NCBI GenBank assembly: GCA_029239675.1
Contig: JARBUM010000008.1
Span: forward strand, 1 to 64,000
From: Pelosinus sp.
GTDB taxonomy: Bacteria; Bacillota; Negativicutes; DSM-13327
DNA: 64,000 nucleotides
Direction of reading: 5' to 3'
Positions within the stretch are counted from its first letter, which is position 1. Each line of letters opens with the position of its first letter. Below, piece by piece: positions 1-64,000 of the stretch. The position numbers and the translations under genes were made by a program. The notes beneath the pieces were generated by a model that was not told the DNA's origin, searched no databases, and saw only the letters and a list, made by a program, of their open reading frames with translations.

Positions 1-7
1 ACTTTAT

Positions 8-38
8 AAGACTTTGCATTTATGCTAAAGTCTTTTTT
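8..38 (+). terminator. Intrinsic terminator of a gene left of the window
   Basis: An 8-bp stem (8-15 with 27-34, outer sequence AAGACTTT/AAAGTCTT) with a second short stem inside is followed by a T-rich tract. It probably ends a + strand transcript that begins before the window. Confidence 0.7.
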
Positions 39-69
39 TATTTTCTTATTATGATGAAAGTATATGATT

Positions 70-104
70 CTTGATTTAAAACATCATCTATGTTTTAAAT
101 CAAG
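70..104. repeat. Perfect 13-bp inverted repeat upstream of the tRNA promoter
   Basis: The arms 70-82 and 92-104 (CTTGATTTAAAAC and its complement) are perfect and enclose a 9-nt loop. Neither side has a T tract, so it is not a clear terminator. It lies 45 bp before the tRNA -35 box and could be a protein-binding palindrome; the function is unknown. Confidence 0.5.
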
Positions 105-148
105 CGAAAGGATTATTCTTTTATTGTCGATTTTTTCATCGCCTCAAC

Positions 149-177
149 TTGACAATAACTCCCTGTTATGTTATCAT
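149..177 (+). promoter_or_regulatory. Sigma-A promoter of tRNA-Leu
   Basis: TTGACA at 149-154 and TATCAT at 172-177 are separated by 17 bp, about 35 bp before the tRNA, which fits a strong housekeeping promoter. Confidence 0.8.
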
Positions 178-212
178 AATACTTGTTGGGTCAACTGCTC
201 AACATAAAGCAT

Positions 213-298
213 GCCGAAGTGGCGGAATTGGCAGACGCACCTGACTCAAAATCAGACGTGTACTCCACGTGCCGGTTCGAGTCCGGCCTTCGGCACCA
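213..298 (+). tRNA. tRNA-Leu (anticodon CAA)
   Basis: The 7-bp acceptor stem (GCCGAAG with CTTCGGC), discriminator A and encoded CCA at 296-298 are visible. The anticodon loop reads CT-CAA-AA, so it decodes UUG. The long variable arm is typical of class II tRNA-Leu, and the T arm contains the GGTTCGAGTCC motif. It is a single gene with its own promoter and terminator. Confidence 0.97.
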
Positions 299-307
299 GT
301 ATTTTAT

Positions 308-341
308 AGCTCTCAATTTTTGATAATTGAGAGCTTTTTTC
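308..341 (+). terminator. Terminator of tRNA-Leu
   Basis: A 10-bp perfect stem (308-317 with 326-335) and an 8-nt loop are followed by a T6 run. It lies directly behind the tRNA and covers a possible upstream TTG start of the next gene, which argues for the later start of that gene. Confidence 0.9.
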
Positions 342-383
342 TTGTTTGCAGGATTTTGTACAATACCGTCAAATCCTTATATT

Positions 384-1112
384 ATGAACACAATTAAAAT
401 TGATAATTATCAGCTTACCTACACAATCGCCTATCAGAAAAATCGTAAATCCGTACAATTAAAAATTATTTCCCCCAACCATCTAACCATTACAGCTCCT
501 ACCAAATTCCCTAAGGAAGGTATTGAAAAAATTCTGATTGAAAAGAGCAAATGGCTTGTAAAACAAATAGCTAAGTTAACAACTGCCGCAATGAATCCCA
601 TTAATAAATCAATTAACCATGACGCTACAGTATTTTTTCTAGGACAACCTCATACTCTCAAGTTTATTAGCAAAGATGCCAATATACCTCGAGTTCATTT
701 GGAGGATAACCTAATTTTTTTAGATCTACCTCCGCTATCCACCAAAACCATAGATACAATACCACAAGCACTTCTAAAAAGCTGGTACATTGACTGCGCT
801 ACAAAGACTTTATCTGCAAAAACATCCTTTTGGGCATCTAGGATTGGAGTACAACCAAAGCGCATTACTATTAAAGAGCAAAAAACTCGTTGGGGCAGTT
901 GTTCCTCTTTAGGTAATATTAATTACAATTGGCGGATCATTATGGCACCGCCAGAGGCAATTGATTACTTAGTCATTCATGAACTTTGCCATTTGCGCAT
1001 ACCAAATCATTCACAAGCTTTCTGGCAAGAGGTGGAAAAATTCTCACCTCAGTTCAAAAAATGTCGCACATGGTTACGCACAAATGGAATGATTCTCATG
1101 GGGATTCTCTAA
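384..1112 (+). CDS. YgjP-like (SprT/DUF45) zinc metallopeptidase
   Basis: This 242-residue protein has the signature of the YgjP/DUF45 family of gluzincin-like metallopeptidases: an RWGSC motif at residues 169-173, the zinc site HELCH at 199-203, and a further histidine in PNHS (209) that would be the third ligand. It has no signal peptide or membrane segment, so it should be cytoplasmic. The frame is open up to a TTG at 327, but that codon lies inside the tRNA terminator, so I chose the ATG at 384. No strong ribosome binding site precedes it. The family is linked to protein quality control and to restriction-system accessory proteins; nothing around this copy suggests a specific role. Confidence 0.85.
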   Translation: MNTIKIDNYQLTYTIAYQKNRKSVQLKIISPNHLTITAPTKFPKEGIEKILIEKSKWLVKQIAKLTTAAMNPINKSINHDATVFFLGQPHTLKFISKDANIPRVHLEDNLIFLDLPPLSTKTIDTIPQALLKSWYIDCATKTLSAKTSFWASRIGVQPKRITIKEQKTRWGSCSSLGNINYNWRIIMAPPEAIDYLVIHELCHLRIPNHSQAFWQEVEKFSPQFKKCRTWLRTNGMILMGIL

Positions 1113-1190
1113 TATACATGACCTAATCAGAAAAACACTACACGTCATTTTTCGCTCTCAGACTAAAGGGAAGAACGCTAATGTCGTGGC

Positions 1191-1260
1191 GTTAATAACA
1201 TGAACCTAATGCGACCTTAAGGCAACAAAACTCATTTTAAGCTTATACTTTCTGATAGTA
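1191..1260 (-). repeat. Copy 1 of a 70-nt dispersed repeat
   Basis: These 70 nt match 43075-43144 at 57 of 70 positions without gaps, including the core GCGACCTTAA. Both copies lie directly beyond the terminator of a - strand gene and have the same orientation to it. It has no long open frame of its own. The function is unknown; a small RNA or a degenerate mobile repeat are both possible. Confidence 0.6.
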
Positions 1261-1304
1261 AAAAAGCGTTTGAGATTGCTTACAGCAATCTCAAACGCTT
1301 TTTT
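1261..1304. terminator. Bidirectional terminator with a 20-bp perfect stem
   Basis: The arms 1261-1280 and 1284-1303 pair perfectly around a 3-nt loop, with A/T runs at both ends. It serves the - strand gene that ends at 1280 and could also stop transcripts from the + strand peptidase gene. Confidence 0.9.
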
Positions 1305-1795
1305 ATAATACCCGCAAGTGCACCGCCGATGATTCCAGTTATAAATTGAGGCCAACTCATAATAAATAGTAGACCTGTTGCAATTTTTACATGAATTTCG
1401 AGAAGATTCAAAAGCCAACTAAAAGCAATATACATAAAAATAGCTTTACTTGCAGCAGCGACAACAATATTCACCCAATATTTCCAATGCCTCCCCATTA
1501 AGAATATCCCAATAAATATAGCATTTCCCAATGCAACAGGTATGATAAAAATAGGAAGAGGTAATACTTGCTGAAAATACGCCACTATAGGTACTAAAAA
1601 TACAATCATCAAAGTAGGTCCCATCCCTACTATTCCTGCAGCAAGCAAAAAACAAGCATTCATCAAGCTGCCAATCAGAAATGTAGATGCAAGTGGAGGT
1701 ATGGGAAACAATAAACGTATGGATTGAAATAGCAAGGCAAGAGCTAACAATAATGCTGCACGAGTTAGGACAGCAACTCGTGAATTTAAGTTCAT
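1280..1795 (-). CDS. Membrane protein resembling an ECF transporter S component
   Basis: This very hydrophobic 171-residue protein has about five to six membrane segments and opens with a basic stretch (NLNSRVAVLTRAALLLALAL) as many S components of energy-coupling-factor transporters do. S components bind a vitamin or metal and work with EcfAA'T. No EcfA or EcfT gene is nearby and no ligand can be deduced. The start has an AGAAGGA site in front. It lies 15 nt after the 111-residue membrane gene and probably shares its promoter. The family call is tentative. Confidence 0.55.
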   Translation of the reverse strand: MNLNSRVAVLTRAALLLALALLFQSIRLLFPIPPLASTFLIGSLMNACFLLAAGIVGMGPTLMIVFLVPIVAYFQQVLPLPIFIIPVALGNAIFIGIFLMGRHWKYWVNIVVAAASKAIFMYIAFSWLLNLLEIHVKIATGLLFIMSWPQFITGIIGGALAGIIKKRLRLL

Positions 1796-1810
1796 TGAGG
1801 AAAATCCTTC

Positions 1811-2146
1811 TTATTTATGCCATTTGTGGCGATTTGAAGGCCGATTATTAGAGCCATTGCTACCCTTACCTCCAAACATCATCCACGCCAGCAAGCCCAC
1901 TATTAGAATATTGCCAATGAGACCGCTAATAATCCCTAAGTCTGTTAGTATCGAAACAGCTGTTAACCCTCCAAGGAATGCCATACTTGACCTCAAATCC
2001 ACAAAAGGATATCTTCTTAAAATCAAATAAGAAATGCCAAGCACTGCTAAATCAATACCGACCCAGGCAAAAGGATTCAGAAATATATACTTTGCAAAGC
2101 TGCCACCAATCATTACCATAAAAATCCGCAACCAAATTTGATTCAT
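1811..2146 (-). CDS. Small membrane protein of unknown function
   Basis: This 111-residue protein has three to four membrane helices over residues 1-92 and a polar tail rich in Gly, Ser, Asn, Arg and His at the C-terminus (about residues 93-111), which would lie on one face of the membrane. I do not recognise the family. GGGAGG precedes the ATG. It is the first gene of a two-gene unit with the ECF-S-like gene, transcribed from the promoter at 2205-2234. The pairing suggests a joint role in uptake, but this is only inferred from position. Confidence 0.65.
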   Translation of the reverse strand: MNQIWLRIFMVMIGGSFAKYIFLNPFAWVGIDLAVLGISYLILRRYPFVDLRSSMAFLGGLTAVSILTDLGIISGLIGNILIVGLLAWMMFGGKGSNGSNNRPSNRHKWHK

Positions 2147-2204
2147 TTTTTTATCCTCCCCTACGTTACACCTTACTATTACATTTTCACTTATCTATAT
2201 TTTT

Positions 2205-2234
2205 ACTATAAGTAATAAACTATACTTTTGTCAA
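2205..2234 (-). promoter_or_regulatory. Sigma-A promoter of the two membrane-protein genes
   Basis: On the - strand TTGACA (2229-2234) and TATAGT (2205-2210) are spaced by 18 bp, about 60 bp before the start at 2146. Confidence 0.7.
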
Positions 2235-2292
2235 CTTTTTGCAAAAATAGAATCAATATGCTGGGACTCAACTGCACTTTTAAGGTAGATCC

Positions 2293-3726
2293 CTATTTTA
2301 CAACTTTTAAATAAACATGTCCCTTTCTACTCAATGATATCAAGAGGCCAATGCCAGCAAAACAAGCACCTATGAGCAATGCAACATGATAAGCTGACAG
2401 AAAGGCACTTATATATACATCATGATTTAGAACTGCTATATTAGCCAATTCTTGCTGCCTCCTACTTTCAAACACAGACACAGCTACAGCAGTACCGCTT
2501 ACCATGCCTACATTACGCATCAAAGCACTAATTCCACTAGCCAGTCCCACTTTACTAGCAGGTACTGCACTTAATACGCTATTATTATTAGGCGATTGAA
2601 ACATACCATTACCAATCCCCATTATTCCCTGCCCTATCGCAACCTGCCAGATAATCGATTGCGCATCTAATGTAGATAAGTACAGCAGCCCCAACATTAG
2701 AATCCCCAGTCCACTAGTGGTTAATATTACAGGACTGATCCGTTCTGATAAATAACCACTAAGAGGTGCAGCAACTGCCATCAACAAAGGAAAGGGGGTA
2801 ATTGCCAAGCCAATCTCCGTTGGCGTGAGTAGCAATACAGAGTGTAAATAAAACGGCATTAGCATATTATTAGAGAACATGGCCATAAATGATAATAAGC
2901 CTGATACATTGCCTGCTAAAAAAGGCCAGCGTCTAAATAATGACAAGTCAATCATAGGTTGCTTTACTCTACCCTCATGCCAGACGAAAACACTTAACAG
3001 CCCTATGCTGCTTATCGCAATAATGCTTGTAATAAAAGAACCCCATCCCCATTCATGCCCTTCACTCAATACTACTAGTAAGCCTGTCATACCTAAGGCA
3101 AATAAAACAGCCCCCTTAAAATCAAAAGTCCCAGATGCACATTTCTTTTCTACAGGTAAAATGTAATATCCCAATAAACATGCAATTACTCCAATGGGTA
3201 AATTAATATAAAAAATCCATTGCCAATTAAATACTCCTACCAAAATTCCGCCTAAACTTGGTCCAGCCATAGCAGCTAAGGCCACCACTGTACCATTCAT
3301 TCCTAGAACTCGTCCACGTTCTTTCCCTGGAAAGGTTATACTAATAATAGCGGGGGAATTGGACATTAACATAGAAGCTCCAATAGCCTGCAGCACTCTA
3401 GAAACTACTAAAAACCAAATACTACTTGATACGCTACACAACAATGAACCAACTGTGAAAATTGCAAAGCCCGATAAATAAATTTTACGTCGACCATACA
3501 TGTCACCAATCTTACCAAATAGGGGCAACAAACTGGAGATAGTCAATAAATACGCCGTTACCACCCATTGTACGACTGTTAACTCTACGCCAAAACTCCC
3601 AGCGATCAGGGGCAGGGCAACATTCACAATACTAGAATCCAATACTGCCATAAATGTTCCCATTACTGTTACGCTAAAAATCAGCCAACGATAATAGGGC
3701 AATTTCTTCAACTGCTCATGCATCAT
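2293..3726 (-). CDS. DHA2-family (EmrB/QacA-type) MFS drug exporter
   Basis: The 477-residue protein has the 14-helix layout and length of the DHA2 proton/drug antiporters. Visible motifs are the first-helix LDSSIVNVALP (29-39), motif A GKIGDMYGRR (71-80) between helices 2 and 3, and a motif C-like AMAGPSLGGILVG (152-164) in helix 5, which marks antiporters. It should export a hydrophobic or cationic drug across the inner membrane. GGAGG lies before the ATG ATG pair. There is no membrane fusion protein beside it. A 17-bp palindrome 37 bp upstream may be the operator of its regulator; no TetR or MarR gene is adjacent. Confidence 0.88.
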   Translation of the reverse strand: MMHEQLKKLPYYRWLIFSVTVMGTFMAVLDSSIVNVALPLIAGSFGVELTVVQWVVTAYLLTISSLLPLFGKIGDMYGRRKIYLSGFAIFTVGSLLCSVSSSIWFLVVSRVLQAIGASMLMSNSPAIISITFPGKERGRVLGMNGTVVALAAMAGPSLGGILVGVFNWQWIFYINLPIGVIACLLGYYILPVEKKCASGTFDFKGAVLFALGMTGLLVVLSEGHEWGWGSFITSIIAISSIGLLSVFVWHEGRVKQPMIDLSLFRRWPFLAGNVSGLLSFMAMFSNNMLMPFYLHSVLLLTPTEIGLAITPFPLLMAVAAPLSGYLSERISPVILTTSGLGILMLGLLYLSTLDAQSIIWQVAIGQGIMGIGNGMFQSPNNNSVLSAVPASKVGLASGISALMRNVGMVSGTAVAVSVFESRRQQELANIAVLNHDVYISAFLSAYHVALLIGACFAGIGLLISLSRKGHVYLKVVK

Positions 3727-3762
3727 TCTGCCTCCATAATCAACAAACTCTTGCTATAATAC

Positions 3763-3808
3763 TATATACAAAAATAGCAAGGTCCATCCCCTGCTATTTT
3801 TGTATATA
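3763..3808. repeat. Perfect 17-bp inverted repeat in front of the efflux pump
   Basis: The arms 3763-3779 and 3792-3808 are exact complements with a 12-nt loop. There is no T tract on the - strand side. It lies between the end of the aminotransferase gene and the efflux gene, overlapping the likely promoter region, so it could be a terminator or an operator. Confidence 0.55.
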
Positions 3809-3831
3809 ATGATTTTTAAGTAGAAAGCGAC

Positions 3832-4692
3832 TTAGTTTCGTCCACATTCTTCATCAATTAATTTTGTGTATGCTAACTGTAATTTTCGAGTAATAGGGCC
3901 GACGATTCCATCATGTACTGCTTTTCCATCAATAGAAGTAACAGGCATAATTTCAGTACTAGTTCCTGTCAAAAATGCTTCTGATACTCCTTTTATAAAG
4001 GATGCATCGAAAGTCTTTTCCAAAATGGTCAAATCTAACTCTTTTGCTAATCGTTCCAGAACAATAGTTCGTGTTATACCTTTTAAAATTAAATTTGTTG
4101 CCGGATGGGTCCAAATAATCCCATCTTTAACGACAAAAAAGTTGCTACTAGTACCTTCAGTAATATGTTCTCCTCTGACCATCACAGCTTCATAGCAACC
4201 AGCTTCTTTTGCCTGTTGTTTCCCCAAAACATTCCCCAACAAATTTAATGATTTAATGTCACAACGCAACCAACGTTCATCAGGTATCAGAATGATTTTT
4301 ACACCCTTCTCCCACATTTCTTGATTACTCGGTCCACTAGGTCTAATGGACATGGTCAGACATGGCACTACCTGTTCGGGAAAAGGATGCACTCGCGGTG
4401 CGGCTCCCCGTGTAATTTGCAAATAAATTGCACCTTCCGTAATACCACTTTCCTTTATTAAAGCTTCATGAAATTGAACTAATTCTTCGAAAGTATAGGT
4501 TGCTGGAATACGAATCGCCCGTAGAGACTGGTAGAGTCGGTCCAAATGGGGTCTTAAAGCAAAGCATTTACCATTATATACTTTCGTAACTTCATATACT
4601 CCGTCTCCAAATTGATGTCCCCTGTCCTCCATAGTAATCACATTATCATTCATCTCGATTAATCTACCATTAATTAGCCCTAGTTCTCTCAT
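3832..4692 (-). CDS. dat: D-amino acid aminotransferase (class IV, PLP)
   Basis: This 286-residue fold-type IV aminotransferase interconverts D-alanine, pyruvate, 2-oxoglutarate and D-glutamate to supply cell wall precursors. The D-specific residues known from the Bacillus enzyme are all present with an offset of two: Tyr33, the carboxylate trap Arg100 and His102 in RGAAPRVH, the PLP lysine Lys147 in DIKSLNLL, and Glu179. These separate it from branched-chain (IlvE) or aminodeoxychorismate lyase (PabC) relatives. AGGAGG stands 10 nt before the ATG. It is monocistronic or the first gene before the efflux pump. Confidence 0.88.
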   Translation of the reverse strand: MRELGLINGRLIEMNDNVITMEDRGHQFGDGVYEVTKVYNGKCFALRPHLDRLYQSLRAIRIPATYTFEELVQFHEALIKESGITEGAIYLQITRGAAPRVHPFPEQVVPCLTMSIRPSGPSNQEMWEKGVKIILIPDERWLRCDIKSLNLLGNVLGKQQAKEAGCYEAVMVRGEHITEGTSSNFFVVKDGIIWTHPATNLILKGITRTIVLERLAKELDLTILEKTFDASFIKGVSEAFLTGTSTEIMPVTSIDGKAVHDGIVGPITRKLQLAYTKLIDEECGRN

Positions 4693-4947
4693 TGTTGTTT
4701 AACCTCCTAAAAATTATATATCTGTATACAAAGACTCCCCTATCCCTGCGTCTACTTCACATCATGAAAGCAGGAATATGATACCTTGATTACGAATAAA
4801 GTATCTCATGTTAATAAGGTTTCCACGGTATTAACTGACCACACTATCGTCTGCTGCTTGCAAGAAAAAATCAGACGTTTTCCTTCCTACTTCACTCATA
4901 ACATCCTACTTTGTTCTAAAATATTTGTTCAGAAAGGAATTTTAATT

Positions 4948-6084
4948 ATGTCGCCAAAAAAAATAATGGCTATCGAATATATTCGAGGTATATCTATGCT
5001 TGGAGTAATCGGTATTCATACTGGAGCCTACTCCCTCAGCAATCCCAAGGTAAACATTCATCTATTTGCCCTACTGGAAATTGCTACACGTTTCAGTGTA
5101 CCCATTTTCTTCTTTGCTTCGGCTTTCGGTTTATTTATTTCACAAGACCTTACGGCTAAATTCAACTATAGAAGTTTTATCACCAGACGGTTACGAACCG
5201 TTTTAGTCCCTTATATAGTATGGTCCATTTTATACATGATTCACTATACCTTTGTAAGTGGTGATACCATGATATGGCACCCCCCTCTCCTTTATGAATA
5301 TGTTTTATTCGGCCTTGCTTCTTATCAACTCTACTTTTTGGTCATTTTATTATGGTTTTATGCACTCATGCCCTTCTGGCGTTTCTGGGTCTCCCGCATA
5401 ATAAATCATCCTGTCCGTAATTTAAGCATTATATTACTACTGCAAATACTCTTTAACTATTATTCCAGCTATATATTACATGCAGATTTCTCCAACCATT
5501 ATGTAAATAAATTAATCTTTCATCGGCTAAGTTATTGGATTTTTCATTATTTATTCATCTTTTTATTAGGAGCCGTATGTGCAGTAAAATATGTAAGATT
5601 TAAAGAAATGATCCAAAATTATCAAACCTCTGTAGCAACCTTTTTTTATCTTACTTTAATAGGAATACTCGGTTTTTATTATCATCTATTATCTACCCTT
5701 CATTACACACCAGAAGCTGCTGTCAATACTGCTCATCAGCTTAGTCCTATAGGCATATTATATACCTTGTCCAGCACACTATTTTTGTTTATGATCTTTA
5801 ATAAAAAAAATTTACCTCAAGGAATTACGACGATTCTTTCTAAGTTTGGTGAACATTCCTATGTCGTATATCTAGTACATCCTTTGGTAATGTATTATCT
5901 AACCAATTACGTAGCTGGTCAAAACTTATTGATGACTGCTCTCGTCACAATTGCCTTTTATTTAGCAACAACCAGCATCAGCTTAGCCTTTTCCCTCTTC
6001 ATAAAAAAAATCAGTCAATTCCTCCCCATTGTCAGTATCTTATTAACAGGCAGTAAATTGTCAAAACCAAAATCCGGTGTATAA
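4948..6084 (+). CDS. Acyltransferase-3 family membrane protein
   Basis: This 378-residue polytopic protein starts like other acyltransferase-3 proteins: EYIRGISMLGVIGIHTGA at about residues 11-28 contains the Arg and the catalytic-type His of the first helix. About ten helices follow. Members O-acetylate or acylate cell-surface polysaccharides and lipids. The frame extends upstream to a TTG at 4786, but AGAAAGGAAT stands just before the ATG at 4948, which I take as the start. The gene stands alone between a divergent aminotransferase and a convergent membrane protein, so its substrate cannot be deduced. Confidence 0.82.
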   Translation: MSPKKIMAIEYIRGISMLGVIGIHTGAYSLSNPKVNIHLFALLEIATRFSVPIFFFASAFGLFISQDLTAKFNYRSFITRRLRTVLVPYIVWSILYMIHYTFVSGDTMIWHPPLLYEYVLFGLASYQLYFLVILLWFYALMPFWRFWVSRIINHPVRNLSIILLLQILFNYYSSYILHADFSNHYVNKLIFHRLSYWIFHYLFIFLLGAVCAVKYVRFKEMIQNYQTSVATFFYLTLIGILGFYYHLLSTLHYTPEAAVNTAHQLSPIGILYTLSSTLFLFMIFNKKNLPQGITTILSKFGEHSYVVYLVHPLVMYYLTNYVAGQNLLMTALVTIAFYLATTSISLAFSLFIKKISQFLPIVSILLTGSKLSKPKSGV

Positions 6085-6103
6085 TCATACCCGGATTTTT
6101 TTC
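6071..6103 (+). terminator. Terminator of the acyltransferase gene
   Basis: AATCCGG at 6071-6077 pairs with CCGGATT at 6091-6097, followed by a T run; the stem overlaps the stop codon. Confidence 0.85.
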
Positions 6104-6106
6104 TAT

Positions 6107-7480
6107 TTATATTCTAAATCGTTCTCTTTCACTATCCGTAAATAATATAGGCTCTGTAAGATCATTATTATGAGGCAAATTTTTCTTGACTTGCCGCTTA
6201 TCTTTTAACCAAAACAGCAATAGTAATTGACAATATTTTTTTATAGATTTTTTATGATTACCAGCTATATCCGGATGTTCTCCCCAACACTTAAAAACAT
6301 CCACAATCGTTTGTCCCGAAGAACCAACTAGATCTTGTTTAGCAGCAAAGGAAATGATGATAAGGGATTCTCTAACCACTGAGAACAACATATTTTCCTT
6401 ATATTCATCAATACACTGGACAAATCTCAACTCGGACCATAATAAGTTTCGCCCGACTTCCAGCATAGGATGAAAGACCATAAAAGCCCCCACAATACCA
6501 TGACGAGAAACGGCTAGCTTTATTACCCTTCCCCCAATGGTTATTACCTTTGCCCATTTCCTATGATCTTGCTCCAAAGCGGCCAGTGCAAATAAAAAGC
6601 TTAGTATTTTTCCAGCTAATAAATTATTAGGATTTAAACAAGCGGATGCCGCAAGATTTCCCCATTCTTCATACAGCAATTCTAGTTTGCTTTCTAACAC
6701 TTTGGATGTAACTAAAATATTAACACACTCTTCTATCATCTCAAATAGCAGCATATTATTGATTCCTACGATACGATGGAGCCATGCTGTTAGCATACCA
6801 ACTAGCTCTTCCGCAACGTCTACTGTAAGACGGTTCATCGTAAACCAACCAGATAAGCGCACACTCATTTCCCTAAACAAAGCAATATCGCGACGTCGCA
6901 GGCCTAAAACACCCATTACCTTAAAAGCCTTAATAGCGGCAGTTATTATTCTTTTATCTTCAGTTGCATCGGTTCTGTCCATAATTAGAAAAATACATTC
7001 CGTTACTTTCGCAACTAAAAAATTTTGTCTTTGCTTTAATGCTATTACACCAATCAATGTTAACTGTTCTGCCGCACTAGGAATACACTCAGGCGATAAC
7101 TGACGAATCAACGGCCTAAATGCATCTAAAATAAAGCTTACCATATCAGGATTTTTCTCATTCAATGCAGCTACACTAATGGCCATTAACCTCACCGATT
7201 CGTCTTGGCGCAATATGCCGTAACCAAAAGCCAATTTAAGTAGATCAATGGCTTGATAGGCTGTAACTACATCATTATTCGCTATGCTTTTATTTAAAAG
7301 TGCATATATATCTTTTAATAATCGCTGTGCTACTTTTTTATCTCTTTGCGAGTTACGAATCATTTTATTCAAGCGAAATGTCAACACTTTAATCTTCCAG
7401 TTATATTTTCGATAATAATAACTAATCAATATTATGACCAGTACACTGCATATCGATGCTCCCCAGAACAATAGCAACAC
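6107..7480 (-). CDS. Membrane-anchored helical protein of unknown function
   Basis: I do not recognise this 457-residue protein. One hydrophobic segment at residues 2-23 followed by a basic stretch (YYYRKYNWKIK) anchors it with the bulk in the cytoplasm. The rest is rich in Leu, Ile, Ala and Glu and looks all-alpha, possibly a helical repeat (TPR/HEAT-like) scaffold. It contains no catalytic motif I can name. The start is GTG with GGCGGAGA in front. It lies about 100 bp downstream of pyk on the same strand and ends convergently with the acyltransferase gene. A scaffold or regulator role is possible but not supported further. Confidence 0.75.
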   Translation of the reverse strand: MLLLFWGASICSVLVIILISYYYRKYNWKIKVLTFRLNKMIRNSQRDKKVAQRLLKDIYALLNKSIANNDVVTAYQAIDLLKLAFGYGILRQDESVRLMAISVAALNEKNPDMVSFILDAFRPLIRQLSPECIPSAAEQLTLIGVIALKQRQNFLVAKVTECIFLIMDRTDATEDKRIITAAIKAFKVMGVLGLRRRDIALFREMSVRLSGWFTMNRLTVDVAEELVGMLTAWLHRIVGINNMLLFEMIEECVNILVTSKVLESKLELLYEEWGNLAASACLNPNNLLAGKILSFLFALAALEQDHRKWAKVITIGGRVIKLAVSRHGIVGAFMVFHPMLEVGRNLLWSELRFVQCIDEYKENMLFSVVRESLIIISFAAKQDLVGSSGQTIVDVFKCWGEHPDIAGNHKKSIKKYCQLLLLFWLKDKRQVKKNLPHNNDLTEPILFTDSERERFRI

Positions 7481-7585
7481 TCTCCGCCCATCCCATATTC
7501 TTTAAACAGTTCATAAGACTCCGCGCCAAAGCCAGAGCCCTATGATTATAATAGCGACAAATATGTATTTCAAAAAAAATCATTT

Positions 7586-9340
7586 CTACCTAGCGTTAAT
7601 TTCTCCTTGATATACAAGCCCTCTTGCTCCATCAACGGTAACCAGTAATCCATCCTGCAAGCGCTCTACTGCACCGTCTACCCCAATTATGACAGGTATT
7701 CCAACACTAATACCTACCACGGCCGCATTAGAAGTCAATCCACCTTCTTCGGCAATAATGGCCGCTGCTTTAGTCGCATATATTGCTGTTTCCTCATCTA
7801 TACTTGCAACCACTAAGATATCTCCTGGCCGGAATTTATTTTTCACTTCCTTGCTAGAATGAGCAATACAAACATTTCCAGATACAGCTTTCTGACCAAT
7901 TCCTACTCCTCGCAACAAGATATTTCCCACAACATGTACGCGAATCATATTGGTAGTACCAGACATTCCTGCAGGCACGCCAGCAGTAATAACAACTAGG
8001 TCACCTTCTTTAATCAAACCTTGATCAACGGATTTACCTGTGGCATTCAGTACCATATCATCTGAATTTTTCGCAACTACACCCAAAACTGGTTGAACTC
8101 CCCAAAACAACATCATACGCCGTACCGTTTTTTCATGAGGCGTAACGGCAATAATATTAGCCTGCGGGCGATACTTGGAAACCATCCGAGCTGTATACCC
8201 ATGTTCCGTTGCCGTAATAATAGCAGCCGCATTGAGTTCATAAGCAATCTGCACCGTAGCATGACTAATAGCATCTGTAGTTGTGTTTTGCAGCGTTATG
8301 CCTTTGGACATTAAAATTGTATTATATTGTAATGACTCTTCTGTTCGTACGGCGATTCGTGCCATAGTTTGCAGTGTTTCGACGGGGTACTTCCCCGAAG
8401 CCGTCTCACCACTTAGCATAATACAATCCGTACCATCTAAAATAGCATTGGCAATATCACTGGCTTCTGCACGAGTAGGGCGAGGATTAACCATCATTGA
8501 CTCCAACATTTGAGTTGCAGTAATAACAGGTTTTCCAGCCTTATTACATTTTTCGATTAAACGTTTTTGTACAACGGGAACTTCTTCCGTAGGAATTTCT
8601 ACACCTAGATCACCTCTAGCTACCATGATACCATCAGCAACTTTTATAATTTCATCAATATTTTTCACGCCTTCAGCATTCTCGATTTTGGCGATTATCT
8701 CCATCTGTGCATTAGCATCCTCTAATAATTTACGAATTGCTAATATATCCGTTGCCCGCTGCACAAAAGACGCTGCAATAAAATCCATATCTTGACTAAT
8801 ACCAAATAAAATATCTTTTTTATCATCTTCCGATAAAAAAGGCAAATTAAGACTTACACCTGGCACTGCGACTCTTTTTCGATCACCAATTTCCCCACTA
8901 TTTTGCACTGTGGTAATGATCTCATCCTCTTTTACTTCATCAACATGAAGACTAATTAATCCATCTGATAACAAAATGATATTGCCAGCAACGACTTCTT
9001 CTGGTAATGATTTATAATTTACAGTTGCCCTCTCTACAGTTCCCAAAATATCCTTTGCTGTTAGAATGAATCTTTGTCCTATCTTCAGTTGGACTTTACC
9101 TTGAGCAAAATTACCAAGCCTTATTTCTGGCCCCTTGGTATCCAACAATAAGGCTACTTTTTTATTCAATCCTGCACTAACTGTACGCAACAGTTGAATG
9201 CGTTTGCCCTGTTCTAAATGAGATCCATGGGAGAAATTAAACCGACTAACGTTCATACCTGCTTCTAGTAGTCCTTCCAAAACACCAGGCTTATCAGTAC
9301 TTGGTCCTAATGTACAGATAATTTTTGTCTTTTTTATCAT
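7586..9340 (-). CDS. pyk: Pyruvate kinase with C-terminal PEP-utiliser-like domain
   Basis: Pyruvate kinase makes pyruvate and ATP from phosphoenolpyruvate and ADP. The 584-residue protein begins with the typical KKTKIICTLGPS and has the ARGDLGVEI and ATQMLESM active-site motifs. The C-terminal part (about 475-584) is the extra domain of many Firmicute enzymes, homologous to the mobile phosphohistidine domain; its loop reads GGLTSNAA, so the phosphorylatable His of PPDK-type enzymes is absent, as usual for these pyruvate kinases. AAGGGAG stands 8 nt before the ATG at 9340; an in-frame GTG nine nt upstream overlaps that site and is unlikely. It lies just downstream of a small DUF2007-like gene. 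Confidence 0.96.
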   Translation of the reverse strand: MIKKTKIICTLGPSTDKPGVLEGLLEAGMNVSRFNFSHGSHLEQGKRIQLLRTVSAGLNKKVALLLDTKGPEIRLGNFAQGKVQLKIGQRFILTAKDILGTVERATVNYKSLPEEVVAGNIILLSDGLISLHVDEVKEDEIITTVQNSGEIGDRKRVAVPGVSLNLPFLSEDDKKDILFGISQDMDFIAASFVQRATDILAIRKLLEDANAQMEIIAKIENAEGVKNIDEIIKVADGIMVARGDLGVEIPTEEVPVVQKRLIEKCNKAGKPVITATQMLESMMVNPRPTRAEASDIANAILDGTDCIMLSGETASGKYPVETLQTMARIAVRTEESLQYNTILMSKGITLQNTTTDAISHATVQIAYELNAAAIITATEHGYTARMVSKYRPQANIIAVTPHEKTVRRMMLFWGVQPVLGVVAKNSDDMVLNATGKSVDQGLIKEGDLVVITAGVPAGMSGTTNMIRVHVVGNILLRGVGIGQKAVSGNVCIAHSSKEVKNKFRPGDILVVASIDEETAIYATKAAAIIAEEGGLTSNAAVVGISVGIPVIIGVDGAVERLQDGLLVTVDGARGLVYQGEINAR

Positions 9341-9367
9341 ATTGTACACTCCCTTAGAATCATAAGA

Positions 9368-9568
9368 TTATTTTACAGCATGTTGACAAAGAACTGCGTG
9401 AGCTTCATCCGCTTCTGATTCTAATACTAATATTTCATATAGACCATCACCAACAACGGAAGCAACCCCTGCTTGCCTTGTATTCGCCAAAATTCCCTCT
9501 GTACAAAGCAAGTTCTTTAACGTGTCAGCTTGTGCCTTATTCTTTGCGATATATATTACAGTCCACAT
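9368..9568 (-). CDS. DUF2007-like small signal-transducing-type protein
   Basis: This 66-residue protein begins MWTVIYIAKNKAQADTLKNL, followed by a segment on ligand-like changes (LCTEGILANTRQ) and an ILVLESEADEA end, the layout of the ferredoxin-like DUF2007 (putative signal transducing protein) family. The start at 9568 is chosen because AGGAGG lies just before it; a further in-frame ATG eight codons upstream has no such site. It precedes pyk by about 27 nt and is probably cotranscribed. Its function is not known. Confidence 0.7.
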   Translation of the reverse strand: MWTVIYIAKNKAQADTLKNLLCTEGILANTRQAGVASVVGDGLYEILVLESEADEAHAVLCQHAVK

Positions 9569-9819
9569 ATTTCCTCCTGTTATTACTTTCATTTTTTAAC
9601 AACCTATTATAAATCTACTGATTCGGATTTAAAGATGAAATCTATACATTTGCTTTCTCCATATTAAAGCGTATTCCTGCTATTTTTGGAGGTTCATGGC
9701 AAAAATATAATTTCTTAACCTACTTTAGGCCTTACTCCTACTTTTTGAGGAACTTTGTAACATTTTGCCTGTTATATTATAATAATAAGGAAAATGACGA
9801 AATCTTAAAGGAGACCCTT

Positions 9820-10398
9820 ATGAACTTTTCAAAAAAATTACGAAAATATATACTTTATATTCTTCTTTTAATAACCTTAGTTATAGAAATTCCCATTATT
9901 GCTGTTGGCTACCTAACCCAACCAGTAAAAAGCGACACCATCATTATCCTCGGTGCTAAGATAATCGGGCAAGATCCTAGTCTTATGTTACGCTTACGCC
10001 TTGATAAGGCAATTAAACTCTATGAAGCGGGCTATGCTTCCACTCTTATCGTCAGCGGAGGGCAAGGTTTGGACGAGAATGTCAGCGAAGCTGTTAGTAT
10101 GAAAAATTATCTCCTTAGCCACGGAATTCCGACAGAGAGAATTTTAGTTGAAGACCGTTCCTTTAATACATATCAAAATTTAGCTAATTCTCATAAAATT
10201 ATGCAAGAAAACAACTTAAAAACAGCTATTATTGTGTCAAATGCTTCCCACATACGGCGTTCATTACTACTAGCCCAAACTCTTGGAATAGAGGCTACTG
10301 GCTCTCCGGCACCAATGGCTAGCAATCCCTACCTTACAACAAAGCAATATGTCCGAGAAGGAGCAGCCGTGGCTGCATTGCTTCTCACTGGAAAGTAA
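9820..10398 (+). CDS. YdcF/SanA-type DUF218 membrane-anchored protein
   Basis: This 192-residue protein has one N-terminal membrane segment (about residues 10-31) and a DUF218 domain outside, with the conserved IIILGAKI strand, IVSGGQG turn, SEA at the following helix, GIP-ERIL and S-NTYQN motifs. SanA and YdcF-like proteins act in envelope barrier function and vancomycin resistance at high temperature in E. coli; the reaction is not known. AAAGGAGA stands before the ATG. It is monocistronic, ended by the hairpin at 10398. Confidence 0.82.
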   Translation: MNFSKKLRKYILYILLLITLVIEIPIIAVGYLTQPVKSDTIIILGAKIIGQDPSLMLRLRLDKAIKLYEAGYASTLIVSGGQGLDENVSEAVSMKNYLLSHGIPTERILVEDRSFNTYQNLANSHKIMQENNLKTAIIVSNASHIRRSLLLAQTLGIEATGSPAPMASNPYLTTKQYVREGAAVAALLLTGK

Positions 10399-10433
10399 GA
10401 AAACACTTGGTTAACAGCCAAGTGTTTTCTTTT
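10398..10433 (+). terminator. Terminator between the DUF218 gene and dnaE
   Basis: A 13-bp perfect stem (10398-10410 with 10418-10430) and T-rich end on the + strand separate the two convergent genes; it could work weakly on the - strand too. Confidence 0.85.
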
Positions 10434-13400
10434 ACGCAACGGTTACTCGACCTTTGCCAATAATATCTTCCAATGCCTCAATAGCTTGAGGAGTGGGCTT
10501 GATCCAAAATTGTTTTTCTGTCTTTATCACCCGACGACTATCGACTAAATGCAAAAAGACAACAGTGGAACCAGGATGGTTCCTAAAAACTTCTTTCAAT
10601 TGTTCAAATACTTCGCCGCTTTCTTGCTGCTTACTAATTTTAAGCCGCACCTCCATATTTTCAGGTTCACCTAGTAATTGAACATCATCAGCAATAACCT
10701 TTGCCTTATCTTCACTCATACTTAATCGTCCTGATACTCTGACAGGCGTATCAGGTAGTAAAAATTTATTAAACTTTTCAAAAGTTTTCGGGAAAACTAC
10801 GATTTCAATTTGTTCAGCAAAATCTTCTAATGCCACAAAACACATCATGCCACCATTTCTAGTAGTAATGCGTTTCGCACTAATAATAAGACCTGCTACC
10901 TTAACAGCTTTTCCATCACCATATTCCCCATTCACCAGCTCACTTAATGGTGTAAAGCTGTTCATCTTGTCCCGATAGGCATCTAAAGGATGTCCAGTCA
11001 CATAAAAACCAGTTATTTCTTTTTCTAGAACTAACAGCTGATCTTTAGGAATTTCAGGAATATCGGGCAAACTAATCTCATCAGCATCATTCAGGGTTTC
11101 CTCACAAAATAAGCCGATTTGTCCACTGACTTTATCTCGCTGACGTACCGCAGCCATATCAACCGCCCGTTCTAATACAGCTAATAACTGTGATCGCTTT
11201 GCTCCTAATGAATCAAATGCTCCGCATTTGATTAAACTTTCCAATACACGTTTATTAATCAATCGCATATCTACTTTGGTACATAAATCAACCAAAGACT
11301 CAAATTTCCCATTTGCATCACGCGAGGCGACCATATTGTGAATGGCACTTTCACCAACATTTTTCACCGCGGCCAAACCGAAGCGAATTCCATCACCATC
11401 TACACTAAAACTACTTTGACTGGCATTGATATCTGGTGGCAGTACAGCAATTCCCATTTGACGACAGGTCTCAATATAAGAACCAATTTTCTCATTCGTT
11501 CCCATTACGCTCGATAACAAAGCTGCCATAAATTCCTGCGGAAAATTAGCTTTTAAATAAGCGGTCTGATAAGCAACTAGTGCATAAGCAGCACTATGAG
11601 ACTTATTAAAACCGTAGTCAGCAAAATGCGCCATTAAGTCAAAAATCTCTCCAGCCATTTTCCTATCTATACCCCGTTCACTGGCACCTTGTAAAAAATT
11701 TTCTCGTTGGGCATCCAGCACATCATGCTTCTTTTTCCCCATTGCTCGCCTTAAGAGATCAGCCTGTCCCAAGGTAAAACCAGCCATCACAGAGGCAATC
11801 TGCATAACTTGTTCCTGATATAAAATAACACCGAATGTATCACACAAAATGGGCTCTAATAAAGGATGCACATATGTAACCGTTTTTTTACCATGTCGTC
11901 CATTGATAAAATCCTCTACCATGCCGCTCCCTAAAGGGCCTGGCCGATATAAGGCCACTAAAGGTATTAAATCTGCAAAGCATTCGGGTTTTAAGTCTTT
12001 TACTAAGGTAGTGATGCCACTTGATTCTAATTGAAAGACACCAGCTGTATCACCATTCGTCAGCATAGCACCCACTTTAGGATCATCAAAGGGAATATTA
12101 TCAATATCGATCTTAATACCGCGGCTTTTTTGTACTAATTTTATGGTGTCACCAATAACGGTTAGTGTTCTAAGGCCTAATAGGTCCATCTTTAATAGAC
12201 CCAATTCTTCTACCTTGTCTTTGTCATATTGAGTAGTCAAAAAACCTTCGGCAGAATTTTGAAGCGGTACGTAATGAGTTAAAGGTTCTTTGGAAATTAC
12301 CAATCCTGCAGCATGAGTAGAGGCATGACGCGGCAGCCCTTCCACCGCCATTGCCAAATCCAACAATTTCCCAACCATTGCTTCATTTTCATAAGCAGCC
12401 CGAAATTCAGAGCTAATCTCTAAAGCACGACGCAAGGTAATGCCCAATTCATTCGGCACCATTTTTGCGATACGGTCGACTTCACCATAAGGTATATTTA
12501 AGGCCCGTCCCACATCACGAATGGCTCCTTTTGCTGCCATCGTACCAAAGGTAATAATTTGCGCGACTCGATCTGCACCATACCGAGCAGATACATATTC
12601 AATGACTTTCCCACGATTCACATAACAAAAGTCAATATCGATATCAGGCATGGTAACCCGCTCAGGATTTAAAAACCGTTCAAACAACAATCCATATGCA
12701 ATGGGGTCAATATTGGTAATGCCCAATAAATAGGACACAATACTGCCTGCTGCTGAGCCTCTGCCTGGTCCTACGGGAATGTCCTGCTTTCTAGCATAAT
12801 TAATAAAATCCCACACAATTAAAAAATAACCCGAATAATCCATTTTCACAATAACGCCTAACTCAAACTCTAATCGGGCATTAATTTCAGGAGTAACCTC
12901 ACTATAGCGCTCCACCAATTTTTCTCTACACAATTGTTCTAGATAGTCATTTGCGGTGAGTCCCTCCGGCACAGGAAATTCAGGGAGATACAAATTACCA
13001 AAGTCCAAAGTCACATTACAGCGTTCCGCAATCCGGCAGGTATTAGCGAGAGCTTCAGGATACTCACCAAATAGCTGGGCCATTTCATTGAAGCTTTTTA
13101 AATAAAATTCATCACTGAAAAATTTCATTCTAGCCGTGTCATCTACCGTCTTGCCCATTTGAATACATAGCAATACATCATGACATTCTGCATCTTTTTT
13201 ATTTATATAATGCAAATCATTGGTTGCAACTAAACCAACATCAAACTTATGAGACATTTCTATTAATAGCTGATTCACCTTTTTTTGTTCTGGTATTCCA
13301 TGGTCCTGAAGTTCTAGGAAAAAATTATCTTTACCAAAGATATCAAGATATTCTTGAAGTAGAGTCTCTGCAGCATTTATATTCCCTTTTAGTAACCAAG

Positions 13401-13860
13401 CAGGAATTTCTCCTGCAATACAAGCACTGAGACAAATAAGTCCTTTGCTGTACATGCGAAGTAATTCTTTATCCACGCGAGGTTTATAATAAAAGCCTTC
13501 TGTGTTAGCCCTAGAGACTAATTCGATTAAGTTGCGATACCCCTCATCAGTTTCAGCTAACAATACCAAATGGTAATAGGCTTCCCCTTCTACCATATTT
13601 CTTTCCTTACGAGAGCGAGGTGCCACATACACTTCACAGCCAATAATTGGCTTAATACCTTGTTTTTTTGCCTGTTTATAAAAATCGACAATACCATACA
13701 TGGAGCCGTGGTCCGTGATAGCAATTGCGGGCATATCAAGTTCCTTTGCTCTTTGCACCAAACTGCCGATGCGACTAGCACCATCAAGTAAGCTATACTC
13801 AGTATGTACATGCAAGTGCACAAATGGTCTAGCATTAGAATGCTGTGGCTGTTGTTCCAT
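10432..13860 (-). CDS. dnaE: DNA polymerase III alpha subunit, DnaE type
   Basis: This 1142-residue replicative polymerase has, in order, an N-terminal PHP domain with HLHVHTEYS and ITDHGSMYG, the polymerase core with GPGRGSAAGS near residue 362 and the catalytic PDIDIDF near 404, a third catalytic Asp in KMDLLGLRT near 556, a helix-hairpin-helix region, and an OB fold near 980-1060 (VAGLIISAKRI). The length matches DnaE1/E3-type proteins rather than PolC, which would carry an inserted exonuclease. AGAAGGA is upstream. It is monocistronic. Firmicutes usually also encode PolC elsewhere, so its share of replication cannot be told from this window. Confidence 0.96.
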   Translation of the reverse strand: MEQQPQHSNARPFVHLHVHTEYSLLDGASRIGSLVQRAKELDMPAIAITDHGSMYGIVDFYKQAKKQGIKPIIGCEVYVAPRSRKERNMVEGEAYYHLVLLAETDEGYRNLIELVSRANTEGFYYKPRVDKELLRMYSKGLICLSACIAGEIPAWLLKGNINAAETLLQEYLDIFGKDNFFLELQDHGIPEQKKVNQLLIEMSHKFDVGLVATNDLHYINKKDAECHDVLLCIQMGKTVDDTARMKFFSDEFYLKSFNEMAQLFGEYPEALANTCRIAERCNVTLDFGNLYLPEFPVPEGLTANDYLEQLCREKLVERYSEVTPEINARLEFELGVIVKMDYSGYFLIVWDFINYARKQDIPVGPGRGSAAGSIVSYLLGITNIDPIAYGLLFERFLNPERVTMPDIDIDFCYVNRGKVIEYVSARYGADRVAQIITFGTMAAKGAIRDVGRALNIPYGEVDRIAKMVPNELGITLRRALEISSEFRAAYENEAMVGKLLDLAMAVEGLPRHASTHAAGLVISKEPLTHYVPLQNSAEGFLTTQYDKDKVEELGLLKMDLLGLRTLTVIGDTIKLVQKSRGIKIDIDNIPFDDPKVGAMLTNGDTAGVFQLESSGITTLVKDLKPECFADLIPLVALYRPGPLGSGMVEDFINGRHGKKTVTYVHPLLEPILCDTFGVILYQEQVMQIASVMAGFTLGQADLLRRAMGKKKHDVLDAQRENFLQGASERGIDRKMAGEIFDLMAHFADYGFNKSHSAAYALVAYQTAYLKANFPQEFMAALLSSVMGTNEKIGSYIETCRQMGIAVLPPDINASQSSFSVDGDGIRFGLAAVKNVGESAIHNMVASRDANGKFESLVDLCTKVDMRLINKRVLESLIKCGAFDSLGAKRSQLLAVLERAVDMAAVRQRDKVSGQIGLFCEETLNDADEISLPDIPEIPKDQLLVLEKEITGFYVTGHPLDAYRDKMNSFTPLSELVNGEYGDGKAVKVAGLIISAKRITTRNGGMMCFVALEDFAEQIEIVVFPKTFEKFNKFLLPDTPVRVSGRLSMSEDKAKVIADDVQLLGEPENMEVRLKISKQQESGEVFEQLKEVFRNHPGSTVVFLHLVDSRRVIKTEKQFWIKPTPQAIEALEDIIGKGRVTVA

Positions 13861-13996
13861 CTATTTCACATCCTTCTAATGATAGTATAATATTAATTTT
13901 TCCATAAAACCAGAACATTTTTCCGGATAATTCGCAGGTATTTTTATTAATTAGTTGAATATATAGAGGTTAGAAATGTTTAAAGAGGTGTTATAA

Positions 13997-14866
13997 ATGT
14001 ATACTATAGGTATTTTACAACTTACACAAAACTTAGATGATGCCGTACATGGTTTTAAAGCTGAACTTACTGAACGCGGTATTCATGCCGAGTTTCACTA
14101 TTTAAATGCCGACGGCAATATAGATGAGCTCCCTAAACTAGCTGCCCAGTTGGCAGCAAAAAAAGTAGACCTAATCTTTGCCTGTTCTACTCCTGCAGCA
14201 ACAGCTGCCGTAAACCTTTCTGAGAATATTCCAGTGATATTCACACCTGTTTTTGACCCAGTGGGTGCTAAGCTCGTACATAGCATGGCAGAACCAGGAG
14301 GTAAAGCAACAGGAGTTGCAGGTATGGTGAAGGCAGAAGATAAACTGGTATTTATCAATCGTTTACTACCTACAGCTACAAAAATAGGTATTCTCTACCA
14401 CACTGCTGACACAAATTCTATTGTTGAAGTAGAAAATTTTCGCAAAGTAACAACTTCAAAGATCTCACTAGTAGAAATCTCCATTGAGAAATCTGAAGAT
14501 TTATCCGATTTACCTGATCTTTTACCGAGCGATATAGATGCTCTATTTTTGCCAATTGGTAAAATCATTGAAGAAAACTTTGCTACGATCGTTTATTACA
14601 CAGACACCATTGAGTTGCCAATTATCGCTTCTCATGCTCCTAATATACCTGACGGCGCCTTGGCTGGATTGGTTTCTAACCACTACGAATTAGGTAGAGA
14701 GTGTGCGGCTAAAGCTGAATTAATTCTAAAAGGTGCTCAGCCCAAAACCATTCCTGTTGACACTGTAAAAAAACCTGAAATTTGGTTGAATCAATTTACT
14801 GCTGAAAATTTAGGAATACTTTTCCCTGAAGATTTGAAAGAAGAAGCTACTGAAGTTTTTGAATAA
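13997..14866 (+). CDS. ABC_sub_bind (TrpX-like) binding protein without signal peptide
   Basis: The 289-residue protein has the two-lobed fold of the ABC_sub_bind (PF04392) group, with DLIFACSTPAATAA, IPVIFTPVFDPVGAKLV, GGKATGV and LPIIASHAP segments that are typical. Members usually bind aromatic amino acids or similar ligands outside the cell. This one begins MYTIGILQLTQNLDD, directly in the first strand, with no signal peptide or lipobox and no possible upstream start with one. It therefore seems cytoplasmic. No permease or ATPase follows; instead a U32 protein and an aminotransferase do. AGAGGTG precedes the ATG. Confidence 0.8.
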   Translation: MYTIGILQLTQNLDDAVHGFKAELTERGIHAEFHYLNADGNIDELPKLAAQLAAKKVDLIFACSTPAATAAVNLSENIPVIFTPVFDPVGAKLVHSMAEPGGKATGVAGMVKAEDKLVFINRLLPTATKIGILYHTADTNSIVEVENFRKVTTSKISLVEISIEKSEDLSDLPDLLPSDIDALFLPIGKIIEENFATIVYYTDTIELPIIASHAPNIPDGALAGLVSNHYELGRECAAKAELILKGAQPKTIPVDTVKKPEIWLNQFTAENLGILFPEDLKEEATEVFE

Positions 14867-14905
14867 TTTATCTTACTTCTTAATTAAACTGTTGGAGATG
14901 AAAAA

Positions 14906-16861
14906 ATGTTATTAACACGAAATTCCGTAGAATTATTAGCACCTGTAGGCACATGGGATGTATTAGAAGCTGCCATTGAAGCCGGAGCAGATGCCGTATA
15001 CTTAGGTGGTAAACGTTTTAACATGCGTATGTTTAAAACAACTGCTAACTTTGATGATAACATGTTGGGCAAAGCGATAGAATACGCTCACAAGAACAAT
15101 GTACACTTACATGTCACTGTCAATAATCTGATTAGTGAGCGTGAACTTGATAATATGCGCTCCTATCTCAAACTTCTTGATGAACTAAAGCCAGATGCCC
15201 TTATTGTACAAGATTTATCCATTCTGCAATTGGCTCGTGAAATGAATTTAAGTGTTCCACTACATGCATCGATTATGATGAATACACATAACGAACACGC
15301 TGTACGTGCATTACAAGGCTACGGAATCAGTCGTGTCGTTGTAAACCGCGAGATGTCATTATCACAACTAAGCCTATTAAAAGAACGCACTGGTATTGAA
15401 GTGGAATATTTCATTCATGGTGATATGTGTATTTCTCATAGTGGCCAATGCATACAGTCAGGGGTTGTTTTTGGGCAAAGCTCTAATCGGGGCCGTTGTT
15501 TAAAACCTTGCCGCTGGCCTTATCAATTGGTGGATGCAACCACAGGTAGCCTTGTAACCGACAAGGATCCAGGCCCTTACAAGCTGGCAATGAAAGATAT
15601 GTGCTTATATACGAAATTACCTGAATTGATTCAAGCAGGCGTTACGTCTTTTAAAATTGAAGGTCGTATGCGTACCGCTGATTTTGTAAGTCGCATTGTT
15701 AGAACCTATCGTAATGCTATTGATCGCTACATCGCTGATCCTATGGGTTATGCACCAGATATGCAAGAATGGGAGAACTTACAAAACACTCGTTCTCGGG
15801 ACTTTTCCACTTGCTATGCCTTAGGAAACCCTGGAGCAAAGGTAATTGGCTATAGCGGCAACCGGGAACCGCGTTTCTTCAGCCAAGCTGTACGTGAAGC
15901 CAACATGACGACTATTGCCAGAAAGCCTCTTTTAGAAGAAGATTCTAAGAAAGATAAACTATTTCAGCCTACACTAAATGTACGCGTTGCTGATTTAGCC
16001 GCCCTGATTGCCGCTTGCCAAAATGGAGCAGATACTATCTACATCGGTGGCGAAGTCGCAAAACCTGCCATACCTTGGACTCTTACTACTATAGCGCAAG
16101 CTGTAGAAGAAGCCAGTAAATATAATGCAAAAGTGGTTATCACTACCCCTCGTATTACCATGGAACGAGAATGTGGTGAACTTGAACAATTCTTTAGTGC
16201 CCTTCCTCAAGTAAATCCTCATGGAATAATGGTCGGTAACTTAGGGGCATTATCCTTATCCCGCCAAATTTCAAAGCTTCCTCTGCATGCTGATTTTTCC
16301 TTTAATGTATTTAATCATAAGACTGCCCAATTTCTTAAGAATAATGAAGCGCAAAAGGCCACCATTTCTCTCGAAGCTACTTATGAGCAAATTATAAAAT
16401 TAGCTGAAAATAGTCCACTTCCTTTAGAACTAATCGTACATGGATCATTGCCAGCAATGATTACAGATCATTCTATACCAGAAGCTATACTAAATGATCA
16501 TTACCTGAATGATTATGACCCAGCACTCGATACAAGACAATATGCATTATTAGATACGGCAGGACAACAGCATCCTATCATGCTGGACCAATATGGCCGC
16601 AGCAACTTACTCTTTGCCAAGGACTTGTGTTTATTACCCCACCTACATTCTTTAACGGCAGTACAGAATTATCGTATTGAGGGCCAATATTACACACCTG
16701 AACTAGTTGGTCTTATTACAAAAATTTATCGCCAAGAATTAGACAAACTTGTATCACTTAAGTCAGAATATCAATTTGATGATAGACAACTAGAAATACT
16801 TACTGCAGCAAGTCCTAGGGAATTAGGCATCGGAACATTCCGCCATCGCCTGTCAAAGTAA
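14906..16861 (+). CDS. U32 family protein (peptidase/hydroxylase type), duplicated barrel
   Basis: The 651-residue protein starts with a U32 domain: ELLAPVGTWDVLEAAIEAGADAVYLGG, then EYFIHGDMCISHSGQC near residue 170-187 and SNRGRCLKPCRWPY near 195-208, which supply the four conserved cysteines that bind an iron-sulfur cluster in studied members. A second, weaker barrel starts near residue 360 (VRVADLAALIAACQNGADTIYIGG) and lacks the cysteines. U32 proteins known in detail hydroxylate tRNA, rRNA or ubiquinone (TrhP, RlhA, UbiUV) rather than cleave peptides. The protein is about as long as RlhA, but its second half differs. GGAGAT precedes the ATG; it is second in a three-gene operon. Confidence 0.85.
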   Translation: MLLTRNSVELLAPVGTWDVLEAAIEAGADAVYLGGKRFNMRMFKTTANFDDNMLGKAIEYAHKNNVHLHVTVNNLISERELDNMRSYLKLLDELKPDALIVQDLSILQLAREMNLSVPLHASIMMNTHNEHAVRALQGYGISRVVVNREMSLSQLSLLKERTGIEVEYFIHGDMCISHSGQCIQSGVVFGQSSNRGRCLKPCRWPYQLVDATTGSLVTDKDPGPYKLAMKDMCLYTKLPELIQAGVTSFKIEGRMRTADFVSRIVRTYRNAIDRYIADPMGYAPDMQEWENLQNTRSRDFSTCYALGNPGAKVIGYSGNREPRFFSQAVREANMTTIARKPLLEEDSKKDKLFQPTLNVRVADLAALIAACQNGADTIYIGGEVAKPAIPWTLTTIAQAVEEASKYNAKVVITTPRITMERECGELEQFFSALPQVNPHGIMVGNLGALSLSRQISKLPLHADFSFNVFNHKTAQFLKNNEAQKATISLEATYEQIIKLAENSPLPLELIVHGSLPAMITDHSIPEAILNDHYLNDYDPALDTRQYALLDTAGQQHPIMLDQYGRSNLLFAKDLCLLPHLHSLTAVQNYRIEGQYYTPELVGLITKIYRQELDKLVSLKSEYQFDDRQLEILTAASPRELGIGTFRHRLSK

Positions 16862-16912
16862 GCCTATCCAATTACCTAACTCCTCTATACTAAATCGAAA
16901 GGTGAGATATTT

Positions 16913-18205
16913 TTGAATAAATACATTGGTTCTGAAGAAATTTTACGTAAAAAGCGTGACTATCTAATTCCCTGCGTATATCACTTCTACAATAAACCTA
17001 TGCAATTAGTTCGGGGAGAAATGCAATATTTATATGACTCCACTGGCAAAGAATATTTAGACTGCTTCGCTGGTGTATCTGTAGTCAATTGTGGTCACTG
17101 CAATTCTGAAATTACCAAAGCAATCTGTGAACAAGTTAATACCTTGCAGCATACTTGTACAATTTATCTAACTGAAAACATAGTAAACCTAGCTGAGCAA
17201 TTGGCTCAAATTACTCCTGGAAGATTGCAAAAAACTTTTTTTTGCTCAAGCGGAAGTGAAGCCAATGAAGGCGCAGCTCTCTTAGCCTCTCTTTACACGG
17301 GAAACTCTGAATTTATTAGCCTGCGCCAAGGACTGCATGGGCGTACTAAATTAGGTATGAGCCTCACTGGTCTTAGTCTGTGGCGTACGGATTCTGCTCC
17401 TGTTGGTGGCATTAGTTTTGCTCCTAACGCTTACTGCTACCGCTGTCCTTTTGACAAAAAATATCCTGAATGTGATTTAGCATGCGCTAATGAAATTGAA
17501 ACCATAATAAAAACAGCTACTTCCGGAAAAGTAGCTGCCATGTTTGTAGAACCAATTCAAGGTAATGGGGGAATGATTACCCCACCACTTGATTATTTTA
17601 AGCGAGTCAAATCCATTTTAGACGCCCATGGAATTTTATTGATTGTCGATGAAGTACAAACTGGTTTTGGCCGCACTGGCAAATTATTCGCCATGGAACA
17701 CTATGATGTAGAACCAGATATCATGACTATGGCGAAAGCACTTGCTAACGGTACACCCGTTGGAGCTTTCACAGCTAGAGCGGAAATCGCAGATGTTTAT
17801 ACTCGCCCTGGTGCTTCCACCTTAGGTGGAAATCCTGTAACAGCTGCAGCGAGTCTAGCTACTTTAAATTACATTATTAAGAATGATCTTCCAACCAAAG
17901 CTGCTACACTGGGTAAAATACTAAAAGACGGACTTACCACCTTACAGCATAAATATCCTATTATTGGAGACATTCGTGGCTTAGGTCTTATGGTAGGTGC
18001 CGAATTAGTATATCCTGACAAAACACCTGCCATCAAAGAAACTGATTTCATTTTAGAAGAAATGAAAAACCGGGGTATTTTGTTAGGCAAGAATGGTCCT
18101 AACCGTAATATATTAGCTTTTCAGCCGCCTCTCGTGATTACTGCTGAAGATATTCACAATGTACTCAACAACTTAGATGACATCTTGTCTTCTATTAAAG
18201 TTTAA
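16913..18205 (+). CDS. Class III (omega) aminotransferase, AGXT2-like
   Basis: The 430-residue PLP enzyme has the class III pattern: FFCSSGSEANEGA binds the phosphate, LIVDEVQTGFGRTG is the conserved beta-strand with the PLP-nitrogen aspartate, and MAKALANG carries the Schiff-base lysine. Residues around HYDVEPD and the GGN after it resemble the alanine-glyoxylate/beta-alanine (AGXT2) branch, but ornithine or GABA as substrate cannot be excluded. A CPFDKKYPECDLAC segment near residues 178-191 has three cysteines, which also occurs in that branch. The start is TTG with GAAAGGTGAG before it. It ends the operon with the binding protein and the U32 protein. Confidence 0.85.
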   Translation: MNKYIGSEEILRKKRDYLIPCVYHFYNKPMQLVRGEMQYLYDSTGKEYLDCFAGVSVVNCGHCNSEITKAICEQVNTLQHTCTIYLTENIVNLAEQLAQITPGRLQKTFFCSSGSEANEGAALLASLYTGNSEFISLRQGLHGRTKLGMSLTGLSLWRTDSAPVGGISFAPNAYCYRCPFDKKYPECDLACANEIETIIKTATSGKVAAMFVEPIQGNGGMITPPLDYFKRVKSILDAHGILLIVDEVQTGFGRTGKLFAMEHYDVEPDIMTMAKALANGTPVGAFTARAEIADVYTRPGASTLGGNPVTAAASLATLNYIIKNDLPTKAATLGKILKDGLTTLQHKYPIIGDIRGLGLMVGAELVYPDKTPAIKETDFILEEMKNRGILLGKNGPNRNILAFQPPLVITAEDIHNVLNNLDDILSSIKV

Positions 18206-18505
18206 CTATAATTCACGCATTAAGCGTTCTGGGCGTATCCGTTTTCGGGTATGCTCTTCTTTTTTCAGCATGGCTTGTAATTGGGAGGGACGTCGTTTAA
18301 CTGCTTTTATTCTTCTTGCATGAGCAATAAATGCTACAATCGCTATCATCGCCCACAAGATTAGAAAAACTCTTCCAGCTACTGATACAATCAGTTCAGG
18401 TATAAAAAGAGCAAACAACGTCAACATCGTAATTAATGCCAATATACTTATTAAAGATCCAAATTTACTTATTTTTTCCTTAAATAGAGTTCTCGTAACA
18501 GTCAC
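18206..18505 (-). CDS. Small two-helix membrane protein of unknown function
   Basis: The 99-residue protein has two hydrophobic segments (about 17-37 and 41-61) and a strongly basic C-terminal tail (HARRIKAVKRR...KRIRPERLMREL). No family is recognised. The first possible start is a GTG at 18505 with AAGGG only just before it, so the exact start is unsure. Its stop codon directly abuts the stop of the convergent aminotransferase gene. The basic tail would face the cytoplasm. Confidence 0.6.
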   Translation of the reverse strand: MTVTRTLFKEKISKFGSLISILALITMLTLFALFIPELIVSVAGRVFLILWAMIAIVAFIAHARRIKAVKRRPSQLQAMLKKEEHTRKRIRPERLMREL

Positions 18506-18639
18506 CCCTTACTTATTCCAATTTTGCCTGTAAATAAGTGTGCTAGTTTAATTTATTCTGACTTACAGTTAACTATTACCAAAATCTCAAATTTTATGCA
18601 TAAATATGACTAAATCTAATGCTGGCAATGACAGAGGAG

Positions 18640-20676
18640 TTATATTGAGCATTTTTTCCTACGTCTTTTAGAGCGAACATCAACCTTTGTATCATAAAAG
18701 GTACTCGCTGCCCCTTTATCTGTAAGGCGCTGGGAGGTCAATGCATTCACAGAACACTGTCCTGGGGTATTATTGATCCAGAAAATTCCTTCTGCTACAA
18801 CGACTCCATCAGGAACTTCAGAGGTTATCTTCAAGATAAAAGCAACTTCTCCCCGCTCGTTAAAAGCAATTACTTCTTCCCCATCTTTTAGCCCTTTATC
18901 TACAGCATCATTAGGGTTCATCATTAAATACATCCCTTTTCTTTTTTCCAGAAGTTCAGGGCGTTCATTAAATGAAGAATTAAGAGAATATAACCCTGGA
19001 GTATTCATGAACCAAAAAGGAGCATCATCTCCATGAGATGTATTATACTTTGGTAGAACATCCATTTCTCGTGGGTTAGAAATTTCAATTTTTCCTGAAG
19101 GTGTTTCAAAGATCATCTTATAATTAGGGGGTAATGGCAATTCTACTGCAATCCCTTCCTGTACTTTAGCCATATCAATACCGGCTAACCAAGGTCTGGG
19201 CGATTCTAATAACTGCTGAATAATTTCATCAGTTGTTTGCTGAAAGAAAGGTTCTTCAAAGCCCATAGCATTTGCTAGCAACCTGAAAACATCCCAATTG
19301 GCTCTAGCTTCTCCTACAGGCGGAATCACTGGATAGGCCCGTTGGACACAATAATGTCCATAAGATCGATATATATCCGAATGTTCTAGAGAACTGGTAG
19401 CGGGCAGTACCAGATCTGCATAACGGGCAGTATCCGTCATAAAACGTTCATGAACAACTGTAAAGAGGTCTTCCCGCAATAGTCCTTTTAATACAGCATT
19501 TTGATCAGGTGCTATAACAGCAGGGTTAGAATGGTATACATACATACTCTTAATGGGTGGATTTTTCATATTTTGTAAAGCATGCCCCAATTGGTTCATA
19601 TTCACAACTCGGGTAGGCTCATTTATAAAATCTTCCCGAGTTATCGACTCCATGGCAAAAGCACTTCCCGTACTAACGCTTGATAAAAGTCCGCCTCCTA
19701 CCTTCGCCCAAGCTCCTACAATAGCAGGAAGACAGGTAATCGTACGAACTGTCATTGCCCCATTACCATACCGGGATAAGCCGCTGCCCATGACAATAAA
19801 AGGAGCCCGTGCTTTTCCATATAGAGTAGCCATTTCCTCTATAGCAGCAGCATCAATCCCCGTGATATTACTAACTATCTCTGGCGAATAATTAGGCAAT
19901 GAATCTTTTTTGAAAGCCTCAAATCCTTGTACATATTTATCAACAAATTCTTCATCTACTAAATTCTTACGCACTAATGTATTCATCATTCCTAAAGCTA
20001 AGGCTCCATCGCTACCAGGTCGTACCAGAATCACCTTATCAGCAAATTGAGTTGCTGAGGATTGATACGTCTCAATCAACCAGACCACAGCTCCCGCTTT
20101 CTTCGCTTCCCGCACTTGATAAAGCAAATGAATATTGGTTGCTAGAATATTGCTTCCCCAAATAATAATTAAATCACTTGCTGCTACTTCTTGAGGATGA
20201 GGTGCTAGACTCGATCCCATTACCGTAGACCAACCATATCCTTTAGCGGTAGAGCAAATCGTTCGTTGTAAGCGGGAAGCTCCTAGACGATGAAAAAAAG
20301 CTTCACCAATATTGCGTTGTACTAAGCCCATTGTTCCTGCATAGGAATAAGGAAGAATCGCCTGAGCACCATGCTCTTCAATAATCTTTTCCCAATGTTC
20401 CTTAATGTGATTAATCGCCTCATCCCAAGATATCTCTTTAAATTCTCCAGCACCTTTAGCTCCGGTCCGTAATAAAGGCTTCGTTAACCGTTCTGGAGAA
20501 TGTACTGTTTTTTCATAATGATTCATTTTGGAACACAACGTCCCTTTCGTATGAGGATGATCCGGGTCACCCATGACTCTTACCGCTTTTCCTTCTGCTG
20601 TTTCTATCAAAAGCCCACAGGCATCGGGACAGTCATAAGGACAAACAGACCGTTTTACTTCCAGTTTACTATTCAC
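18640..20676 (-). CDS. YyaE-like molybdopterin (bis-MGD) oxidoreductase
   Basis: The 678-residue protein belongs to the DMSO reductase superfamily. The N-terminal CPYDCPDAC...GTLCSK pattern binds a [4Fe-4S] cluster; bis-MGD binding segments include IIWGSNI and the C-terminal barrel (YLMMNPNDAVDKGLKDGE). There is no Tat signal or membrane anchor, so it is cytoplasmic; the closest family I can name is B. subtilis YyaE. The electron partner and substrate are unknown; the C-terminus ends in a basic RSKRRRKK stretch. GGGAGG stands 7 nt before the GTG at 20676, which I prefer over an upstream ATG that would place this site inside the gene. It follows the molybdenum cofactor genes on the same strand, separated by a long hairpin. 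Confidence 0.85.
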   Translation of the reverse strand: MNSKLEVKRSVCPYDCPDACGLLIETAEGKAVRVMGDPDHPHTKGTLCSKMNHYEKTVHSPERLTKPLLRTGAKGAGEFKEISWDEAINHIKEHWEKIIEEHGAQAILPYSYAGTMGLVQRNIGEAFFHRLGASRLQRTICSTAKGYGWSTVMGSSLAPHPQEVAASDLIIIWGSNILATNIHLLYQVREAKKAGAVVWLIETYQSSATQFADKVILVRPGSDGALALGMMNTLVRKNLVDEEFVDKYVQGFEAFKKDSLPNYSPEIVSNITGIDAAAIEEMATLYGKARAPFIVMGSGLSRYGNGAMTVRTITCLPAIVGAWAKVGGGLLSSVSTGSAFAMESITREDFINEPTRVVNMNQLGHALQNMKNPPIKSMYVYHSNPAVIAPDQNAVLKGLLREDLFTVVHERFMTDTARYADLVLPATSSLEHSDIYRSYGHYCVQRAYPVIPPVGEARANWDVFRLLANAMGFEEPFFQQTTDEIIQQLLESPRPWLAGIDMAKVQEGIAVELPLPPNYKMIFETPSGKIEISNPREMDVLPKYNTSHGDDAPFWFMNTPGLYSLNSSFNERPELLEKRKGMYLMMNPNDAVDKGLKDGEEVIAFNERGEVAFILKITSEVPDGVVVAEGIFWINNTPGQCSVNALTSQRLTDKGAASTFYDTKVDVRSKRRRKKCSI

Positions 20677-20776
20677 TACGTAACCTCCCGTTATATTCTC
20701 GGCCATCTATTTTAATTCTTGAATTTTATTCGTCTCACTTGAGTCAAACTCCTGTTTTTTAATTCTATTTTCTGCA

Positions 20777-20833
20777 TTATAGTAAACAAATACTCCTAAA
20801 CGGATTACGTTTAGGAGTATTTGTTTACTATAA
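20777..20833. repeat. 26-bp perfect inverted repeat behind the Mo cofactor genes
   Basis: Arms 20777-20802 and 20808-20833 are exact complements around a 5-nt loop. The - strand continuation has no T tract, so it is not a standard intrinsic terminator. It separates the MOSC-Mog gene from the YyaE-like gene and could block transcription, protect an mRNA end or bind a protein. Confidence 0.75.
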
Positions 20834-20860
20834 GACTAATTATTATTTCTTATTCTCTCA

Positions 20861-21811
20861 CTATGCTCTTTTATCTGTCGCCTGACCGCACTCACCACCT
20901 GTACCACGAAGAATTTCCAAAGCGTGGGGTAATACAGGCAGAATGATTTGTAGACATTCACGCACCGCTTTAGGGCTACCTGGTAAATTGACGATCAAGC
21001 ATTTGCCACGAATACCTGCCACTGCTCGGCTTAACATGGCTCTAGGAGATATGGCAAAGCTTTCCCTTCTCATGGCTTCTGGCAAACCTGGCACAGCTCT
21101 TTCAATGACACGCAATGTAGCTTCTGGAGTTACATCTCGTTGGGAAAAACCAGTCCCACCCGTAGTAAGTAAAAGCCCTACACCTAGTTGATCCACCATT
21201 TCCGTCATGGCCGTTGCTAGTATATCCTGATCATCAGGCAATAAACGATAGTCAATGACTTGCCCCCCTATATCTGGCACAAGTTTTTCAATCTCTTTGG
21301 CACTAAGATCTTCTCGTTCGCCTCTCGATCCTTTATCACTAGCCGTAATAATCCCCACAGGTATTCCCTGCCAAATTGCAATTGGATCCTCTGCTTTTAT
21401 ATTGCCGCCTATTAGTACACGAGCAAAAATCCCCTCTTTCGGCATGACACACTGTCCAACTTGTTTGAAAATTTCACAATGATGATGACAACTCTTACCA
21501 ATCTGGGTTATTTCAAGTAAGGTTTCACCTGCCTTCAAATAGGTACCAACAGGTAGTTTGAAAAGTTCTAATCCCTCCGTAGTGAGATTCTCAGCAAAGT
21601 CTCCTGGAACTAGCTCCAAGCCTTTTTGCCTTCCTATTTCCCGCATTTTTTCAATACTATCTATACCGAGTAAGCTGATCTGCCTGTGCCATTTTCCTGC
21701 ATGAGCATCGCCTTCCATACCCCAATTAGGTATTAATTTTGCCTCACCTATGTTTTCTTTGCGAACACCCTTCATTTTACTAATGCAAACAGCAGCTATT
21801 TTGGCTGACAT
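20861..21811 (-). CDS. MOSC domain fused to MogA/MoaB molybdopterin adenylyltransferase domain
   Basis: The 316-residue protein joins two domains. Residues 1-150 form a MOSC domain (GMEGDAHAGKWHRQISLL; the conserved cysteine lies in GKSCHHHCEIF), which is thought to handle sulfur for metal-sulfur cofactors. Residues 155-310 form a MogA/MoaB domain (GIITASDKGSRGEREDLS, LLTTGGTGFSQRDVTPEAT, NLPGSPKAVRECL), which adenylates molybdopterin before metal insertion. It is the last gene of the nre-moe-mog series, 43 nt after the MoeA-like gene, so the cell coordinates cofactor supply with nitrate reductase. Confidence 0.9.
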   Translation of the reverse strand: MSAKIAAVCISKMKGVRKENIGEAKLIPNWGMEGDAHAGKWHRQISLLGIDSIEKMREIGRQKGLELVPGDFAENLTTEGLELFKLPVGTYLKAGETLLEITQIGKSCHHHCEIFKQVGQCVMPKEGIFARVLIGGNIKAEDPIAIWQGIPVGIITASDKGSRGEREDLSAKEIEKLVPDIGGQVIDYRLLPDDQDILATAMTEMVDQLGVGLLLTTGGTGFSQRDVTPEATLRVIERAVPGLPEAMRRESFAISPRAMLSRAVAGIRGKCLIVNLPGSPKAVRECLQIILPVLPHALEILRGTGGECGQATDKRA

Positions 21812-21854
21812 AGGTCACCCTCCCTTTCAACTAGGCCGCTCTTATTGCCTTTTT

Positions 21855-22874
21855 TTATTTTGCAAATGAACAATGAGGATATCGACAGCCACCATCACAA
21901 CGTCGGCACAAACCACCATGCCCCAAGGATGCTACATACTGACGAGTAATACGCTCACCTACCAATACTTTGGGCAATACTACATCAAGTACCGTTACCT
22001 TACTAAACATGCCACATGCAGGAATACCAAGTATAGGTATCTCATCTAAGTAGGCTGCCAAAAACATGGCACCAGGCAATACAGGCGTACCGTATACTGC
22101 CACTTCTGCTCCTGCTTTTTTTACACCTGCCAAGGTTACGTCATCAGGATCGACTGACATTCCCCCTGTGACAAATACAATATCATTCTTAGTTGCTAAG
22201 TTTTTTATCTTCTCTGCAATTAAATCAGCATCATCAGGTAAAAAGATGGTTTCTGTAACGACACTACCTAGATCTTTAAACTTCTTTTTTATAACTGCTT
22301 CAAATTTATCTTTAATTATACCATAATATACCTCATTACCCGTGATTAGTAGACCTGCTTTTTTTGCGACAAAAGGCATAATGTGAATTAGGTTTCCATC
22401 CGCACAAATCTCTTGAGCCTTCTCCATTGTCGCTTTTGGCAAGACTAAGGGTATAATCTTAGCCGTAGCCACTATTTCCCCCATACACACAGGACTATTA
22501 TTATGCAACGTGGAGAGGGATAAACCTTCCAACATATTAATTTCAAATAATTTTTCCGAGTTGATCTTTAACATACCATGGCACTGGGCTCTTAGCCCCA
22601 CCTTACCTTCGGCAGCCTCTGAAAATAACAATTCCTTATGTCCCACTAAAAGGGCTAGTTGCTGGGCCGCATCATTTTCATGGGCTTGATCATCATCAAT
22701 TTCCATGACATATACATTGTTTTTTCCCATACTTCGCATTAAAGCAATATCTTCTTCTTTAATAATATGACCCTTTTTAAAAGCTACCCCACTGGTTTCT
22801 CCAGGTACAACGCGAGTAAGATCTTGTCCTAGCACCATACCGATTGCTTGACTTACATCAATTGATTTCATCAT
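21855..22874 (-). CDS. MoeA/MoaB-type molybdopterin-binding protein with a Cys tail
   Basis: This 339-residue protein has a C-terminal-half molybdopterin-binding fold (GLLITGNEVYYGIIKDKFE, FVTGGMSVDPDDVT, GIPACGMFSKVTVLD), while the N-terminal half (DVSQAIGMVLGQDLTRVVPGE) resembles MoeA lead-in sequences. Such proteins stand next to molybdoenzymes in anaerobes, but their reaction is not defined. It ends in a C-X2-C-X3-C-X4-C cluster (CRRCDGGCRYPHC) that MoeA itself lacks and that could bind zinc or an iron-sulfur cluster. It lies 11 nt after moeA. Confidence 0.8.
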   Translation of the reverse strand: MMKSIDVSQAIGMVLGQDLTRVVPGETSGVAFKKGHIIKEEDIALMRSMGKNNVYVMEIDDDQAHENDAAQQLALLVGHKELLFSEAAEGKVGLRAQCHGMLKINSEKLFEINMLEGLSLSTLHNNSPVCMGEIVATAKIIPLVLPKATMEKAQEICADGNLIHIMPFVAKKAGLLITGNEVYYGIIKDKFEAVIKKKFKDLGSVVTETIFLPDDADLIAEKIKNLATKNDIVFVTGGMSVDPDDVTLAGVKKAGAEVAVYGTPVLPGAMFLAAYLDEIPILGIPACGMFSKVTVLDVVLPKVLVGERITRQYVASLGHGGLCRRCDGGCRYPHCSFAK

Positions 22875-22885
22875 GTATTTCCTTT

Positions 22886-24097
22886 CTAATCAACCAATAA
22901 TCGGACTTCAACGGTAGTTCCTATTGGTAAACAACTACTGCCTTCTGAAATATCAAGTAAGGCATTAGCAGGCAATAGGCCTGCTAACATGCCGTTACCT
23001 TGATAACCAATAGGCTCAGCATGTAACCTTCCGTCAATATTTTCGCACCTTGCCCAAATAAAACGTCTAGACTTACTTTTTTTGTTAAAAGCTTTTTTAA
23101 GTTTTGCCTGGGCTCTAGGGCGTTCAAGGAATTCAACGCCTGACATTTTTCGGAGTAAAGGCCTTAATAAAACCTCAAAGGAAACATTTGCCGACGCTGG
23201 ATTTCCAGATAGAGCTACCATTAAAGCATCATGCCAGCAACCAGCTATTACAGGCATACCTGGTTTCATGGCTAACCGCGTAAATAATGGTGTTATCCCC
23301 AACTTGCTAAAAAGTTGCTCCATTAAATCATAGTCACCAACAGAAGCCCCACCTGTAGTTATATACATATCAACATCTTCGTGACCTACTAGCATTTTTT
23401 CTATTTCGTCAATATCATCTTGCACTTGCCCTAAGAGGATAGGCTCTCCTCCAGCCTCTCTAACTTTTGCCATTAACATATAGTTATTCGAATTACGGAT
23501 TTTCCCTTTTTCTAAGGGCTGGTCAATAGCAACAATCTCAGTCCCTGTAGCCAAAATAGCGACTTTAGGCTTTTTAAAAACCAAGGGTCTGCTCTTGCCA
23601 AGCATGGCCAATATTCCTAAAGCCCCATCTTTTATTGCCATACCCTTTTTTAACATGATTTGGCCAGTACAAATTTCTTCACCTTGCCTACAGATATTGT
23701 GATTTGCCCCTGTAGCTGTAAAAATGCTCACCATATCCTGATGAACATTTGTATCTTCTAGTCGAATGATTGCGTCTGCACCTTCAGGGATTTTCGCACC
23801 TGTCATAATTCGAGTAGCCGTACCAGTTTCTACATTTTTACTTGGCCAACTGCCTGCAGGCACGTAATCTACTTGTTTTAGCACTACTGGTCGAAGAGAT
23901 GAAGCGTGCTCTACATCTTCCATTCGTACTGCATATCCATCTAAAGGTGAGCGATCAAAAGGCGGAAAATCCATATCTGCTATAATGTCTTCTGCTAAAA
24001 CTCGATTATAGCAATCTTCTAGGGGAGTATAAACCTTTTCTTGCACCTTTACCTTTTCCAGTAAAATAGTCATAGCATCTTCTAGTGATATTGCCAC
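22886..24097 (-). CDS. moeA: Molybdopterin molybdenumtransferase MoeA
   Basis: MoeA inserts molybdate into adenylated molybdopterin. The 403-residue protein has the full MoeA layout: the N-terminal part with PPFDRSPLDGYAVR (about residues 42-55), the MogA-like domain with VAILATGTEIV and TTGGASVGDYD, and the beta-barrel C-terminal domain near 330-403. A GTG start at 24097 has AAGGAGA about 8 nt before it. It follows nreC by 45 nt and is the first of three cofactor genes, which supports joint expression with the nitrate reductase regulators. Confidence 0.93.
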   Translation of the reverse strand: MAISLEDAMTILLEKVKVQEKVYTPLEDCYNRVLAEDIIADMDFPPFDRSPLDGYAVRMEDVEHASSLRPVVLKQVDYVPAGSWPSKNVETGTATRIMTGAKIPEGADAIIRLEDTNVHQDMVSIFTATGANHNICRQGEEICTGQIMLKKGMAIKDGALGILAMLGKSRPLVFKKPKVAILATGTEIVAIDQPLEKGKIRNSNNYMLMAKVREAGGEPILLGQVQDDIDEIEKMLVGHEDVDMYITTGGASVGDYDLMEQLFSKLGITPLFTRLAMKPGMPVIAGCWHDALMVALSGNPASANVSFEVLLRPLLRKMSGVEFLERPRAQAKLKKAFNKKSKSRRFIWARCENIDGRLHAEPIGYQGNGMLAGLLPANALLDISEGSSCLPIGTTVEVRLLVD

Positions 24098-24142
24098 CTC
24101 AACATTCTCCTTCCGATGACACTTAAAATATCGTTAATAATA

Positions 24143-24802
24143 TTAGCCTTCCAAATCTAATAGCCCTTTCTTCATAGCGTATTTAACCATCTCAGGCCTG
24201 GTTTTTAAGTGGAGTTTTTCCATGATTCTAGCTTTGTAAGCTTCAACTGTTTTAACAGAAAGACAAAGTTGCCCGGCAATATCTTTATTCGCATACCCCA
24301 TAGCCACTAAACGCAAGGTTTGCTTTTCTCGTTCCGTTAATAACTGTAATGGTTCAAATTCTTCACCTTTATTTCCCTGACGCAAAAATCCTTCAATTAA
24401 TGATTTGGCGGCAGATGGATATAAATAGGATTCCCCTTGATGAACTGTGCGAATGGCCTTAAGTAAATCAAAGTCAGGAGCATTTTTTAAAATATATCCC
24501 ACTGCTCCCGCCTTTAGAGACTGAAACAGATATTCTTCATCATCATGCATGGTTAGAATTAGCACCCTCGTTTCTGGCAGCAATTCCTTTAATCTAGCAG
24601 TAGCAATCAGACCATTCTCACCTGGAGGCATACTCAAATCCATAAGTGCTACCTGTGGAAGAAGTTTTACCCCTAATTCCACTGCTTCTCTGCCATCGGC
24701 GGCCACCCCTACCACCTGCATATCCTGCTGAGAATTGATTAGCATGGCTAGCCCAGAACGGACAACGGCATGATCATCAGCTATTAGAACACGAATGGTC
24801 AT
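24143..24802 (-). CDS. nreC: NreC-like LuxR/NarL-family response regulator
   Basis: The 219-residue protein has a receiver domain (acidic pair at Asp9-Asp10, phospho-acceptor Asp55 in ALMDLSMPP, Thr/Lys switch in LTMHD and YILKNA) and a C-terminal LuxR helix-turn-helix (LTEREKQTLRLVAMGYANKDIA... near 154-200). It overlaps nreB by 26 nt, so kinase and regulator are translationally coupled. In staphylococci NreC activates nitrate and nitrite reductase genes. Palindromes of the type I recall as its site (TAGGG-N4-CCCTA) stand before narK and asrA in this window. The name rests on the complete nreABC neighbourhood; NarL-like regulators of other systems share the same domains. Confidence 0.88.
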   Translation of the reverse strand: MTIRVLIADDHAVVRSGLAMLINSQQDMQVVGVAADGREAVELGVKLLPQVALMDLSMPPGENGLIATARLKELLPETRVLILTMHDDEEYLFQSLKAGAVGYILKNAPDFDLLKAIRTVHQGESYLYPSAAKSLIEGFLRQGNKGEEFEPLQLLTEREKQTLRLVAMGYANKDIAGQLCLSVKTVEAYKARIMEKLHLKTRPEMVKYAMKKGLLDLEG

Positions 24803-25862
24803 AGGCTCTTTCCTCCTCTTTGTCTAAGGGAACATACACTCGAATTGTAGTACCACAATCCGCTCTGGAAGTAATGTCAAGGGTTCCGCCAATTAGTTTC
24901 GCTCTTTCACGCATACCATAAAGCCCCAGTCCTGTTCCCAGCACTTCAATTTTCTCTAAATTAAATCCCCGCCCCAAGTCTGTAACAACCAAATACAACA
25001 GTTGATCTTTTTCCTCAAAACGTATCTCCAGTGTGTCAGTATTCGCATATTTAGCCGCATTAATCATAGCTTCTTGACATATGCGATAAAGGGCCGTTTC
25101 TATGGATGACCCATAACGGCGTTCTTGTCCTACAACAGATAAATTTGTTACTATGCCATAGGTTCGTTCAAATTGTTTAATATAAGAACGCAAGGCTGGC
25201 ACAAGTCCCCAATCATCAAGGGAGGAAGGCCTAAGATCTACAGCAATATGTCGTACTTCATCTAAAGCCTGAACCGCCATATCTCTTACTAGTTGAAAAT
25301 GGCCTTTTAAGTCATCTTCAAGTTCCATTTGTTCAATTATATTAAGCCCTACAATCATGCTATAAATAGTCTGACCCACTCCATCATGTAGTTCACGCGA
25401 TACCCTTTTACGCTCCTCTTCTTGTGCCTGAATCATATAATTAGCCATTTTTTTCTGGACATGTTTTTGTTCTTGTTTATTGTGTTCCGACATATCTCGA
25501 AGCACAACAATCAAAAAAGCGCCGACATGCTGAGGCAAACGAGTCGTACTAGCTGCTGCAGAGAAAATGTGCCCATTTTTGTGCAATAAACGAATCTCAA
25601 ATGAAGAGATGCTTTCTAATGTAGTAAAACAATTTATACAAGCAGTAAAATCTGCACATTTATTCATTCCATGGCAAATATCGCATAGGTTTACTTTCTG
25701 AATCAACTCATCAGTGCAGTAACCTGTCAATCTTTCCATTGACGGATTCGCACCAGCAATAACGCCATTCTCATCTAAAATGACAATTGCATCACTTGCA
25801 TACTGAAAAATTGTTTTTAATAATGACTCCGAAGTTTTTTGCTTCACACCGATAGCCTCCAT
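24777..25862 (-). CDS. nreB: NreB-like oxygen-sensing PAS histidine kinase
   Basis: The 361-residue soluble kinase has an N-terminal PAS domain (about 10-125), a HisKA_3 dimerisation segment with the phospho-acceptor His159 in SRELHDGVGQ, and a HATPase_c domain (NAAKYANT near 275, DLGRGF, GTGLGLYGMRER). The PAS domain carries C60, C63, C75 and C78, the C-X2-C-X11-C-X2-C spacing that binds the oxygen-labile [4Fe-4S] cluster in staphylococcal NreB, whose acceptor is also His159 as I recall. An extra Cys69 sits midway between the pairs. No membrane segment is present. It lies 23 nt after nreA and overlaps nreC. Under anoxia the cluster should be intact and the kinase active. Confidence 0.92.
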   Translation of the reverse strand: MEAIGVKQKTSESLLKTIFQYASDAIVILDENGVIAGANPSMERLTGYCTDELIQKVNLCDICHGMNKCADFTACINCFTTLESISSFEIRLLHKNGHIFSAAASTTRLPQHVGAFLIVVLRDMSEHNKQEQKHVQKKMANYMIQAQEEERKRVSRELHDGVGQTIYSMIVGLNIIEQMELEDDLKGHFQLVRDMAVQALDEVRHIAVDLRPSSLDDWGLVPALRSYIKQFERTYGIVTNLSVVGQERRYGSSIETALYRICQEAMINAAKYANTDTLEIRFEEKDQLLYLVVTDLGRGFNLEKIEVLGTGLGLYGMRERAKLIGGTLDITSRADCGTTIRVYVPLDKEEERAYDHSCSNS

Positions 25863-25885
25863 TATAGCAAATACATGATCGTCTC

Positions 25886-26320
25886 TCAGACACCTATTAT
25901 ATCTCCCATTTCTTTAGCAACTGCTTTCGCTAACTCAACTACTACTTCTTCTATTGTACATGGAGTACGGTAACCAATTAATAACACACCTTTTACTCTA
26001 CCCTTCATCACAACTGGAACTCCTAAAGCTGACCGCAGTTCCTCAGCGTAAAGAATAGGATATTCCTGAGGGTCATCATGTTGCCTAGACTCATAATTTT
26101 CCAATAACATTGGTCGCCCTGACATCAATACTTTTCCCGCAATGCCCTTACCAGAGCGCAATACAATTCGTCGAAAACGTTCATTTTTATTACCCACTGC
26201 ATATTTCCAACGGATGGCAGCTTTGCCTGATTCTTGACAAGCAAAAGCCGAAAAATCAGCGCCAGTCCGTAGTCGCAAATCCTCCAAACAGCTACTGATT
26301 AGTCCTTCTAGTGTATTCAT
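25886..26320 (-). CDS. nreA: NreA-like GAF-domain nitrate sensor
   Basis: This 144-residue protein consists of one GAF domain (strands RWKYAVGN, VLRSGKGIAGKVLMSGRPMLL, ALGVPVVMKGRVKGVLLIGYR). In Staphylococcus NreA is a single GAF protein that binds nitrate and restrains NreB when nitrate is absent. Size, single domain and position directly before nreB and nreC fit this role. I cannot confirm the nitrate-contacting residues by eye. The gene has its own promoter at 26354-26382 and an ATG with GGGAGAAG before it. It is 122 nt after narI. Confidence 0.82.
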   Translation of the reverse strand: MNTLEGLISSCLEDLRLRTGADFSAFACQESGKAAIRWKYAVGNKNERFRRIVLRSGKGIAGKVLMSGRPMLLENYESRQHDDPQEYPILYAEELRSALGVPVVMKGRVKGVLLIGYRTPCTIEEVVVELAKAVAKEMGDIIGV

Positions 26321-26353
26321 TAAAAACTTCTCCCGAATATTAATTTTATCTAC

Positions 26354-26382
26354 AATTTAGCACAGTTTGTATTTAAAAGCAA
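26354..26382 (-). promoter_or_regulatory. Probable promoter of nreABC
   Basis: On the - strand TTGCTT (26377-26382) and TAAATT (26354-26359) are 17 bp apart, about 34 bp before the nreA start. This would let the sensors be made independently of the nar operon. Confidence 0.6.
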
Positions 26383-26398
26383 AGACAAAGGGCTAATA

Positions 26399-26440
26399 CC
26401 ATAAGGGCAATCCCAATAATAGCCGTGATTACCCTTATGG
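26399..26440 (-). terminator. Probable hairpin terminator behind narI
   Basis: CCATAAGGG (26399-26407) pairs with CCCTTATGG (26432-26440); the - strand continuation is moderately T-rich (CCCTTTGTCTTTG). It may only reduce read-through into nreABC. Confidence 0.5.
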
Positions 26441-26441
26441 C

Positions 26442-27143
26442 TCAATGAAAGGATTTGGCTTTTAAATCCCGACTAAAATATTGGATATATGCTCTATTTA
26501 TATATTCTATAGGCATACTCCATACATGTACTAGTCTTGTAAAAGGCCACACGGCAAATATTCCAAAACCTACAGCAACATGAAGTTTGAAAACTAGAGG
26601 CACAGTAACCATTAAGGAAACATCAGGCTGCAAGAATAGCAAACCTCTAAACCAAGGCCCAATGGTTTCTCGATAATCAAAACTACCGATGCTCAGAACA
26701 TTCGTAATTGTACTTGCCAACCCTAACGAGACTTCAACTAGGACCATTAGCACAACAACTAAATCAGCCATGCTACTAACCGCAAATACACGATCATTGC
26801 CAAAGCGACGTAGAGTAAGAATAAGGATACCTGCTAATGTGACTAGGCCAGCTGGTCCTCCACCATAGACAGCAGCCATATGGTACATATGTTCATTCAC
26901 CCCAATGGATTCGAAAAAGGCTTTTGGAATCAATAGACCTGAAACATGCCCCCCAACAACAGCTAGAATACCAATATGGAATAACATACTGCCCCACCAT
27001 AAACTGCGTTTTTCTAGCAATTCACTTGATCTAGCTGTCCACCCTAATTTATCCTTGTTATAACGATAAATGTGTCCTAATACAAAAATAGTTAATGCCA
27101 CATAAGGATAAATTACCCATAAAAATTGTTCTCCAAAATTCAT
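26442..27143 (-). CDS. narI: Respiratory nitrate reductase gamma subunit NarI
   Basis: NarI is the membrane cytochrome b that passes electrons from quinol to NarH. The 233-residue protein has five helices and the four heme ligands His56, His66, His188 and His206, which match E. coli His56, 66, 187 and 205 within one residue. GGGGGAGG stands before the ATG at 27143; its ATG overlaps the narJ stop as ATGA, so the two are translationally coupled. The longer frame upstream lies inside narJ and is not likely to be used. Confidence 0.95.
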   Translation of the reverse strand: MNFGEQFLWVIYPYVALTIFVLGHIYRYNKDKLGWTARSSELLEKRSLWWGSMLFHIGILAVVGGHVSGLLIPKAFFESIGVNEHMYHMAAVYGGGPAGLVTLAGILILTLRRFGNDRVFAVSSMADLVVVLMVLVEVSLGLASTITNVLSIGSFDYRETIGPWFRGLLFLQPDVSLMVTVPLVFKLHVAVGFGIFAVWPFTRLVHVWSMPIEYINRAYIQYFSRDLKAKSFH

Positions 27144-27691
27144 GATAGACCTCCCCCTGTGCGGGCAGTTTCTGAACATAGGATTGGAGCTGTAGATCCC
27201 ACACAGATCTCAAGTAACCCTGCATAAGGACTATGATTCTCTAAAAGTTGTTGCCACAATTTTTCCATACCTAGCCTTACAATCTCTAACACTTGCTTAC
27301 ATGATTCTTGGCTGGCAATAGATAAAAATTCAAGTAACATGGGAAGATAGTCAGGTAACTCCTCCGTGTCTACTTCAAGCCCAGCTTGTAAGTAGATACT
27401 TTTCAAATCTGCTAACACCTGCCCACGCTTCCGATCGTCAGGGCAAATTAGAGAGGTAATATATAGATTACAGTGTTCATTAAAATCAAAAGTTGCTACA
27501 TATTTTTCCGCTAATTCCTCACAACTCTTATGATCTAAATAGTTTAGAAAGGCATGCACATTTTCCATCTTTGGCAATTTTTCTAAGTCAGTTGTCAATG
27601 CACGTAACTGATTGTTTTCCAGCCAACTACTGTTAGGATATTGAAGCAATAAGGACAATAGTTGCAACATCTCTCTTTCTTCATCTACCAC
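27140..27691 (-). CDS. narJ: Nitrate reductase assembly chaperone NarJ
   Basis: NarJ is the cytoplasmic chaperone needed for cofactor insertion into NarG and for membrane attachment. The 183-residue all-helical protein shows the TorD/NarJ pattern (LSLLLQYPNSSWL, a YVATFDF segment, LYITSLICPDDRKRGQVLADLKSIYLQAGLE in pieces, ELPDYLPMLLEFLS near residues 105-118). The start is placed at a GTG (27691) because AGGAGG lies 8 nt before it; this overlaps the end of narH by 11 nt. It sits in the usual place between narH and narI. Confidence 0.93.
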   Translation of the reverse strand: MVDEEREMLQLLSLLLQYPNSSWLENNQLRALTTDLEKLPKMENVHAFLNYLDHKSCEELAEKYVATFDFNEHCNLYITSLICPDDRKRGQVLADLKSIYLQAGLEVDTEELPDYLPMLLEFLSIASQESCKQVLEIVRLGMEKLWQQLLENHSPYAGLLEICVGSTAPILCSETARTGGGLS

Positions 27692-29162
27692 CTTCTTCAC
27701 CTCCTGTACCAGAACATGAATTACCCTGGGGTAAGGAATAACCACAACTACCTTGTTCTTTATATACATTAACGTACTTTTCCTGATGAGATGTGGGAAT
27801 TACAAAACGATCCTCATATTTTGCAATAGCTAGCAAACGGTACATCCTCTCTACAGCAATTCCATCAAGACCGACCTCTCTCAGCTTATCTGTGTCAACG
27901 TTTTTCTTCGTGTTGATTGATCGCATGTAGGTTCTCATAGCTAGTAGCTTACTTAATGCGGCCTTAACAGATACTTTATTGCCAGCAGTCAAGATATTAG
28001 CTAGATACTCAATGGGAATGCGCATATCATCAAGTAAAGGAAAGAGGTTTTGACTTACCCCCTGCTCCTTTGCAGCACTAACAATCGGACTAAGAGGCGG
28101 AATATACCATACCATGGGCATGGTGCGAAATTCCGGATGCAATGGCAGGGCCACCCCATATCGCACGGCTAAATCATAAATGGGGGAACGTTTGGCACCT
28201 TCTAACCAATCTTCACGAATGCCATCTAGGCGAGCCTTTGCAATCACCTCTGGATCCGCAGGATCTAAGAATACCCCAAGCTGAGCCTCATATAATTCCT
28301 GCTCATTGACAATTGATGCCGCTTCTTTTACTTTATCCGCATCATACAATAGAACTCCCATATACCGCACTCTACCAGAACAAGTTTCCGAACAAATCGT
28401 AGGTTGACCAGATTCCACCCGTGGAAAACAGAAAATGCATTTTTCCGCTTTATGTGTTTGCCAATTAAAATACACTTTTTTATAGGGACAGCCAGTCATA
28501 CATAGACGCCAGCTTCGACAAGCATCCTGATCAACTAATACAATACCATCTTCTTCGCGCTTATAAATGGCACCCGAAGGACAAGCTGCCACACAACCAG
28601 GATTTAAACAATGCTCACAAAGTCTTGGTAGATAAGCCATAAAGGTTTGCTCAAACTCAAATTTTACTTTTTCCTGCATCTTCACTATATTTGGATCTCT
28701 AGTACCAGTTTGATGAACACCTGCTAAATCATCTTCCCAATTCGGCCCCCACTTGATCTCCATATTCTTGCCAGTAATGACGGATTTAGGACGAGCGACT
28801 GGCTGATAGCGTTTTGTAGGGCTGTTAAGTAGTTTTTCATAATCATAGGTCCAAGGCTCATAGTAATCATCAAGGGTAGGCATATCAGGATTATGAAACA
28901 ACTTAAATAATAACTTTGCCAAACGACTACCGCCTTTTAGCCTAAGCTTACCATCTTGTAGCTCCCAACCGCCCTTAAACTTTTCTTGATTCTCCCATTC
29001 CATAGGATAACCAATGCCAGGCTTGGTTTCTACATTATTGAACCACATATACTCCGCACCCTCACGATTGGTCCAAGTATTTTTACAGGTCACACTGCAA
29101 GTGTGACAGCCAATACACTTATCTAAATTGATTACCATAGCCAATTGCGCTTTAATCTTCAA
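27681..29162 (-). CDS. narH: Respiratory nitrate reductase beta subunit NarH
   Basis: NarH carries the four iron-sulfur clusters that link NarI to NarG. The 493-residue protein has the four cysteine groups: CIGCHTCSVTCK near residue 16, CEHCLNPGCVAACP near 182, CRSWRLCMTGCPYKK near 216 (the Trp replaces a cysteine and gives the [3Fe-4S] cluster), and CIFC/CSETCSGR near 244-262. The length is typical for the family. The gene overlaps narG by 11 nt upstream and narJ by 11 nt downstream, consistent with stoichiometric translation. Confidence 0.97.
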   Translation of the reverse strand: MKIKAQLAMVINLDKCIGCHTCSVTCKNTWTNREGAEYMWFNNVETKPGIGYPMEWENQEKFKGGWELQDGKLRLKGGSRLAKLLFKLFHNPDMPTLDDYYEPWTYDYEKLLNSPTKRYQPVARPKSVITGKNMEIKWGPNWEDDLAGVHQTGTRDPNIVKMQEKVKFEFEQTFMAYLPRLCEHCLNPGCVAACPSGAIYKREEDGIVLVDQDACRSWRLCMTGCPYKKVYFNWQTHKAEKCIFCFPRVESGQPTICSETCSGRVRYMGVLLYDADKVKEAASIVNEQELYEAQLGVFLDPADPEVIAKARLDGIREDWLEGAKRSPIYDLAVRYGVALPLHPEFRTMPMVWYIPPLSPIVSAAKEQGVSQNLFPLLDDMRIPIEYLANILTAGNKVSVKAALSKLLAMRTYMRSINTKKNVDTDKLREVGLDGIAVERMYRLLAIAKYEDRFVIPTSHQEKYVNVYKEQGSCGYSLPQGNSCSGTGGEEGGR

Positions 29163-32100
29163 GCCAAGACACCTCCTTCAACTTACGAACCGCAACATAA
29201 ATATCTCTTTGATTCCCAATTGGCCCGTAATAGTTAAACCCATAACTAAGCTGAGCATATCCGCCAATACACTGGGTGGGTTTAACATGAACACGTGTAG
29301 GGCTGTTGTGTGTACCGCCTCGTTGACCAGTAATGGAGGAACCGGGGACATTAATGTGCCTATCTTGGGCATGATACATGTAAAGAGTACCTCTCGGCAT
29401 ACGATGACTCACCACCACTCTAGCAGAGACTACACCATTACGGTTATACACTTCTACCCAATCATTATCCTTAAGATCTGCCTGCAAAGCATCCTGGTGA
29501 TTTATCCATACATGAGGTCCACCACGGAATAAGGTCAGCATATGCAGGTTGTCTTGATAAGTACTGTGTATATTCCATTTGCCATGGGGAGTAAGATATC
29601 TTAGGACAATTTCCTTGCCTTCTGCTAAGGGTTTATGCTCTTTGCCAGCAAACAGCACAGGCGATAAAGTCGGTTTATAAACAGGCATGGCTTCACCAAA
29701 CTCCAGCATGATTTCATGATCAATATAGAAATGTTGTCGTCCTGTCAGTGTACGAAAAGGCATCAAGTGATCGATACTGGTGGTAAAGGGTGAGTAGCGT
29801 TTATCCCCTTGATTAGATCCAGTAAATACAGGTGTAGGGATGACCTGCCTAGGCTGAGCAGTTATATCATTAAAAGTAATTTTTTCTCCTGCCCGACCAG
29901 CGCTGATATCTTTAAGCTCCATGCCTGTTTTCTTTTCTGCATCTTCCCAAGCTTTCATGGCCAATTTGCCATTGGTAGCACTTGATAAAGTGAGTATTGC
30001 TTCTGCAGCTTGGCGAGCTTTTTCGATAGTAGGACGACCGAAGGCTACACCAGGCACTGTGATCTTTCCATTAATTTTTTTAAGTTCTTCGTATTGTTCT
30101 TTTACTGAAAATGCAATACCATGCGCTCCTACTGGATTTTTTTCCAATAATGGTCCAAGAGAGATAAATTTATTATAAATTTCTTTATAATCTCGTTCCA
30201 CCATTACCATATTCGGCATAGTTTTTCCAGGTATCGCCTCCACTTCCCCCTTGCGCCAGTCCATTACTTTACCAAAAGGCTGAGCAATCTCGCCTGGTGA
30301 GTCATGCATAAGAGGTACTGCTACGATATCTTTTTGTACTTCCGGTAGATATTCTATCGCCATTGCGGAAAAGGTCTTTGCCAATTCTTTAAAAATGTCC
30401 CAATCAGACTTCGCTTCCCATGGCGGACTAATTGCTGGATTGAAGGGGTGAACAAAAGGATGCATATCCGTACTACTTAAATCCGTTTTTTCATACCAAG
30501 TAGCAGCAGGCAGCACAATATCAGAATAAAGAGCAGTACCAGCCATACGGAAATCTAAATTAACTAATAAATCCAGTTTTCCTTCTGGAGGGGCATTATT
30601 CCACTCAACTTCCTCTGGCCTCAAATCCTCATTTGGTTCCGATAAGAGACCATGAGATGCTCCCAGTAAATATTTTAGAAAATACTCATGCCCCTTACCC
30701 GAACTAGAAATAAGATTAGAACGCCAGACAAATAATCCACGAGGGTGATTCGCAGCATTGTCAGGATCTTCTACAGCGAAGGACATGGACTTATCTTTTA
30801 GTTTTTTGACCACATGATCGATTACTTTTTCAGACGTTTCAGCTCCTGCCTGCGTGGCCTCCGCACTTAGCTGCAAAGAGTTTTGACTAAACTGAGGATA
30901 AGAAGGCATCCAGCCAAGGCGGGCGGCCAATACGTTATAGTCTGCTGGATGGCTGTAGCGGCTTTTGGCCACTGTCGGTGATTTTAGACCATTCATACTA
31001 TGTGTTTCATACTGCCACTGATTGGTGGCAAAATAAAAGAAGGAAGTTGCATTCTGCAGGCGAGGCGGCATTGACCAGTCACGAGCAAAAGCTACCGTAC
31101 CCCATCCTTCTATGGGACGGCACTTTTCCTGTCCTACATAATGAGCCCAACCGCCACCATTTATGCCCTGACAGCCCGTTAGAATTACCAAATTCAATAT
31201 AGCCCGATAAATGGTGTCTCCATTGAACCAATGATTAATGCCTGCTCCCATGATAATCATGGACCGTCCTTTCGTATCAGCAGCATTTTGTGCAAATTCT
31301 CTGGCTATCTGAATCACCAAATCAGACTCCACATTCGTATGTTTCTTTTGCCAGGCTGGGGTATATGTCTGTTCATCATAATAATTGATAGGATATTGCC
31401 CTGGCAGATTGCGTTCAACTCCATATTGAGCCAACATAAGATCAAATACAGTTGTGACTCGTAGCAGTTTGCCGTTCTTCATGATCAATTTCACAGGAAT
31501 ACCCCGTTTAACAATTCCAGTACCGCCCTCCGTAAATTCTGGAAGATCCACACAGATTTGCTCATCTTCTTGCCCTAAGAGTGTTAACAATGGCGCTAGA
31601 ACCTCACCAGCCTCATTCTCCATTTTTAAATTCCATTGTCCCGTACTATCCCAACGTTGGCCTATGGTCCCCTTCGGAACAGCTAGACCATCCTGTAAGG
31701 TATCCCACAATACTGGTTTCCACTCTCCTTTGTTCGCTGCTAGCCCAAGATCACTAGCTCGTGCAAAGCGGCCTGGAGTATATACAGAATCGTTTTGTTC
31801 AATTAACACCAAAAAGGGCATATCCGTAAACTGTTTGGCATAGTCGATAAAATATTCTTCTTGTTTCTCAACATAAAACTCTTTTAATATAACATGGGTC
31901 ATAGCCTGAGCTAAGGCGGCATCTGAGCCCGGGTTAACTGGGAGCCAATTGTCCGCAAACTTTACATTTTCCGCATAATCCGGACTAACTGCTACTACCT
32001 TCGTGCCTTTATATCGTACTTCCGTCATAAAATGAGCATCCGGTGTCCTGGTCATTGGTACGTTGGAACCCCACATTATGATATATCCAGCATTATACCA

Positions 32101-32841
32101 ATCGCTACTCTCTGGCACATCTGTCTGCTCACCCCAAATTTGAGGCGAAGCAGGCGGTAAATCCGCATACCAGTCATAAAAGCTTAGCATCGGCGCACCC
32201 AAAAGGGATAAAAACCTTGATCCAGCTGCATAGCTTACCATAGACATGGCTGGTATGGGAGTAAAACCAGCAATACGGTCAGGTCCATAGGTAATAATGG
32301 TATAGATCAGCATAGCTGACATGATCTCATTAACCTCTTGCCAGTCGGCCCGCACAAATCCGCCCTTTCCTCGCACTTCTTTATATAGTTTTGTTTTATT
32401 CCCATCTTCTACAATAGAACCCCAAGCCTTTACTAAATGGCCATTGCTATTTTTAACTGCCTCACGCCATAAGGACAATAATTGGCGGCGGATATAGGGG
32501 TATTTGACTCTAAGAGGACTATATACATACCAAGAGAAGCTAGCCCCTCTTGGACACCCTCTAGGCTCAAATTCTGGCATATCTGGTCCTGTGGAGGGAT
32601 AATCAGTCTGCTGGTTTTCTGACGTAATAATACCGTCCTTCACAAATACCTTCCAGCTACAGGATCCTGTACAATTTACACCATGGGTAGTGCGTACAAC
32701 TTTGTCATAATTCCATCGCTGTCGGTATATAGCTTCAGATTCTCTATCATCTGCAACCACTTGGCTCCAACCATTCTCTGACTTTTCCTTTGTCTTAAAG
32801 AAATTTAGTTTTTTCCATAATGGTAATCTTTTCTTCTCCAT
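29152..32841 (-). CDS. narG: Respiratory nitrate reductase alpha subunit NarG
   Basis: NarG reduces nitrate to nitrite at a molybdenum bis-MGD centre on the cytoplasmic face of the membrane. The 1229-residue protein has the His-ligated [4Fe-4S] site (His53, Cys57, Cys61, Cys96) and the FYDWYADLPP segment whose Asp223 corresponds to the Mo ligand Asp222 of E. coli. The WGEQTDVPES and NVPMTRTPDAHF motifs are typical. There is no Tat leader, as for all cytoplasm-facing NarG. It starts 21 nt after narK and is thus in the same operon. Confidence 0.98.
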   Translation of the reverse strand: MEKKRLPLWKKLNFFKTKEKSENGWSQVVADDRESEAIYRQRWNYDKVVRTTHGVNCTGSCSWKVFVKDGIITSENQQTDYPSTGPDMPEFEPRGCPRGASFSWYVYSPLRVKYPYIRRQLLSLWREAVKNSNGHLVKAWGSIVEDGNKTKLYKEVRGKGGFVRADWQEVNEIMSAMLIYTIITYGPDRIAGFTPIPAMSMVSYAAGSRFLSLLGAPMLSFYDWYADLPPASPQIWGEQTDVPESSDWYNAGYIIMWGSNVPMTRTPDAHFMTEVRYKGTKVVAVSPDYAENVKFADNWLPVNPGSDAALAQAMTHVILKEFYVEKQEEYFIDYAKQFTDMPFLVLIEQNDSVYTPGRFARASDLGLAANKGEWKPVLWDTLQDGLAVPKGTIGQRWDSTGQWNLKMENEAGEVLAPLLTLLGQEDEQICVDLPEFTEGGTGIVKRGIPVKLIMKNGKLLRVTTVFDLMLAQYGVERNLPGQYPINYYDEQTYTPAWQKKHTNVESDLVIQIAREFAQNAADTKGRSMIIMGAGINHWFNGDTIYRAILNLVILTGCQGINGGGWAHYVGQEKCRPIEGWGTVAFARDWSMPPRLQNATSFFYFATNQWQYETHSMNGLKSPTVAKSRYSHPADYNVLAARLGWMPSYPQFSQNSLQLSAEATQAGAETSEKVIDHVVKKLKDKSMSFAVEDPDNAANHPRGLFVWRSNLISSSGKGHEYFLKYLLGASHGLLSEPNEDLRPEEVEWNNAPPEGKLDLLVNLDFRMAGTALYSDIVLPAATWYEKTDLSSTDMHPFVHPFNPAISPPWEAKSDWDIFKELAKTFSAMAIEYLPEVQKDIVAVPLMHDSPGEIAQPFGKVMDWRKGEVEAIPGKTMPNMVMVERDYKEIYNKFISLGPLLEKNPVGAHGIAFSVKEQYEELKKINGKITVPGVAFGRPTIEKARQAAEAILTLSSATNGKLAMKAWEDAEKKTGMELKDISAGRAGEKITFNDITAQPRQVIPTPVFTGSNQGDKRYSPFTTSIDHLMPFRTLTGRQHFYIDHEIMLEFGEAMPVYKPTLSPVLFAGKEHKPLAEGKEIVLRYLTPHGKWNIHSTYQDNLHMLTLFRGGPHVWINHQDALQADLKDNDWVEVYNRNGVVSARVVVSHRMPRGTLYMYHAQDRHINVPGSSITGQRGGTHNSPTRVHVKPTQCIGGYAQLSYGFNYYGPIGNQRDIYVAVRKLKEVSWLED

Positions 32842-32862
32842 ATACTCTCACCTCCATATTTT

Positions 32863-34164
32863 TTAGCACCTGATCTCTGCATTTTTGCGATTATAATAAT
32901 GCCTAATTACAAATAAACTTATTATATAAAAGACAATAAAACAATATAAGGCTATGGCTGGTGATCCAGTATTCTGTGTTGACCATCCAAAAGCCTTGGG
33001 AACAAAAAATGCACCATATGCAGCAACGGCTGAAATAAAACCAATAGCTGGTGCTGCTTCTTTAGGACTAAATATTTTAGAGAGCATTCCAAAAGTAGAA
33101 CCGCTGGCTGCCCCAGTAGTAACAAATAAAATTAATGCCATGATGAAAAATACGATAAAATTATGTTGATTCATAAAAAAGATAACTCCCAAAGTGGCAC
33201 CAACCATAATAAAAATAGACCAGAAGCTTACTCGTGCCCCACCATATTTATCAGCAGCCCAGCCTCCTATGGGGCGAGAAAGAGCACCTACTAGAGGACC
33301 TAAAAAAGCATATTCCAAAGGATTAATGCTGGGAAATTGAAATTTTATCAATAAGGGAAACACTGCTGAATAGCCAATAAAAGACCCAAAGGCAATAGTA
33401 TAGATAAAACTCATAATCCACATATGTTTACAACTAAAGATGCCGAATTGTTCACGTACAGATGCTTTTGCAGTCTCCAGATTATTCATTCCAAAAAATG
33501 CGGCTACTGTGATCACGACAATGGGAATAATCCATACAAAAGCAGCATTTTGCAGCCAAATATTTTTACCAATCTCACCATTCACTAGCGTTTGAGCCTC
33601 ACCACCTATACTGCCGAAAAGCCCAAAGGTGACTACAAGAGGTGCTACAAACTGTACTACACTAACGCCTACATTGCCCAAGCCCCCATTTATCCCGAGG
33701 GCAGTTCCCTTTAGTTTCTTAGGGAAAAAGAAGTTAATGTTACCCATAGATGACGCAAAATTCCCTCCGCCTAAGCCACATAATATAGCCAATATAGCCA
33801 TGGTCCTATAGGTTGTAGTACTATCCTGTACTGCATATCCAATACCAATCGCGGGGATCAAAAGAGATGCAGTACTAATCACAGTCCAATTTCGACCACC
33901 AAAAACAGGCACTACAAAAGCATAGAAAATGCGTAAAGTTGCACCTGATAATCCTGGCAAAGCGGCTAAATTAAATAACTCCTCTGCGCTAAAGTTAAAC
34001 CCTGCATTATTAAGATTAACAGCTATAACCGACCATAACATCCAAATACAAAAAGCTACGAGTAGAGCCGGAACAGAGATCCATAAATTCCGGTTCGCAA
34101 TTTTTCTACCCTCCTGCTCCCAGAAAATAGGGTCCTCCGGATTCCATGTTTTCAATTTATACAA
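32863..34164 (-). CDS. narK: NarK-type nitrate/nitrite transporter (MFS, NNP family)
   Basis: The 433-residue MFS protein has 12 helices and the nitrate signature GGGNFASSMGNINFFFP near residues 130-146, plus a second Gly-rich signature TTGAASGSTFGML near 353-365. It should take up nitrate and export nitrite, either as an exchanger or with protons. The start at 34164 is a TTG placed 8 nt after AAAGGAGG; the frame continues seven codons upstream to another TTG, but that would put the ribosome binding site inside the gene. It heads the narKGHJI operon, whose promoter carries two TAGGG-N4-CCCTA-type palindromes. Confidence 0.93.
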   Translation of the reverse strand: MYKLKTWNPEDPIFWEQEGRKIANRNLWISVPALLVAFCIWMLWSVIAVNLNNAGFNFSAEELFNLAALPGLSGATLRIFYAFVVPVFGGRNWTVISTASLLIPAIGIGYAVQDSTTTYRTMAILAILCGLGGGNFASSMGNINFFFPKKLKGTALGINGGLGNVGVSVVQFVAPLVVTFGLFGSIGGEAQTLVNGEIGKNIWLQNAAFVWIIPIVVITVAAFFGMNNLETAKASVREQFGIFSCKHMWIMSFIYTIAFGSFIGYSAVFPLLIKFQFPSINPLEYAFLGPLVGALSRPIGGWAADKYGGARVSFWSIFIMVGATLGVIFFMNQHNFIVFFIMALILFVTTGAASGSTFGMLSKIFSPKEAAPAIGFISAVAAYGAFFVPKAFGWSTQNTGSPAIALYCFIVFYIISLFVIRHYYNRKNAEIRC

Positions 34165-34210
34165 TGACTGGTCCTCCTTTAGCAAATATGTAATATATAT
34201 TGTCAGATTA

Positions 34211-34238
34211 ATTTTAATATTTTGTCGACAAAAAGTAA
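34211..34238 (-). promoter_or_regulatory. narK operon promoter (activator-dependent type)
   Basis: On the - strand TAAAAT (34211-34216) is a good -10 box; 16 bp upstream stands only a poor -35 (TTACTT, 34233-34238). The same elements occur at the same spacing before asrA. The centre of the nearest palindrome is about 44 bp before the predicted transcript start, suitable for an activator that touches RNA polymerase. Confidence 0.6.
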
Positions 34239-34287
34239 TGTAGGGAATTCCCTATATAAATCTTGGGAATTCCCTACATTACTTTTT
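34230..34287. promoter_or_regulatory. Paired NreC-like palindromes in a 23-bp inverted repeat
   Basis: The arms 34230-34252 and 34265-34287 are exact complements. Each contains a smaller palindrome: TAGGGAATTCCCTA at 34241-34254 and TTGGGAATTCCCTA at 34263-34276, of the TAGGG-N4-CCCTA form. The hairpin has T5 on both sides, so it can also act as terminator of asrC while serving as activator site for narK. Confidence 0.7.
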
Positions 34288-34292
34288 GAAGC

Positions 34293-35246
34293 TTACCAAT
34301 ATATATATTCCGCTACTTGTGCCTCAGGATTTAAATTTATATCTTTTAATGCCCAAGTTTTGAATACTTGATAACCCGTTCTATCGACAATGTACCCTAC
34401 ATGTTCCTTTCCTCCTGGTGCATCTTTATCGATATAATGATGAACATAATCATAGGTATTCTTAATGATCCCCAAGATACTAGCTTCATCAATCCACTTG
34501 ATAAAAGGTTGAGCAATTCTCGGATTCTTTCTTCCCGTTCTCCCCATAATTACAAGCTGATATAATTTATTGGCACTTCTACTCCAGGCTCCTGTTGGGC
34601 ACTTTAACACACATTCTCCACAACCAATACATTTATCCGAATTCCTAGCCACCTTAAAGCTTTCAAACTTCAATGCACCAGCAGATTTCTTTTCACAAGC
34701 TTTTACACATGCTTGGCAACCAATGCACCGATAAGAATCATACCGCGGTTCGTTCGTACCAATAATGCCAAAGTCATTCATTCTCGCTTTAATACAATCG
34801 TTAGGGCAACCAGTAAGGGCAATCTTCACATGATAGTCATTGGGAAATATCACTTTCTCTATTCGTTGCGCAAAAGCACTTGTATCAAAATTAGCAAACT
34901 GACATACTCGACTACCAATACAGGCTACAACATTTCTAGTACCCGCTGCAGGATATCCTGCATTAGAAGCAGTTTGGTTAATTTCAAGTCCATCGATTAG
35001 ACTTTGGATTATAGCATTTACCTCAGCCATTTTTTCCATACTAATGCCAGGAATCTCAAAGCCTTGTCGCGTTGTTATATGAATAGTTCCATTACCGAAT
35101 GTTTCTGCTACATGCTTAACCGTATCCAGATATTTTGCTGCCATTTCTCCTCCCGGAACCCGTATTCTAACAGCAGTCTTATCTCTTTCCTTTGTAATAC
35201 GAAAGGCATTCTTTTTCAGCATCTTGGTATTCATATCCATATTCAC
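34293..35246 (-). CDS. asrC: Anaerobic sulfite reductase subunit C
   Basis: AsrC is the siroheme subunit that reduces sulfite to sulfide. The 317-residue protein shows the sulfite/nitrite reductase pattern: THITTRQGFEI-like segment near residue 57, CIGSRVCQFA near 109, and TGCPNDCIKA near 144-153, which together bind the [4Fe-4S]-siroheme pair. Two ferredoxin motifs follow (CIGCQACVKAC near 174; CIGCGECVLKCP near 203). The start GTG at 35246 has AAGGAGG in front. It is intact, unlike the two upstream genes of the operon, whose products it needs for electrons from NADH. Confidence 0.93.
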   Translation of the reverse strand: MNMDMNTKMLKKNAFRITKERDKTAVRIRVPGGEMAAKYLDTVKHVAETFGNGTIHITTRQGFEIPGISMEKMAEVNAIIQSLIDGLEINQTASNAGYPAAGTRNVVACIGSRVCQFANFDTSAFAQRIEKVIFPNDYHVKIALTGCPNDCIKARMNDFGIIGTNEPRYDSYRCIGCQACVKACEKKSAGALKFESFKVARNSDKCIGCGECVLKCPTGAWSRSANKLYQLVIMGRTGRKNPRIAQPFIKWIDEASILGIIKNTYDYVHHYIDKDAPGGKEHVGYIVDRTGYQVFKTWALKDINLNPEAQVAEYIYW

Positions 35247-35261
35247 ACTGCTCCTCCTTAA

Positions 35262-36055
35262 TTAATCAATAAAATTCTTAGCTTTCACATAATTAAATAC
35301 TGGTCCTTCAAGACATATATAGGTATCATCAATTTTACAGTGTCCACATTTGCCAATACCACAGCACATTTTTCTTTCGTATGAAACCCAAATATTTTCT
35401 TCTTTAATCCCCCTTTTCAAAAACTCTGCTACTGTGAATCGAATCATTACAGGAGGACCAACGACAACTACATTTGCCTCTGCTTGATTTGCAATCCTAA
35501 TATCATTTACATAATTTGTAATGAGCCCCGTGTTTCCTTTATACATTTCATCATCTGAACTATCTACCGTTACTATAACGTTAATTGTTTTTTGCCACTT
35601 CCCAAAATCGTCTTTATAAAGTATATCCTTAGGTGATTTGAATCCAGCAATAAGGGAAAATGCTGTAGCTTCCTTAACATTCTCAGCAAAGTAGTCTACA
35701 ACAGCTTTAACTGGAGCTAACCCATCCCACCTGCAGCAACGATAATTTCCTTTGATTTAAACAAGTTAATATCAAAACCATTTCCATAAGGCCCCCTTAG
35801 AAATAGCACGCCACCTTCCTGCAGCTCATGAATCGTATTGGTAACTAGGCCCACTCTGCGAATTGTCAATCCAATATACCCTTCACCAATTTCACTTACA
35901 GAAATGGGCGATTCGCCATATTTAGGAATAGATACCTCAAAAAATTGTCCAGGTTTTACATCGCCCTTATATTCCATTAAGAAAGTATAATCAATCGTAG
36001 TATGAGGAATTATTTTTATAATTTGGGATTTAAAAGGCAGATAGGTATTGCTCAT
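35262..36055 (-). pseudogene. asrB: Anaerobic sulfite reductase subunit B, -1 frameshift
   Basis: AsrB is the FAD subunit that takes electrons from NADH. The first part (112 codons; GQFFEVSIPKYGESPISVSEI, LRGPYGNGFD, IIVAAGGMG) ends at a TAG near 35718-35720. If one T is added, or the ribosome steps back one base, the frame continues without stop as LAPVKAVVDYFAENVKEA through to 35262, ending in the CCGIGKCGHC [2Fe-2S] motif of this family. The joined product would be about 264 residues, close to the Salmonella protein. No good slippery sequence lies at the site (G GGT TAG), so a real mutation or a base-calling error is more likely than programmed shifting. Its ATG overlaps the asrA stop (TAATG). 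Confidence 0.85.
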
Positions 36056-37046
36056 TATTTCTCCTCCACTATGCTCATAAGTTTATTTGCACAATGTGCA
36101 ATGGATATATATTCTGGACACGCATCGTCACATCTTCCGCACCCGACACACATGTGGTAACCAAAGCGTTTTTTATAATCATGAAGCTTATGCATCACTC
36201 TAAATCGCATGCGGTCTCCTTGTTTTTTGCGAAAAGAATGACCTCCTGCCATATCCGTAAAGCCATCTACCATACAGGAAGACCAAACTCTTCTTCGCTC
36301 TCCCATGTTTTTATTTTCTTTATAAAAGATATCCTGCATTGAAAAACAACTACAAGTTGGACACACAAAGCTACATCTTCCGCAACCGATGCAACGAGAT
36401 GAATATTCTTCCCAAAAGGCCGATTGTGCTAGCCCTTTTGCTAACTTGTCCGGCATAGAGACCTTTGTTTTATTTTCCATAACAAAACATGGTGAAAGGT
36501 CTACTACCTTTTCTTCCAGTCGATCCAACTCTTTATTATTAATCTCCACATATACAAAATCACCTTCAGGGCGTATAAACATATCATAATCGTCCGAAAT
36601 GTTGGTATTCATACTAACACAAAAACAGTTTGCAAAACTCTCTTGACATTCAATGAAACAAAATCTGAGTTTTTCACGAAATGCTTTATAATAAGGATCT
36701 TCACAACCATTTTTTAAATAGATATCATCTAGTCTTTTTATACCATGGATATCACAACTTCTCAGGAATAGGAGTATTTTTTTTCAGTAGTCTTAGGTTC
36801 AGTCCAATTATCCTCATTAAAATAGAATAAAGTTTCGGTGATAGGAAGAAGTATTTCCTTGGCCGAAAAATTAGATTTTACCGCAAACTCCACTTCTTCA
36901 AGCTTTTTTATCTTCTCATATCTAACAGAATCTGTATTAGTAAACGCTCCCTTTCCAGGAACAACAACAGGAGCAAAAACTATATACTCTTTTTCCAAGT
37001 TTTGTAAATATTGATTAAACGCTATCAATGACAATTTGTATGCCAT
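36055..37046 (-). pseudogene. asrA: Anaerobic sulfite reductase subunit A, -1 frameshift at A8
   Basis: AsrA is the ferredoxin-like subunit of the sulfite reductase. The N-terminal part (from the ATG at 37046, with GGAAAGGGG before it) breaks off after TTEKKYSYS. The break lies at a run of eight A (36777-36784, read on the - strand). In the -1 frame the protein continues as ILLFLRSCDIHGIKRLDD and on to two 4Fe-4S motifs (CIGCGRCSFVCPTC, CVGCGRCDDACP). The joined product would be about 330 residues, near the 347 of Salmonella. The in-frame heptamer A AAA AAA is a classic slippery site, and A8 also promotes polymerase slippage, so some full-length protein may be made. Alternatively the gene is decaying or the run was miscalled. 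Confidence 0.85.
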
Positions 37047-37159
37047 AATTGATTTTTCCCCTTTCCAACAACTTTTTTTATGCAACCCTTGATCTTGCCC
37101 CTCCAAATGGATTCATGCCTATTTCATGAGCTACTTTGCATAATAAATACATCAGACTC

Positions 37160-37187
37160 ATTTTAATAGCTAGCTGCTAAAAAGTAA
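37160..37187 (-). promoter_or_regulatory. asrA promoter, same layout as the narK promoter
   Basis: On the - strand TTACTT (37182-37187) and TAAAAT (37160-37165) have the same 16-bp spacing, and the same distance to the nearest palindrome, as at narK. Shared blocks are CATTACTTTTT, TATTAAAAT and TCTGA. Confidence 0.6.
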
Positions 37188-37230
37188 TGTAGGGAATTCC
37201 CTGTATTGCTAGAGGAAATTCCCTACATTA
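37185..37230. promoter_or_regulatory. Second pair of NreC-like palindromes, before asrA
   Basis: An inverted repeat with 18-bp arms and one mismatch contains TAGGGAATTCCCTG (37190-37203) and GAGGAAATTCCCTA (37212-37225). The arm sequence is nearly the same as before narK. Confidence 0.65.
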
Positions 37231-37338
37231 TTAATAAGTTTTTTTTCATACTTGGTTTACATGGTAATCATTTTTTAAAAGAGTATTACCTGTATCAGTA
37301 GAAAAGTTAGTGTACTATTTGGGTGACAAAAAGTAAGG

Positions 37339-37370
37339 TAGGGAATCCCCAATATACTGGGAATTCCCTA
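37339..37370. promoter_or_regulatory. Third, degenerate pair of NreC-like palindromes
   Basis: TAGGGAATCCCCA (37339-37351) and TGGGAATTCCCTA (37358-37370) form an inverted repeat with one mismatch. The 12-mer GACAAAAAGTAA beside it also flanks the narK copy. On the - strand the hairpin is followed by TTTTT some bases later, so it may also be the terminator of the DUF438 gene, which ends at 37379. Confidence 0.55.
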
Positions 37371-37378
37371 TTATTAGT

Positions 37379-38605
37379 TTAATCTGTAATTCGCTTTTCC
37401 CCATTGATAGCTTGAATCGGTTTAATATTCTGGGTGACTTCTAGAACTCCAGCAAATTTTCCAACTTTATCCCTTACCGCGAAATAACGAATATATACGT
37501 ATTTATCCCCCATCTTGATCCAGAAATCTTCATTGTCCTTTTTACCGTTTTTAAAATCCTGCACTATTTTTTCTACTACATCAGCGCTTCCTGGCGGATG
37601 GCAATTTTCCACTTTCCGACCTATAATAGTTCTGGTTCGTGGGAAGATACGATCCTTAGTAGCAGAAAAAAATTTTACGACTCCATTTTCATCAACAAAA
37701 GTGATATCAACAGGCAAATGCCTATAAATTAGCTCAATTTCTTGAACTGACAAAAAACCTGTTTCAAACTTGACATGACTTATTGTGCGTTCATTGGATA
37801 AGTTTATAGAGTTTTTATCCACGTATTCTCGTGATGGTTTCCAGTTTGATTTAGGCTCAACTAAGCAATAGCCAATTTCATCACTATCGATTAAGGCTTG
37901 GTACCATTCGTCTTCCGAAAGAGTTTCCATCGCCATCGGTAGAAATATTTTCTCTTCTTTAAAAATCATTTCTTCGATTTGTTCCAATGTTTCTTCCGTT
38001 TTAGCGACTAACTCCTGTTTTTGTGGTGATTGATAGGTGACAGCCAGCCCTTTTGACTCTCTCAATAAGTTCCTAATTTTATCATCCACACCCCACATGA
38101 CTTTAGGCGGACCAGTAATCTCATACTTTTCCAAAAAGGGAAATACTAAATCTTCCTTTCGCCGATAATGTTTGTCAACGTCCCATAGCAAATTTAATTT
38201 CTCAATCAATTGTAAAACTAATTCTTTTTCAGTATGGCCAGATGCCTGTTTTAATTTAATAAGGATCGGCTTAATTTCCTGATCTATTAGTCGTTGTAGT
38301 GCTTGATTCTCTGCTATGAAAATTTCCGCTGGATGTCCAGCAACTACTGATAATTCTGGATTTTTTTCTAATGATTCTCGGAAGACCGCAGCATGGACAT
38401 CACAAAGTCGCTGAACTTCTTCTACTGGTAATCCCTCATTAATCAGTCCTTGCTCAATCAAAGAGAGTTCAGCTGGATTCATCCCTACAGCAATTTTATC
38501 AAACTTATCTTTGACTTCCTGTACTGATTTCCCTTGATGGAGTTCCAAAATTATTTCTTTTAAGGCCTTTTGCCTATACTCCCGATTATTAATTAGTTCA
38601 CTCAT
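37379..38605 (-). CDS. DUF438 - hemerythrin-like - PAS protein
   Basis: The 408-residue cytoplasmic protein has three parts: an N-terminal DUF438 helical domain (about residues 1-75; LKEIILELHQGKSVQEVKDKF), a hemerythrin-like HHE helical bundle (about 85-235) with candidate metal ligands in CDVHAAVF, GHPAEIF, HYRRKEDLVFPFLE and EEKIFLP, and a C-terminal PAS domain (about 275-400; DITFVDENGVVKFFSATKDRIFPR, GRKVENCHPP). Such proteins are found in anaerobes, often beside nitric oxide or sulfur/nitrogen genes, and are thought to sense or handle diatomic gas. GAGGGGG precedes the ATG at 38605. It forms a pair with the DUF1450 gene. Confidence 0.85.
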   Translation of the reverse strand: MSELINNREYRQKALKEIILELHQGKSVQEVKDKFDKIAVGMNPAELSLIEQGLINEGLPVEEVQRLCDVHAAVFRESLEKNPELSVVAGHPAEIFIAENQALQRLIDQEIKPILIKLKQASGHTEKELVLQLIEKLNLLWDVDKHYRRKEDLVFPFLEKYEITGPPKVMWGVDDKIRNLLRESKGLAVTYQSPQKQELVAKTEETLEQIEEMIFKEEKIFLPMAMETLSEDEWYQALIDSDEIGYCLVEPKSNWKPSREYVDKNSINLSNERTISHVKFETGFLSVQEIELIYRHLPVDITFVDENGVVKFFSATKDRIFPRTRTIIGRKVENCHPPGSADVVEKIVQDFKNGKKDNEDFWIKMGDKYVYIRYFAVRDKVGKFAGVLEVTQNIKPIQAINGEKRITD

Positions 38606-38635
38606 ATGTACCCCCTCGACAAGACTTACCAACGA

Positions 38636-38836
38636 TTACCTTCTTATATGTACTTTTACTTCTTCAAAAAACTCTTCCTCTGTGTCTGTTATTACTAACT
38701 CATCGTCGATATAACCAAAAAATTTACCTTCATGCTGCCCACATTCACCGATACATTCCACTTCAAGCTCACCTGGGATTAATTTTTCCAACTGGTCAAT
38801 ATCAATAGCCGTACAGTTTGAGCAAACTCGTACCAT
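38636..38836 (-). CDS. DUF1450-like small cysteine protein
   Basis: This 66-residue protein has CSNC at residues 5-8 and CIGECGQHEG near 28-37, followed by GYIDDELVITDTEEEF, the pattern of the DUF1450 (YuzB-like) family. The cysteines could bind an iron-sulfur cluster in the manner of thioredoxin-like ferredoxins. GGAGGAG precedes the ATG. It starts a two-gene unit with the DUF438 gene 30 nt downstream. The function is unknown. Confidence 0.72.
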   Translation of the reverse strand: MVRVCSNCTAIDIDQLEKLIPGELEVECIGECGQHEGKFFGYIDDELVITDTEEEFFEEVKVHIRR

Positions 38837-38948
38837 ATAGTATCTCCTCCATATATTATATTTAATAATTTAAAACTATAATTAGCATTTCCCTACTTTA
38901 ATAATTCATACAAGAACTAAACGTACATATTGCTTCTATTACAATCAA

Positions 38949-38981
38949 TACGTTAACCTCGCAAATAAATAAGTTTACAAA
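38949..38981 (+). promoter_or_regulatory. BirA operator before bioY
   Basis: ACGTTAAC and GTTTACAA with exactly 15 bp between GTTAAC and GTTTAC fit the Firmicute BirA box (TTGTTAAC-N15-GTTAACAA type). It overlaps the -35 box (TTTACA 38974-38979) whose -10 is TATAAA at 38996-39001. Biotin-loaded BirA would block bioY. Confidence 0.75.
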
Positions 38982-39039
38982 AATATTAAAATTATTATAA
39001 ACTGTACATAAGAAATTCACATCTTAGGAGGAAGTATCC

Positions 39040-39606
39040 ATGAAGTTAACACTTAGAGAAATGATCTTAATTTCTCTTTTTGCTGCATTAACTGCGGTAG
39101 GAGCGTTTATAAAAATTCCAACTCCCCTTGTACCTTTTACACTGCAATTTTTATTTTGTGCCTATTCAGGTATTTTCTTAGGTGGAAGAAAGGCTTTATA
39201 TTCACAGTTACTATATGTAGGCATCGGCTTAATTGGCATTCCTGTTTTCGCCAGCGGTGGCGGTCCAGCTTATGTCTTGCAACCGACTTTTGGTTATTTA
39301 TTAGGTTTTATTGCCTGTTCCTATACCATAGGTCGATTGGTTCAACAGTTTTCTAAAATAACCTTTGTGAAAGTATTTAGCACAGTTCTCTTAGGATTAT
39401 TCTTTGTATACTTATGCGGCGTAGGATATTTATATCTCATTATAAACTTCTATTTACATAAGCCAATGACCCTACCAGCAGCTATCGCTGCTGGTTTTCT
39501 CCCCTACATTACCCCCGATTTAATTTTAAGTATACTAATCGCCCTTACAGCCATTCGTATTATACCTATACTGAAGAGAAGTGGTTACTATAGCATTACT
39601 CATTAA
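39040..39606 (+). CDS. bioY: Biotin transporter BioY
   Basis: BioY is the S component that binds and imports biotin, alone or with EcfAA'T. The 188-residue protein has six helices, the LREMILISLFAALTAVGAFIKIP opening and the central VFASGGGPAYVLQPTFGYLLGF motif, which is diagnostic. TAGGAGGAA precedes the ATG. No bioMN or biosynthesis gene follows. The BirA box in front shows control by biotin status. Confidence 0.95.
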   Translation: MKLTLREMILISLFAALTAVGAFIKIPTPLVPFTLQFLFCAYSGIFLGGRKALYSQLLYVGIGLIGIPVFASGGGPAYVLQPTFGYLLGFIACSYTIGRLVQQFSKITFVKVFSTVLLGLFFVYLCGVGYLYLIINFYLHKPMTLPAAIAAGFLPYITPDLILSILIALTAIRIIPILKRSGYYSITH

Positions 39607-39628
39607 TATATATCGGTTTTCTTACCAT

Positions 39629-39670
39629 AAAAAAGTGATAGGTTATTTTAAAATAACCTATCACTTTTTT
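39629..39670. terminator. Bidirectional terminator between bioY and the YmaF-like gene
   Basis: A perfect palindrome of 21-bp arms (39629-39649 with 39650-39670; core GGTTATTTTAAAATAACC) has A6 and T6 ends and serves both convergent genes. Confidence 0.92.
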
Positions 39671-39672
39671 AT

Positions 39673-40062
39673 TCATTTGCACCTTGCAGAAATAGGGCAC
39701 TCAATTAGGGTCGCAAAAACAAAATCATGACAATGATCATCATCGACAGTAGTCATCCCCTGAACAAAATGAACATGCTTACCTGGACCTACTTCGATGG
39801 CAATCCTTGTTTGTATCTTTCTCAGCTCATGATGGTGATCTTCAAAAAAATCAGTGTTGGTCCATATATCATGAACATGGCCGCCTCCTGGTAAAAATAT
39901 AGCCTCGCCAGTAACTCCAGCAAAACGATGATTATGCCTGTCGTCACACTCCTCCGCAAGTTTAACACTACCTAAAAATTCATGCACATGCTTCTGCTTT
40001 TTTTGATGTTCGCAAGAACATTCGCAGGAACAATCATTAGGCTTATTAGAAAAACATGACAT
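39673..40062 (-). CDS. YmaF-like histidine-rich protein
   Basis: The 129-residue protein has an N-terminal cysteine-rich stretch (CSCECSCEH, residues 12-20) and six H-x-H motifs (HVH, HNH, HVH, HHH, HVH, HCH) about 15-25 residues apart, with the YmaF family pattern HNHRFAGVTGEA and TVDDDHCHDF. It is probably an all-beta protein that binds metal with regularly placed His pairs; the family role is unknown and possibly sporulation-related. AAGGAGG precedes the ATG. A paralogue with the same six motifs lies at 54873. Confidence 0.8.
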   Translation of the reverse strand: MSCFSNKPNDCSCECSCEHQKKQKHVHEFLGSVKLAEECDDRHNHRFAGVTGEAIFLPGGGHVHDIWTNTDFFEDHHHELRKIQTRIAIEVGPGKHVHFVQGMTTVDDDHCHDFVFATLIECPISARCK

Positions 40063-40172
40063 AAGAATCCTCCTTTTGAATATTTCTAATACATCTTATG
40101 TTAAGCACTACGAATATGTTCCTTTCTAAAGGAAAGCAAATTACTCTCTTTATCGGTAATGCCTTATACCAA

Positions 40173-40211
40173 TAAAAAAACCCTGAATTCTGATCATTGA
40201 ATTCAGGGTTC
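40173..40211 (-). terminator. Terminator of tkt
   Basis: AACCCTGAATTC and GAATTCAGGGTT (40179-40190 and 40199-40210) form a 12-bp stem followed on the - strand by T7. Confidence 0.92.
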
Positions 40212-40238
40212 TCTACCAATATTTTTTTATGTCTTATA

Positions 40239-42254
40239 TTATTTCTGTCTCTTCAATAACAGTTTTATCTTTTCAACCACATTCTCTACTGTAAATCCAT
40301 ATTCCCTAAGCACTATTTTTTCCGGTGCTGAGGCACCAAATTGATCAATACCTAATACACATCCCTGATCACCAACATAGCGTTCCCAGCCTAAAGATGA
40401 TCCCATTTCAATTGCCAGACGAATTTTCACATTAGCGGGAAGCACAGTTTCTTTATATTCCTGAGACTGAGCCTCAAATAAATTCCAGGAGGGGAAACTA
40501 ATTACTGACACAAAAATCTTTTCACTTGCAAGTTGTATCTGAGCCTGTAAGGCTAATTGAACTTCAGACCCTGTTGCTAAAAGTAAGGCACTTGGAATCT
40601 CCACACTTGCCTTTGAAATAACATATGCGCCTTGCCTTACCCCCTTGTCAGCAATTTCTTTTGTCCCGGCAATTGTCACAAGGTCTTGTCTTGATAATAC
40701 TAGAGCTGTAGGCTTATCAAGGGATTCTATCGCTACTTTCCATGCTGCAACGGTTTCATTACCATCTGCTGGACGAATAATATTAATGTTAGGCAAGGCC
40801 CTTAATGAAGCCAGTTGCTCAATCGGCTCATGGGTAGGACCATCTTCTCCTACCGCAATACTGTCATGAGTAAAAACGTAAGTAACTGGAAGCTTCATTA
40901 AAGCTGCTAAACGAATAGCAGGACGTAAGTAGTCAGAAAAAACAAAGAAAGTAGCTCCATATGTTTTCAATCCGCCATGTAAAGCCATGCCATTTAAAGC
41001 AGCTCCCATAGCAAACTCACGTACACCAAACCAGATATTACGACCACTATAGTCAATAGAAGAAAAGTCACCTGCATCTTTTATAGTAGTTTTGTTAGAA
41101 CTGGCCAAATCTGCCGACCCGCCAAAGAATGTAGGTATCGTTTTTGCAAAAGCATTCATAACTTCACCAGAAGAGGAACGTGATGCAATCTTCTTGCCTT
41201 CTTCATATATTGGAAGATTGCGATCCCATTGTTCTGGTAAATTCCCTTTGATAGCATTCTCAAAATTCTTAGCTAACTCCGGATATTCATTGCGGTATTT
41301 TGCTAATAGGGTATTCCATTTCTCTTCCAACCGGGCTCCTTGCTCTATTACCTTCTGGGAAAAATGTGCATATACTTCATCGGGAACATAAAAGTCTTGT
41401 TCATAAGACCATTTATAATTTGATTTGGTTAGTTGTACTTCTTCTTTTCCTAGAGGCGACCCATGGGAAGCAGAAGAACCGGCTTTATTAGGTGAGCCAA
41501 AACCGATTGTTGTCTTAACCTCTATTAAAGTAGGACGCAAGGCATCCCCTTTAGCTTTTACTAATGCTTTATCAATACTGGCCAAGTCATTACCGTCTTC
41601 CACATAAAGCACTTGCCATCCATAAGCTTTAAAACGCTTTTGTACATCTTCCGAGAAAGATAAACCTAGTTTCCCATCTAGAGAAATATCATTAGAATCA
41701 TATAAAACAATAAGGTGTCCTAATTTGAGATGTCCTGCTAGAGAAGCTGCTTCTGCTGAAACTCCTTCCATTAAATCACCATCACTACAAATACTATAGG
41801 TAAAGTGATTCACAATCTCATATTCTGTTTTATTATATTGAGCTGCCAAATGTCGTTCCGCCATAGCCATACCAACTGCCATCCCAATTCCTTGTCCTAA
41901 AGGACCTGTGGTAGCATCTACCCCTGGTGTATGTCTATATTCGGGGTGCCCGGGTGTTCTACTCTGCCATTGACGAAATTCTTTCAAATCTTCTATTGTA
42001 AGGTCATAACCTGATAAATGTAATAAACTATATAATAATATCGAACCATGCCCTGCTGATAACACAAATCGGTCCCTATTAAACCATTTTGGATTTTTAG
42101 GATTGTGATGCATATGTTTCGTCCAAAGCTGATAAGCCATAGGAGCCGCTCCCATAGGCATACCAGGATGTCCAGAGTTAGCCTTTTCGACAGCATCAAT
42201 TGCTAAGTTGCGAATGGTATTCACTGCAAGTTGGTCTATCTTTTTATACTTCAT
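40239..42254 (-). CDS. tkt: Transketolase
   Basis: Transketolase moves two-carbon ketol units between pentose and hexose phosphates with thiamine diphosphate. The 671-residue protein has [15 protein letters not shown] near residues 27-41, the TPP-binding GDGDLMEG-like segment ([19 protein letters not shown] near 155-173), and [20 protein letters not shown] near 458-477 with the sugar-phosphate contacts. It is full length. GAAGGGGG precedes the ATG. It is flanked by terminators on both sides and is therefore monocistronic. Confidence 0.97.
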
Positions 42255-42310
42255 AGTAAAAAACCCCCTTCTTAATCTACAATAGACTTCAAAGCAAAAA
42301 TGTTAGAAAA

Positions 42311-42358
42311 GCCCTCTAAAGTTGATGCGCTTTAAAAAGCACATCAACTTTAGAGGGC
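42311..42358 (-). terminator. Terminator of sepF
   Basis: A 17-bp perfect outer stem (42311-42327 with 42342-42358) is followed on the - strand by TTTTCT. It lies between sepF and tkt. Confidence 0.85.
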
Positions 42359-42366
42359 TATTACAC

Positions 42367-42789
42367 TTATATCTTAGGTTTTATATAGGCAGGTACGGAA
42401 TAAGCATACAACTCTTTCTCTATATCTACATGCCCTGGAACATAAATAAATACAGAGTCTGCAATTCTTTGCACATTACCAGATATAACATAACATACGC
42501 CATTCATAAAATCTTTAATTGCATGCTGCATATCTATTTCTACACCTGCAAAATTAATTACTACTGCCACATTTTCCTTCAGATGATTAGCATATACACA
42601 CACATCATCATATGTTGCTGGCGAAGCTACTACTACTTTTAAAGAAGCCGATTCATTAGTATGAACTTGTAAATTCATCGACCTACGAGCACGAGCTGAA
42701 TCCATTTTTGAGCCAACCTGCTCCTCAGTAGCCACTTCTTCCAGTGGCATCAAATAATTTGTCAGCTTATCTATTAAACTAAGCCCCAT
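42367..42789 (-). CDS. sepF: Cell division protein SepF
   Basis: SepF bundles FtsZ filaments and anchors the Z ring. The 140-residue protein starts with an amphipathic membrane-targeting helix (MGLSLIDKLTNYLMPL), then a linker, then the SepF core (SLKVVVASPATYDDVCVYANHL, VVINFAGVEID, DFMNGVCYVISGNVQRIADSVFIYVP). TGGAGGG lies before the ATG at 42789; the longer frame upstream has no such site. It is a lone gene here, away from the ftsZ-ylm cluster in which it usually sits. Confidence 0.93.
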   Translation of the reverse strand: MGLSLIDKLTNYLMPLEEVATEEQVGSKMDSARARRSMNLQVHTNESASLKVVVASPATYDDVCVYANHLKENVAVVINFAGVEIDMQHAIKDFMNGVCYVISGNVQRIADSVFIYVPGHVDIEKELYAYSVPAYIKPKI

Positions 42790-43074
42790 TATTTTTGCCC
42801 TCCAGACATTATTTTTAGAATAATTAACTAATATTACCATCTAAAATCTCTAATTCGACACTTTATTAACATCTTCCTGCATTCTAATTATTTTTTTTAT
42901 ATTTTTTACGATATTTTTACAAAAAGAATAAAAAAATACTTAATTACTCTTATTTTGAATCAATAAAGTATAATTCTTTCTCTAATCGTTAGAAAAATAC
43001 TCCGTCCTTTTACCTTCAGATTATAAGGCAGATTCATGTTATTATAAGGATCGATTAAATGCTAATCCAGTAGA

Positions 43075-43144
43075 GTTAATATCATGAACTTAGCGCGACC
43101 TTAAAGCAACAAAATCCATCTTAAATTCATACATTCTGATATTA
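43075..43144 (-). repeat. Copy 2 of the 70-nt dispersed repeat
   Basis: It matches copy 1 (1191-1260) at 57 of 70 positions without gaps and lies directly beyond the typA terminator, in the same orientation to the upstream gene as copy 1. Confidence 0.6.
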
Positions 43145-43171
43145 CAAGAAAGACGCCCACAAAGGGCGCCT
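43145..43171 (-). terminator. Terminator of typA
   Basis: On the - strand GGCGCCC and GGGCGTC form a 7-bp GC-rich stem (one G-T pair) followed by TTTCTT. Confidence 0.8.
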
Positions 43172-43194
43172 TATATCAAGTTTCTTCTTAACCA

Positions 43195-45003
43195 TTAACC
43201 ATTCTTACGTTCTCTACCACGTAAGGTACGGCTTAAAATCGCTTTACGTAAACGAATACTCTTAGGAGTAACTTCAACCAATTCATCTTTGTTAATATAT
43301 TCTAATGCTTGTTCTAAACTTAAGATGCGAGGTGCTGTTAAACGCAATGCCTCATCAGAAGCACTGGTACGCATATTTGTAACATTTTTCTTTTTACATG
43401 GATTTACATCCATATCCATTTCCCTAGTATTTTCACCAATGATGCTACCTTCATATACGGTTTGTCCTGGAACAATAAACATAGTTCCCCTGTCTTGTAA
43501 ACCAAAAATACCATAACCCGTTGTTTCACCTGCTTCAAAAGCAACTAAAGCACCGCGACTACGGCCAGGGATATCACCTTTGTAAGGCGCATAGCCATGG
43601 AATAAGTGATGCATAATGCCGTTACCTTTGGTACTAGTCAAGAATTCAGAACGGAAGCCAATTAATCCCCGAGCAGGAATAACAAATTCCATGCGAAGAT
43701 AGCCTGCAATTTCTGTCATATTTACTAGGTCTGCTTTACGAGTACCCAACTTTTCCATAACAGCTCCCATAAATTCTTGGGGAACATCAATCGTTAAAGC
43801 TTCCATTGGTTCACAACGTTGTCCATTAATTGTTTTGTAAATAACTTCAGGCTTTCCAACTTGGAACTCATAGCCTTCGCGACGCATTGTTTCAATCAAA
43901 ATTGACAAATGCAATTCTCCACGGCCGGAAACTTCAAAAGTATCTGCACTGTCTGTTTCGCGAACCTTTAGACTTACATTGGTTTCCACTTCTCTAAACA
44001 AACGATCACGTATATGTCTCGTAGTAATGAATTGACCTTCGCGTCCAGCAAGAGGGCTGTTATTAACACTAAAAGTCATAGCCAATGTAGGTTCATCAAT
44101 ATCAATGGTCGGCAAAGCTTCAGGATTTTCGGTATCGGCAATTGTCTCACCAATATTTACTTCATCAAGTCCAGTAATCGCAACGATATCTCCTAACGCC
44201 ACTTCCTGAACCTCAGTACGTTTCAAACCTTGGTAAGTATATAAACGGCCAATCTTCGCCTTCTTTTGAACGTCGCCATTTAATACTAGGACCTGTTGTC
44301 CATTAGTAGCTTTACCACGGATCACACGGCCAATGGCAATGCGGCCCACATAATCATCATAGTCTAGGGTAGTAACCATGATTTGCAGTGGTCCGTCCAT
44401 TTCTCCTTGAGGAGCAGGAATTTCAGTAATCAATAAATCAAACAAAGGCTGTAGATTATCACTATCATCTTCCATGTTTATTTTAGCAACACCAGCCCTA
44501 GCAGCAGCATAGACTATTTTAAACTCCAATTGCTCATCTGTGGCGTCTAGTTCCATAAATAATTCAAAGACTTCATCAGCCACATCCTTAACCCGTTGGT
44601 CAGGACGGTCAATCTTATTAATAACAACAATAGGTTTCAATTTTTGCTCTAAGGCTTTTTTCAAAACATATTTAGTTTGAGGCATAGGACCTTCAAAGGA
44701 ATCAACTAGTAGTAGAACCCCATCAACCATGTTGAGTACCCGCTCTACCTCACCGCCAAAATCCGCATGTCCTGGAGTATCCACAATATTAATTTTTACA
44801 CCGTCATGCATAATAGCAGTATTTTTTGACAGGATGGTAATACCCCGTTCGCGTTCAAGATCATTAGAATCCATAACCCGCTCAGCTACAGTTTCATTAG
44901 CGCGGAATACTCCGCTTTGTCTCAGCATTGCATCTACCAGAGTAGTTTTACCATGGTCAACGTGCGCAATAATAGCAACGTTGCGTAAGTCAGTACGTTT
45001 CAT
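43195..45003 (-). CDS. typA: Ribosome-associated GTPase TypA/BipA
   Basis: TypA is a translational GTPase linked to ribosome assembly and stress adaptation. The 602-residue protein has the G1 motif AHVDHGKTT near residue 14, [11 protein letters not shown] (G2), [12 protein letters not shown] (G3), NKIDRP (G4), EF-G-like domains and the TypA-specific C-terminal domain ([21 protein letters not shown] near 540-560). AGGAGGG precedes the ATG. It is monocistronic with promoter and terminator visible. Confidence 0.97.
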
Positions 45004-45077
45004 AAATTAAGCCCTCCTACAAAATCAACAAAGAAAGGATGCGTTTCACTGCACCCTTTTATTTTCGCATACAAACC

Positions 45078-45106
45078 ACTATATTATACTGTCGTCTTGC
45101 TGTCAA
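45078..45106 (-). promoter_or_regulatory. Sigma-A promoter of typA
   Basis: On the - strand TTGACA (45101-45106) and TATAGT (45078-45083) are 17 bp apart, about 75 bp before the start codon. Confidence 0.75.
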
Positions 45107-45192
45107 TTGTTAATATTAAAAATTACCAATATATTTGAGATAATAAATGGCCTAAAAACTAGTAAAGATAGAAAAACAAGTATTTTCCCCTC

Positions 45193-46794
45193 TTATACTC
45201 TTGTTTTCATTTTATTCATATAGCCTTGAATTTTTTCTAGGCTACGCATAATATCTCCCATTCTTTGATTATCAGAACTTCCCAATTGCTCAAGATGTTT
45301 TCGATAATCTGCGTATTCTCTATCCAATATTTCTAAATGCTCATTTAGCTGCCTTATCGCTGGATCTACAAATTCAGCCTGTTCAATCTGCCACTCCCGG
45401 CCGTTTAACTCGGCTGCATCACCAAAATTGGGAATAGAGACGGGAACAGCTAATTTTTCTTTAATTAACTGAGCAAAGGGTTCTGATGCCTCTGGTTCTC
45501 CATGTACTAAGAAGATATTCGCTGGCCTTTTTTTATAATAAGCTAACCATGCCAATAACTGCTCTTGATCTGCATGGGCAGAGAAACCGTCTAAACTATA
45601 AATAGTCGCTCTTACACTAATCTCTTCTCCCATGATTTTTACTTTTTTAACGCCTTCTACCAGACGCCGCCCTAAACTGCCCTGCGCCTGATAACCGACA
45701 AACAATACGCTGGATTCTGGACGCCACAAATTATGTTTAAGATGGTGAAGAATTCGGCCTGCATCAGCCATCCCACTAGCAGAAATGATGACCGCTGGTT
45801 CATTTAAGCTATTAAGGGCCTTGGATTCATCAGCAGTTTTTGTAAAGCGCAGCTGTGGCATCTGTAACGGATTGTCCTGCTTATTCTTCAGCATTTCTTT
45901 AGATTCCTGGTCAAAATCTTGTGTATTTCTCATAAAAATATCCGTAGCAGATATGGCTAAAGGACTGTCAATAATTACAGGTATATCGGGAATCTTTCCT
46001 GCTTTTAAAAGATTATGCAAATAGTACAGCATTGTTTGTGTACGACCTACTGCAAATGAAGGAATGATGATGTTTCCTCCACGAGCTATGCTGTCATTAA
46101 TAATCGTTGCTAAATGTTCTTCTTTATCATATTCTTCATGTAAGCGGTTTCCATAGGTAGATTCTACTATAATATAATCAGCCTCATCAATAAATGTAGG
46201 ATCTTTTATTAAGGGCTGGTGAGGTTGTCCCAAATCCCCAGAAAACACCAATTTGGCTGTTTTTCCCTCTTCAGTTACCAGTATTTCCAGCATGGCGGAA
46301 CCTAAGATATGTCCTGCATCGCGAAAGCGTACGACAACGTTAGGCGACAAGCTTACTTCTTTGTCATAATCTACTGGTGAGAAATGTTCCAGGCAAGCAT
46401 AAGCATCCTCAATGGTGTATAAAGGTTCTACTGGTTTCTTGCCAGCACGCTTCCCTTTCCGATTAGCTATCTCAGCATCAAAGCCTTGAATATGAGCACT
46501 ATCAGGTAGCATAATGCCACAAAGCTCATTGGTAACCCGGGTAGCATAGATAGGGCCTTTAAAACCAGATTTACATAGCTTAGGCAATAGTCCGCTATGG
46601 TCAATGTGGGCATGTGTTAACAATACACAGTCAATTGCTGTTGGATCATATAAAAAATCACGCCTATTATAGGCTGTAATGGTTTTTGATCCTTGGAACA
46701 TTCCACAATCTATTAAAATTTTTTGTGTACCTACTTCTAATAAATAAGACGAGCCAGTTACGATTTTTGCTGCACCTAAAAAAGTTAATTTCAT
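45193..46794 (-). CDS. Metallo-beta-lactamase/beta-CASP ribonuclease
   Basis: The 533-residue protein has the MBL zinc site LLTHAHIDHSG near residues 62-72, GDLG near 190, and the beta-CASP domain with HLKHNLW and the final FSAHADQEQLL and FLVHGEPEASEPF motifs. This is the KH-less CPSF-73/TTHA0252-like branch, which acts as an RNA endonuclease, not RNase J. A C-terminal helical extension (about 465-533) is predicted coiled coil (EHLEILDREYADYRKHLEQL). GAGGAGAGA stands before the ATG at 46794. It is downstream of murB and may be cotranscribed, although a hairpin lies between. Confidence 0.88.
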   Translation of the reverse strand: MKLTFLGAAKIVTGSSYLLEVGTQKILIDCGMFQGSKTITAYNRRDFLYDPTAIDCVLLTHAHIDHSGLLPKLCKSGFKGPIYATRVTNELCGIMLPDSAHIQGFDAEIANRKGKRAGKKPVEPLYTIEDAYACLEHFSPVDYDKEVSLSPNVVVRFRDAGHILGSAMLEILVTEEGKTAKLVFSGDLGQPHQPLIKDPTFIDEADYIIVESTYGNRLHEEYDKEEHLATIINDSIARGGNIIIPSFAVGRTQTMLYYLHNLLKAGKIPDIPVIIDSPLAISATDIFMRNTQDFDQESKEMLKNKQDNPLQMPQLRFTKTADESKALNSLNEPAVIISASGMADAGRILHHLKHNLWRPESSVLFVGYQAQGSLGRRLVEGVKKVKIMGEEISVRATIYSLDGFSAHADQEQLLAWLAYYKKRPANIFLVHGEPEASEPFAQLIKEKLAVPVSIPNFGDAAELNGREWQIEQAEFVDPAIRQLNEHLEILDREYADYRKHLEQLGSSDNQRMGDIMRSLEKIQGYMNKMKTRV

Positions 46795-46866
46795 ATTACT
46801 CTCTCCTCTCATTACCTACTATCTGTATATTTCGACAATTGATAAAAAATTCCTCCCCTATGGAAA

Positions 46867-46902
46867 GAAGAAAAGACTTAGCCTAAGCTACGTCTTTTCT
46901 TC
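46867..46902 (-). terminator. Hairpin behind murB
   Basis: GAAGAAAAGAC and GTCTTTTCTTC form an 11-bp stem with a second inner stem (TAGC/GCTA); the T tract on the - strand is interrupted (TTTCC). Confidence 0.6.
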
Positions 46903-46906
46903 TTCC

Positions 46907-47833
46907 CTATTCTTCACCGAATACACGAACTTCTGGATGTAGCATAACACCTGAATCTTCATATACACGACGCTGTACTTCTTCAATGAGCAATAATACA
47001 TCTTCTGCAGTTGCCCCTCCAGCGTTAATCACAAAACCAGCGTGCTTCATTGACACCTGAGCACCACCTACTTGAAGTCCCTTTAAGCCAGCTTTTTCAA
47101 TAAGCGTCCCTGCAAAATTCCCTGGAGGACGTTTAAAAGTACTGCCAGCACTGGGCATTTCTAAGGGTTGCTTTGTCTCTCGTCTCAATGTATAATCATC
47201 CATCTTTTGTGAAATTGCTGGTCTTTCTTGCTTTTGTAGTGTTAATTCTACTTCACAAATAATGCAACCATTATCCTGAAAAATACTATGACGATAACCA
47301 AAATTAAGATCTGCTGGCAAGAATCGCCGAATACTACCATCTGGACAAACACCGGATACAGCAACAACAACTTGGCACATTTCGCCTGAATAGGCCCCAG
47401 CGTTCATAAATACAGCACCACCAACACTACCAGGAATGCCAATAGCAAATTCCATACCACTTAACCCATATTGGGCGGCATAACATGAAACATCAGCTAG
47501 CATAGCCCCTGCCCCAGCAGTAACAACAGTTCCCGTATGTTTGATACAGGCCATCTCATTACCGAACTTTAACACTAACCCTTTTATACCTTTATCGCGC
47601 ACTAGAATATTAGAACCATTTCCTAGTACTGTGACAGGTATGCCATATTCCTTGGTAATCATCATGATTGCAGATATTTCGTTCATGGAAGCAGGAAAGA
47701 CTAGGTAATCGGCAGGTCCACCTATTTTAAAGGTTGTATGGTTGGCTAATGGCTCATTTAGTAAAAGCCTTGAATCAGGAATAACATTTTGTAGTTTTAA
47801 TAGAAGTTCATCAGAACGATTATTTCTTCTCAA
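46907..47833 (-). CDS. murB: UDP-N-acetylenolpyruvoylglucosamine reductase MurB
   Basis: MurB reduces the enolpyruvyl group to give UDP-MurNAc. The 308-residue protein has the FAD-binding segment (TTFKIGGPADYLVFP near 33-47, VLGNGSNILVRDKGIKG near 71-87), GIPGSVGGAVFMNAGAY near 131-147, and the catalytic Ser in PSAGSTFKRP near 226-235. This is the type II (Bacillus-like) form without the type I Tyr loop. The start is TTG at 47833 inside the end of the ylbF-type gene (14 nt overlap), so the two are coupled. Confidence 0.95.
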   Translation of the reverse strand: MRRNNRSDELLLKLQNVIPDSRLLLNEPLANHTTFKIGGPADYLVFPASMNEISAIMMITKEYGIPVTVLGNGSNILVRDKGIKGLVLKFGNEMACIKHTGTVVTAGAGAMLADVSCYAAQYGLSGMEFAIGIPGSVGGAVFMNAGAYSGEMCQVVVAVSGVCPDGSIRRFLPADLNFGYRHSIFQDNGCIICEVELTLQKQERPAISQKMDDYTLRRETKQPLEMPSAGSTFKRPPGNFAGTLIEKAGLKGLQVGGAQVSMKHAGFVINAGGATAEDVLLLIEEVQRRVYEDSGVMLHPEVRVFGEE

Positions 47834-48170
47834 AAAAATCCATTCCTTCAGCTACAGAATCACCTAAAATTTTATAAATATCCGCTACTAAACGCTGAAA
47901 CTTCATATATGACTGCATAAATGCAGCCGCTTTGCTGTTCCCAATAATAAGCTGGTACATTTGCTGTATTTGCTCTGTTTTCTCCTTATCTTCAGGCTTA
48001 CCACCCATCATGTCGTATTCTAATTCCATTTGTTTTGCAATGAAATCTTTTACCATTTTCTTTGCTTGCTCATCTGTATCAATTGTTTTTTTAACTGCCA
48101 TAAATTCTACATATTCTGGAGATTCTTTGATGGCACGCACCAAGTCATGAGTTTTATCGTAAATATTCAT
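47820..48170 (-). CDS. YlbF/YmcA-family (Ric-type) protein
   Basis: The 116-residue all-helical protein has the family layout: YDKTHDLVRAIKESPEYVEF, KKTIDTDEQAKKMVKDFIAKQ and a C-terminal FMQSYMKFQRLVADIYKIL. In Bacillus the YlbF-YmcA-YaaT complex promotes RNase Y-dependent mRNA maturation and phosphorelay activity. Here a single member is coupled to murB. It lacks the C-terminal cysteine pair of B. subtilis YlbF. AGGAGGT precedes the ATG. Confidence 0.85.
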   Translation of the reverse strand: MNIYDKTHDLVRAIKESPEYVEFMAVKKTIDTDEQAKKMVKDFIAKQMELEYDMMGGKPEDKEKTEQIQQMYQLIIGNSKAAAFMQSYMKFQRLVADIYKILGDSVAEGMDFFEKK

Positions 48171-48268
48171 TTTCTACCTCCTAATTTATAATATACTTAA
48201 TATACCTAATTCATACATTATACAATAATTAATTAATAATAGTATAGATATTGTAAGATATCCATCAA

Positions 48269-49138
48269 TCATTTTTGTTTGACTAAGGACAAATATAAAT
48301 CTTGCATTGCTTTTGCATCCATTGCCTGAGTACCTGCTGACTCACAAATAACTCTTGGCGCGAACCCCCGATCAGCACAAGCAGCAATAAAGGGCTCATA
48401 TGGAGGACCAAAATCGTCGGCAAAAGTCCAGTGACGCTTTTCTCCACCTTTCGTAAATTCAATAGGACTAAAATGAACATGTATTTTCTTCGCTATTTCC
48501 GTTCCTAACTTTTCCCCAACTATATCGAAAACATCTTCTATTTCTGCTTGAGTCGTGTATTTTCCACCTGTTACGGCATGTAAATGTCCAAAATCTACCG
48601 TTGGTATAAGCCATTGTGATAAAGTACATACATCTAGAACTTCTTCTAATGACCCTACTAGATTTTGTTTCCCCATTGTTTCCGGACAAAGATAAATTCC
48701 TGTTAGCCCCCGTTGCTCTATTAATTCTAACACGGCATAAAGGGCACGTTTTACATTTTGTATCGCTACTTTACGGTCCTGCTTTCCCGCCCCACCCATA
48801 TGAAAAACAATGCGATCAGCTCCCATCCAACGAGCTGCTTCTAATGATTTCAAAAAGTGATTTTGCGTATTAGCCATGATCTTCTCATCTTCAGTAGATA
48901 GACTAATGTAGTAAGGAGCATGAATACTTAATTTTACTCCGTGCTTTACTGCTTCATGACCTATTTTTACAGCTGTTTCTTCTTTTATATTCACACCACG
49001 AGTACATTGATATTCGTAAGCAGTCAATTCCATTTTCTCTAACCATGCGGGCATTTCTATGGACGCTTTATGACCTTCGTCATAAAAAGCATTAGAATTT
49101 CCTCCTGGACCAAATTGTGGGCGCATTTTCATCACCAT
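48269..49138 (-). CDS. Endonuclease IV/xylose isomerase-like TIM barrel protein
   Basis: The 289-residue protein has the AP endonuclease family 2 fold, with the expected metal residues in strands: SIHAPYYISLS near 72, IVFHMGGAG near 108, LCPETMGK near 151, TVDFGHLHAV near 180, KIHVHFSPIEF near 218, and a final ICESAG. It is likely a divalent-metal-dependent nuclease or isomerase. It is near the size of Nfo; whether it repairs DNA is not certain because similar archaeal and Firmicute proteins are uncharacterised. The start is unsure: ATG codons at the first, third and fifth positions follow a weak AAAGATGG site. Confidence 0.8.
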   Translation of the reverse strand: MVMKMRPQFGPGGNSNAFYDEGHKASIEMPAWLEKMELTAYEYQCTRGVNIKEETAVKIGHEAVKHGVKLSIHAPYYISLSTEDEKIMANTQNHFLKSLEAARWMGADRIVFHMGGAGKQDRKVAIQNVKRALYAVLELIEQRGLTGIYLCPETMGKQNLVGSLEEVLDVCTLSQWLIPTVDFGHLHAVTGGKYTTQAEIEDVFDIVGEKLGTEIAKKIHVHFSPIEFTKGGEKRHWTFADDFGPPYEPFIAACADRGFAPRVICESAGTQAMDAKAMQDLYLSLVKQK

Positions 49139-49158
49139 CTTTACTAGAATTATGACAT

Positions 49159-49617
49159 TTATTTTAGGCTTACAAAGTGTTGTTGTTTAAGAGCCTCATA
49201 TACTACGACGGCAGCAGCATTTGATAGATTAAGAGACCTTGCGTCATCTACCATTGGAATACGAATACAATTATCTTTATATTCTGCTAACAAGTATTCA
49301 GGCAAACCAGCTGTTTCCTTACCAAATACCAGAAAATCATCTATTTTATATTGAATACTGCTATAGTGTTTATTCGTTTTTGTAGTATTAAAGTAGAAAT
49401 TATGTTCTTTATATAGTTCTAACACTTCAGCAAAATTCTCATGAATATGTACTTTTACCAAATCCCAATAATCAAGCCCCGCTCTTTTCAGATATTTATC
49501 TTCAATAGAAAATCCCAAAGGTTTTACCAAATGAAGTTCACTATTTGTGGCTGCACACAACCTTGCTATATTACCAGTGTTACCAGGAATTTCAGGTTCA
49601 ACCAATACAATATGCAT
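49159..49617 (-). CDS. trmL: tRNA (cytidine/uridine-34-2'-O)-methyltransferase TrmL
   Basis: TrmL methylates the wobble ribose of tRNA-Leu isoacceptors. The 152-residue SPOUT protein shows PEIPGNTGNIARLCAA near residues 9-24, LVFGKETAGLPEYLL near 96-110 and the knot IPMVDDARSLNLSNAAAVVVYEA near 121-143, with the length of the minimal family. GAGGTG precedes the ATG at 49617. A target, tRNA-Leu(CAA), is encoded at the start of this window. Confidence 0.92.
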   Translation of the reverse strand: MHIVLVEPEIPGNTGNIARLCAATNSELHLVKPLGFSIEDKYLKRAGLDYWDLVKVHIHENFAEVLELYKEHNFYFNTTKTNKHYSSIQYKIDDFLVFGKETAGLPEYLLAEYKDNCIRIPMVDDARSLNLSNAAAVVVYEALKQQHFVSLK

Positions 49618-49681
49618 TATAAACACCTCAACTATATCATTTCCAAAATATTTAATTATTAACTTATGATTTCATAATAGA

Positions 49682-49711
49682 AAATCAAAATCCCACCTAT
49701 GTAGGCAGGAT
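49682..49711 (-). terminator. Terminator of the symporter gene
   Basis: On the - strand ATCCTGCCT and AGGTGGGAT pair (nine pairs, two of them G-T) and are followed by TTTTGATTTTC. Confidence 0.65.
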
Positions 49712-49729
49712 CGAAAAATCACCAACCCA

Positions 49730-51151
49730 TTAGTTATCCTTTTTAGCAGGGTATACATACATCATAAATACCATAATTATGATTGTCAAAACAATTCCTG
49801 TAGATTGCGCATTTAATATTCCAATTCCTTTTCCACCATTGCCAAATTGCAGGGCTACCGTCGTCAAAACTCCACTAATTGCACACATAAATGCTGCCGT
49901 AGTAGAAGGCCGTTTTGAGAATAAACCAAATAGCAATGGGGCTGTTAACGACACTGACATTAGCGAATAAAAGATGGACAATGCTGTAATGATATTCGGT
50001 AGTATTAAAGCAATACTGATACCAAGAATTCCTGCTACTGCTGTAACCAAGCGACTCATTTTGAGTAGTTCTTCATCTGAAGTTTCAGGCTTAATAAATG
50101 TTTTATACAAATCTTTAGTAAAGGATGTCGTGATCATATACAGTACTGCATCTGCCGCACTAACTTCAGCAGAAAAGATGGCTGCTAAAGCAAACGCAGA
50201 GGCCCAATAGGGCATAAATTCTTTCATAACTATAGGCAGTGCTAATTCACTCTGCGCTAAGTTAGGAAATGCTGCAAAAGCACACATTCCAAGTAATACA
50301 GGCACAATAGCAAAAGCAAATTGCACTAAAGCATTAAGAGCCGTGCCAATTTTAACAGTAGCTATATCTCGCGCTCCATACACTTTTCCAATCAATCCTG
50401 GAGAAATAAAAAAAGAGGGCGTTAACATTAGAAAATATCCGATAATCATCGTTATTCCTATGCCATCAAAACTCATATATGATTCTGCCTGATTTGCATC
50501 TGCAAAGTTTTGTCCAATTAACGTGGTAAGCCCTTCCCAACCACCTATATACTGCAGAGCAAAAGGAATCGCCAATAAAAATCCAGCAAACTTTACTACA
50601 ATTTGAATACTATTAACAAAAGTTGCTGCTAATAATCCTCCAGCGCCAAAATATAAGATTACTACAATAGCACCAACTAAAATTCCCACTGTTTTACTAG
50701 TACCAGCTACAGCCGTCAAAATCCATGCAATTCCCATTAACTGTCCAGCAAAAATAGCCAAGGTACCAATAGCCATCATCAAAGATATTAGTCCGCGAAA
50801 ATTTCGATTATAACGATAATCCAGATAATCGCCCAAAGTAAATAAGTTATATTTTTTTGCTACTTGCCAAATAGCGGGGCCAACAATGAATGCTAAAATG
50901 ACTGAGCCTACAGCTGAAGAAGCAATCCACCACCAGGCGGAAATACCAAATTTATAACCGACTCCAGCTACACCAACCGTGGAGCCAGCACCAATGTTCG
51001 GTGCAATCAATGTGGTAAATAAAAGAGCAGGTCCAAGTCTTCTACCAGCAACAAAAAAATCAGACGCACCTTTAACTCCCCTAGTTGCAATAAATCCTAC
51101 AGCAACTAAAATACATGCATATGCGATAATCGCCACTAAATACGGGTTCAT
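49730..51151 (-). CDS. Sodium:solute symporter (SSS family)
   Basis: The 473-residue protein has about 13 helices of the LeuT-like SSS fold. Typical segments are ASDFFVAGRRLGP near residues 29-41, the unwound first core helix IAPNIGAGSTVGVAGVGY near 49-66, and FTLGDYLDYRYNR near 103-115. Related proteins carry pantothenate, proline or short carboxylates; the substrate is not readable here. AAGGAGAAGG precedes the ATG. It is monocistronic. Confidence 0.9.
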   Translation of the reverse strand: MNPYLVAIIAYACILVAVGFIATRGVKGASDFFVAGRRLGPALLFTTLIAPNIGAGSTVGVAGVGYKFGISAWWWIASSAVGSVILAFIVGPAIWQVAKKYNLFTLGDYLDYRYNRNFRGLISLMMAIGTLAIFAGQLMGIAWILTAVAGTSKTVGILVGAIVVILYFGAGGLLAATFVNSIQIVVKFAGFLLAIPFALQYIGGWEGLTTLIGQNFADANQAESYMSFDGIGITMIIGYFLMLTPSFFISPGLIGKVYGARDIATVKIGTALNALVQFAFAIVPVLLGMCAFAAFPNLAQSELALPIVMKEFMPYWASAFALAAIFSAEVSAADAVLYMITTSFTKDLYKTFIKPETSDEELLKMSRLVTAVAGILGISIALILPNIITALSIFYSLMSVSLTAPLLFGLFSKRPSTTAAFMCAISGVLTTVALQFGNGGKGIGILNAQSTGIVLTIIIMVFMMYVYPAKKDN

Positions 51152-51179
51152 TTTACCTTCTCCTTTTCAATAACAAATA

Positions 51180-51220
51180 CCTAAAGTTTTGATCATCAAC
51201 CTTACAATCAAAGCTTTAGG
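51180..51220 (-). other. Leader hairpin before the symporter gene
   Basis: CCTAAAGTTTTGAT (51180-51193) pairs with ATCAAAGCTTTAGG (51207-51220), one G-T pair, about 30 nt before the symporter start. No known riboswitch is recognised; it may be a transcript-end hairpin or a regulatory leader. Confidence 0.4.
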
Positions 51221-51330
51221 CATTATGAACTGCAATAAATATACTATATTATTTCATACAAATCAACATTACAGCCTTCTGATGGTTATATTGAACAGAC
51301 ACAATAAGAAAGTGCATTTTCAATATTCTT

Positions 51331-51360
51331 CTGACAAAACAATCATAAAATCAAGATAAT
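51331..51360 (+). promoter_or_regulatory. Promoter of the DUF1657 gene
   Basis: CTGACA (51331-51336) and GATAAT (51355-51360) lie 18 bp apart, 54 bp before the ATG. Confidence 0.5.
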
Positions 51361-51413
51361 TGTAAAATAATATATATGTGAGTAACATCTCATCACAAAA
51401 GGGAGGAATTGTC

Positions 51414-51620
51414 ATGACTGTACAAAAAGATTTACAAAAAGCTGTTGCTGCAGCTGAATCCGCGAAAGGAACCTATGCAACCTTCGCACAATCTACTGAT
51501 GATCAAACAGCCAAGCAGCTATTTACACAAATGTCACAAGACATGGATCAGCACATTAGTCAGCTTAACAGTCGTCTTGGTGTTGCAGAACAAAATCAGT
51601 TGAATAACCAAGCAGAATAA
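51414..51620 (+). CDS. DUF1657 small protein
   Basis: The 68-residue helical protein (MTVQKDLQKAVAAAESAKGT, FTQMSQDMDQHISQLNSRL) fits DUF1657, a family of small Firmicute proteins that often accompany sporulation membrane proteins (SpoVA-type, DUF421). No such partner is adjacent. GGGAGG precedes the ATG at 51414. A terminator follows directly, so it is monocistronic. Confidence 0.82.
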   Translation: MTVQKDLQKAVAAAESAKGTYATFAQSTDDQTAKQLFTQMSQDMDQHISQLNSRLGVAEQNQLNNQAE

Positions 51621-51622
51621 TA

Positions 51623-51665
51623 AAGTATCGGGGGGGTAGTTGCTAACTACTCCCCTGATACTTTA
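51623..51665 (+). terminator. Terminator of the DUF1657 gene
   Basis: AAAGTATC-GGGG and CCCC-GATACTTT form a long stem with an inner TAGT/ACTA pairing; it ends in TTATT. Confidence 0.75.
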
Positions 51666-51691
51666 TTACATATTGCATACATGTAGCTCTT

Positions 51692-52222
51692 TTAAGTATT
51701 ATTTTCAATAATATCATCCCTTAATGCTTTCTCCTCTACTGGAATCCGGATGCCCAAAGTTAACCCCAAATTACATAAGGTCGCAATAACTGCTGTTATG
51801 GTAGCACCAAAAATTAAAGGTACAACTAGCAATTCTATCCCTACGGCTACATAGTTGGGATGTTTTATATATTGGTATGGCCCTTTAGAAATAAGCCGTT
51901 TACCAGGAATAACCAAAACTCGAGTATTCCAAGATTTTCCTAGACTAGCAATGCACCAGTACCTTACTACTTGAGCAAAAACAAATAGGCTTACCCATAA
52001 ATACCACAGCTTGCTTAAAACATTACCGCCTACACTGCCCTCCACTATCCAGCCTATGAACCAACCTATATGTAAAATAAAAAATAAGGGATAATGATCC
52101 TTGCCAAATTCTTGCGCTCCAGCATCTACTGCCCACTTATAATTATTGTTAGCTATGTACAATTCTAAAATACGCTGAATTACTAGTATAGACGCCATTA
52201 CAAAAATCCATAAACCTACCAT
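51692..52222 (-). CDS. Isoprenylcysteine carboxyl methyltransferase-like protein (BpsB-type)
   Basis: The 176-residue membrane protein has four to five helices and the ICMT-type C-terminal motif GPYQYIKHPNYVAVGIE (near 114-130), which binds S-adenosylmethionine. In Bacillus the neighbouring gene of a type III polyketide synthase (ypbQ/bpsB) methylates the alkylpyrones. Here the start overlaps the end of the type III PKS gene by 7 nt, so the same pathway is likely. Prenyl-cysteine itself is not a bacterial substrate. Confidence 0.85.
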   Translation of the reverse strand: MVGLWIFVMASILVIQRILELYIANNNYKWAVDAGAQEFGKDHYPLFFILHIGWFIGWIVEGSVGGNVLSKLWYLWVSLFVFAQVVRYWCIASLGKSWNTRVLVIPGKRLISKGPYQYIKHPNYVAVGIELLVVPLIFGATITAVIATLCNLGLTLGIRIPVEEKALRDDIIENNT

Positions 52223-53262
52223 TTGACTAGCACCTGTTCCGCGCTAAAGCCAGGTCCTAGAGCTAACATGATTCCATACGCATCTTTTGGCGATGTTTGT
52301 TCCATAAGTCTTTCTAATACAAATAAGACGGAGACACTAGACATATTTCCATAGTTAGCTAATATTTCATATGCCTGTAATAATTGATCTTTTGCAAGAT
52401 TGAGACTATCTGAATAAGCATCCAGGACCTTGGCACCCCCAGGATGAACAACATAATGACCTATACTGCCTTGTTCTATACTCCATTTTTCACAAGCTTT
52501 CTGCAATAAATCTGGTAAATAACGACGAACAATACTAGGAATATCTCGCGAGAACCTTACTTTAAGGCCTGTCTCGACTACCTCCCAGCCCATAATATCT
52601 TCTGAACGAGGAAACAAGGTACTATAATTACCTAAAATTGCGGGTCCTTCACCATCCATGGTTACGAGTACGGCAGCTGCTCCATCAGCAAAAATACTGG
52701 TACCAACTATATTAGATTTAGAGAAGTCATTCCTTTGAAAAGTTAGGCTACAAAGTTCCACTGCTACCAATAACACGGATTTCCCTGGCATACTATAAGC
52801 TAGTTCACTAGCTCGCCCTAATCCAGCCACGCCACCACCACAACCAAGTCCCCATATGGGCAATCTGCTTGTATGAGATGATAAGCCCAGCCGTTGAATC
52901 AATTTAGCATCTAAAGTAGGAGTAACGATACCAGTGGAAGTTACAAAAATAATCATTCCAATATCCATAGGTTTTACATTCGCTCTAGCCATGGCTTGCA
53001 AAGCTGCTTTTTCTGAAAGCTCAAGGGCTACCTCTTCAAAGATTTGATTGGCTTCCGAAAAAGAATGCGCAGCAGCATACCAGTCTAAAGGCCTAGATAA
53101 GTACCTTACTTTAATACAACTATTTTCAAAAATCGGAAGTAGTTTGTCAATATGGTCCACATGAGAGCGGAATATACTAGAGACAAATTCTTTTATTTCA
53201 TTTTGTTCTAACGCATAATGAGGTACTGCTGTACCGATAGCCTGTATTTTTGGTTTTAACAT
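52216..53262 (-). CDS. Type III polyketide synthase (alkylpyrone-type)
   Basis: The 348-residue thiolase-fold enzyme has the catalytic triad of the chalcone synthase family: Cys in GLGCGGGVAG (near 141 from this start), His in YVVHPGGAKVL, and Asn in NYGNMSSVS. It should extend fatty acyl starters with malonyl-CoA to give alkylpyrones or alkylresorcinols. The frame extends about 33 codons upstream, but that part runs into a hairpin at 53339-53385; GGTGG stands before the ATG cluster at 53262-53271, so the start lies there. It forms a two-gene operon with the methyltransferase. Confidence 0.9.
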   Translation of the reverse strand: MLKPKIQAIGTAVPHYALEQNEIKEFVSSIFRSHVDHIDKLLPIFENSCIKVRYLSRPLDWYAAAHSFSEANQIFEEVALELSEKAALQAMARANVKPMDIGMIIFVTSTGIVTPTLDAKLIQRLGLSSHTSRLPIWGLGCGGGVAGLGRASELAYSMPGKSVLLVAVELCSLTFQRNDFSKSNIVGTSIFADGAAAVLVTMDGEGPAILGNYSTLFPRSEDIMGWEVVETGLKVRFSRDIPSIVRRYLPDLLQKACEKWSIEQGSIGHYVVHPGGAKVLDAYSDSLNLAKDQLLQAYEILANYGNMSSVSVLFVLERLMEQTSPKDAYGIMLALGPGFSAEQVLVKW

Positions 53263-53338
53263 AGTCATCATCACCACCAATTGGTATTTTAACACTACTA
53301 CACTATTAAGAAAGGCCGTGAAAAATACCACTTTTCCC

Positions 53339-53385
53339 ATAAATGATAAACACCTCTTCATCGTAGAGAGGTGTTTATCATTTAT
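53339..53385. repeat. 19-bp hairpin between the glutamate-synthase-like gene and the PKS gene
   Basis: Perfect arms 53339-53357 and 53367-53385 (core AAACACCTCT). It lies just past the stop of the FMN protein; no T tract follows on the - strand. It probably stops or processes that transcript. Confidence 0.65.
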
Positions 53386-53390
53386 ACCTA

Positions 53391-54749
53391 TTATTTAATG
53401 TTGTGATTTTCTCTGTCTTCCCTATGACTGGCTGCATAACGAATATTAGTAAACTCCGACAAATCTTTTTCCACTGTTACCAAATCACTACGATTCAGTT
53501 CTTTTATACTATTCTTGCCCACCGCTTGTACAGCTAATTGCATTTCGACCTTACAAGAAGCAAGAAAATTTGCTAAATGGTTAGCAGCTAGATCAACATT
53601 TAGTTTATCCGTTAACTTGCCTGTATATAATAACATTTGTGAGGGAGGAGCTTGAGGCATTGCCTTTGTCATTTGAGTATGCAAAGCAGCTAACAGGGCA
53701 ATGGTTCCAATATAAACTGCATCGGCTCCTAAGGCTAGGGCTTTTAAAAAATGACCTGGAGTGGTTAAACCTCCCGCAATAATGACACTAAAACGATCAC
53801 GCAAATTATTTTTTACTAACCAATCAATTGTTCTTACTAGTGTATGAAAGGTAGGTAAACCCACATTGTCTTGTAAGGTTGGGTTAGCCACTGCTGTCCC
53901 GCCCTCAGAACCATCCACTACAATATAGTCGGCTTCTGTCTGGGCAATAACAGCCAATTCATATTCTATGTAATCTGTACCAGCTATTTTCACTCCTATT
54001 GGTACATCATACTGGGCTTTCATATCATTAATCATCCTAATATAGTCTTGGGTTGTACTCTTACCAGGCATACGAGCATATACCGTAGCATCTTCGCCTT
54101 TTTTTAAATGCCATGCTTTTCGTAAGTGCTCCTTAATATCTTCATCCTTCATTGTAGAATCAACTGCGCCACCCCAAGCTCCTTGACCTAACTGAATTTC
54201 AATAGCATCTAATTGTTTTAATTGTTCTTGACTACTCAATTGTCCGCCTCGATGATATTGTCCGATCAAGAATCTAGCTGCGCCGCGTTCTTCATCTGTA
54301 ACTGCTGATTCTCCCGTATTGGTAGAGGTTCCTACCATAGTCGCTCCCTTCGCTAAAGCTATTTTTATTGGCAAACTGAGAGATCCACCATAGGACATTC
54401 CTGTAATCATAATCGGCAATTCAAGTTTCAGTGGCTTTTTAGCCTTCGGCCCAATAACCGTTTTGGTGGCAATTTGAGTGTAATCATTAGTCGGCAATTG
54501 AAATAATTGTTTTGGATTCAGTAGCAACTTGTCCCATGGTGATAATACCACCGGACTGCCCAAGGGTCGGGCCAATTCTTTTCCAGCCTCAGCACGCATA
54601 GCAGCTTCTATCATAGCACGGGGTGATAGTTTCTCTGTTACAGTTACCATTAGAAAAGGATTGTCCGCATAATCCTCTGTAAGCATTTTTACCGTCGCCT
54701 CATCCATCTCAGGATCTATGAGTTTCATCATCATCCAGCTTAAAAGCAT
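53391..54749 (-). CDS. FMN-binding glutamate synthase family protein
   Basis: The 452-residue protein matches the central domain of the large glutamate synthase subunit: ITGMSYGGSLSLPIKIALAKGA near 114-135, TGESAVTDEERG near 143-154, and the FMN site in VPIGVKIAGTDY, VVDGSEGGTA and IIAGGLTTPGHFLKALALGADAVYIGT. It has no N-terminal amidotransferase domain, so it cannot by itself use glutamine. A single hydrophobic start (MLLSWMMMKL) is present but short. GGAGGTG precedes the ATG at 54749. No GltB-like small subunit is nearby. Its substrate is unknown; archaeal-type glutamate synthase and other FMN oxidoreductases are alternatives. Confidence 0.85.
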   Translation of the reverse strand: MLLSWMMMKLIDPEMDEATVKMLTEDYADNPFLMVTVTEKLSPRAMIEAAMRAEAGKELARPLGSPVVLSPWDKLLLNPKQLFQLPTNDYTQIATKTVIGPKAKKPLKLELPIMITGMSYGGSLSLPIKIALAKGATMVGTSTNTGESAVTDEERGAARFLIGQYHRGGQLSSQEQLKQLDAIEIQLGQGAWGGAVDSTMKDEDIKEHLRKAWHLKKGEDATVYARMPGKSTTQDYIRMINDMKAQYDVPIGVKIAGTDYIEYELAVIAQTEADYIVVDGSEGGTAVANPTLQDNVGLPTFHTLVRTIDWLVKNNLRDRFSVIIAGGLTTPGHFLKALALGADAVYIGTIALLAALHTQMTKAMPQAPPSQMLLYTGKLTDKLNVDLAANHLANFLASCKVEMQLAVQAVGKNSIKELNRSDLVTVEKDLSEFTNIRYAASHREDRENHNIK

Positions 54750-54830
54750 AATAACACCTCCAATATCTAGTATGGTAATATAAGACATGAATTATAACGT
54801 CATAACTGAAATCTTATAAATTAATTAAGA

Positions 54831-54870
54831 AAAAATGGAGGCTGCCAATCGGTTGGCGGCCTCCATTTTT
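54831..54870 (-). terminator. Terminator of the second YmaF-like gene
   Basis: AAAAATGGAGGC and GCCTCCATTTTT pair over 12 bp with an inner GCCAA/TTGGC stem; T6 follows on the - strand. Confidence 0.9.
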
Positions 54871-54872
54871 GC

Positions 54873-55325
54873 CTAATTATATTCTTCATCCTCAGGTCGT
54901 TTATATTTATATTTACAGGGTTTTTTATCTTCTTCATCCTCATATATATCCGGTCCTAAGCCAGTAACATCAGAAAAATTATGACAATGATCATCATTCA
55001 TGCTCGTTCGTCCAGCAAAATAATGGGTATGAGAACCATCTGCCATGGCAATTGCCCGATCTGTCATAACATCTACCCAATGCCAATGCCCTCTAGAGTT
55101 CTCAGCTGTAAAAGAGGTTCGTATACGGATTTGATGAATATGAGACCGTCCTTCCATCCTAGCAGGTCCACTAACCCCCAAGAACATATGCTGATGCTCA
55201 TCAGCAACATCTGTTTCGGTAGTATACACATGTACATGAATCCTATCCATATTCTCTTCATCATTGTTTGTCATGTATTTGTCTTCATAATCCACCATAT
55301 ATTTTCGTTCCTCATCATTAAGCAC
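54873..55325 (-). CDS. YmaF-like histidine-rich protein, second paralogue
   Basis: The 150-residue protein has the same six H-x-H motifs in order as the protein at 39673 (here HVH, HQH, HIH, HWH, HTH, HCH), with EHQHMFLGVSGPA and SMNDDHCHNFSDV matching its key blocks. The ends differ: here an acidic N-terminal part and an acidic, lysine-rich C-terminal tail (DIYEDEEDKKPCKYKYKRPEDEEYN in outline). The start is placed at a GTG (55325) 8 nt after AGGAGG. A metal-binding beta-structure is likely; the function is not known. Confidence 0.78.
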   Translation of the reverse strand: MLNDEERKYMVDYEDKYMTNNDEENMDRIHVHVYTTETDVADEHQHMFLGVSGPARMEGRSHIHQIRIRTSFTAENSRGHWHWVDVMTDRAIAMADGSHTHYFAGRTSMNDDHCHNFSDVTGLGPDIYEDEEDKKPCKYKYKRPEDEEYN

Positions 55326-55588
55326 TCCCCACACCTCCTATTATTATCCATACCATTATATGCTGGATAAATTCATTTGTGCCTGGAAGCTACTTTTCAT
55401 AATTGTTTATCTTTAATAACTTTTCTTTAAAACTATATATTCTTGTTAAAAAGTATTATATAATAATATTCAAAATTAAAAACATATATTACATGTAATA
55501 TGCATTTAAAGACAGAATAAGAAATTATCATCTGCAAAGGATAGCTTCCTATTCTGTCTACATGCAGTAGTATAAGGAGGCCATTCAA

Positions 55589-57016
55589 TTGATTTCTGAT
55601 ATCGAACGAACATCTGACGATTTTATTAATGACAAGTTAATTCTTCAATTGCTCCACGAAGCTAAAACAAAAGCCCAAGATAAACAGCTGGTTAACAATA
55701 TTATTGCTAAAGCTAGTCAGTACAAAGGTCTATCGGCATCTGAAGTAGCCATTCTCTTAGAAGTGAGTGATGCAGAAATATTAGAGTCTATGTACACTGT
55801 TGCTGCCGATATTAAACAATGCATCTATGGTACACGAATTGTATTATTCGCACCACTTTATATCTCCAGCCACTGTGTCAACGACTGTACTTATTGCGGC
55901 TATCGCAGCGGCAATGACAGTCAGGTGCGCCGCCATTTATCCATGGCTGAAGTTAAACAAGAGGTAGAAATTATTCAATCCTTAGGCCATAAACGTTTAG
56001 TTGTAGAGGCCGGTGAGGATAATGCAAACTGCCCCATCGACTATGTTGTAGACACCATTAAAGAAATTTATAAGGTGAAAAGTAAAAACGGTAGTATTCG
56101 CCGTGTCAATATTAATGTTGCGGCTACCACCATTGACGAATACTGGAAACTAAAACAAGCTGACATTGGCACCTATATCCTCTTTCAGGAAACCTACCAC
56201 CGTCCAACTTATGAGATGTTACACCCTGCTGGACCAAAAAAAGATTATAACTGGCATACTACCGCCATGGATAGAGCCATGCAAGCAGGTATTGATGATG
56301 TGGGTATTGGGGTACTTTATGGACTTTATGATTATAAATATGACACCATCTCCATGTTCTTGCATGCTGAACACTTAGAGAAGACCTTTGGCGTAGGACC
56401 ACACACAATCTCAGTACCTCGCCTTAGACCAGCTAACAGCATTAATCTAGATTCCTTCCCCCACCTAGTGAATGATGAAGATTTTAAAAAAATTATTGCC
56501 ATTATTCGTTTAGCAGTACCTTATACAGGAATTATTTTATCAACTAGAGAGCATCCTGAATTAAGAGACAAACTTCTCACTTATGGTGTTTCTCAGATTA
56601 GTGCTGGTTCCTGTACCGGTGTGGGTGGATATCAACAAACCCAAGAAGATTCTGCTGTAACAAAGGGAGCCATGCAGTTTGAAACAGGAGACAATCGTTC
56701 TCCAGATGAAATTATCTCAATGTTATGTGAAAAAAATTTTATACCTAGCTATTGCACAGCTTGCTATCGCCAAGGCCGTACCGGTGATCGATTTATGAGT
56801 CTCGCTAAAAGTGGTGAAATACAAAATGTGTGCTTACCCAATGCTTTATTAACTTTTAAAGAATATCTACTTGATTATGGTGATGATTCTCTTAAGAGTA
56901 TTGGCGAAACTATGATAACTAAGAACCTTGCCACTATACCACAAGAGAGCGTCCGCACCGAAACAATCAAACGTCTTAAGGAAATTGAAGAGGGTGCCCG
57001 TGATTTATATTTCTAA
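55589..57016 (+). CDS. hydG: [FeFe]-hydrogenase maturation radical SAM protein HydG
   Basis: HydG splits tyrosine to give the CO and cyanide ligands of the H cluster. The 475-residue protein has the radical SAM motif CVNDCTYC (C96, C100, C103) and the C-terminal HydG cluster site C-X2-C-X22-C (C389, C392, C415), which separates it from ThiH. The start is a TTG placed 8 nt after AAGGAGG. It stands alone; hydE, hydF and a hydrogenase are not in the window, so they must lie elsewhere if the pathway is active. Confidence 0.95.
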   Translation: MISDIERTSDDFINDKLILQLLHEAKTKAQDKQLVNNIIAKASQYKGLSASEVAILLEVSDAEILESMYTVAADIKQCIYGTRIVLFAPLYISSHCVNDCTYCGYRSGNDSQVRRHLSMAEVKQEVEIIQSLGHKRLVVEAGEDNANCPIDYVVDTIKEIYKVKSKNGSIRRVNINVAATTIDEYWKLKQADIGTYILFQETYHRPTYEMLHPAGPKKDYNWHTTAMDRAMQAGIDDVGIGVLYGLYDYKYDTISMFLHAEHLEKTFGVGPHTISVPRLRPANSINLDSFPHLVNDEDFKKIIAIIRLAVPYTGIILSTREHPELRDKLLTYGVSQISAGSCTGVGGYQQTQEDSAVTKGAMQFETGDNRSPDEIISMLCEKNFIPSYCTACYRQGRTGDRFMSLAKSGEIQNVCLPNALLTFKEYLLDYGDDSLKSIGETMITKNLATIPQESVRTETIKRLKEIEEGARDLYF

Positions 57017-57031
57017 ATAATGATTCATTCT

Positions 57032-57077
57032 AAAGAGCTAGGGAGCCACCAAACAAGGTGACTCCCTAGCTCCTTTA
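57032..57077 (+). terminator. Terminator of hydG
   Basis: GAGCTAGGGAG and CTCCCTAGCTC pair, with an inner CACC/GGTG stem and a short T-rich end; it also lies behind nrfA on the other strand. Confidence 0.75.
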
Positions 57078-57078
57078 C

Positions 57079-58359
57079 TTATAACACATTAATTCCTGCT
57101 GCCAAATTAGCTGCTTCAATCGCCTGATGGGCTAACTCATTCGATTGACCAAGAGTTGTCATCGTCTGATCTGTATTATGGAAGCCCATACTATTTTCAG
57201 CTGATACAATATCCCACATCCACTGGGCCTTGCGTACTAATTCTCTAGCTTTAGCAAGTTCAGCCTGATTCACATTTGGCATATCACCAGCTTTTCTGAT
57301 TGCTTCATGAGCCTTGGCCACATTCAACCCTGCTGTATGTTGTAGGAGGAATGTCTGATCTTGGATTGTCTTAACTCTCTCCGATAGCCATTCGGTTCCT
57401 TGACTGTGACATGGGGAACAAGAGGCATCAAGAGTTTTTAGCGGACTAGTTATAAAGTGGGACGTATATTTTTGCCCACTTTTACGCATATAAGGCATGT
57501 GACAATCAGCACATGATACCCCAGCCTTTCCATGAGTACCATTAGCAAAGGTCTCATAATCAGGATGCTGGGCTTTTAACATTGGTGCTTTAGAATCTGG
57601 ATGCTCCCAGTCCTGGACAAATTTATTAGGTTTTTCAGCATAATAAGCATACATTTCTTCTGGCTTAAAGCCTTTATCCCAAGGAAAAACTACTCGTGTG
57701 GTTCCTGGTTCAAAATAATATTCGGAATGACATTGAGCACAAACATAAGTACGCATTTCTTCTCTTGTTGCTTTACTCATATCGATGCCCCGTCGTTCTT
57801 GGGCTTCAATAAAGGCTGGGTTAATAACACGTAAATTCATCGTTTCTGAATCATGACACTGAGCGCAAGTAACAGGATGTTTACTTTTCTCCAATAATTC
57901 GGCTAAGGGCTTATTGGCATAGCCCCATCCCGATTCTTTATAAAACTGTTCCACATAAGGAGTTTTACAAGTAATACATGCGCCTTTACTAGCGGGGCCA
58001 ATACGTTTACTATTACGCAAGTCTTCTACAGCATATACATGGCCCCGATCCTCACTATAATCCTTGCTGAAGGGCATCCCCTTAAAGTTAGTAAACATCT
58101 CTGGTTGCATATCAGACTTTTGTACATTTAAGCTACCCCCATAGCCTGTAGGAGAAGGGGCTGATTCAGCCATTTTTTGATAACTTTCATATTGAAGGGG
58201 ATATACTTTGCCCCACACTGCTGCATCATATTCTCCTGCGGGGATTGGTGATGCCTTTACTGTTGCTGCCGGTTTGACACCAACACGTACAACAACAAAT
58301 CCAAAAAAGATCAATGCTACACTCAACAAGGCAATTAAGGTCTTTTGCATTTTACTCAA
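57079..58359 (-). CDS. nrfA: Cytochrome c nitrite reductase NrfA
   Basis: NrfA reduces nitrite to ammonium with six electrons, outside the cytoplasmic membrane. The 426-residue protein has an uncleaved or cleaved N-terminal hydrophobic segment (about 6-25) and five heme sites: CITCK (128-132), whose lysine is the active-site heme ligand, and CAQCH (165), CAQCH (207), CADCH (283) and CSPCH (314). The start (TTG, or the ATG three codons on) overlaps the end of nrfH by 8 nt. The length is typical of the Firmicute/epsilon group. Confidence 0.97.
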   Translation of the reverse strand: MSKMQKTLIALLSVALIFFGFVVVRVGVKPAATVKASPIPAGEYDAAVWGKVYPLQYESYQKMAESAPSPTGYGGSLNVQKSDMQPEMFTNFKGMPFSKDYSEDRGHVYAVEDLRNSKRIGPASKGACITCKTPYVEQFYKESGWGYANKPLAELLEKSKHPVTCAQCHDSETMNLRVINPAFIEAQERRGIDMSKATREEMRTYVCAQCHSEYYFEPGTTRVVFPWDKGFKPEEMYAYYAEKPNKFVQDWEHPDSKAPMLKAQHPDYETFANGTHGKAGVSCADCHMPYMRKSGQKYTSHFITSPLKTLDASCSPCHSQGTEWLSERVKTIQDQTFLLQHTAGLNVAKAHEAIRKAGDMPNVNQAELAKARELVRKAQWMWDIVSAENSMGFHNTDQTMTTLGQSNELAHQAIEAANLAAGINVL

Positions 58360-58834
58360 CTTTTATTCCCCCTTTGCTCTTGTTCATGCCATGGACTAGG
58401 CCACGATGGCATTTAGTACAATCCTCTCCACCGGCTCCCATGCCAGTATTTTGTACCGTGGATTGATGGCAACGCATACAATTTTCTTCCACGATAACTT
58501 TACCTTTAGGTGATAACTTCATTGTTGCTGGATAATCTCTTAGGACTTCATGATAGACATCGTTCATACCGGTCTGAGCTTTGGTAATCATTTTGATGGC
58601 AAAATTTTGCTGCGGCAAATGACAGTCAGTACACTTAAGCTGTTTATGATTGGATGCTTGCCATGAACTATGCACCTGTTCCATTGAGTGACAACTTCCA
58701 CAAAATCCTGGACTATCCGAATAAGCATACCCAGCACCTGTAGCAACCATTCCTATCATCACCACAACCAAGACTACCAGCGCAATCTTTAAAGCATTGC
58801 GATTTAAAAACTGACCAGTATCCAAAACCCTCAC
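58352..58834 (-). CDS. nrfH: NrfH-type tetraheme cytochrome c quinol dehydrogenase
   Basis: NrfH anchors NrfA and feeds it electrons from menaquinol. The 160-residue NapC/NirT-family protein has one membrane helix (about 15-36) and four heme motifs: CGSCH (45-49) followed by Met51, the unusual ligand known from Desulfovibrio NrfH, then CTDCH (68), CMRCH (119) and CTKCH (139). It is 62 nt after ccmF in the same orientation and overlaps nrfA, so the complex and its assembly genes are expressed together. Confidence 0.95.
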   Translation of the reverse strand: MRVLDTGQFLNRNALKIALVVLVVVMIGMVATGAGYAYSDSPGFCGSCHSMEQVHSSWQASNHKQLKCTDCHLPQQNFAIKMITKAQTGMNDVYHEVLRDYPATMKLSPKGKVIVEENCMRCHQSTVQNTGMGAGGEDCTKCHRGLVHGMNKSKGGIKVE

Positions 58835-58896
58835 CTCCTCCTATTTTTTTAATTTGCCTTTTAAATACTTTTTTCCTATAAGTCAATTATTCAGTC

Positions 58897-61113
58897 CTAG
58901 TTATAGGACATTGACCCCTTTTGTTTTTTATTATCCGTTATTTCTGATAGGGCCCTAAAACGATTGCTTGCTCCCCAACCACAACCTAACGTAATCAAAA
59001 TTGCCCCTAACCATACCAAATTTATTAAAGGTTTATAGCTTATCTCAACCTCAATACTATCCGATTTACTGTTGGTTGCACGATCCGTAAAATCAATACT
59101 TATGGTTCCATCCCTAGGATTAACGCCATTAATCATTATTTCATATTGACTAAAGGCCTCTACAGGGGCACTGGTAACCATTCCTTTTTTGTAAACAAGC
59201 TCGGGTTGAATTTCTTCCTTCTTTCCGTCTTTAATCACTTCAAATAACGTCTGTACTTTCATTTCTTGTCCGGTGGTCCCAGGAATCATTTTCCAGGAAA
59301 TAAAATTAATCGTCACGTCATCTTGTTGCCTTCCCTCTCCTGTCCCTAACCGGATTTCCGTGCCTGTATGATCTTCATGCTTCATGACAGGAGCTACATA
59401 TAAGTCAGCTAAAAGCCTGCGGTCAATACCCGGCTCCCTAGCTGATGGATGTCCCTCTTTATTATATTTAGTAAATGCCTGTATTACAGAGCTTTCTATT
59501 TCCTGGTGCCTAACAGTAAATTTTTGATAAAACCCACTGCCATCATTGGCTTCTTCTATACCCATATATGTAATTTCGCTTCCCAAGATTTGTTTAGATT
59601 GCTGCAGATCTAATGTTTCCATAGTCGACTTATTGGCTGCAGAGGATATAACAATACCAAGAACCATCATGGCCAATCCAGCATGAGTAATAGCTGCTGA
59701 CCAAGATAATTTTTCATTACCTCTAACCATGACACTATTCATAATCAACGCTGTGATTGAGAACACAATGGTTATTACTAATATAGGCTGATATAATCCC
59801 AACTTAAATGGCAAAGCCACTGACAGCAAACCGATAACCCCTAACCACCAATATTGTTTCAACCTAATTGTATCCTTAGTTTTTTTATTAAACATAGGAG
59901 ATACTGTAAGAAGCATAACTAAGGCCGCTGCTAATGGTTGAGACGTGCTATTGTAAAAGCTCCCGCTGACATTTGACGGGTTTCCCAATAACATAGTAAC
60001 CAGCGGTGTTGACATACCGATAAAAACCATCACCGCCATAAGACTAAGGACCAACACGCCACAGCCCAATGTAAATTCTCGGCTATTGACCTTAGCATAT
60101 AATTCCCCTTCTGGCAAATCAGGCCACCGTATAATTAGCATCACTAAACCAGCAAATATAGTAAGAAGCACAAACCCTGCAAGCAGTCCGCCAACACCTT
60201 CATCTGCAAAGGAATGTGTAGAAAAATCACTTAAAACTCCACTGCGAGTTAAAAAAGTTCCATACAATACAGTAATAAAACTGAAAATACTAGCCAGATA
60301 AGCAGGTTTAATGGCTGCTACCTTTAACCTTGCCCAAAATAAGGTATGTACCAAAGCTCCATTTACTAGCCATGGTACAAGAGAAGAATTCTCCACTGGG
60401 TCCCAAGCCCAATATCCTCCCCAACCTAATACTTTATAAGCCCAAAAACCTCCGATAAAAACCCCCGCCCCCAATGCACACCAAGAAAACAAAGCCCAGG
60501 GTAGTGCTGCAGCTGTCCACACTTTGTGATTGTTAGAAAAAAGTCCTTCTAACGCATAAGCAAAGGGTACTGCAAGACCAGCATAACCCAAAAATATAAT
60601 CGGTGGATGAATAATCATCCAAAAATCTTGCAACAAGGGATTAAGCCCCACTCCATCCATCTGGGGTTGTGCCAGTAACATAAAAGGTCCTTTTATCAGC
60701 AAAACAATCAGTAGCATAGCCTGCAACACACTGTATATCGCCATAACACCTGGAGGAGCATAACTTTTTCGCGATAAAAGCAAACCAAATATCGCGTGAA
60801 ATACCAACCATAACATAAATGATCCTTGCTGCCCCGCCCAAAATGCTGATAATTTATACATAAAAGCCAACTCACGGGAAGAATAGCTAAAAACATAGGC
60901 ATATTCAAAGCGATTATCCAAGATTAGATATAGCAGATAGCCAGCTGCAATGCCAACTAATACTGCAGACAAACGATAACACTGTAATCCCAATTTGTCA
61001 GCACTAGACTTCCCAGAGGGTCGTCTAACAGTCGACAAATGTAGCTTAGAATAAAAAAATGCAGCTATACAGGTAATTAGTAAAGCTAAGAATATAGAAC
61101 TATAGCCAATCAT
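58897..61113 (-). CDS. ccmF: Cytochrome c heme lyase CcmF
   Basis: CcmF, with CcmH, attaches heme from CcmE to apocytochrome c. The 738-residue protein has about 15 helices, the WWD motif GWGGYWAWDPVENSSLVPWL near 230-250, and a large outer loop before the last helix (about 510-710). The adjoining His residues in the DFWMIIHPP and VHTLF segments are the expected heme/quinone-side ligands. It begins directly at the end of ccmE (stop and start overlap at 61113). CcmH is not encoded next to it. Confidence 0.93.
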   Translation of the reverse strand: MIGYSSIFLALLITCIAAFFYSKLHLSTVRRPSGKSSADKLGLQCYRLSAVLVGIAAGYLLYLILDNRFEYAYVFSYSSRELAFMYKLSAFWAGQQGSFMLWLVFHAIFGLLLSRKSYAPPGVMAIYSVLQAMLLIVLLIKGPFMLLAQPQMDGVGLNPLLQDFWMIIHPPIIFLGYAGLAVPFAYALEGLFSNNHKVWTAAALPWALFSWCALGAGVFIGGFWAYKVLGWGGYWAWDPVENSSLVPWLVNGALVHTLFWARLKVAAIKPAYLASIFSFITVLYGTFLTRSGVLSDFSTHSFADEGVGGLLAGFVLLTIFAGLVMLIIRWPDLPEGELYAKVNSREFTLGCGVLVLSLMAVMVFIGMSTPLVTMLLGNPSNVSGSFYNSTSQPLAAALVMLLTVSPMFNKKTKDTIRLKQYWWLGVIGLLSVALPFKLGLYQPILVITIVFSITALIMNSVMVRGNEKLSWSAAITHAGLAMMVLGIVISSAANKSTMETLDLQQSKQILGSEITYMGIEEANDGSGFYQKFTVRHQEIESSVIQAFTKYNKEGHPSAREPGIDRRLLADLYVAPVMKHEDHTGTEIRLGTGEGRQQDDVTINFISWKMIPGTTGQEMKVQTLFEVIKDGKKEEIQPELVYKKGMVTSAPVEAFSQYEIMINGVNPRDGTISIDFTDRATNSKSDSIEVEISYKPLINLVWLGAILITLGCGWGASNRFRALSEITDNKKQKGSMSYN

Positions 61114-61493
61114 TACTGCTTCACACTCCCTTGTGCGGACTGATATTTAGAAGGACATTTTACTAACAATTTATCCGCAATAAATTCATTATTCTGATAT
61201 TTTCCAATAGCCACAATACTATTCGCTTGTTCCAAACCATCTGGCTTAGTACCCTTATACACAATTAATGCTTCTTGCCCCTTCTCATCTTGCAGCTTAA
61301 ATTTCACAGCCTTTCCATCATCAGTCATTATCACACGTTCTGAAGTCAATACTCCACGTACTTGTACACTACCGTTCATTGTTTTGGCTTGAGCAAAAGT
61401 AACATATGGGGTAAGAGAACTTTTAAAACTGATCACACTAAAAATGATAAATAGAGCAATAATACCTATACCAATTCCATGTCGTTTTTTCAT
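61113..61493 (-). CDS. ccmE: CcmE heme chaperone, C-X3-Y type
   Basis: CcmE carries heme on the outer face of the membrane to CcmF. The 126-residue protein has an N-terminal membrane anchor (about 7-24) and the OB-fold beta-barrel (VQVRGVLTSERVIM, VKFKLQDEKGQEALIVYKG). The usual heme-binding His is replaced by Cys113 in CPSKY (Cys113-Tyr117). This C-X3-Y variant is known from Desulfovibrio, archaea and some others. Its position between ccmC and ccmF supports the call. Confidence 0.88.
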   Translation of the reverse strand: MKKRHGIGIGIIALFIIFSVISFKSSLTPYVTFAQAKTMNGSVQVRGVLTSERVIMTDDGKAVKFKLQDEKGQEALIVYKGTKPDGLEQANSIVAIGKYQNNEFIADKLLVKCPSKYQSAQGSVKQ

Positions 61494-61522
61494 AATCTCC
61501 TCCTATTTCCATCCTCTCCACG

Positions 61523-62149
61523 TTAGGCTGACTCTTGCTTATTCTGTACTATATAGCTAAAACATTGCCAAAACAGTGCGGTACATGCCCCTACAGCCGC
61601 TAGAAGTACATATAGCACAATAGCATCCATTTCTAATTTACCAGCACTATTGATCACTGGCTCAGGATGCAAAGAAAAATAAAAACGTGGAATGATAAAA
61701 ACTAAGAATGGTACTGTTAAAAAAGAGAGCAAGGCATAAACGGCAGAGATTTTAGCTCGTTCTTCTTTATCCAGAATAGATGTTCTCAGTACCAAATAAG
61801 CGCCATAAATGAGTAACAGTATAAAAATAGTAGTCTGCCTTGGATCCCAATTCCAATAAGCCCCCCAAGTAAGCTTGGCAAAGACGGCGCCGCTTATGGT
61901 TGCCAACAAACAAAATAATAATCCTAGACTAGCTGCTGCTGAACTTTTCAAATCATACCGTATATCTCGTGTACGCAAATACTGTAGAGACCAACCCGCT
62001 GACAACAAAAAAGCAAGTACAGATACCCAAGCAACTGGTATATGAAAGAACGCAATTCTCACCAAATCGCCCAATCCTTCTACTGGAGGAACCATATAAA
62101 ACACTGCGTACACTACACCCATTATCCATAAACCCAAAGCTAGCTTCAT
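61523..62149 (-). CDS. ccmC: Heme exporter/handling protein CcmC
   Basis: CcmC loads heme onto CcmE. The 208-residue protein has six helices, the WWD motif in TWGAYWNWDPRQTTIF near 100-115, and conserved His residues in the first and third outer loops (FFHIPVAW near 34-41; FSLHPEP near 160). GGGGGG stands before the ATG at 62149; the longer frame runs into ccmB. It belongs to the ccmABCEF series. Confidence 0.93.
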   Translation of the reverse strand: MKLALGLWIMGVVYAVFYMVPPVEGLGDLVRIAFFHIPVAWVSVLAFLLSAGWSLQYLRTRDIRYDLKSSAAASLGLLFCLLATISGAVFAKLTWGAYWNWDPRQTTIFILLLIYGAYLVLRTSILDKEERAKISAVYALLSFLTVPFLVFIIPRFYFSLHPEPVINSAGKLEMDAIVLYVLLAAVGACTALFWQCFSYIVQNKQESA

Positions 62150-62174
62150 TCTAATCCCCCCAAACCAGTCAAAA

Positions 62175-62852
62175 TTAATCATACCAAAGATAATCAAATA
62201 ATATGGATGATGCTATCATTAGGACTACATTATAGCCCGCCATGAATACAATCTCAGATGCATTGGGCTCAATATTAGCCAATATTTTAGTTGTAGCACT
62301 AATACTACCTAAAAATTGAGGCAATAATATGGGGAACGTTAATACCGTAAATAATGCATTTTTCCCTTGACTTTTCGCTACCATAGCTGCAGTAATGGTA
62401 CTAGCTGCTGCAATCCCTATATCACCCATAATCAAAATTACAATAAATATCGGCCACCGATAAATGTCCACATTTAAAAAAATAATAAATAAGGGAATGA
62501 CTAAAAGAGTCAAAGATAATAACACGATCACGTTAAACAACAATTTGCCGAATAGTACTGCTTGCCCAGAACCATAAATCTGTAGTGCCACAATGGTACC
62601 CGACTCCTGCTCTTGAACAAACACTCTGGACAGCCCAGCCATGGCACAGAAAAACAATATTACCCATAACAACGCTGCGGTAAGCTCCACAGGTAAACTC
62701 ACTATACCAATTGACATACTGATACTGGCTAAGGAAATTAAAGCAAACATAAACAAGGCACTCACGGCATAACGGGTTCTAAACTCACACAATCCATCCT
62801 TAATGAATATGGCCCATATACCATTAAACAAGCTCGATTTTGCAGTCGGCAT
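62175..62852 (-). CDS. ccmB: Heme exporter membrane subunit CcmB
   Basis: CcmB is the permease partner of CcmA; the pair releases heme-loaded CcmE. The 225-residue protein has six helices, the IFIKDGLCEFRTRYAVSALFMFALIS opening (pieces) and the FVQEQESGTIVALQIYGSGQAVLFGKLLFN region of the family. GGGAGGC precedes the ATG at 62852, which lies inside the end of ccmA (29-nt overlap). Confidence 0.92.
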   Translation of the reverse strand: MPTAKSSLFNGIWAIFIKDGLCEFRTRYAVSALFMFALISLASISMSIGIVSLPVELTAALLWVILFFCAMAGLSRVFVQEQESGTIVALQIYGSGQAVLFGKLLFNVIVLLSLTLLVIPLFIIFLNVDIYRWPIFIVILIMGDIGIAAASTITAAMVAKSQGKNALFTVLTFPILLPQFLGSISATTKILANIEPNASEIVFMAGYNVVLMIASSILFDYLWYD

Positions 62853-63456
62853 ATTCAGCCTCCCATGGTTCGTTAGTAGCAATAATTACTGTTGCCTTTT
62901 GCGCTAATCCATTACTAATGATTTGAGCTACAAGCATCTTTCCATCAGCGTCTAAATTTGAAGATGGTTCATCCAGCAGCCATAATACTGGCTGCATGGC
63001 TAGCATAAGAGCAAATTTTAAGCGTTGACGCATTCCAGTGGAATAGGTATGCACTAACTGATCCTTATATATAGCCAAGCCAACAGTTTTGCAATACTCC
63101 TCTATCTGATCTTGACTGCATCTTAGGCCACGTAGGCGAGTAAAAAACAGTATATTTTCACTCCCTGTTAAATCAGTATATAGAATAATTTCAGGAGAAA
63201 TAAGGCCCAAACAAGCTCGTCGTTCTTCTAGATCTAATTGTTTTCCGTTGTACCATACCTGAACAGCACCTGTGGTTGGCTGGCCTAGACCAGCAATTAT
63301 TTTTAGCAATGTTGACTTGCCTGAACCGTTAGGTCCAGTGATCGCTAGACATTCTCCTGGATTCACTACAATATTGAGTTTCTCAAACAGAACTCTTGTT
63401 CCAATCTTTTTACGCACATCCAATAGTTGCACACTTAGGTTTTTGCCCATTGCCAT
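62824..63456 (-). CDS. ccmA: Heme exporter ATPase CcmA
   Basis: CcmA is the ATPase of the CcmAB transporter. The 210-residue protein has Walker A GPNGSGKST near residues 40-48, the signature YSTGMRQRLKFA near 129-140 and Walker B VLWLLDEPSSNLD near 146-158. Two in-frame ATG codons (63456 and 63450) follow GAGGGGC; the first is used here. It starts the seven-gene ccm-nrf operon, which ends at nrfA. Confidence 0.9.
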   Translation of the reverse strand: MAMGKNLSVQLLDVRKKIGTRVLFEKLNIVVNPGECLAITGPNGSGKSTLLKIIAGLGQPTTGAVQVWYNGKQLDLEERRACLGLISPEIILYTDLTGSENILFFTRLRGLRCSQDQIEEYCKTVGLAIYKDQLVHTYSTGMRQRLKFALMLAMQPVLWLLDEPSSNLDADGKMLVAQIISNGLAQKATVIIATNEPWEAEYADCKIELV

Positions 63457-63546
63457 GCCCCTCTTTACCTCCAAAAGAAATATCAATTTGTTTTATAGAG
63501 CAAGCAAATAAATCATGTAGTGCCAGCCCGTTTAATATTTCGAACA

Positions 63547-63560
63547 TGTCTATCTAGACA
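63547..63560. repeat. Small palindrome upstream of ccmA
   Basis: TGTCTA-TC-TAGACA lies about 90 bp before the ccmA start in the divergent region. It could be an operator; no known regulator is matched. Confidence 0.35.
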
Positions 63561-63668
63561 GCGGAACCATGCCAATTGTTTATATAATTCGCACAATTCT
63601 TGATATATCCTTCCAGAACCATCATAATTATCCAAAAATCAACAACTATCATATTATTTGTGATAGAA

Positions 63669-63696
63669 TTGACATAATTAAGAATTCTTAGATAAG
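63669..63696 (+). promoter_or_regulatory. Promoter with internal palindrome before the last gene
   Basis: TTGACA (63669-63674) and GATAAG (63691-63696) are 16 bp apart; the spacer contains the perfect palindrome TAAGAATTCTTA (63679-63690). Confidence 0.55.
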
Positions 63697-63712
63697 CAAG
63701 TAGGTGTTAAAT

Positions 63713-64000
63713 ATGAGACGATTTCTAGTTTTTCTGTTACTATTAACAGTTATATTATATTTTATTGAAAGTAATGACTACATCGGATTAGGTGACTATA
63801 AACCGATTTTAGAGATAACCAATGTAGATGAAAAATATACTTTGACCTGGTCCTCAATTCCTTACCCTGCCTATTACGAAGTGGAAATTCTAAATCAGGC
63901 CCCCGAGAAAGATGAGGACTTTTCTGTTACTAAACCTCTTCATCGGATTGTTAAATATCGCACTTTTGAAAATTCACTAATCATAAATCAGAATTTCCCC
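63713..64000 (+). CDS. Partial gene for a membrane-anchored or secreted protein
   Basis: The frame is open from the ATG at 63713 to the window end (96 codons). It begins with a hydrophobic segment after two arginines (RRFLVFLLLLTVILYFIE), i.e. a signal anchor or signal peptide. Residues after about 36 (KYTLTWSSIPYPAYYEVEIL) look like a fibronectin type III-like strand pair. AGTAGGTG precedes the ATG. The function cannot be judged from this part. Confidence 0.75.
   Translation, partial: MRRFLVFLLLLTVILYFIESNDYIGLGDYKPILEITNVDEKYTLTWSSIPYPAYYEVEILNQAPEKDEDFSVTKPLHRIVKYRTFENSLIINQNFP

Follow-up and report, generated by a model that had tools for sequence, protein, structure and literature searches.

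The nar–asr locus and its palindromic promoters

The DNA under study, hereafter the window, comprises 64,000 nucleotides of one contig (C166) of a Pelosinus MAG (3.88 Mb, 271 contigs, 89% complete). The closest named genome is Pelosinus fermentans JBW45, with 91% identity in asrC. On the minus strand the genes run in the order DUF438/hemerythrin/PAS gene, asrABC, narK, narGHJI, nreABC and molybdopterin genes. The nreABC genes (24143–26320), whose presence in this window was part of the original prediction, are linked to the nar genes. They consist of nreC (24143–24802), encoding a NarL-family response regulator with Response_reg and GerE domains, nreB (24777–25862), encoding a PAS histidine kinase, and nreA (25886–26320), encoding a GAF nitrate-receptor homologue. 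The predicted NreB contains a CX2CX11CX2C motif (CDICHGMNKCADFTACINC), which is the exact spacing of the four NreB cysteines that serve the Fe-S cluster. These cysteines lie in the N-terminal PAS domain (PMC4601167). NreA scored 105 bits against NF038250, below the curated cutoff of 175; as none of the genomes in a 398-genome sample of the phylum passes this cutoff, it looks narrow.

Upstream of nreABC lie narGHJI (respiratory nitrate reductase, 26442–32841) and narK (nitrate/nitrite transporter, 32863–34185), followed on the same strand by asrC (siroheme sulfite reductase subunit, 34293–35246), asrB (35270–36055) and asrA (36055–37046). AsrC passed the TIGR02912 cutoff (539 versus 324 bits), whereas AsrA and AsrB were recognised only in pieces because both genes are frameshifted. 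Each carries a 1-bp deletion, near 36784 in asrA (within a T homopolymer of the plus strand) and near 35721 in asrB, that is not found in five other Pelosinus haplotypes. These deletions reflect either sequence error or pseudogenes, and the one in the homopolymer may be a sequence error. The window also contains an nrfA gene (PF02335, 57079–58359), and NrfA was found in all eight Pelosinus genomes searched. A 5-kb contig of the same MAG (C109, L024) was considered as a second copy of the genes; its 99.4% identity to strain G002, compared with 85.8% to the window, ruled out a paralogue and indicates that the MAG mixes two Pelosinus strains.

A pair of palindromes precedes both narK and asrA, as originally predicted, at 34241–34276 and 37190–37225 on the minus strand, with centres 22 bp apart in each case. 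At narK the proximal palindrome is TAGGGAATTCCCTA (34241–34254) and the distal one TTGGGAATTCCCTA (34263–34276); at asrA the corresponding sites are TAGGGAATTCCCTG (37190–37203) and GAGGAAATTCCCTA (37212–37225). The common layout claimed for the two promoters was also borne out: the proximal palindrome is followed by CATTACTTTTT, ten unlike bases, TATTAAAAT and TCTGA at identical distances, and a TAAAAT −10 hexamer (34211–34216 for narK, 37160–37165 for asrA) begins at precisely 31.5 bp, counted from the centre of the proximal palindrome. The narK hexamer is kept in all six Pelosinus haplotypes. When 17 promoters from these haplotypes were aligned, the palindrome and a CATTACTTTT-like flank were common to all, and the −10 to all but two. 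The narK pair of the window is alone in having a distal flank that mirrors the proximal one (34229–34288; 29-bp arms, 93% complementary), as though it had arisen by quasi-palindrome templated mutation.

The mention of six palindromes in the original prediction implied a third pair, left undescribed, and such a pair was found upstream of asrA at 37339–37370 on the minus strand (proximal 37339–37352, distal 37357–37370, 18 bp pitch). Its flank is the same as at narK and asrA, and a decayed −10, TACACT (37309–37314), stands at the same distance as the hexamers of those promoters. In G005, G006 and G002 this element reads TATAAT. The third promoter of G005 and G006 keeps the 31.5-bp spacing and precedes an intact TM_HPP gene (PF04982). 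In G002 the promoter is intact and the HPP gene is internally deleted, with about 62 codons left (L101:16380–16840), and in G003 only the tail of a nearly lost HPP gene remains, fused to the palindrome. Because the deletion ends differ between G002 and G003, the gene was lost, at least in part, on separate occasions. The genome of the window yielded no HPP gene. HPP proteins carry nitrite in cyanobacteria and chloroplasts, according to Maeda et al. 2014 as cited in PMC7438415 and PMC4137279. Comparison of the strains identifies the third pair as what remains of the promoter of a vanished HPP-family gene, which encoded a putative nitrite transporter.

Distribution of the doublet and its −10 element

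Lone palindromes mean little: single TAGGGN4CCCTA matches with up to two mismatches occur in the window about as often as expected by chance (18 against 18.8) and are common in the whole genome, where 58 matches compare with 75 for a reversed control. The doublet, allowing up to three mismatches, was confined in its own genome to this cluster (C166 and the strain variant C109), with no match for the reversed control. Likewise, the palindrome followed by CATTACTTTT occurred only in this cluster, apart from one three-mismatch match in G006. Thus neither scan showed the scatter away from promoters that had been named as grounds for abandoning the prediction. Among 150 relatives, the doublet was detected in the nreABC-carrying Pelosinus genomes G002, G003, G005 and G006 and in five other genomes, with copies that look different. 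Five of the eight Pelosinus genomes carry nreABC and all five have the doublet, whereas it is missing from the three non-carriers (G001, G004 and G007), which have neither nreA nor a close NreC. Since nreABC, nar and asr are present or missing together within the genus, this co-occurrence cannot single out NreC.

A symmetric 14-bp weight matrix trained on 19 distinct Pelosinus sites only was run on the nar loci of other genomes. Where nreABC is linked, sites were found within 500 bp before narG of Niallia (shuffle p = 0.006), narG of G171 and G363 (0.003), narK of G484 (0.009) and narG of Limosilactobacillus fermentum (0.03). Only one of nine nar loci lacking linked nreABC had a narG site at p < 0.05. 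A pitch of 21–23 bp between paired sites was again observed in G171, G363 and G484. The check proposed with the prediction, that palindromes stand before the nar genes of relatives with nreABC, thus came out positively in Pelosinus and in other lineages, the sites being weak or missing where nreABC is not linked.

The −10 position was examined with the nearest site wherever a locus had several, and with an offset fixed from Pelosinus, although some of the non-Pelosinus sequences had been inspected by eye before the scripted test. A −10 matching at five of six positions was found at 31.5–32 bp for Niallia narG (whose palindrome has an N5 spacer, so that 32 replaced 31.5), G171 narG and narT, G363 narG and G484 narK; at G363 narT it lay one base away, at 30.5 bp. 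The chance of such a hexamer at the exact offset is about 0.01–0.02 each, and because G171 and G363 are close relatives the result counts as three of four lineages (Niallia, G171/G363 and G484). In the fourth, L. fermentum narG has the palindrome and no −10 at the expected place. Under the same rule, palindrome and −10 at the fixed offset occurred together in none of the 23 control promoters, which belong to nar or asrA genes with no nreABC linked to them, nor were the two combined at asrA of 11 relatives with unlinked asrABC or at two named loci. The site with its spacing recurs at other nreABC-bearing nar loci and is absent from those without linked nreABC, with L. fermentum conforming only in part.

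The remaining matrix matches in the window are weak; they include a terminator-like inverted repeat (57039–57068) separating nrfA from a convergent ORF at their 3′ ends. G214, G513 and G474 (L153, L154 and L155) contain a divergent NreABC-like set unlinked to nar, and their nar promoters lack the palindromes. The L. fermentum nar–nre–molybdopterin island lies on a 760-kb record that is filed as a plasmid (L141; CP033372.1). A similar doublet (GGGGATTCCC/GGGAATTCCC, 22 bp pitch) was found in G009 (contig C122, L105:9120–9155), just past a stop codon and ahead of an NDH-2 gene. It has TATAAT at 36 bp, and was rejected as an instance of the same promoter design because no −10 stands at 31.5 bp.

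NreC and alternative readings of the sites

We take TAGGG-N4-CCCTA to be the consensus of the NreC site in Staphylococcus carnosus. In staphylococci the published NreC site is a GC-rich palindrome, located at nar, nir and narT and bound by phospho-NreC (PMC8139620; PMC5694512), and the phosphorylated NreC homologue of Bacillus licheniformis binds a site predicted from that of S. carnosus (PMC9918477). The paired palindromes would be NreC activator sites that govern nar, asrABC and, where it is kept, the HPP gene, a reading to which we assign a probability of roughly 0.8. From the sites, their spacing, the −10 hexamers, their conservation and their co-occurrence with nreABC, all visible in the sequence, we infer binding and activation by NreC. 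The recurrence of doublet and −10 at nreABC-linked nar loci, set against none of 23 controls, strongly supports NreC as the predicted regulator of both operons. The proposal that NreC controls the asrABC operon in addition to nitrate reductase gained support from conservation of the arrangement before asrABC in all five nreABC-carrying Pelosinus genomes. This regulon link had been put forward as one not known to be described, and the literature searched contained no mention of it.

Instead of regulator sites, the inverted repeats could be hairpins of the upstream asrC, HPP and DUF438 genes that terminate transcription intrinsically or stabilise the 3′ end of the mRNA. Indeed, each Pelosinus pair closely follows a stop codon and folds into a strong, GC-containing RNA hairpin followed by a T run; the narK pair of the window reached −37.6 kcal/mol (z = −11.3), and the other Pelosinus pairs had z values of −3.8 to −7.9. 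However, a terminator hairpin needs neither palindromic arms nor a −10 at a fixed distance, and the alignment of the promoters revealed that the likeness of asrA and narK extends beyond the hairpin. Moreover, G484 has the same sites and spacing with no such hairpin and T run (z = −0.4), and in Niallia and L. fermentum the sites are flanked by divergent genes, which excludes a terminator function at those loci. We consider this explanation improbable as a replacement for regulator binding. It is possible that the Pelosinus pairs have a double role and also terminate the upstream transcript, a reading absent from the original prediction. A search of Rfam at the sites returned no known RNA family, the weak matches being attributable to chance.

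Binding by another NarL/LuxR-family or cluster-linked regulator in place of NreC appears comparably improbable. Pelosinus does encode many NarL-type regulators with about 40% identity to NreC, and G009, which has no clear NreA, carries the NDH-2 doublet described above. That doublet lacks the −10 at 31.5 bp, however, no other DNA-binding regulator was seen among those neighbouring genes covered by the search, and site and spacing recur in several lineages at nar operons with linked nreABC and not at those without it. The length of the inverted repeat and its three copies in 3.2 kb might also suggest a dispersed MITE- or REP-like repeat that came to lie before both operons by chance. This was rejected: no further copies were found in the Pelosinus genomes searched, and the existing ones keep their place and promoter context while their spacers diverge, leaving a mobile repeat barely credible.

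If NreC is the regulator, the phosphorylated protein, encoded about 10 kb away, would bind as two dimers on the same face of the DNA, the 22-bp pitch corresponding to two helical turns. With the −10 hexamer placed at −12 to −7, the nearer dimer would be centred at about −43.5 and the farther one at −65.5. Both promoters have a poor −35, as is typical of class II activator promoters, and the nearer dimer would compensate for it in that fashion. One signal could then switch on narK–narGHJI(–nreABC), asrABC and, in strains that keep it, the gene for the putative nitrite transporter HPP.

AsrABC, nitrite and related systems

Judged from its promoter, the "sulfite reductase" operon asrABC is probably switched on by nitrate. 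The likeliest function of AsrABC would be the NAD(P)H-linked reduction of nitrite (and sulfite) in the cytoplasm, beside periplasmic NrfA. Taken by itself, the step to a working nitrite reductase has slightly better than even odds. In Acididesulfobacillus acetoxydans, the asrABC transcript rose 29-fold and the protein 195-fold under nitrate, and the enzyme was proposed to be a nitrite reductase (PMC10949509); for this reason nitrite reduction is the likeliest role in Pelosinus. A promoter common to narK–narGHJI, asrABC and, ancestrally, a putative nitrite transporter fits such a role. Against a simple nitrite story stand the frameshifts in asrA and asrB of the window and the presence of NrfA throughout Pelosinus, which means that AsrABC is not the sole candidate nitrite reductase. 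In those examined relatives whose asrABC is unlinked to nar, this promoter is missing before asrA, which suggests that the coupling originated in Pelosinus or close to it.

Taken further, a single rule may describe NreC promoters across Bacillota: a pair of palindromes spaced by two helical turns, with the closer one centred at about −43.5. Pelosinus would have captured asrABC and the HPP transporter by this route as a nitrate-induced cytoplasmic nitrite-reduction module in which AsrABC is physiologically a nitrite reductase. For this broader proposal we see the chances as evenly balanced. From an independent, genomic side, the locus supports the recent proposal that the nominal sulfite reductase AsrABC reduces nitrite. 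Beyond staphylococci, NreC regulons can be sought by a precise signature, the doublet together with a −10 at 31.5 bp, and exact promoters can be named for testing in P. fermentans JBW45, a strain that can be cultured.

The arrangement shares a NarL-family regulator and the logic of a nitrate signal with the enteric NarXL/NarQP systems. The enteric sensor is a different one, and the NarL heptamer is unlike the paired GGG-N4-CCC sites of Pelosinus with their constant −10 spacing. The arrangement resembles the NreABC regulon of S. carnosus and S. aureus, with nreABC beside narGHJI, GC-rich palindromes before nar and narK/narT, and the cysteine motif of NreB. Unlike the staphylococcal regulon, that of Pelosinus, an anaerobe of the Negativicutes, appears to add asrABC and the HPP gene, and its sites come in pairs with a 22-bp pitch and a set spacing to the −10. 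The NreBC system of B. licheniformis (sqr/pdo) likewise has an NreC homologue that recognises a site predicted from S. carnosus, but it lacks NreA, responds to sulfide and targets sulfur oxidation, whereas in Pelosinus nreA and nar genes are linked (PMC9918477). A. acetoxydans, like Pelosinus, has asrABC and narK–narG in one organism and a proposed role of AsrABC in nitrite reduction; nitrate induction is known for A. acetoxydans, from a paper that does not mention NreC (PMC10949509). Its asrABC genes (DEACI_4025–4027) are numbered far from narK–narGHI (DEACI_1354–1357), whereas in Pelosinus asrABC adjoins nar and the two share a common promoter design.
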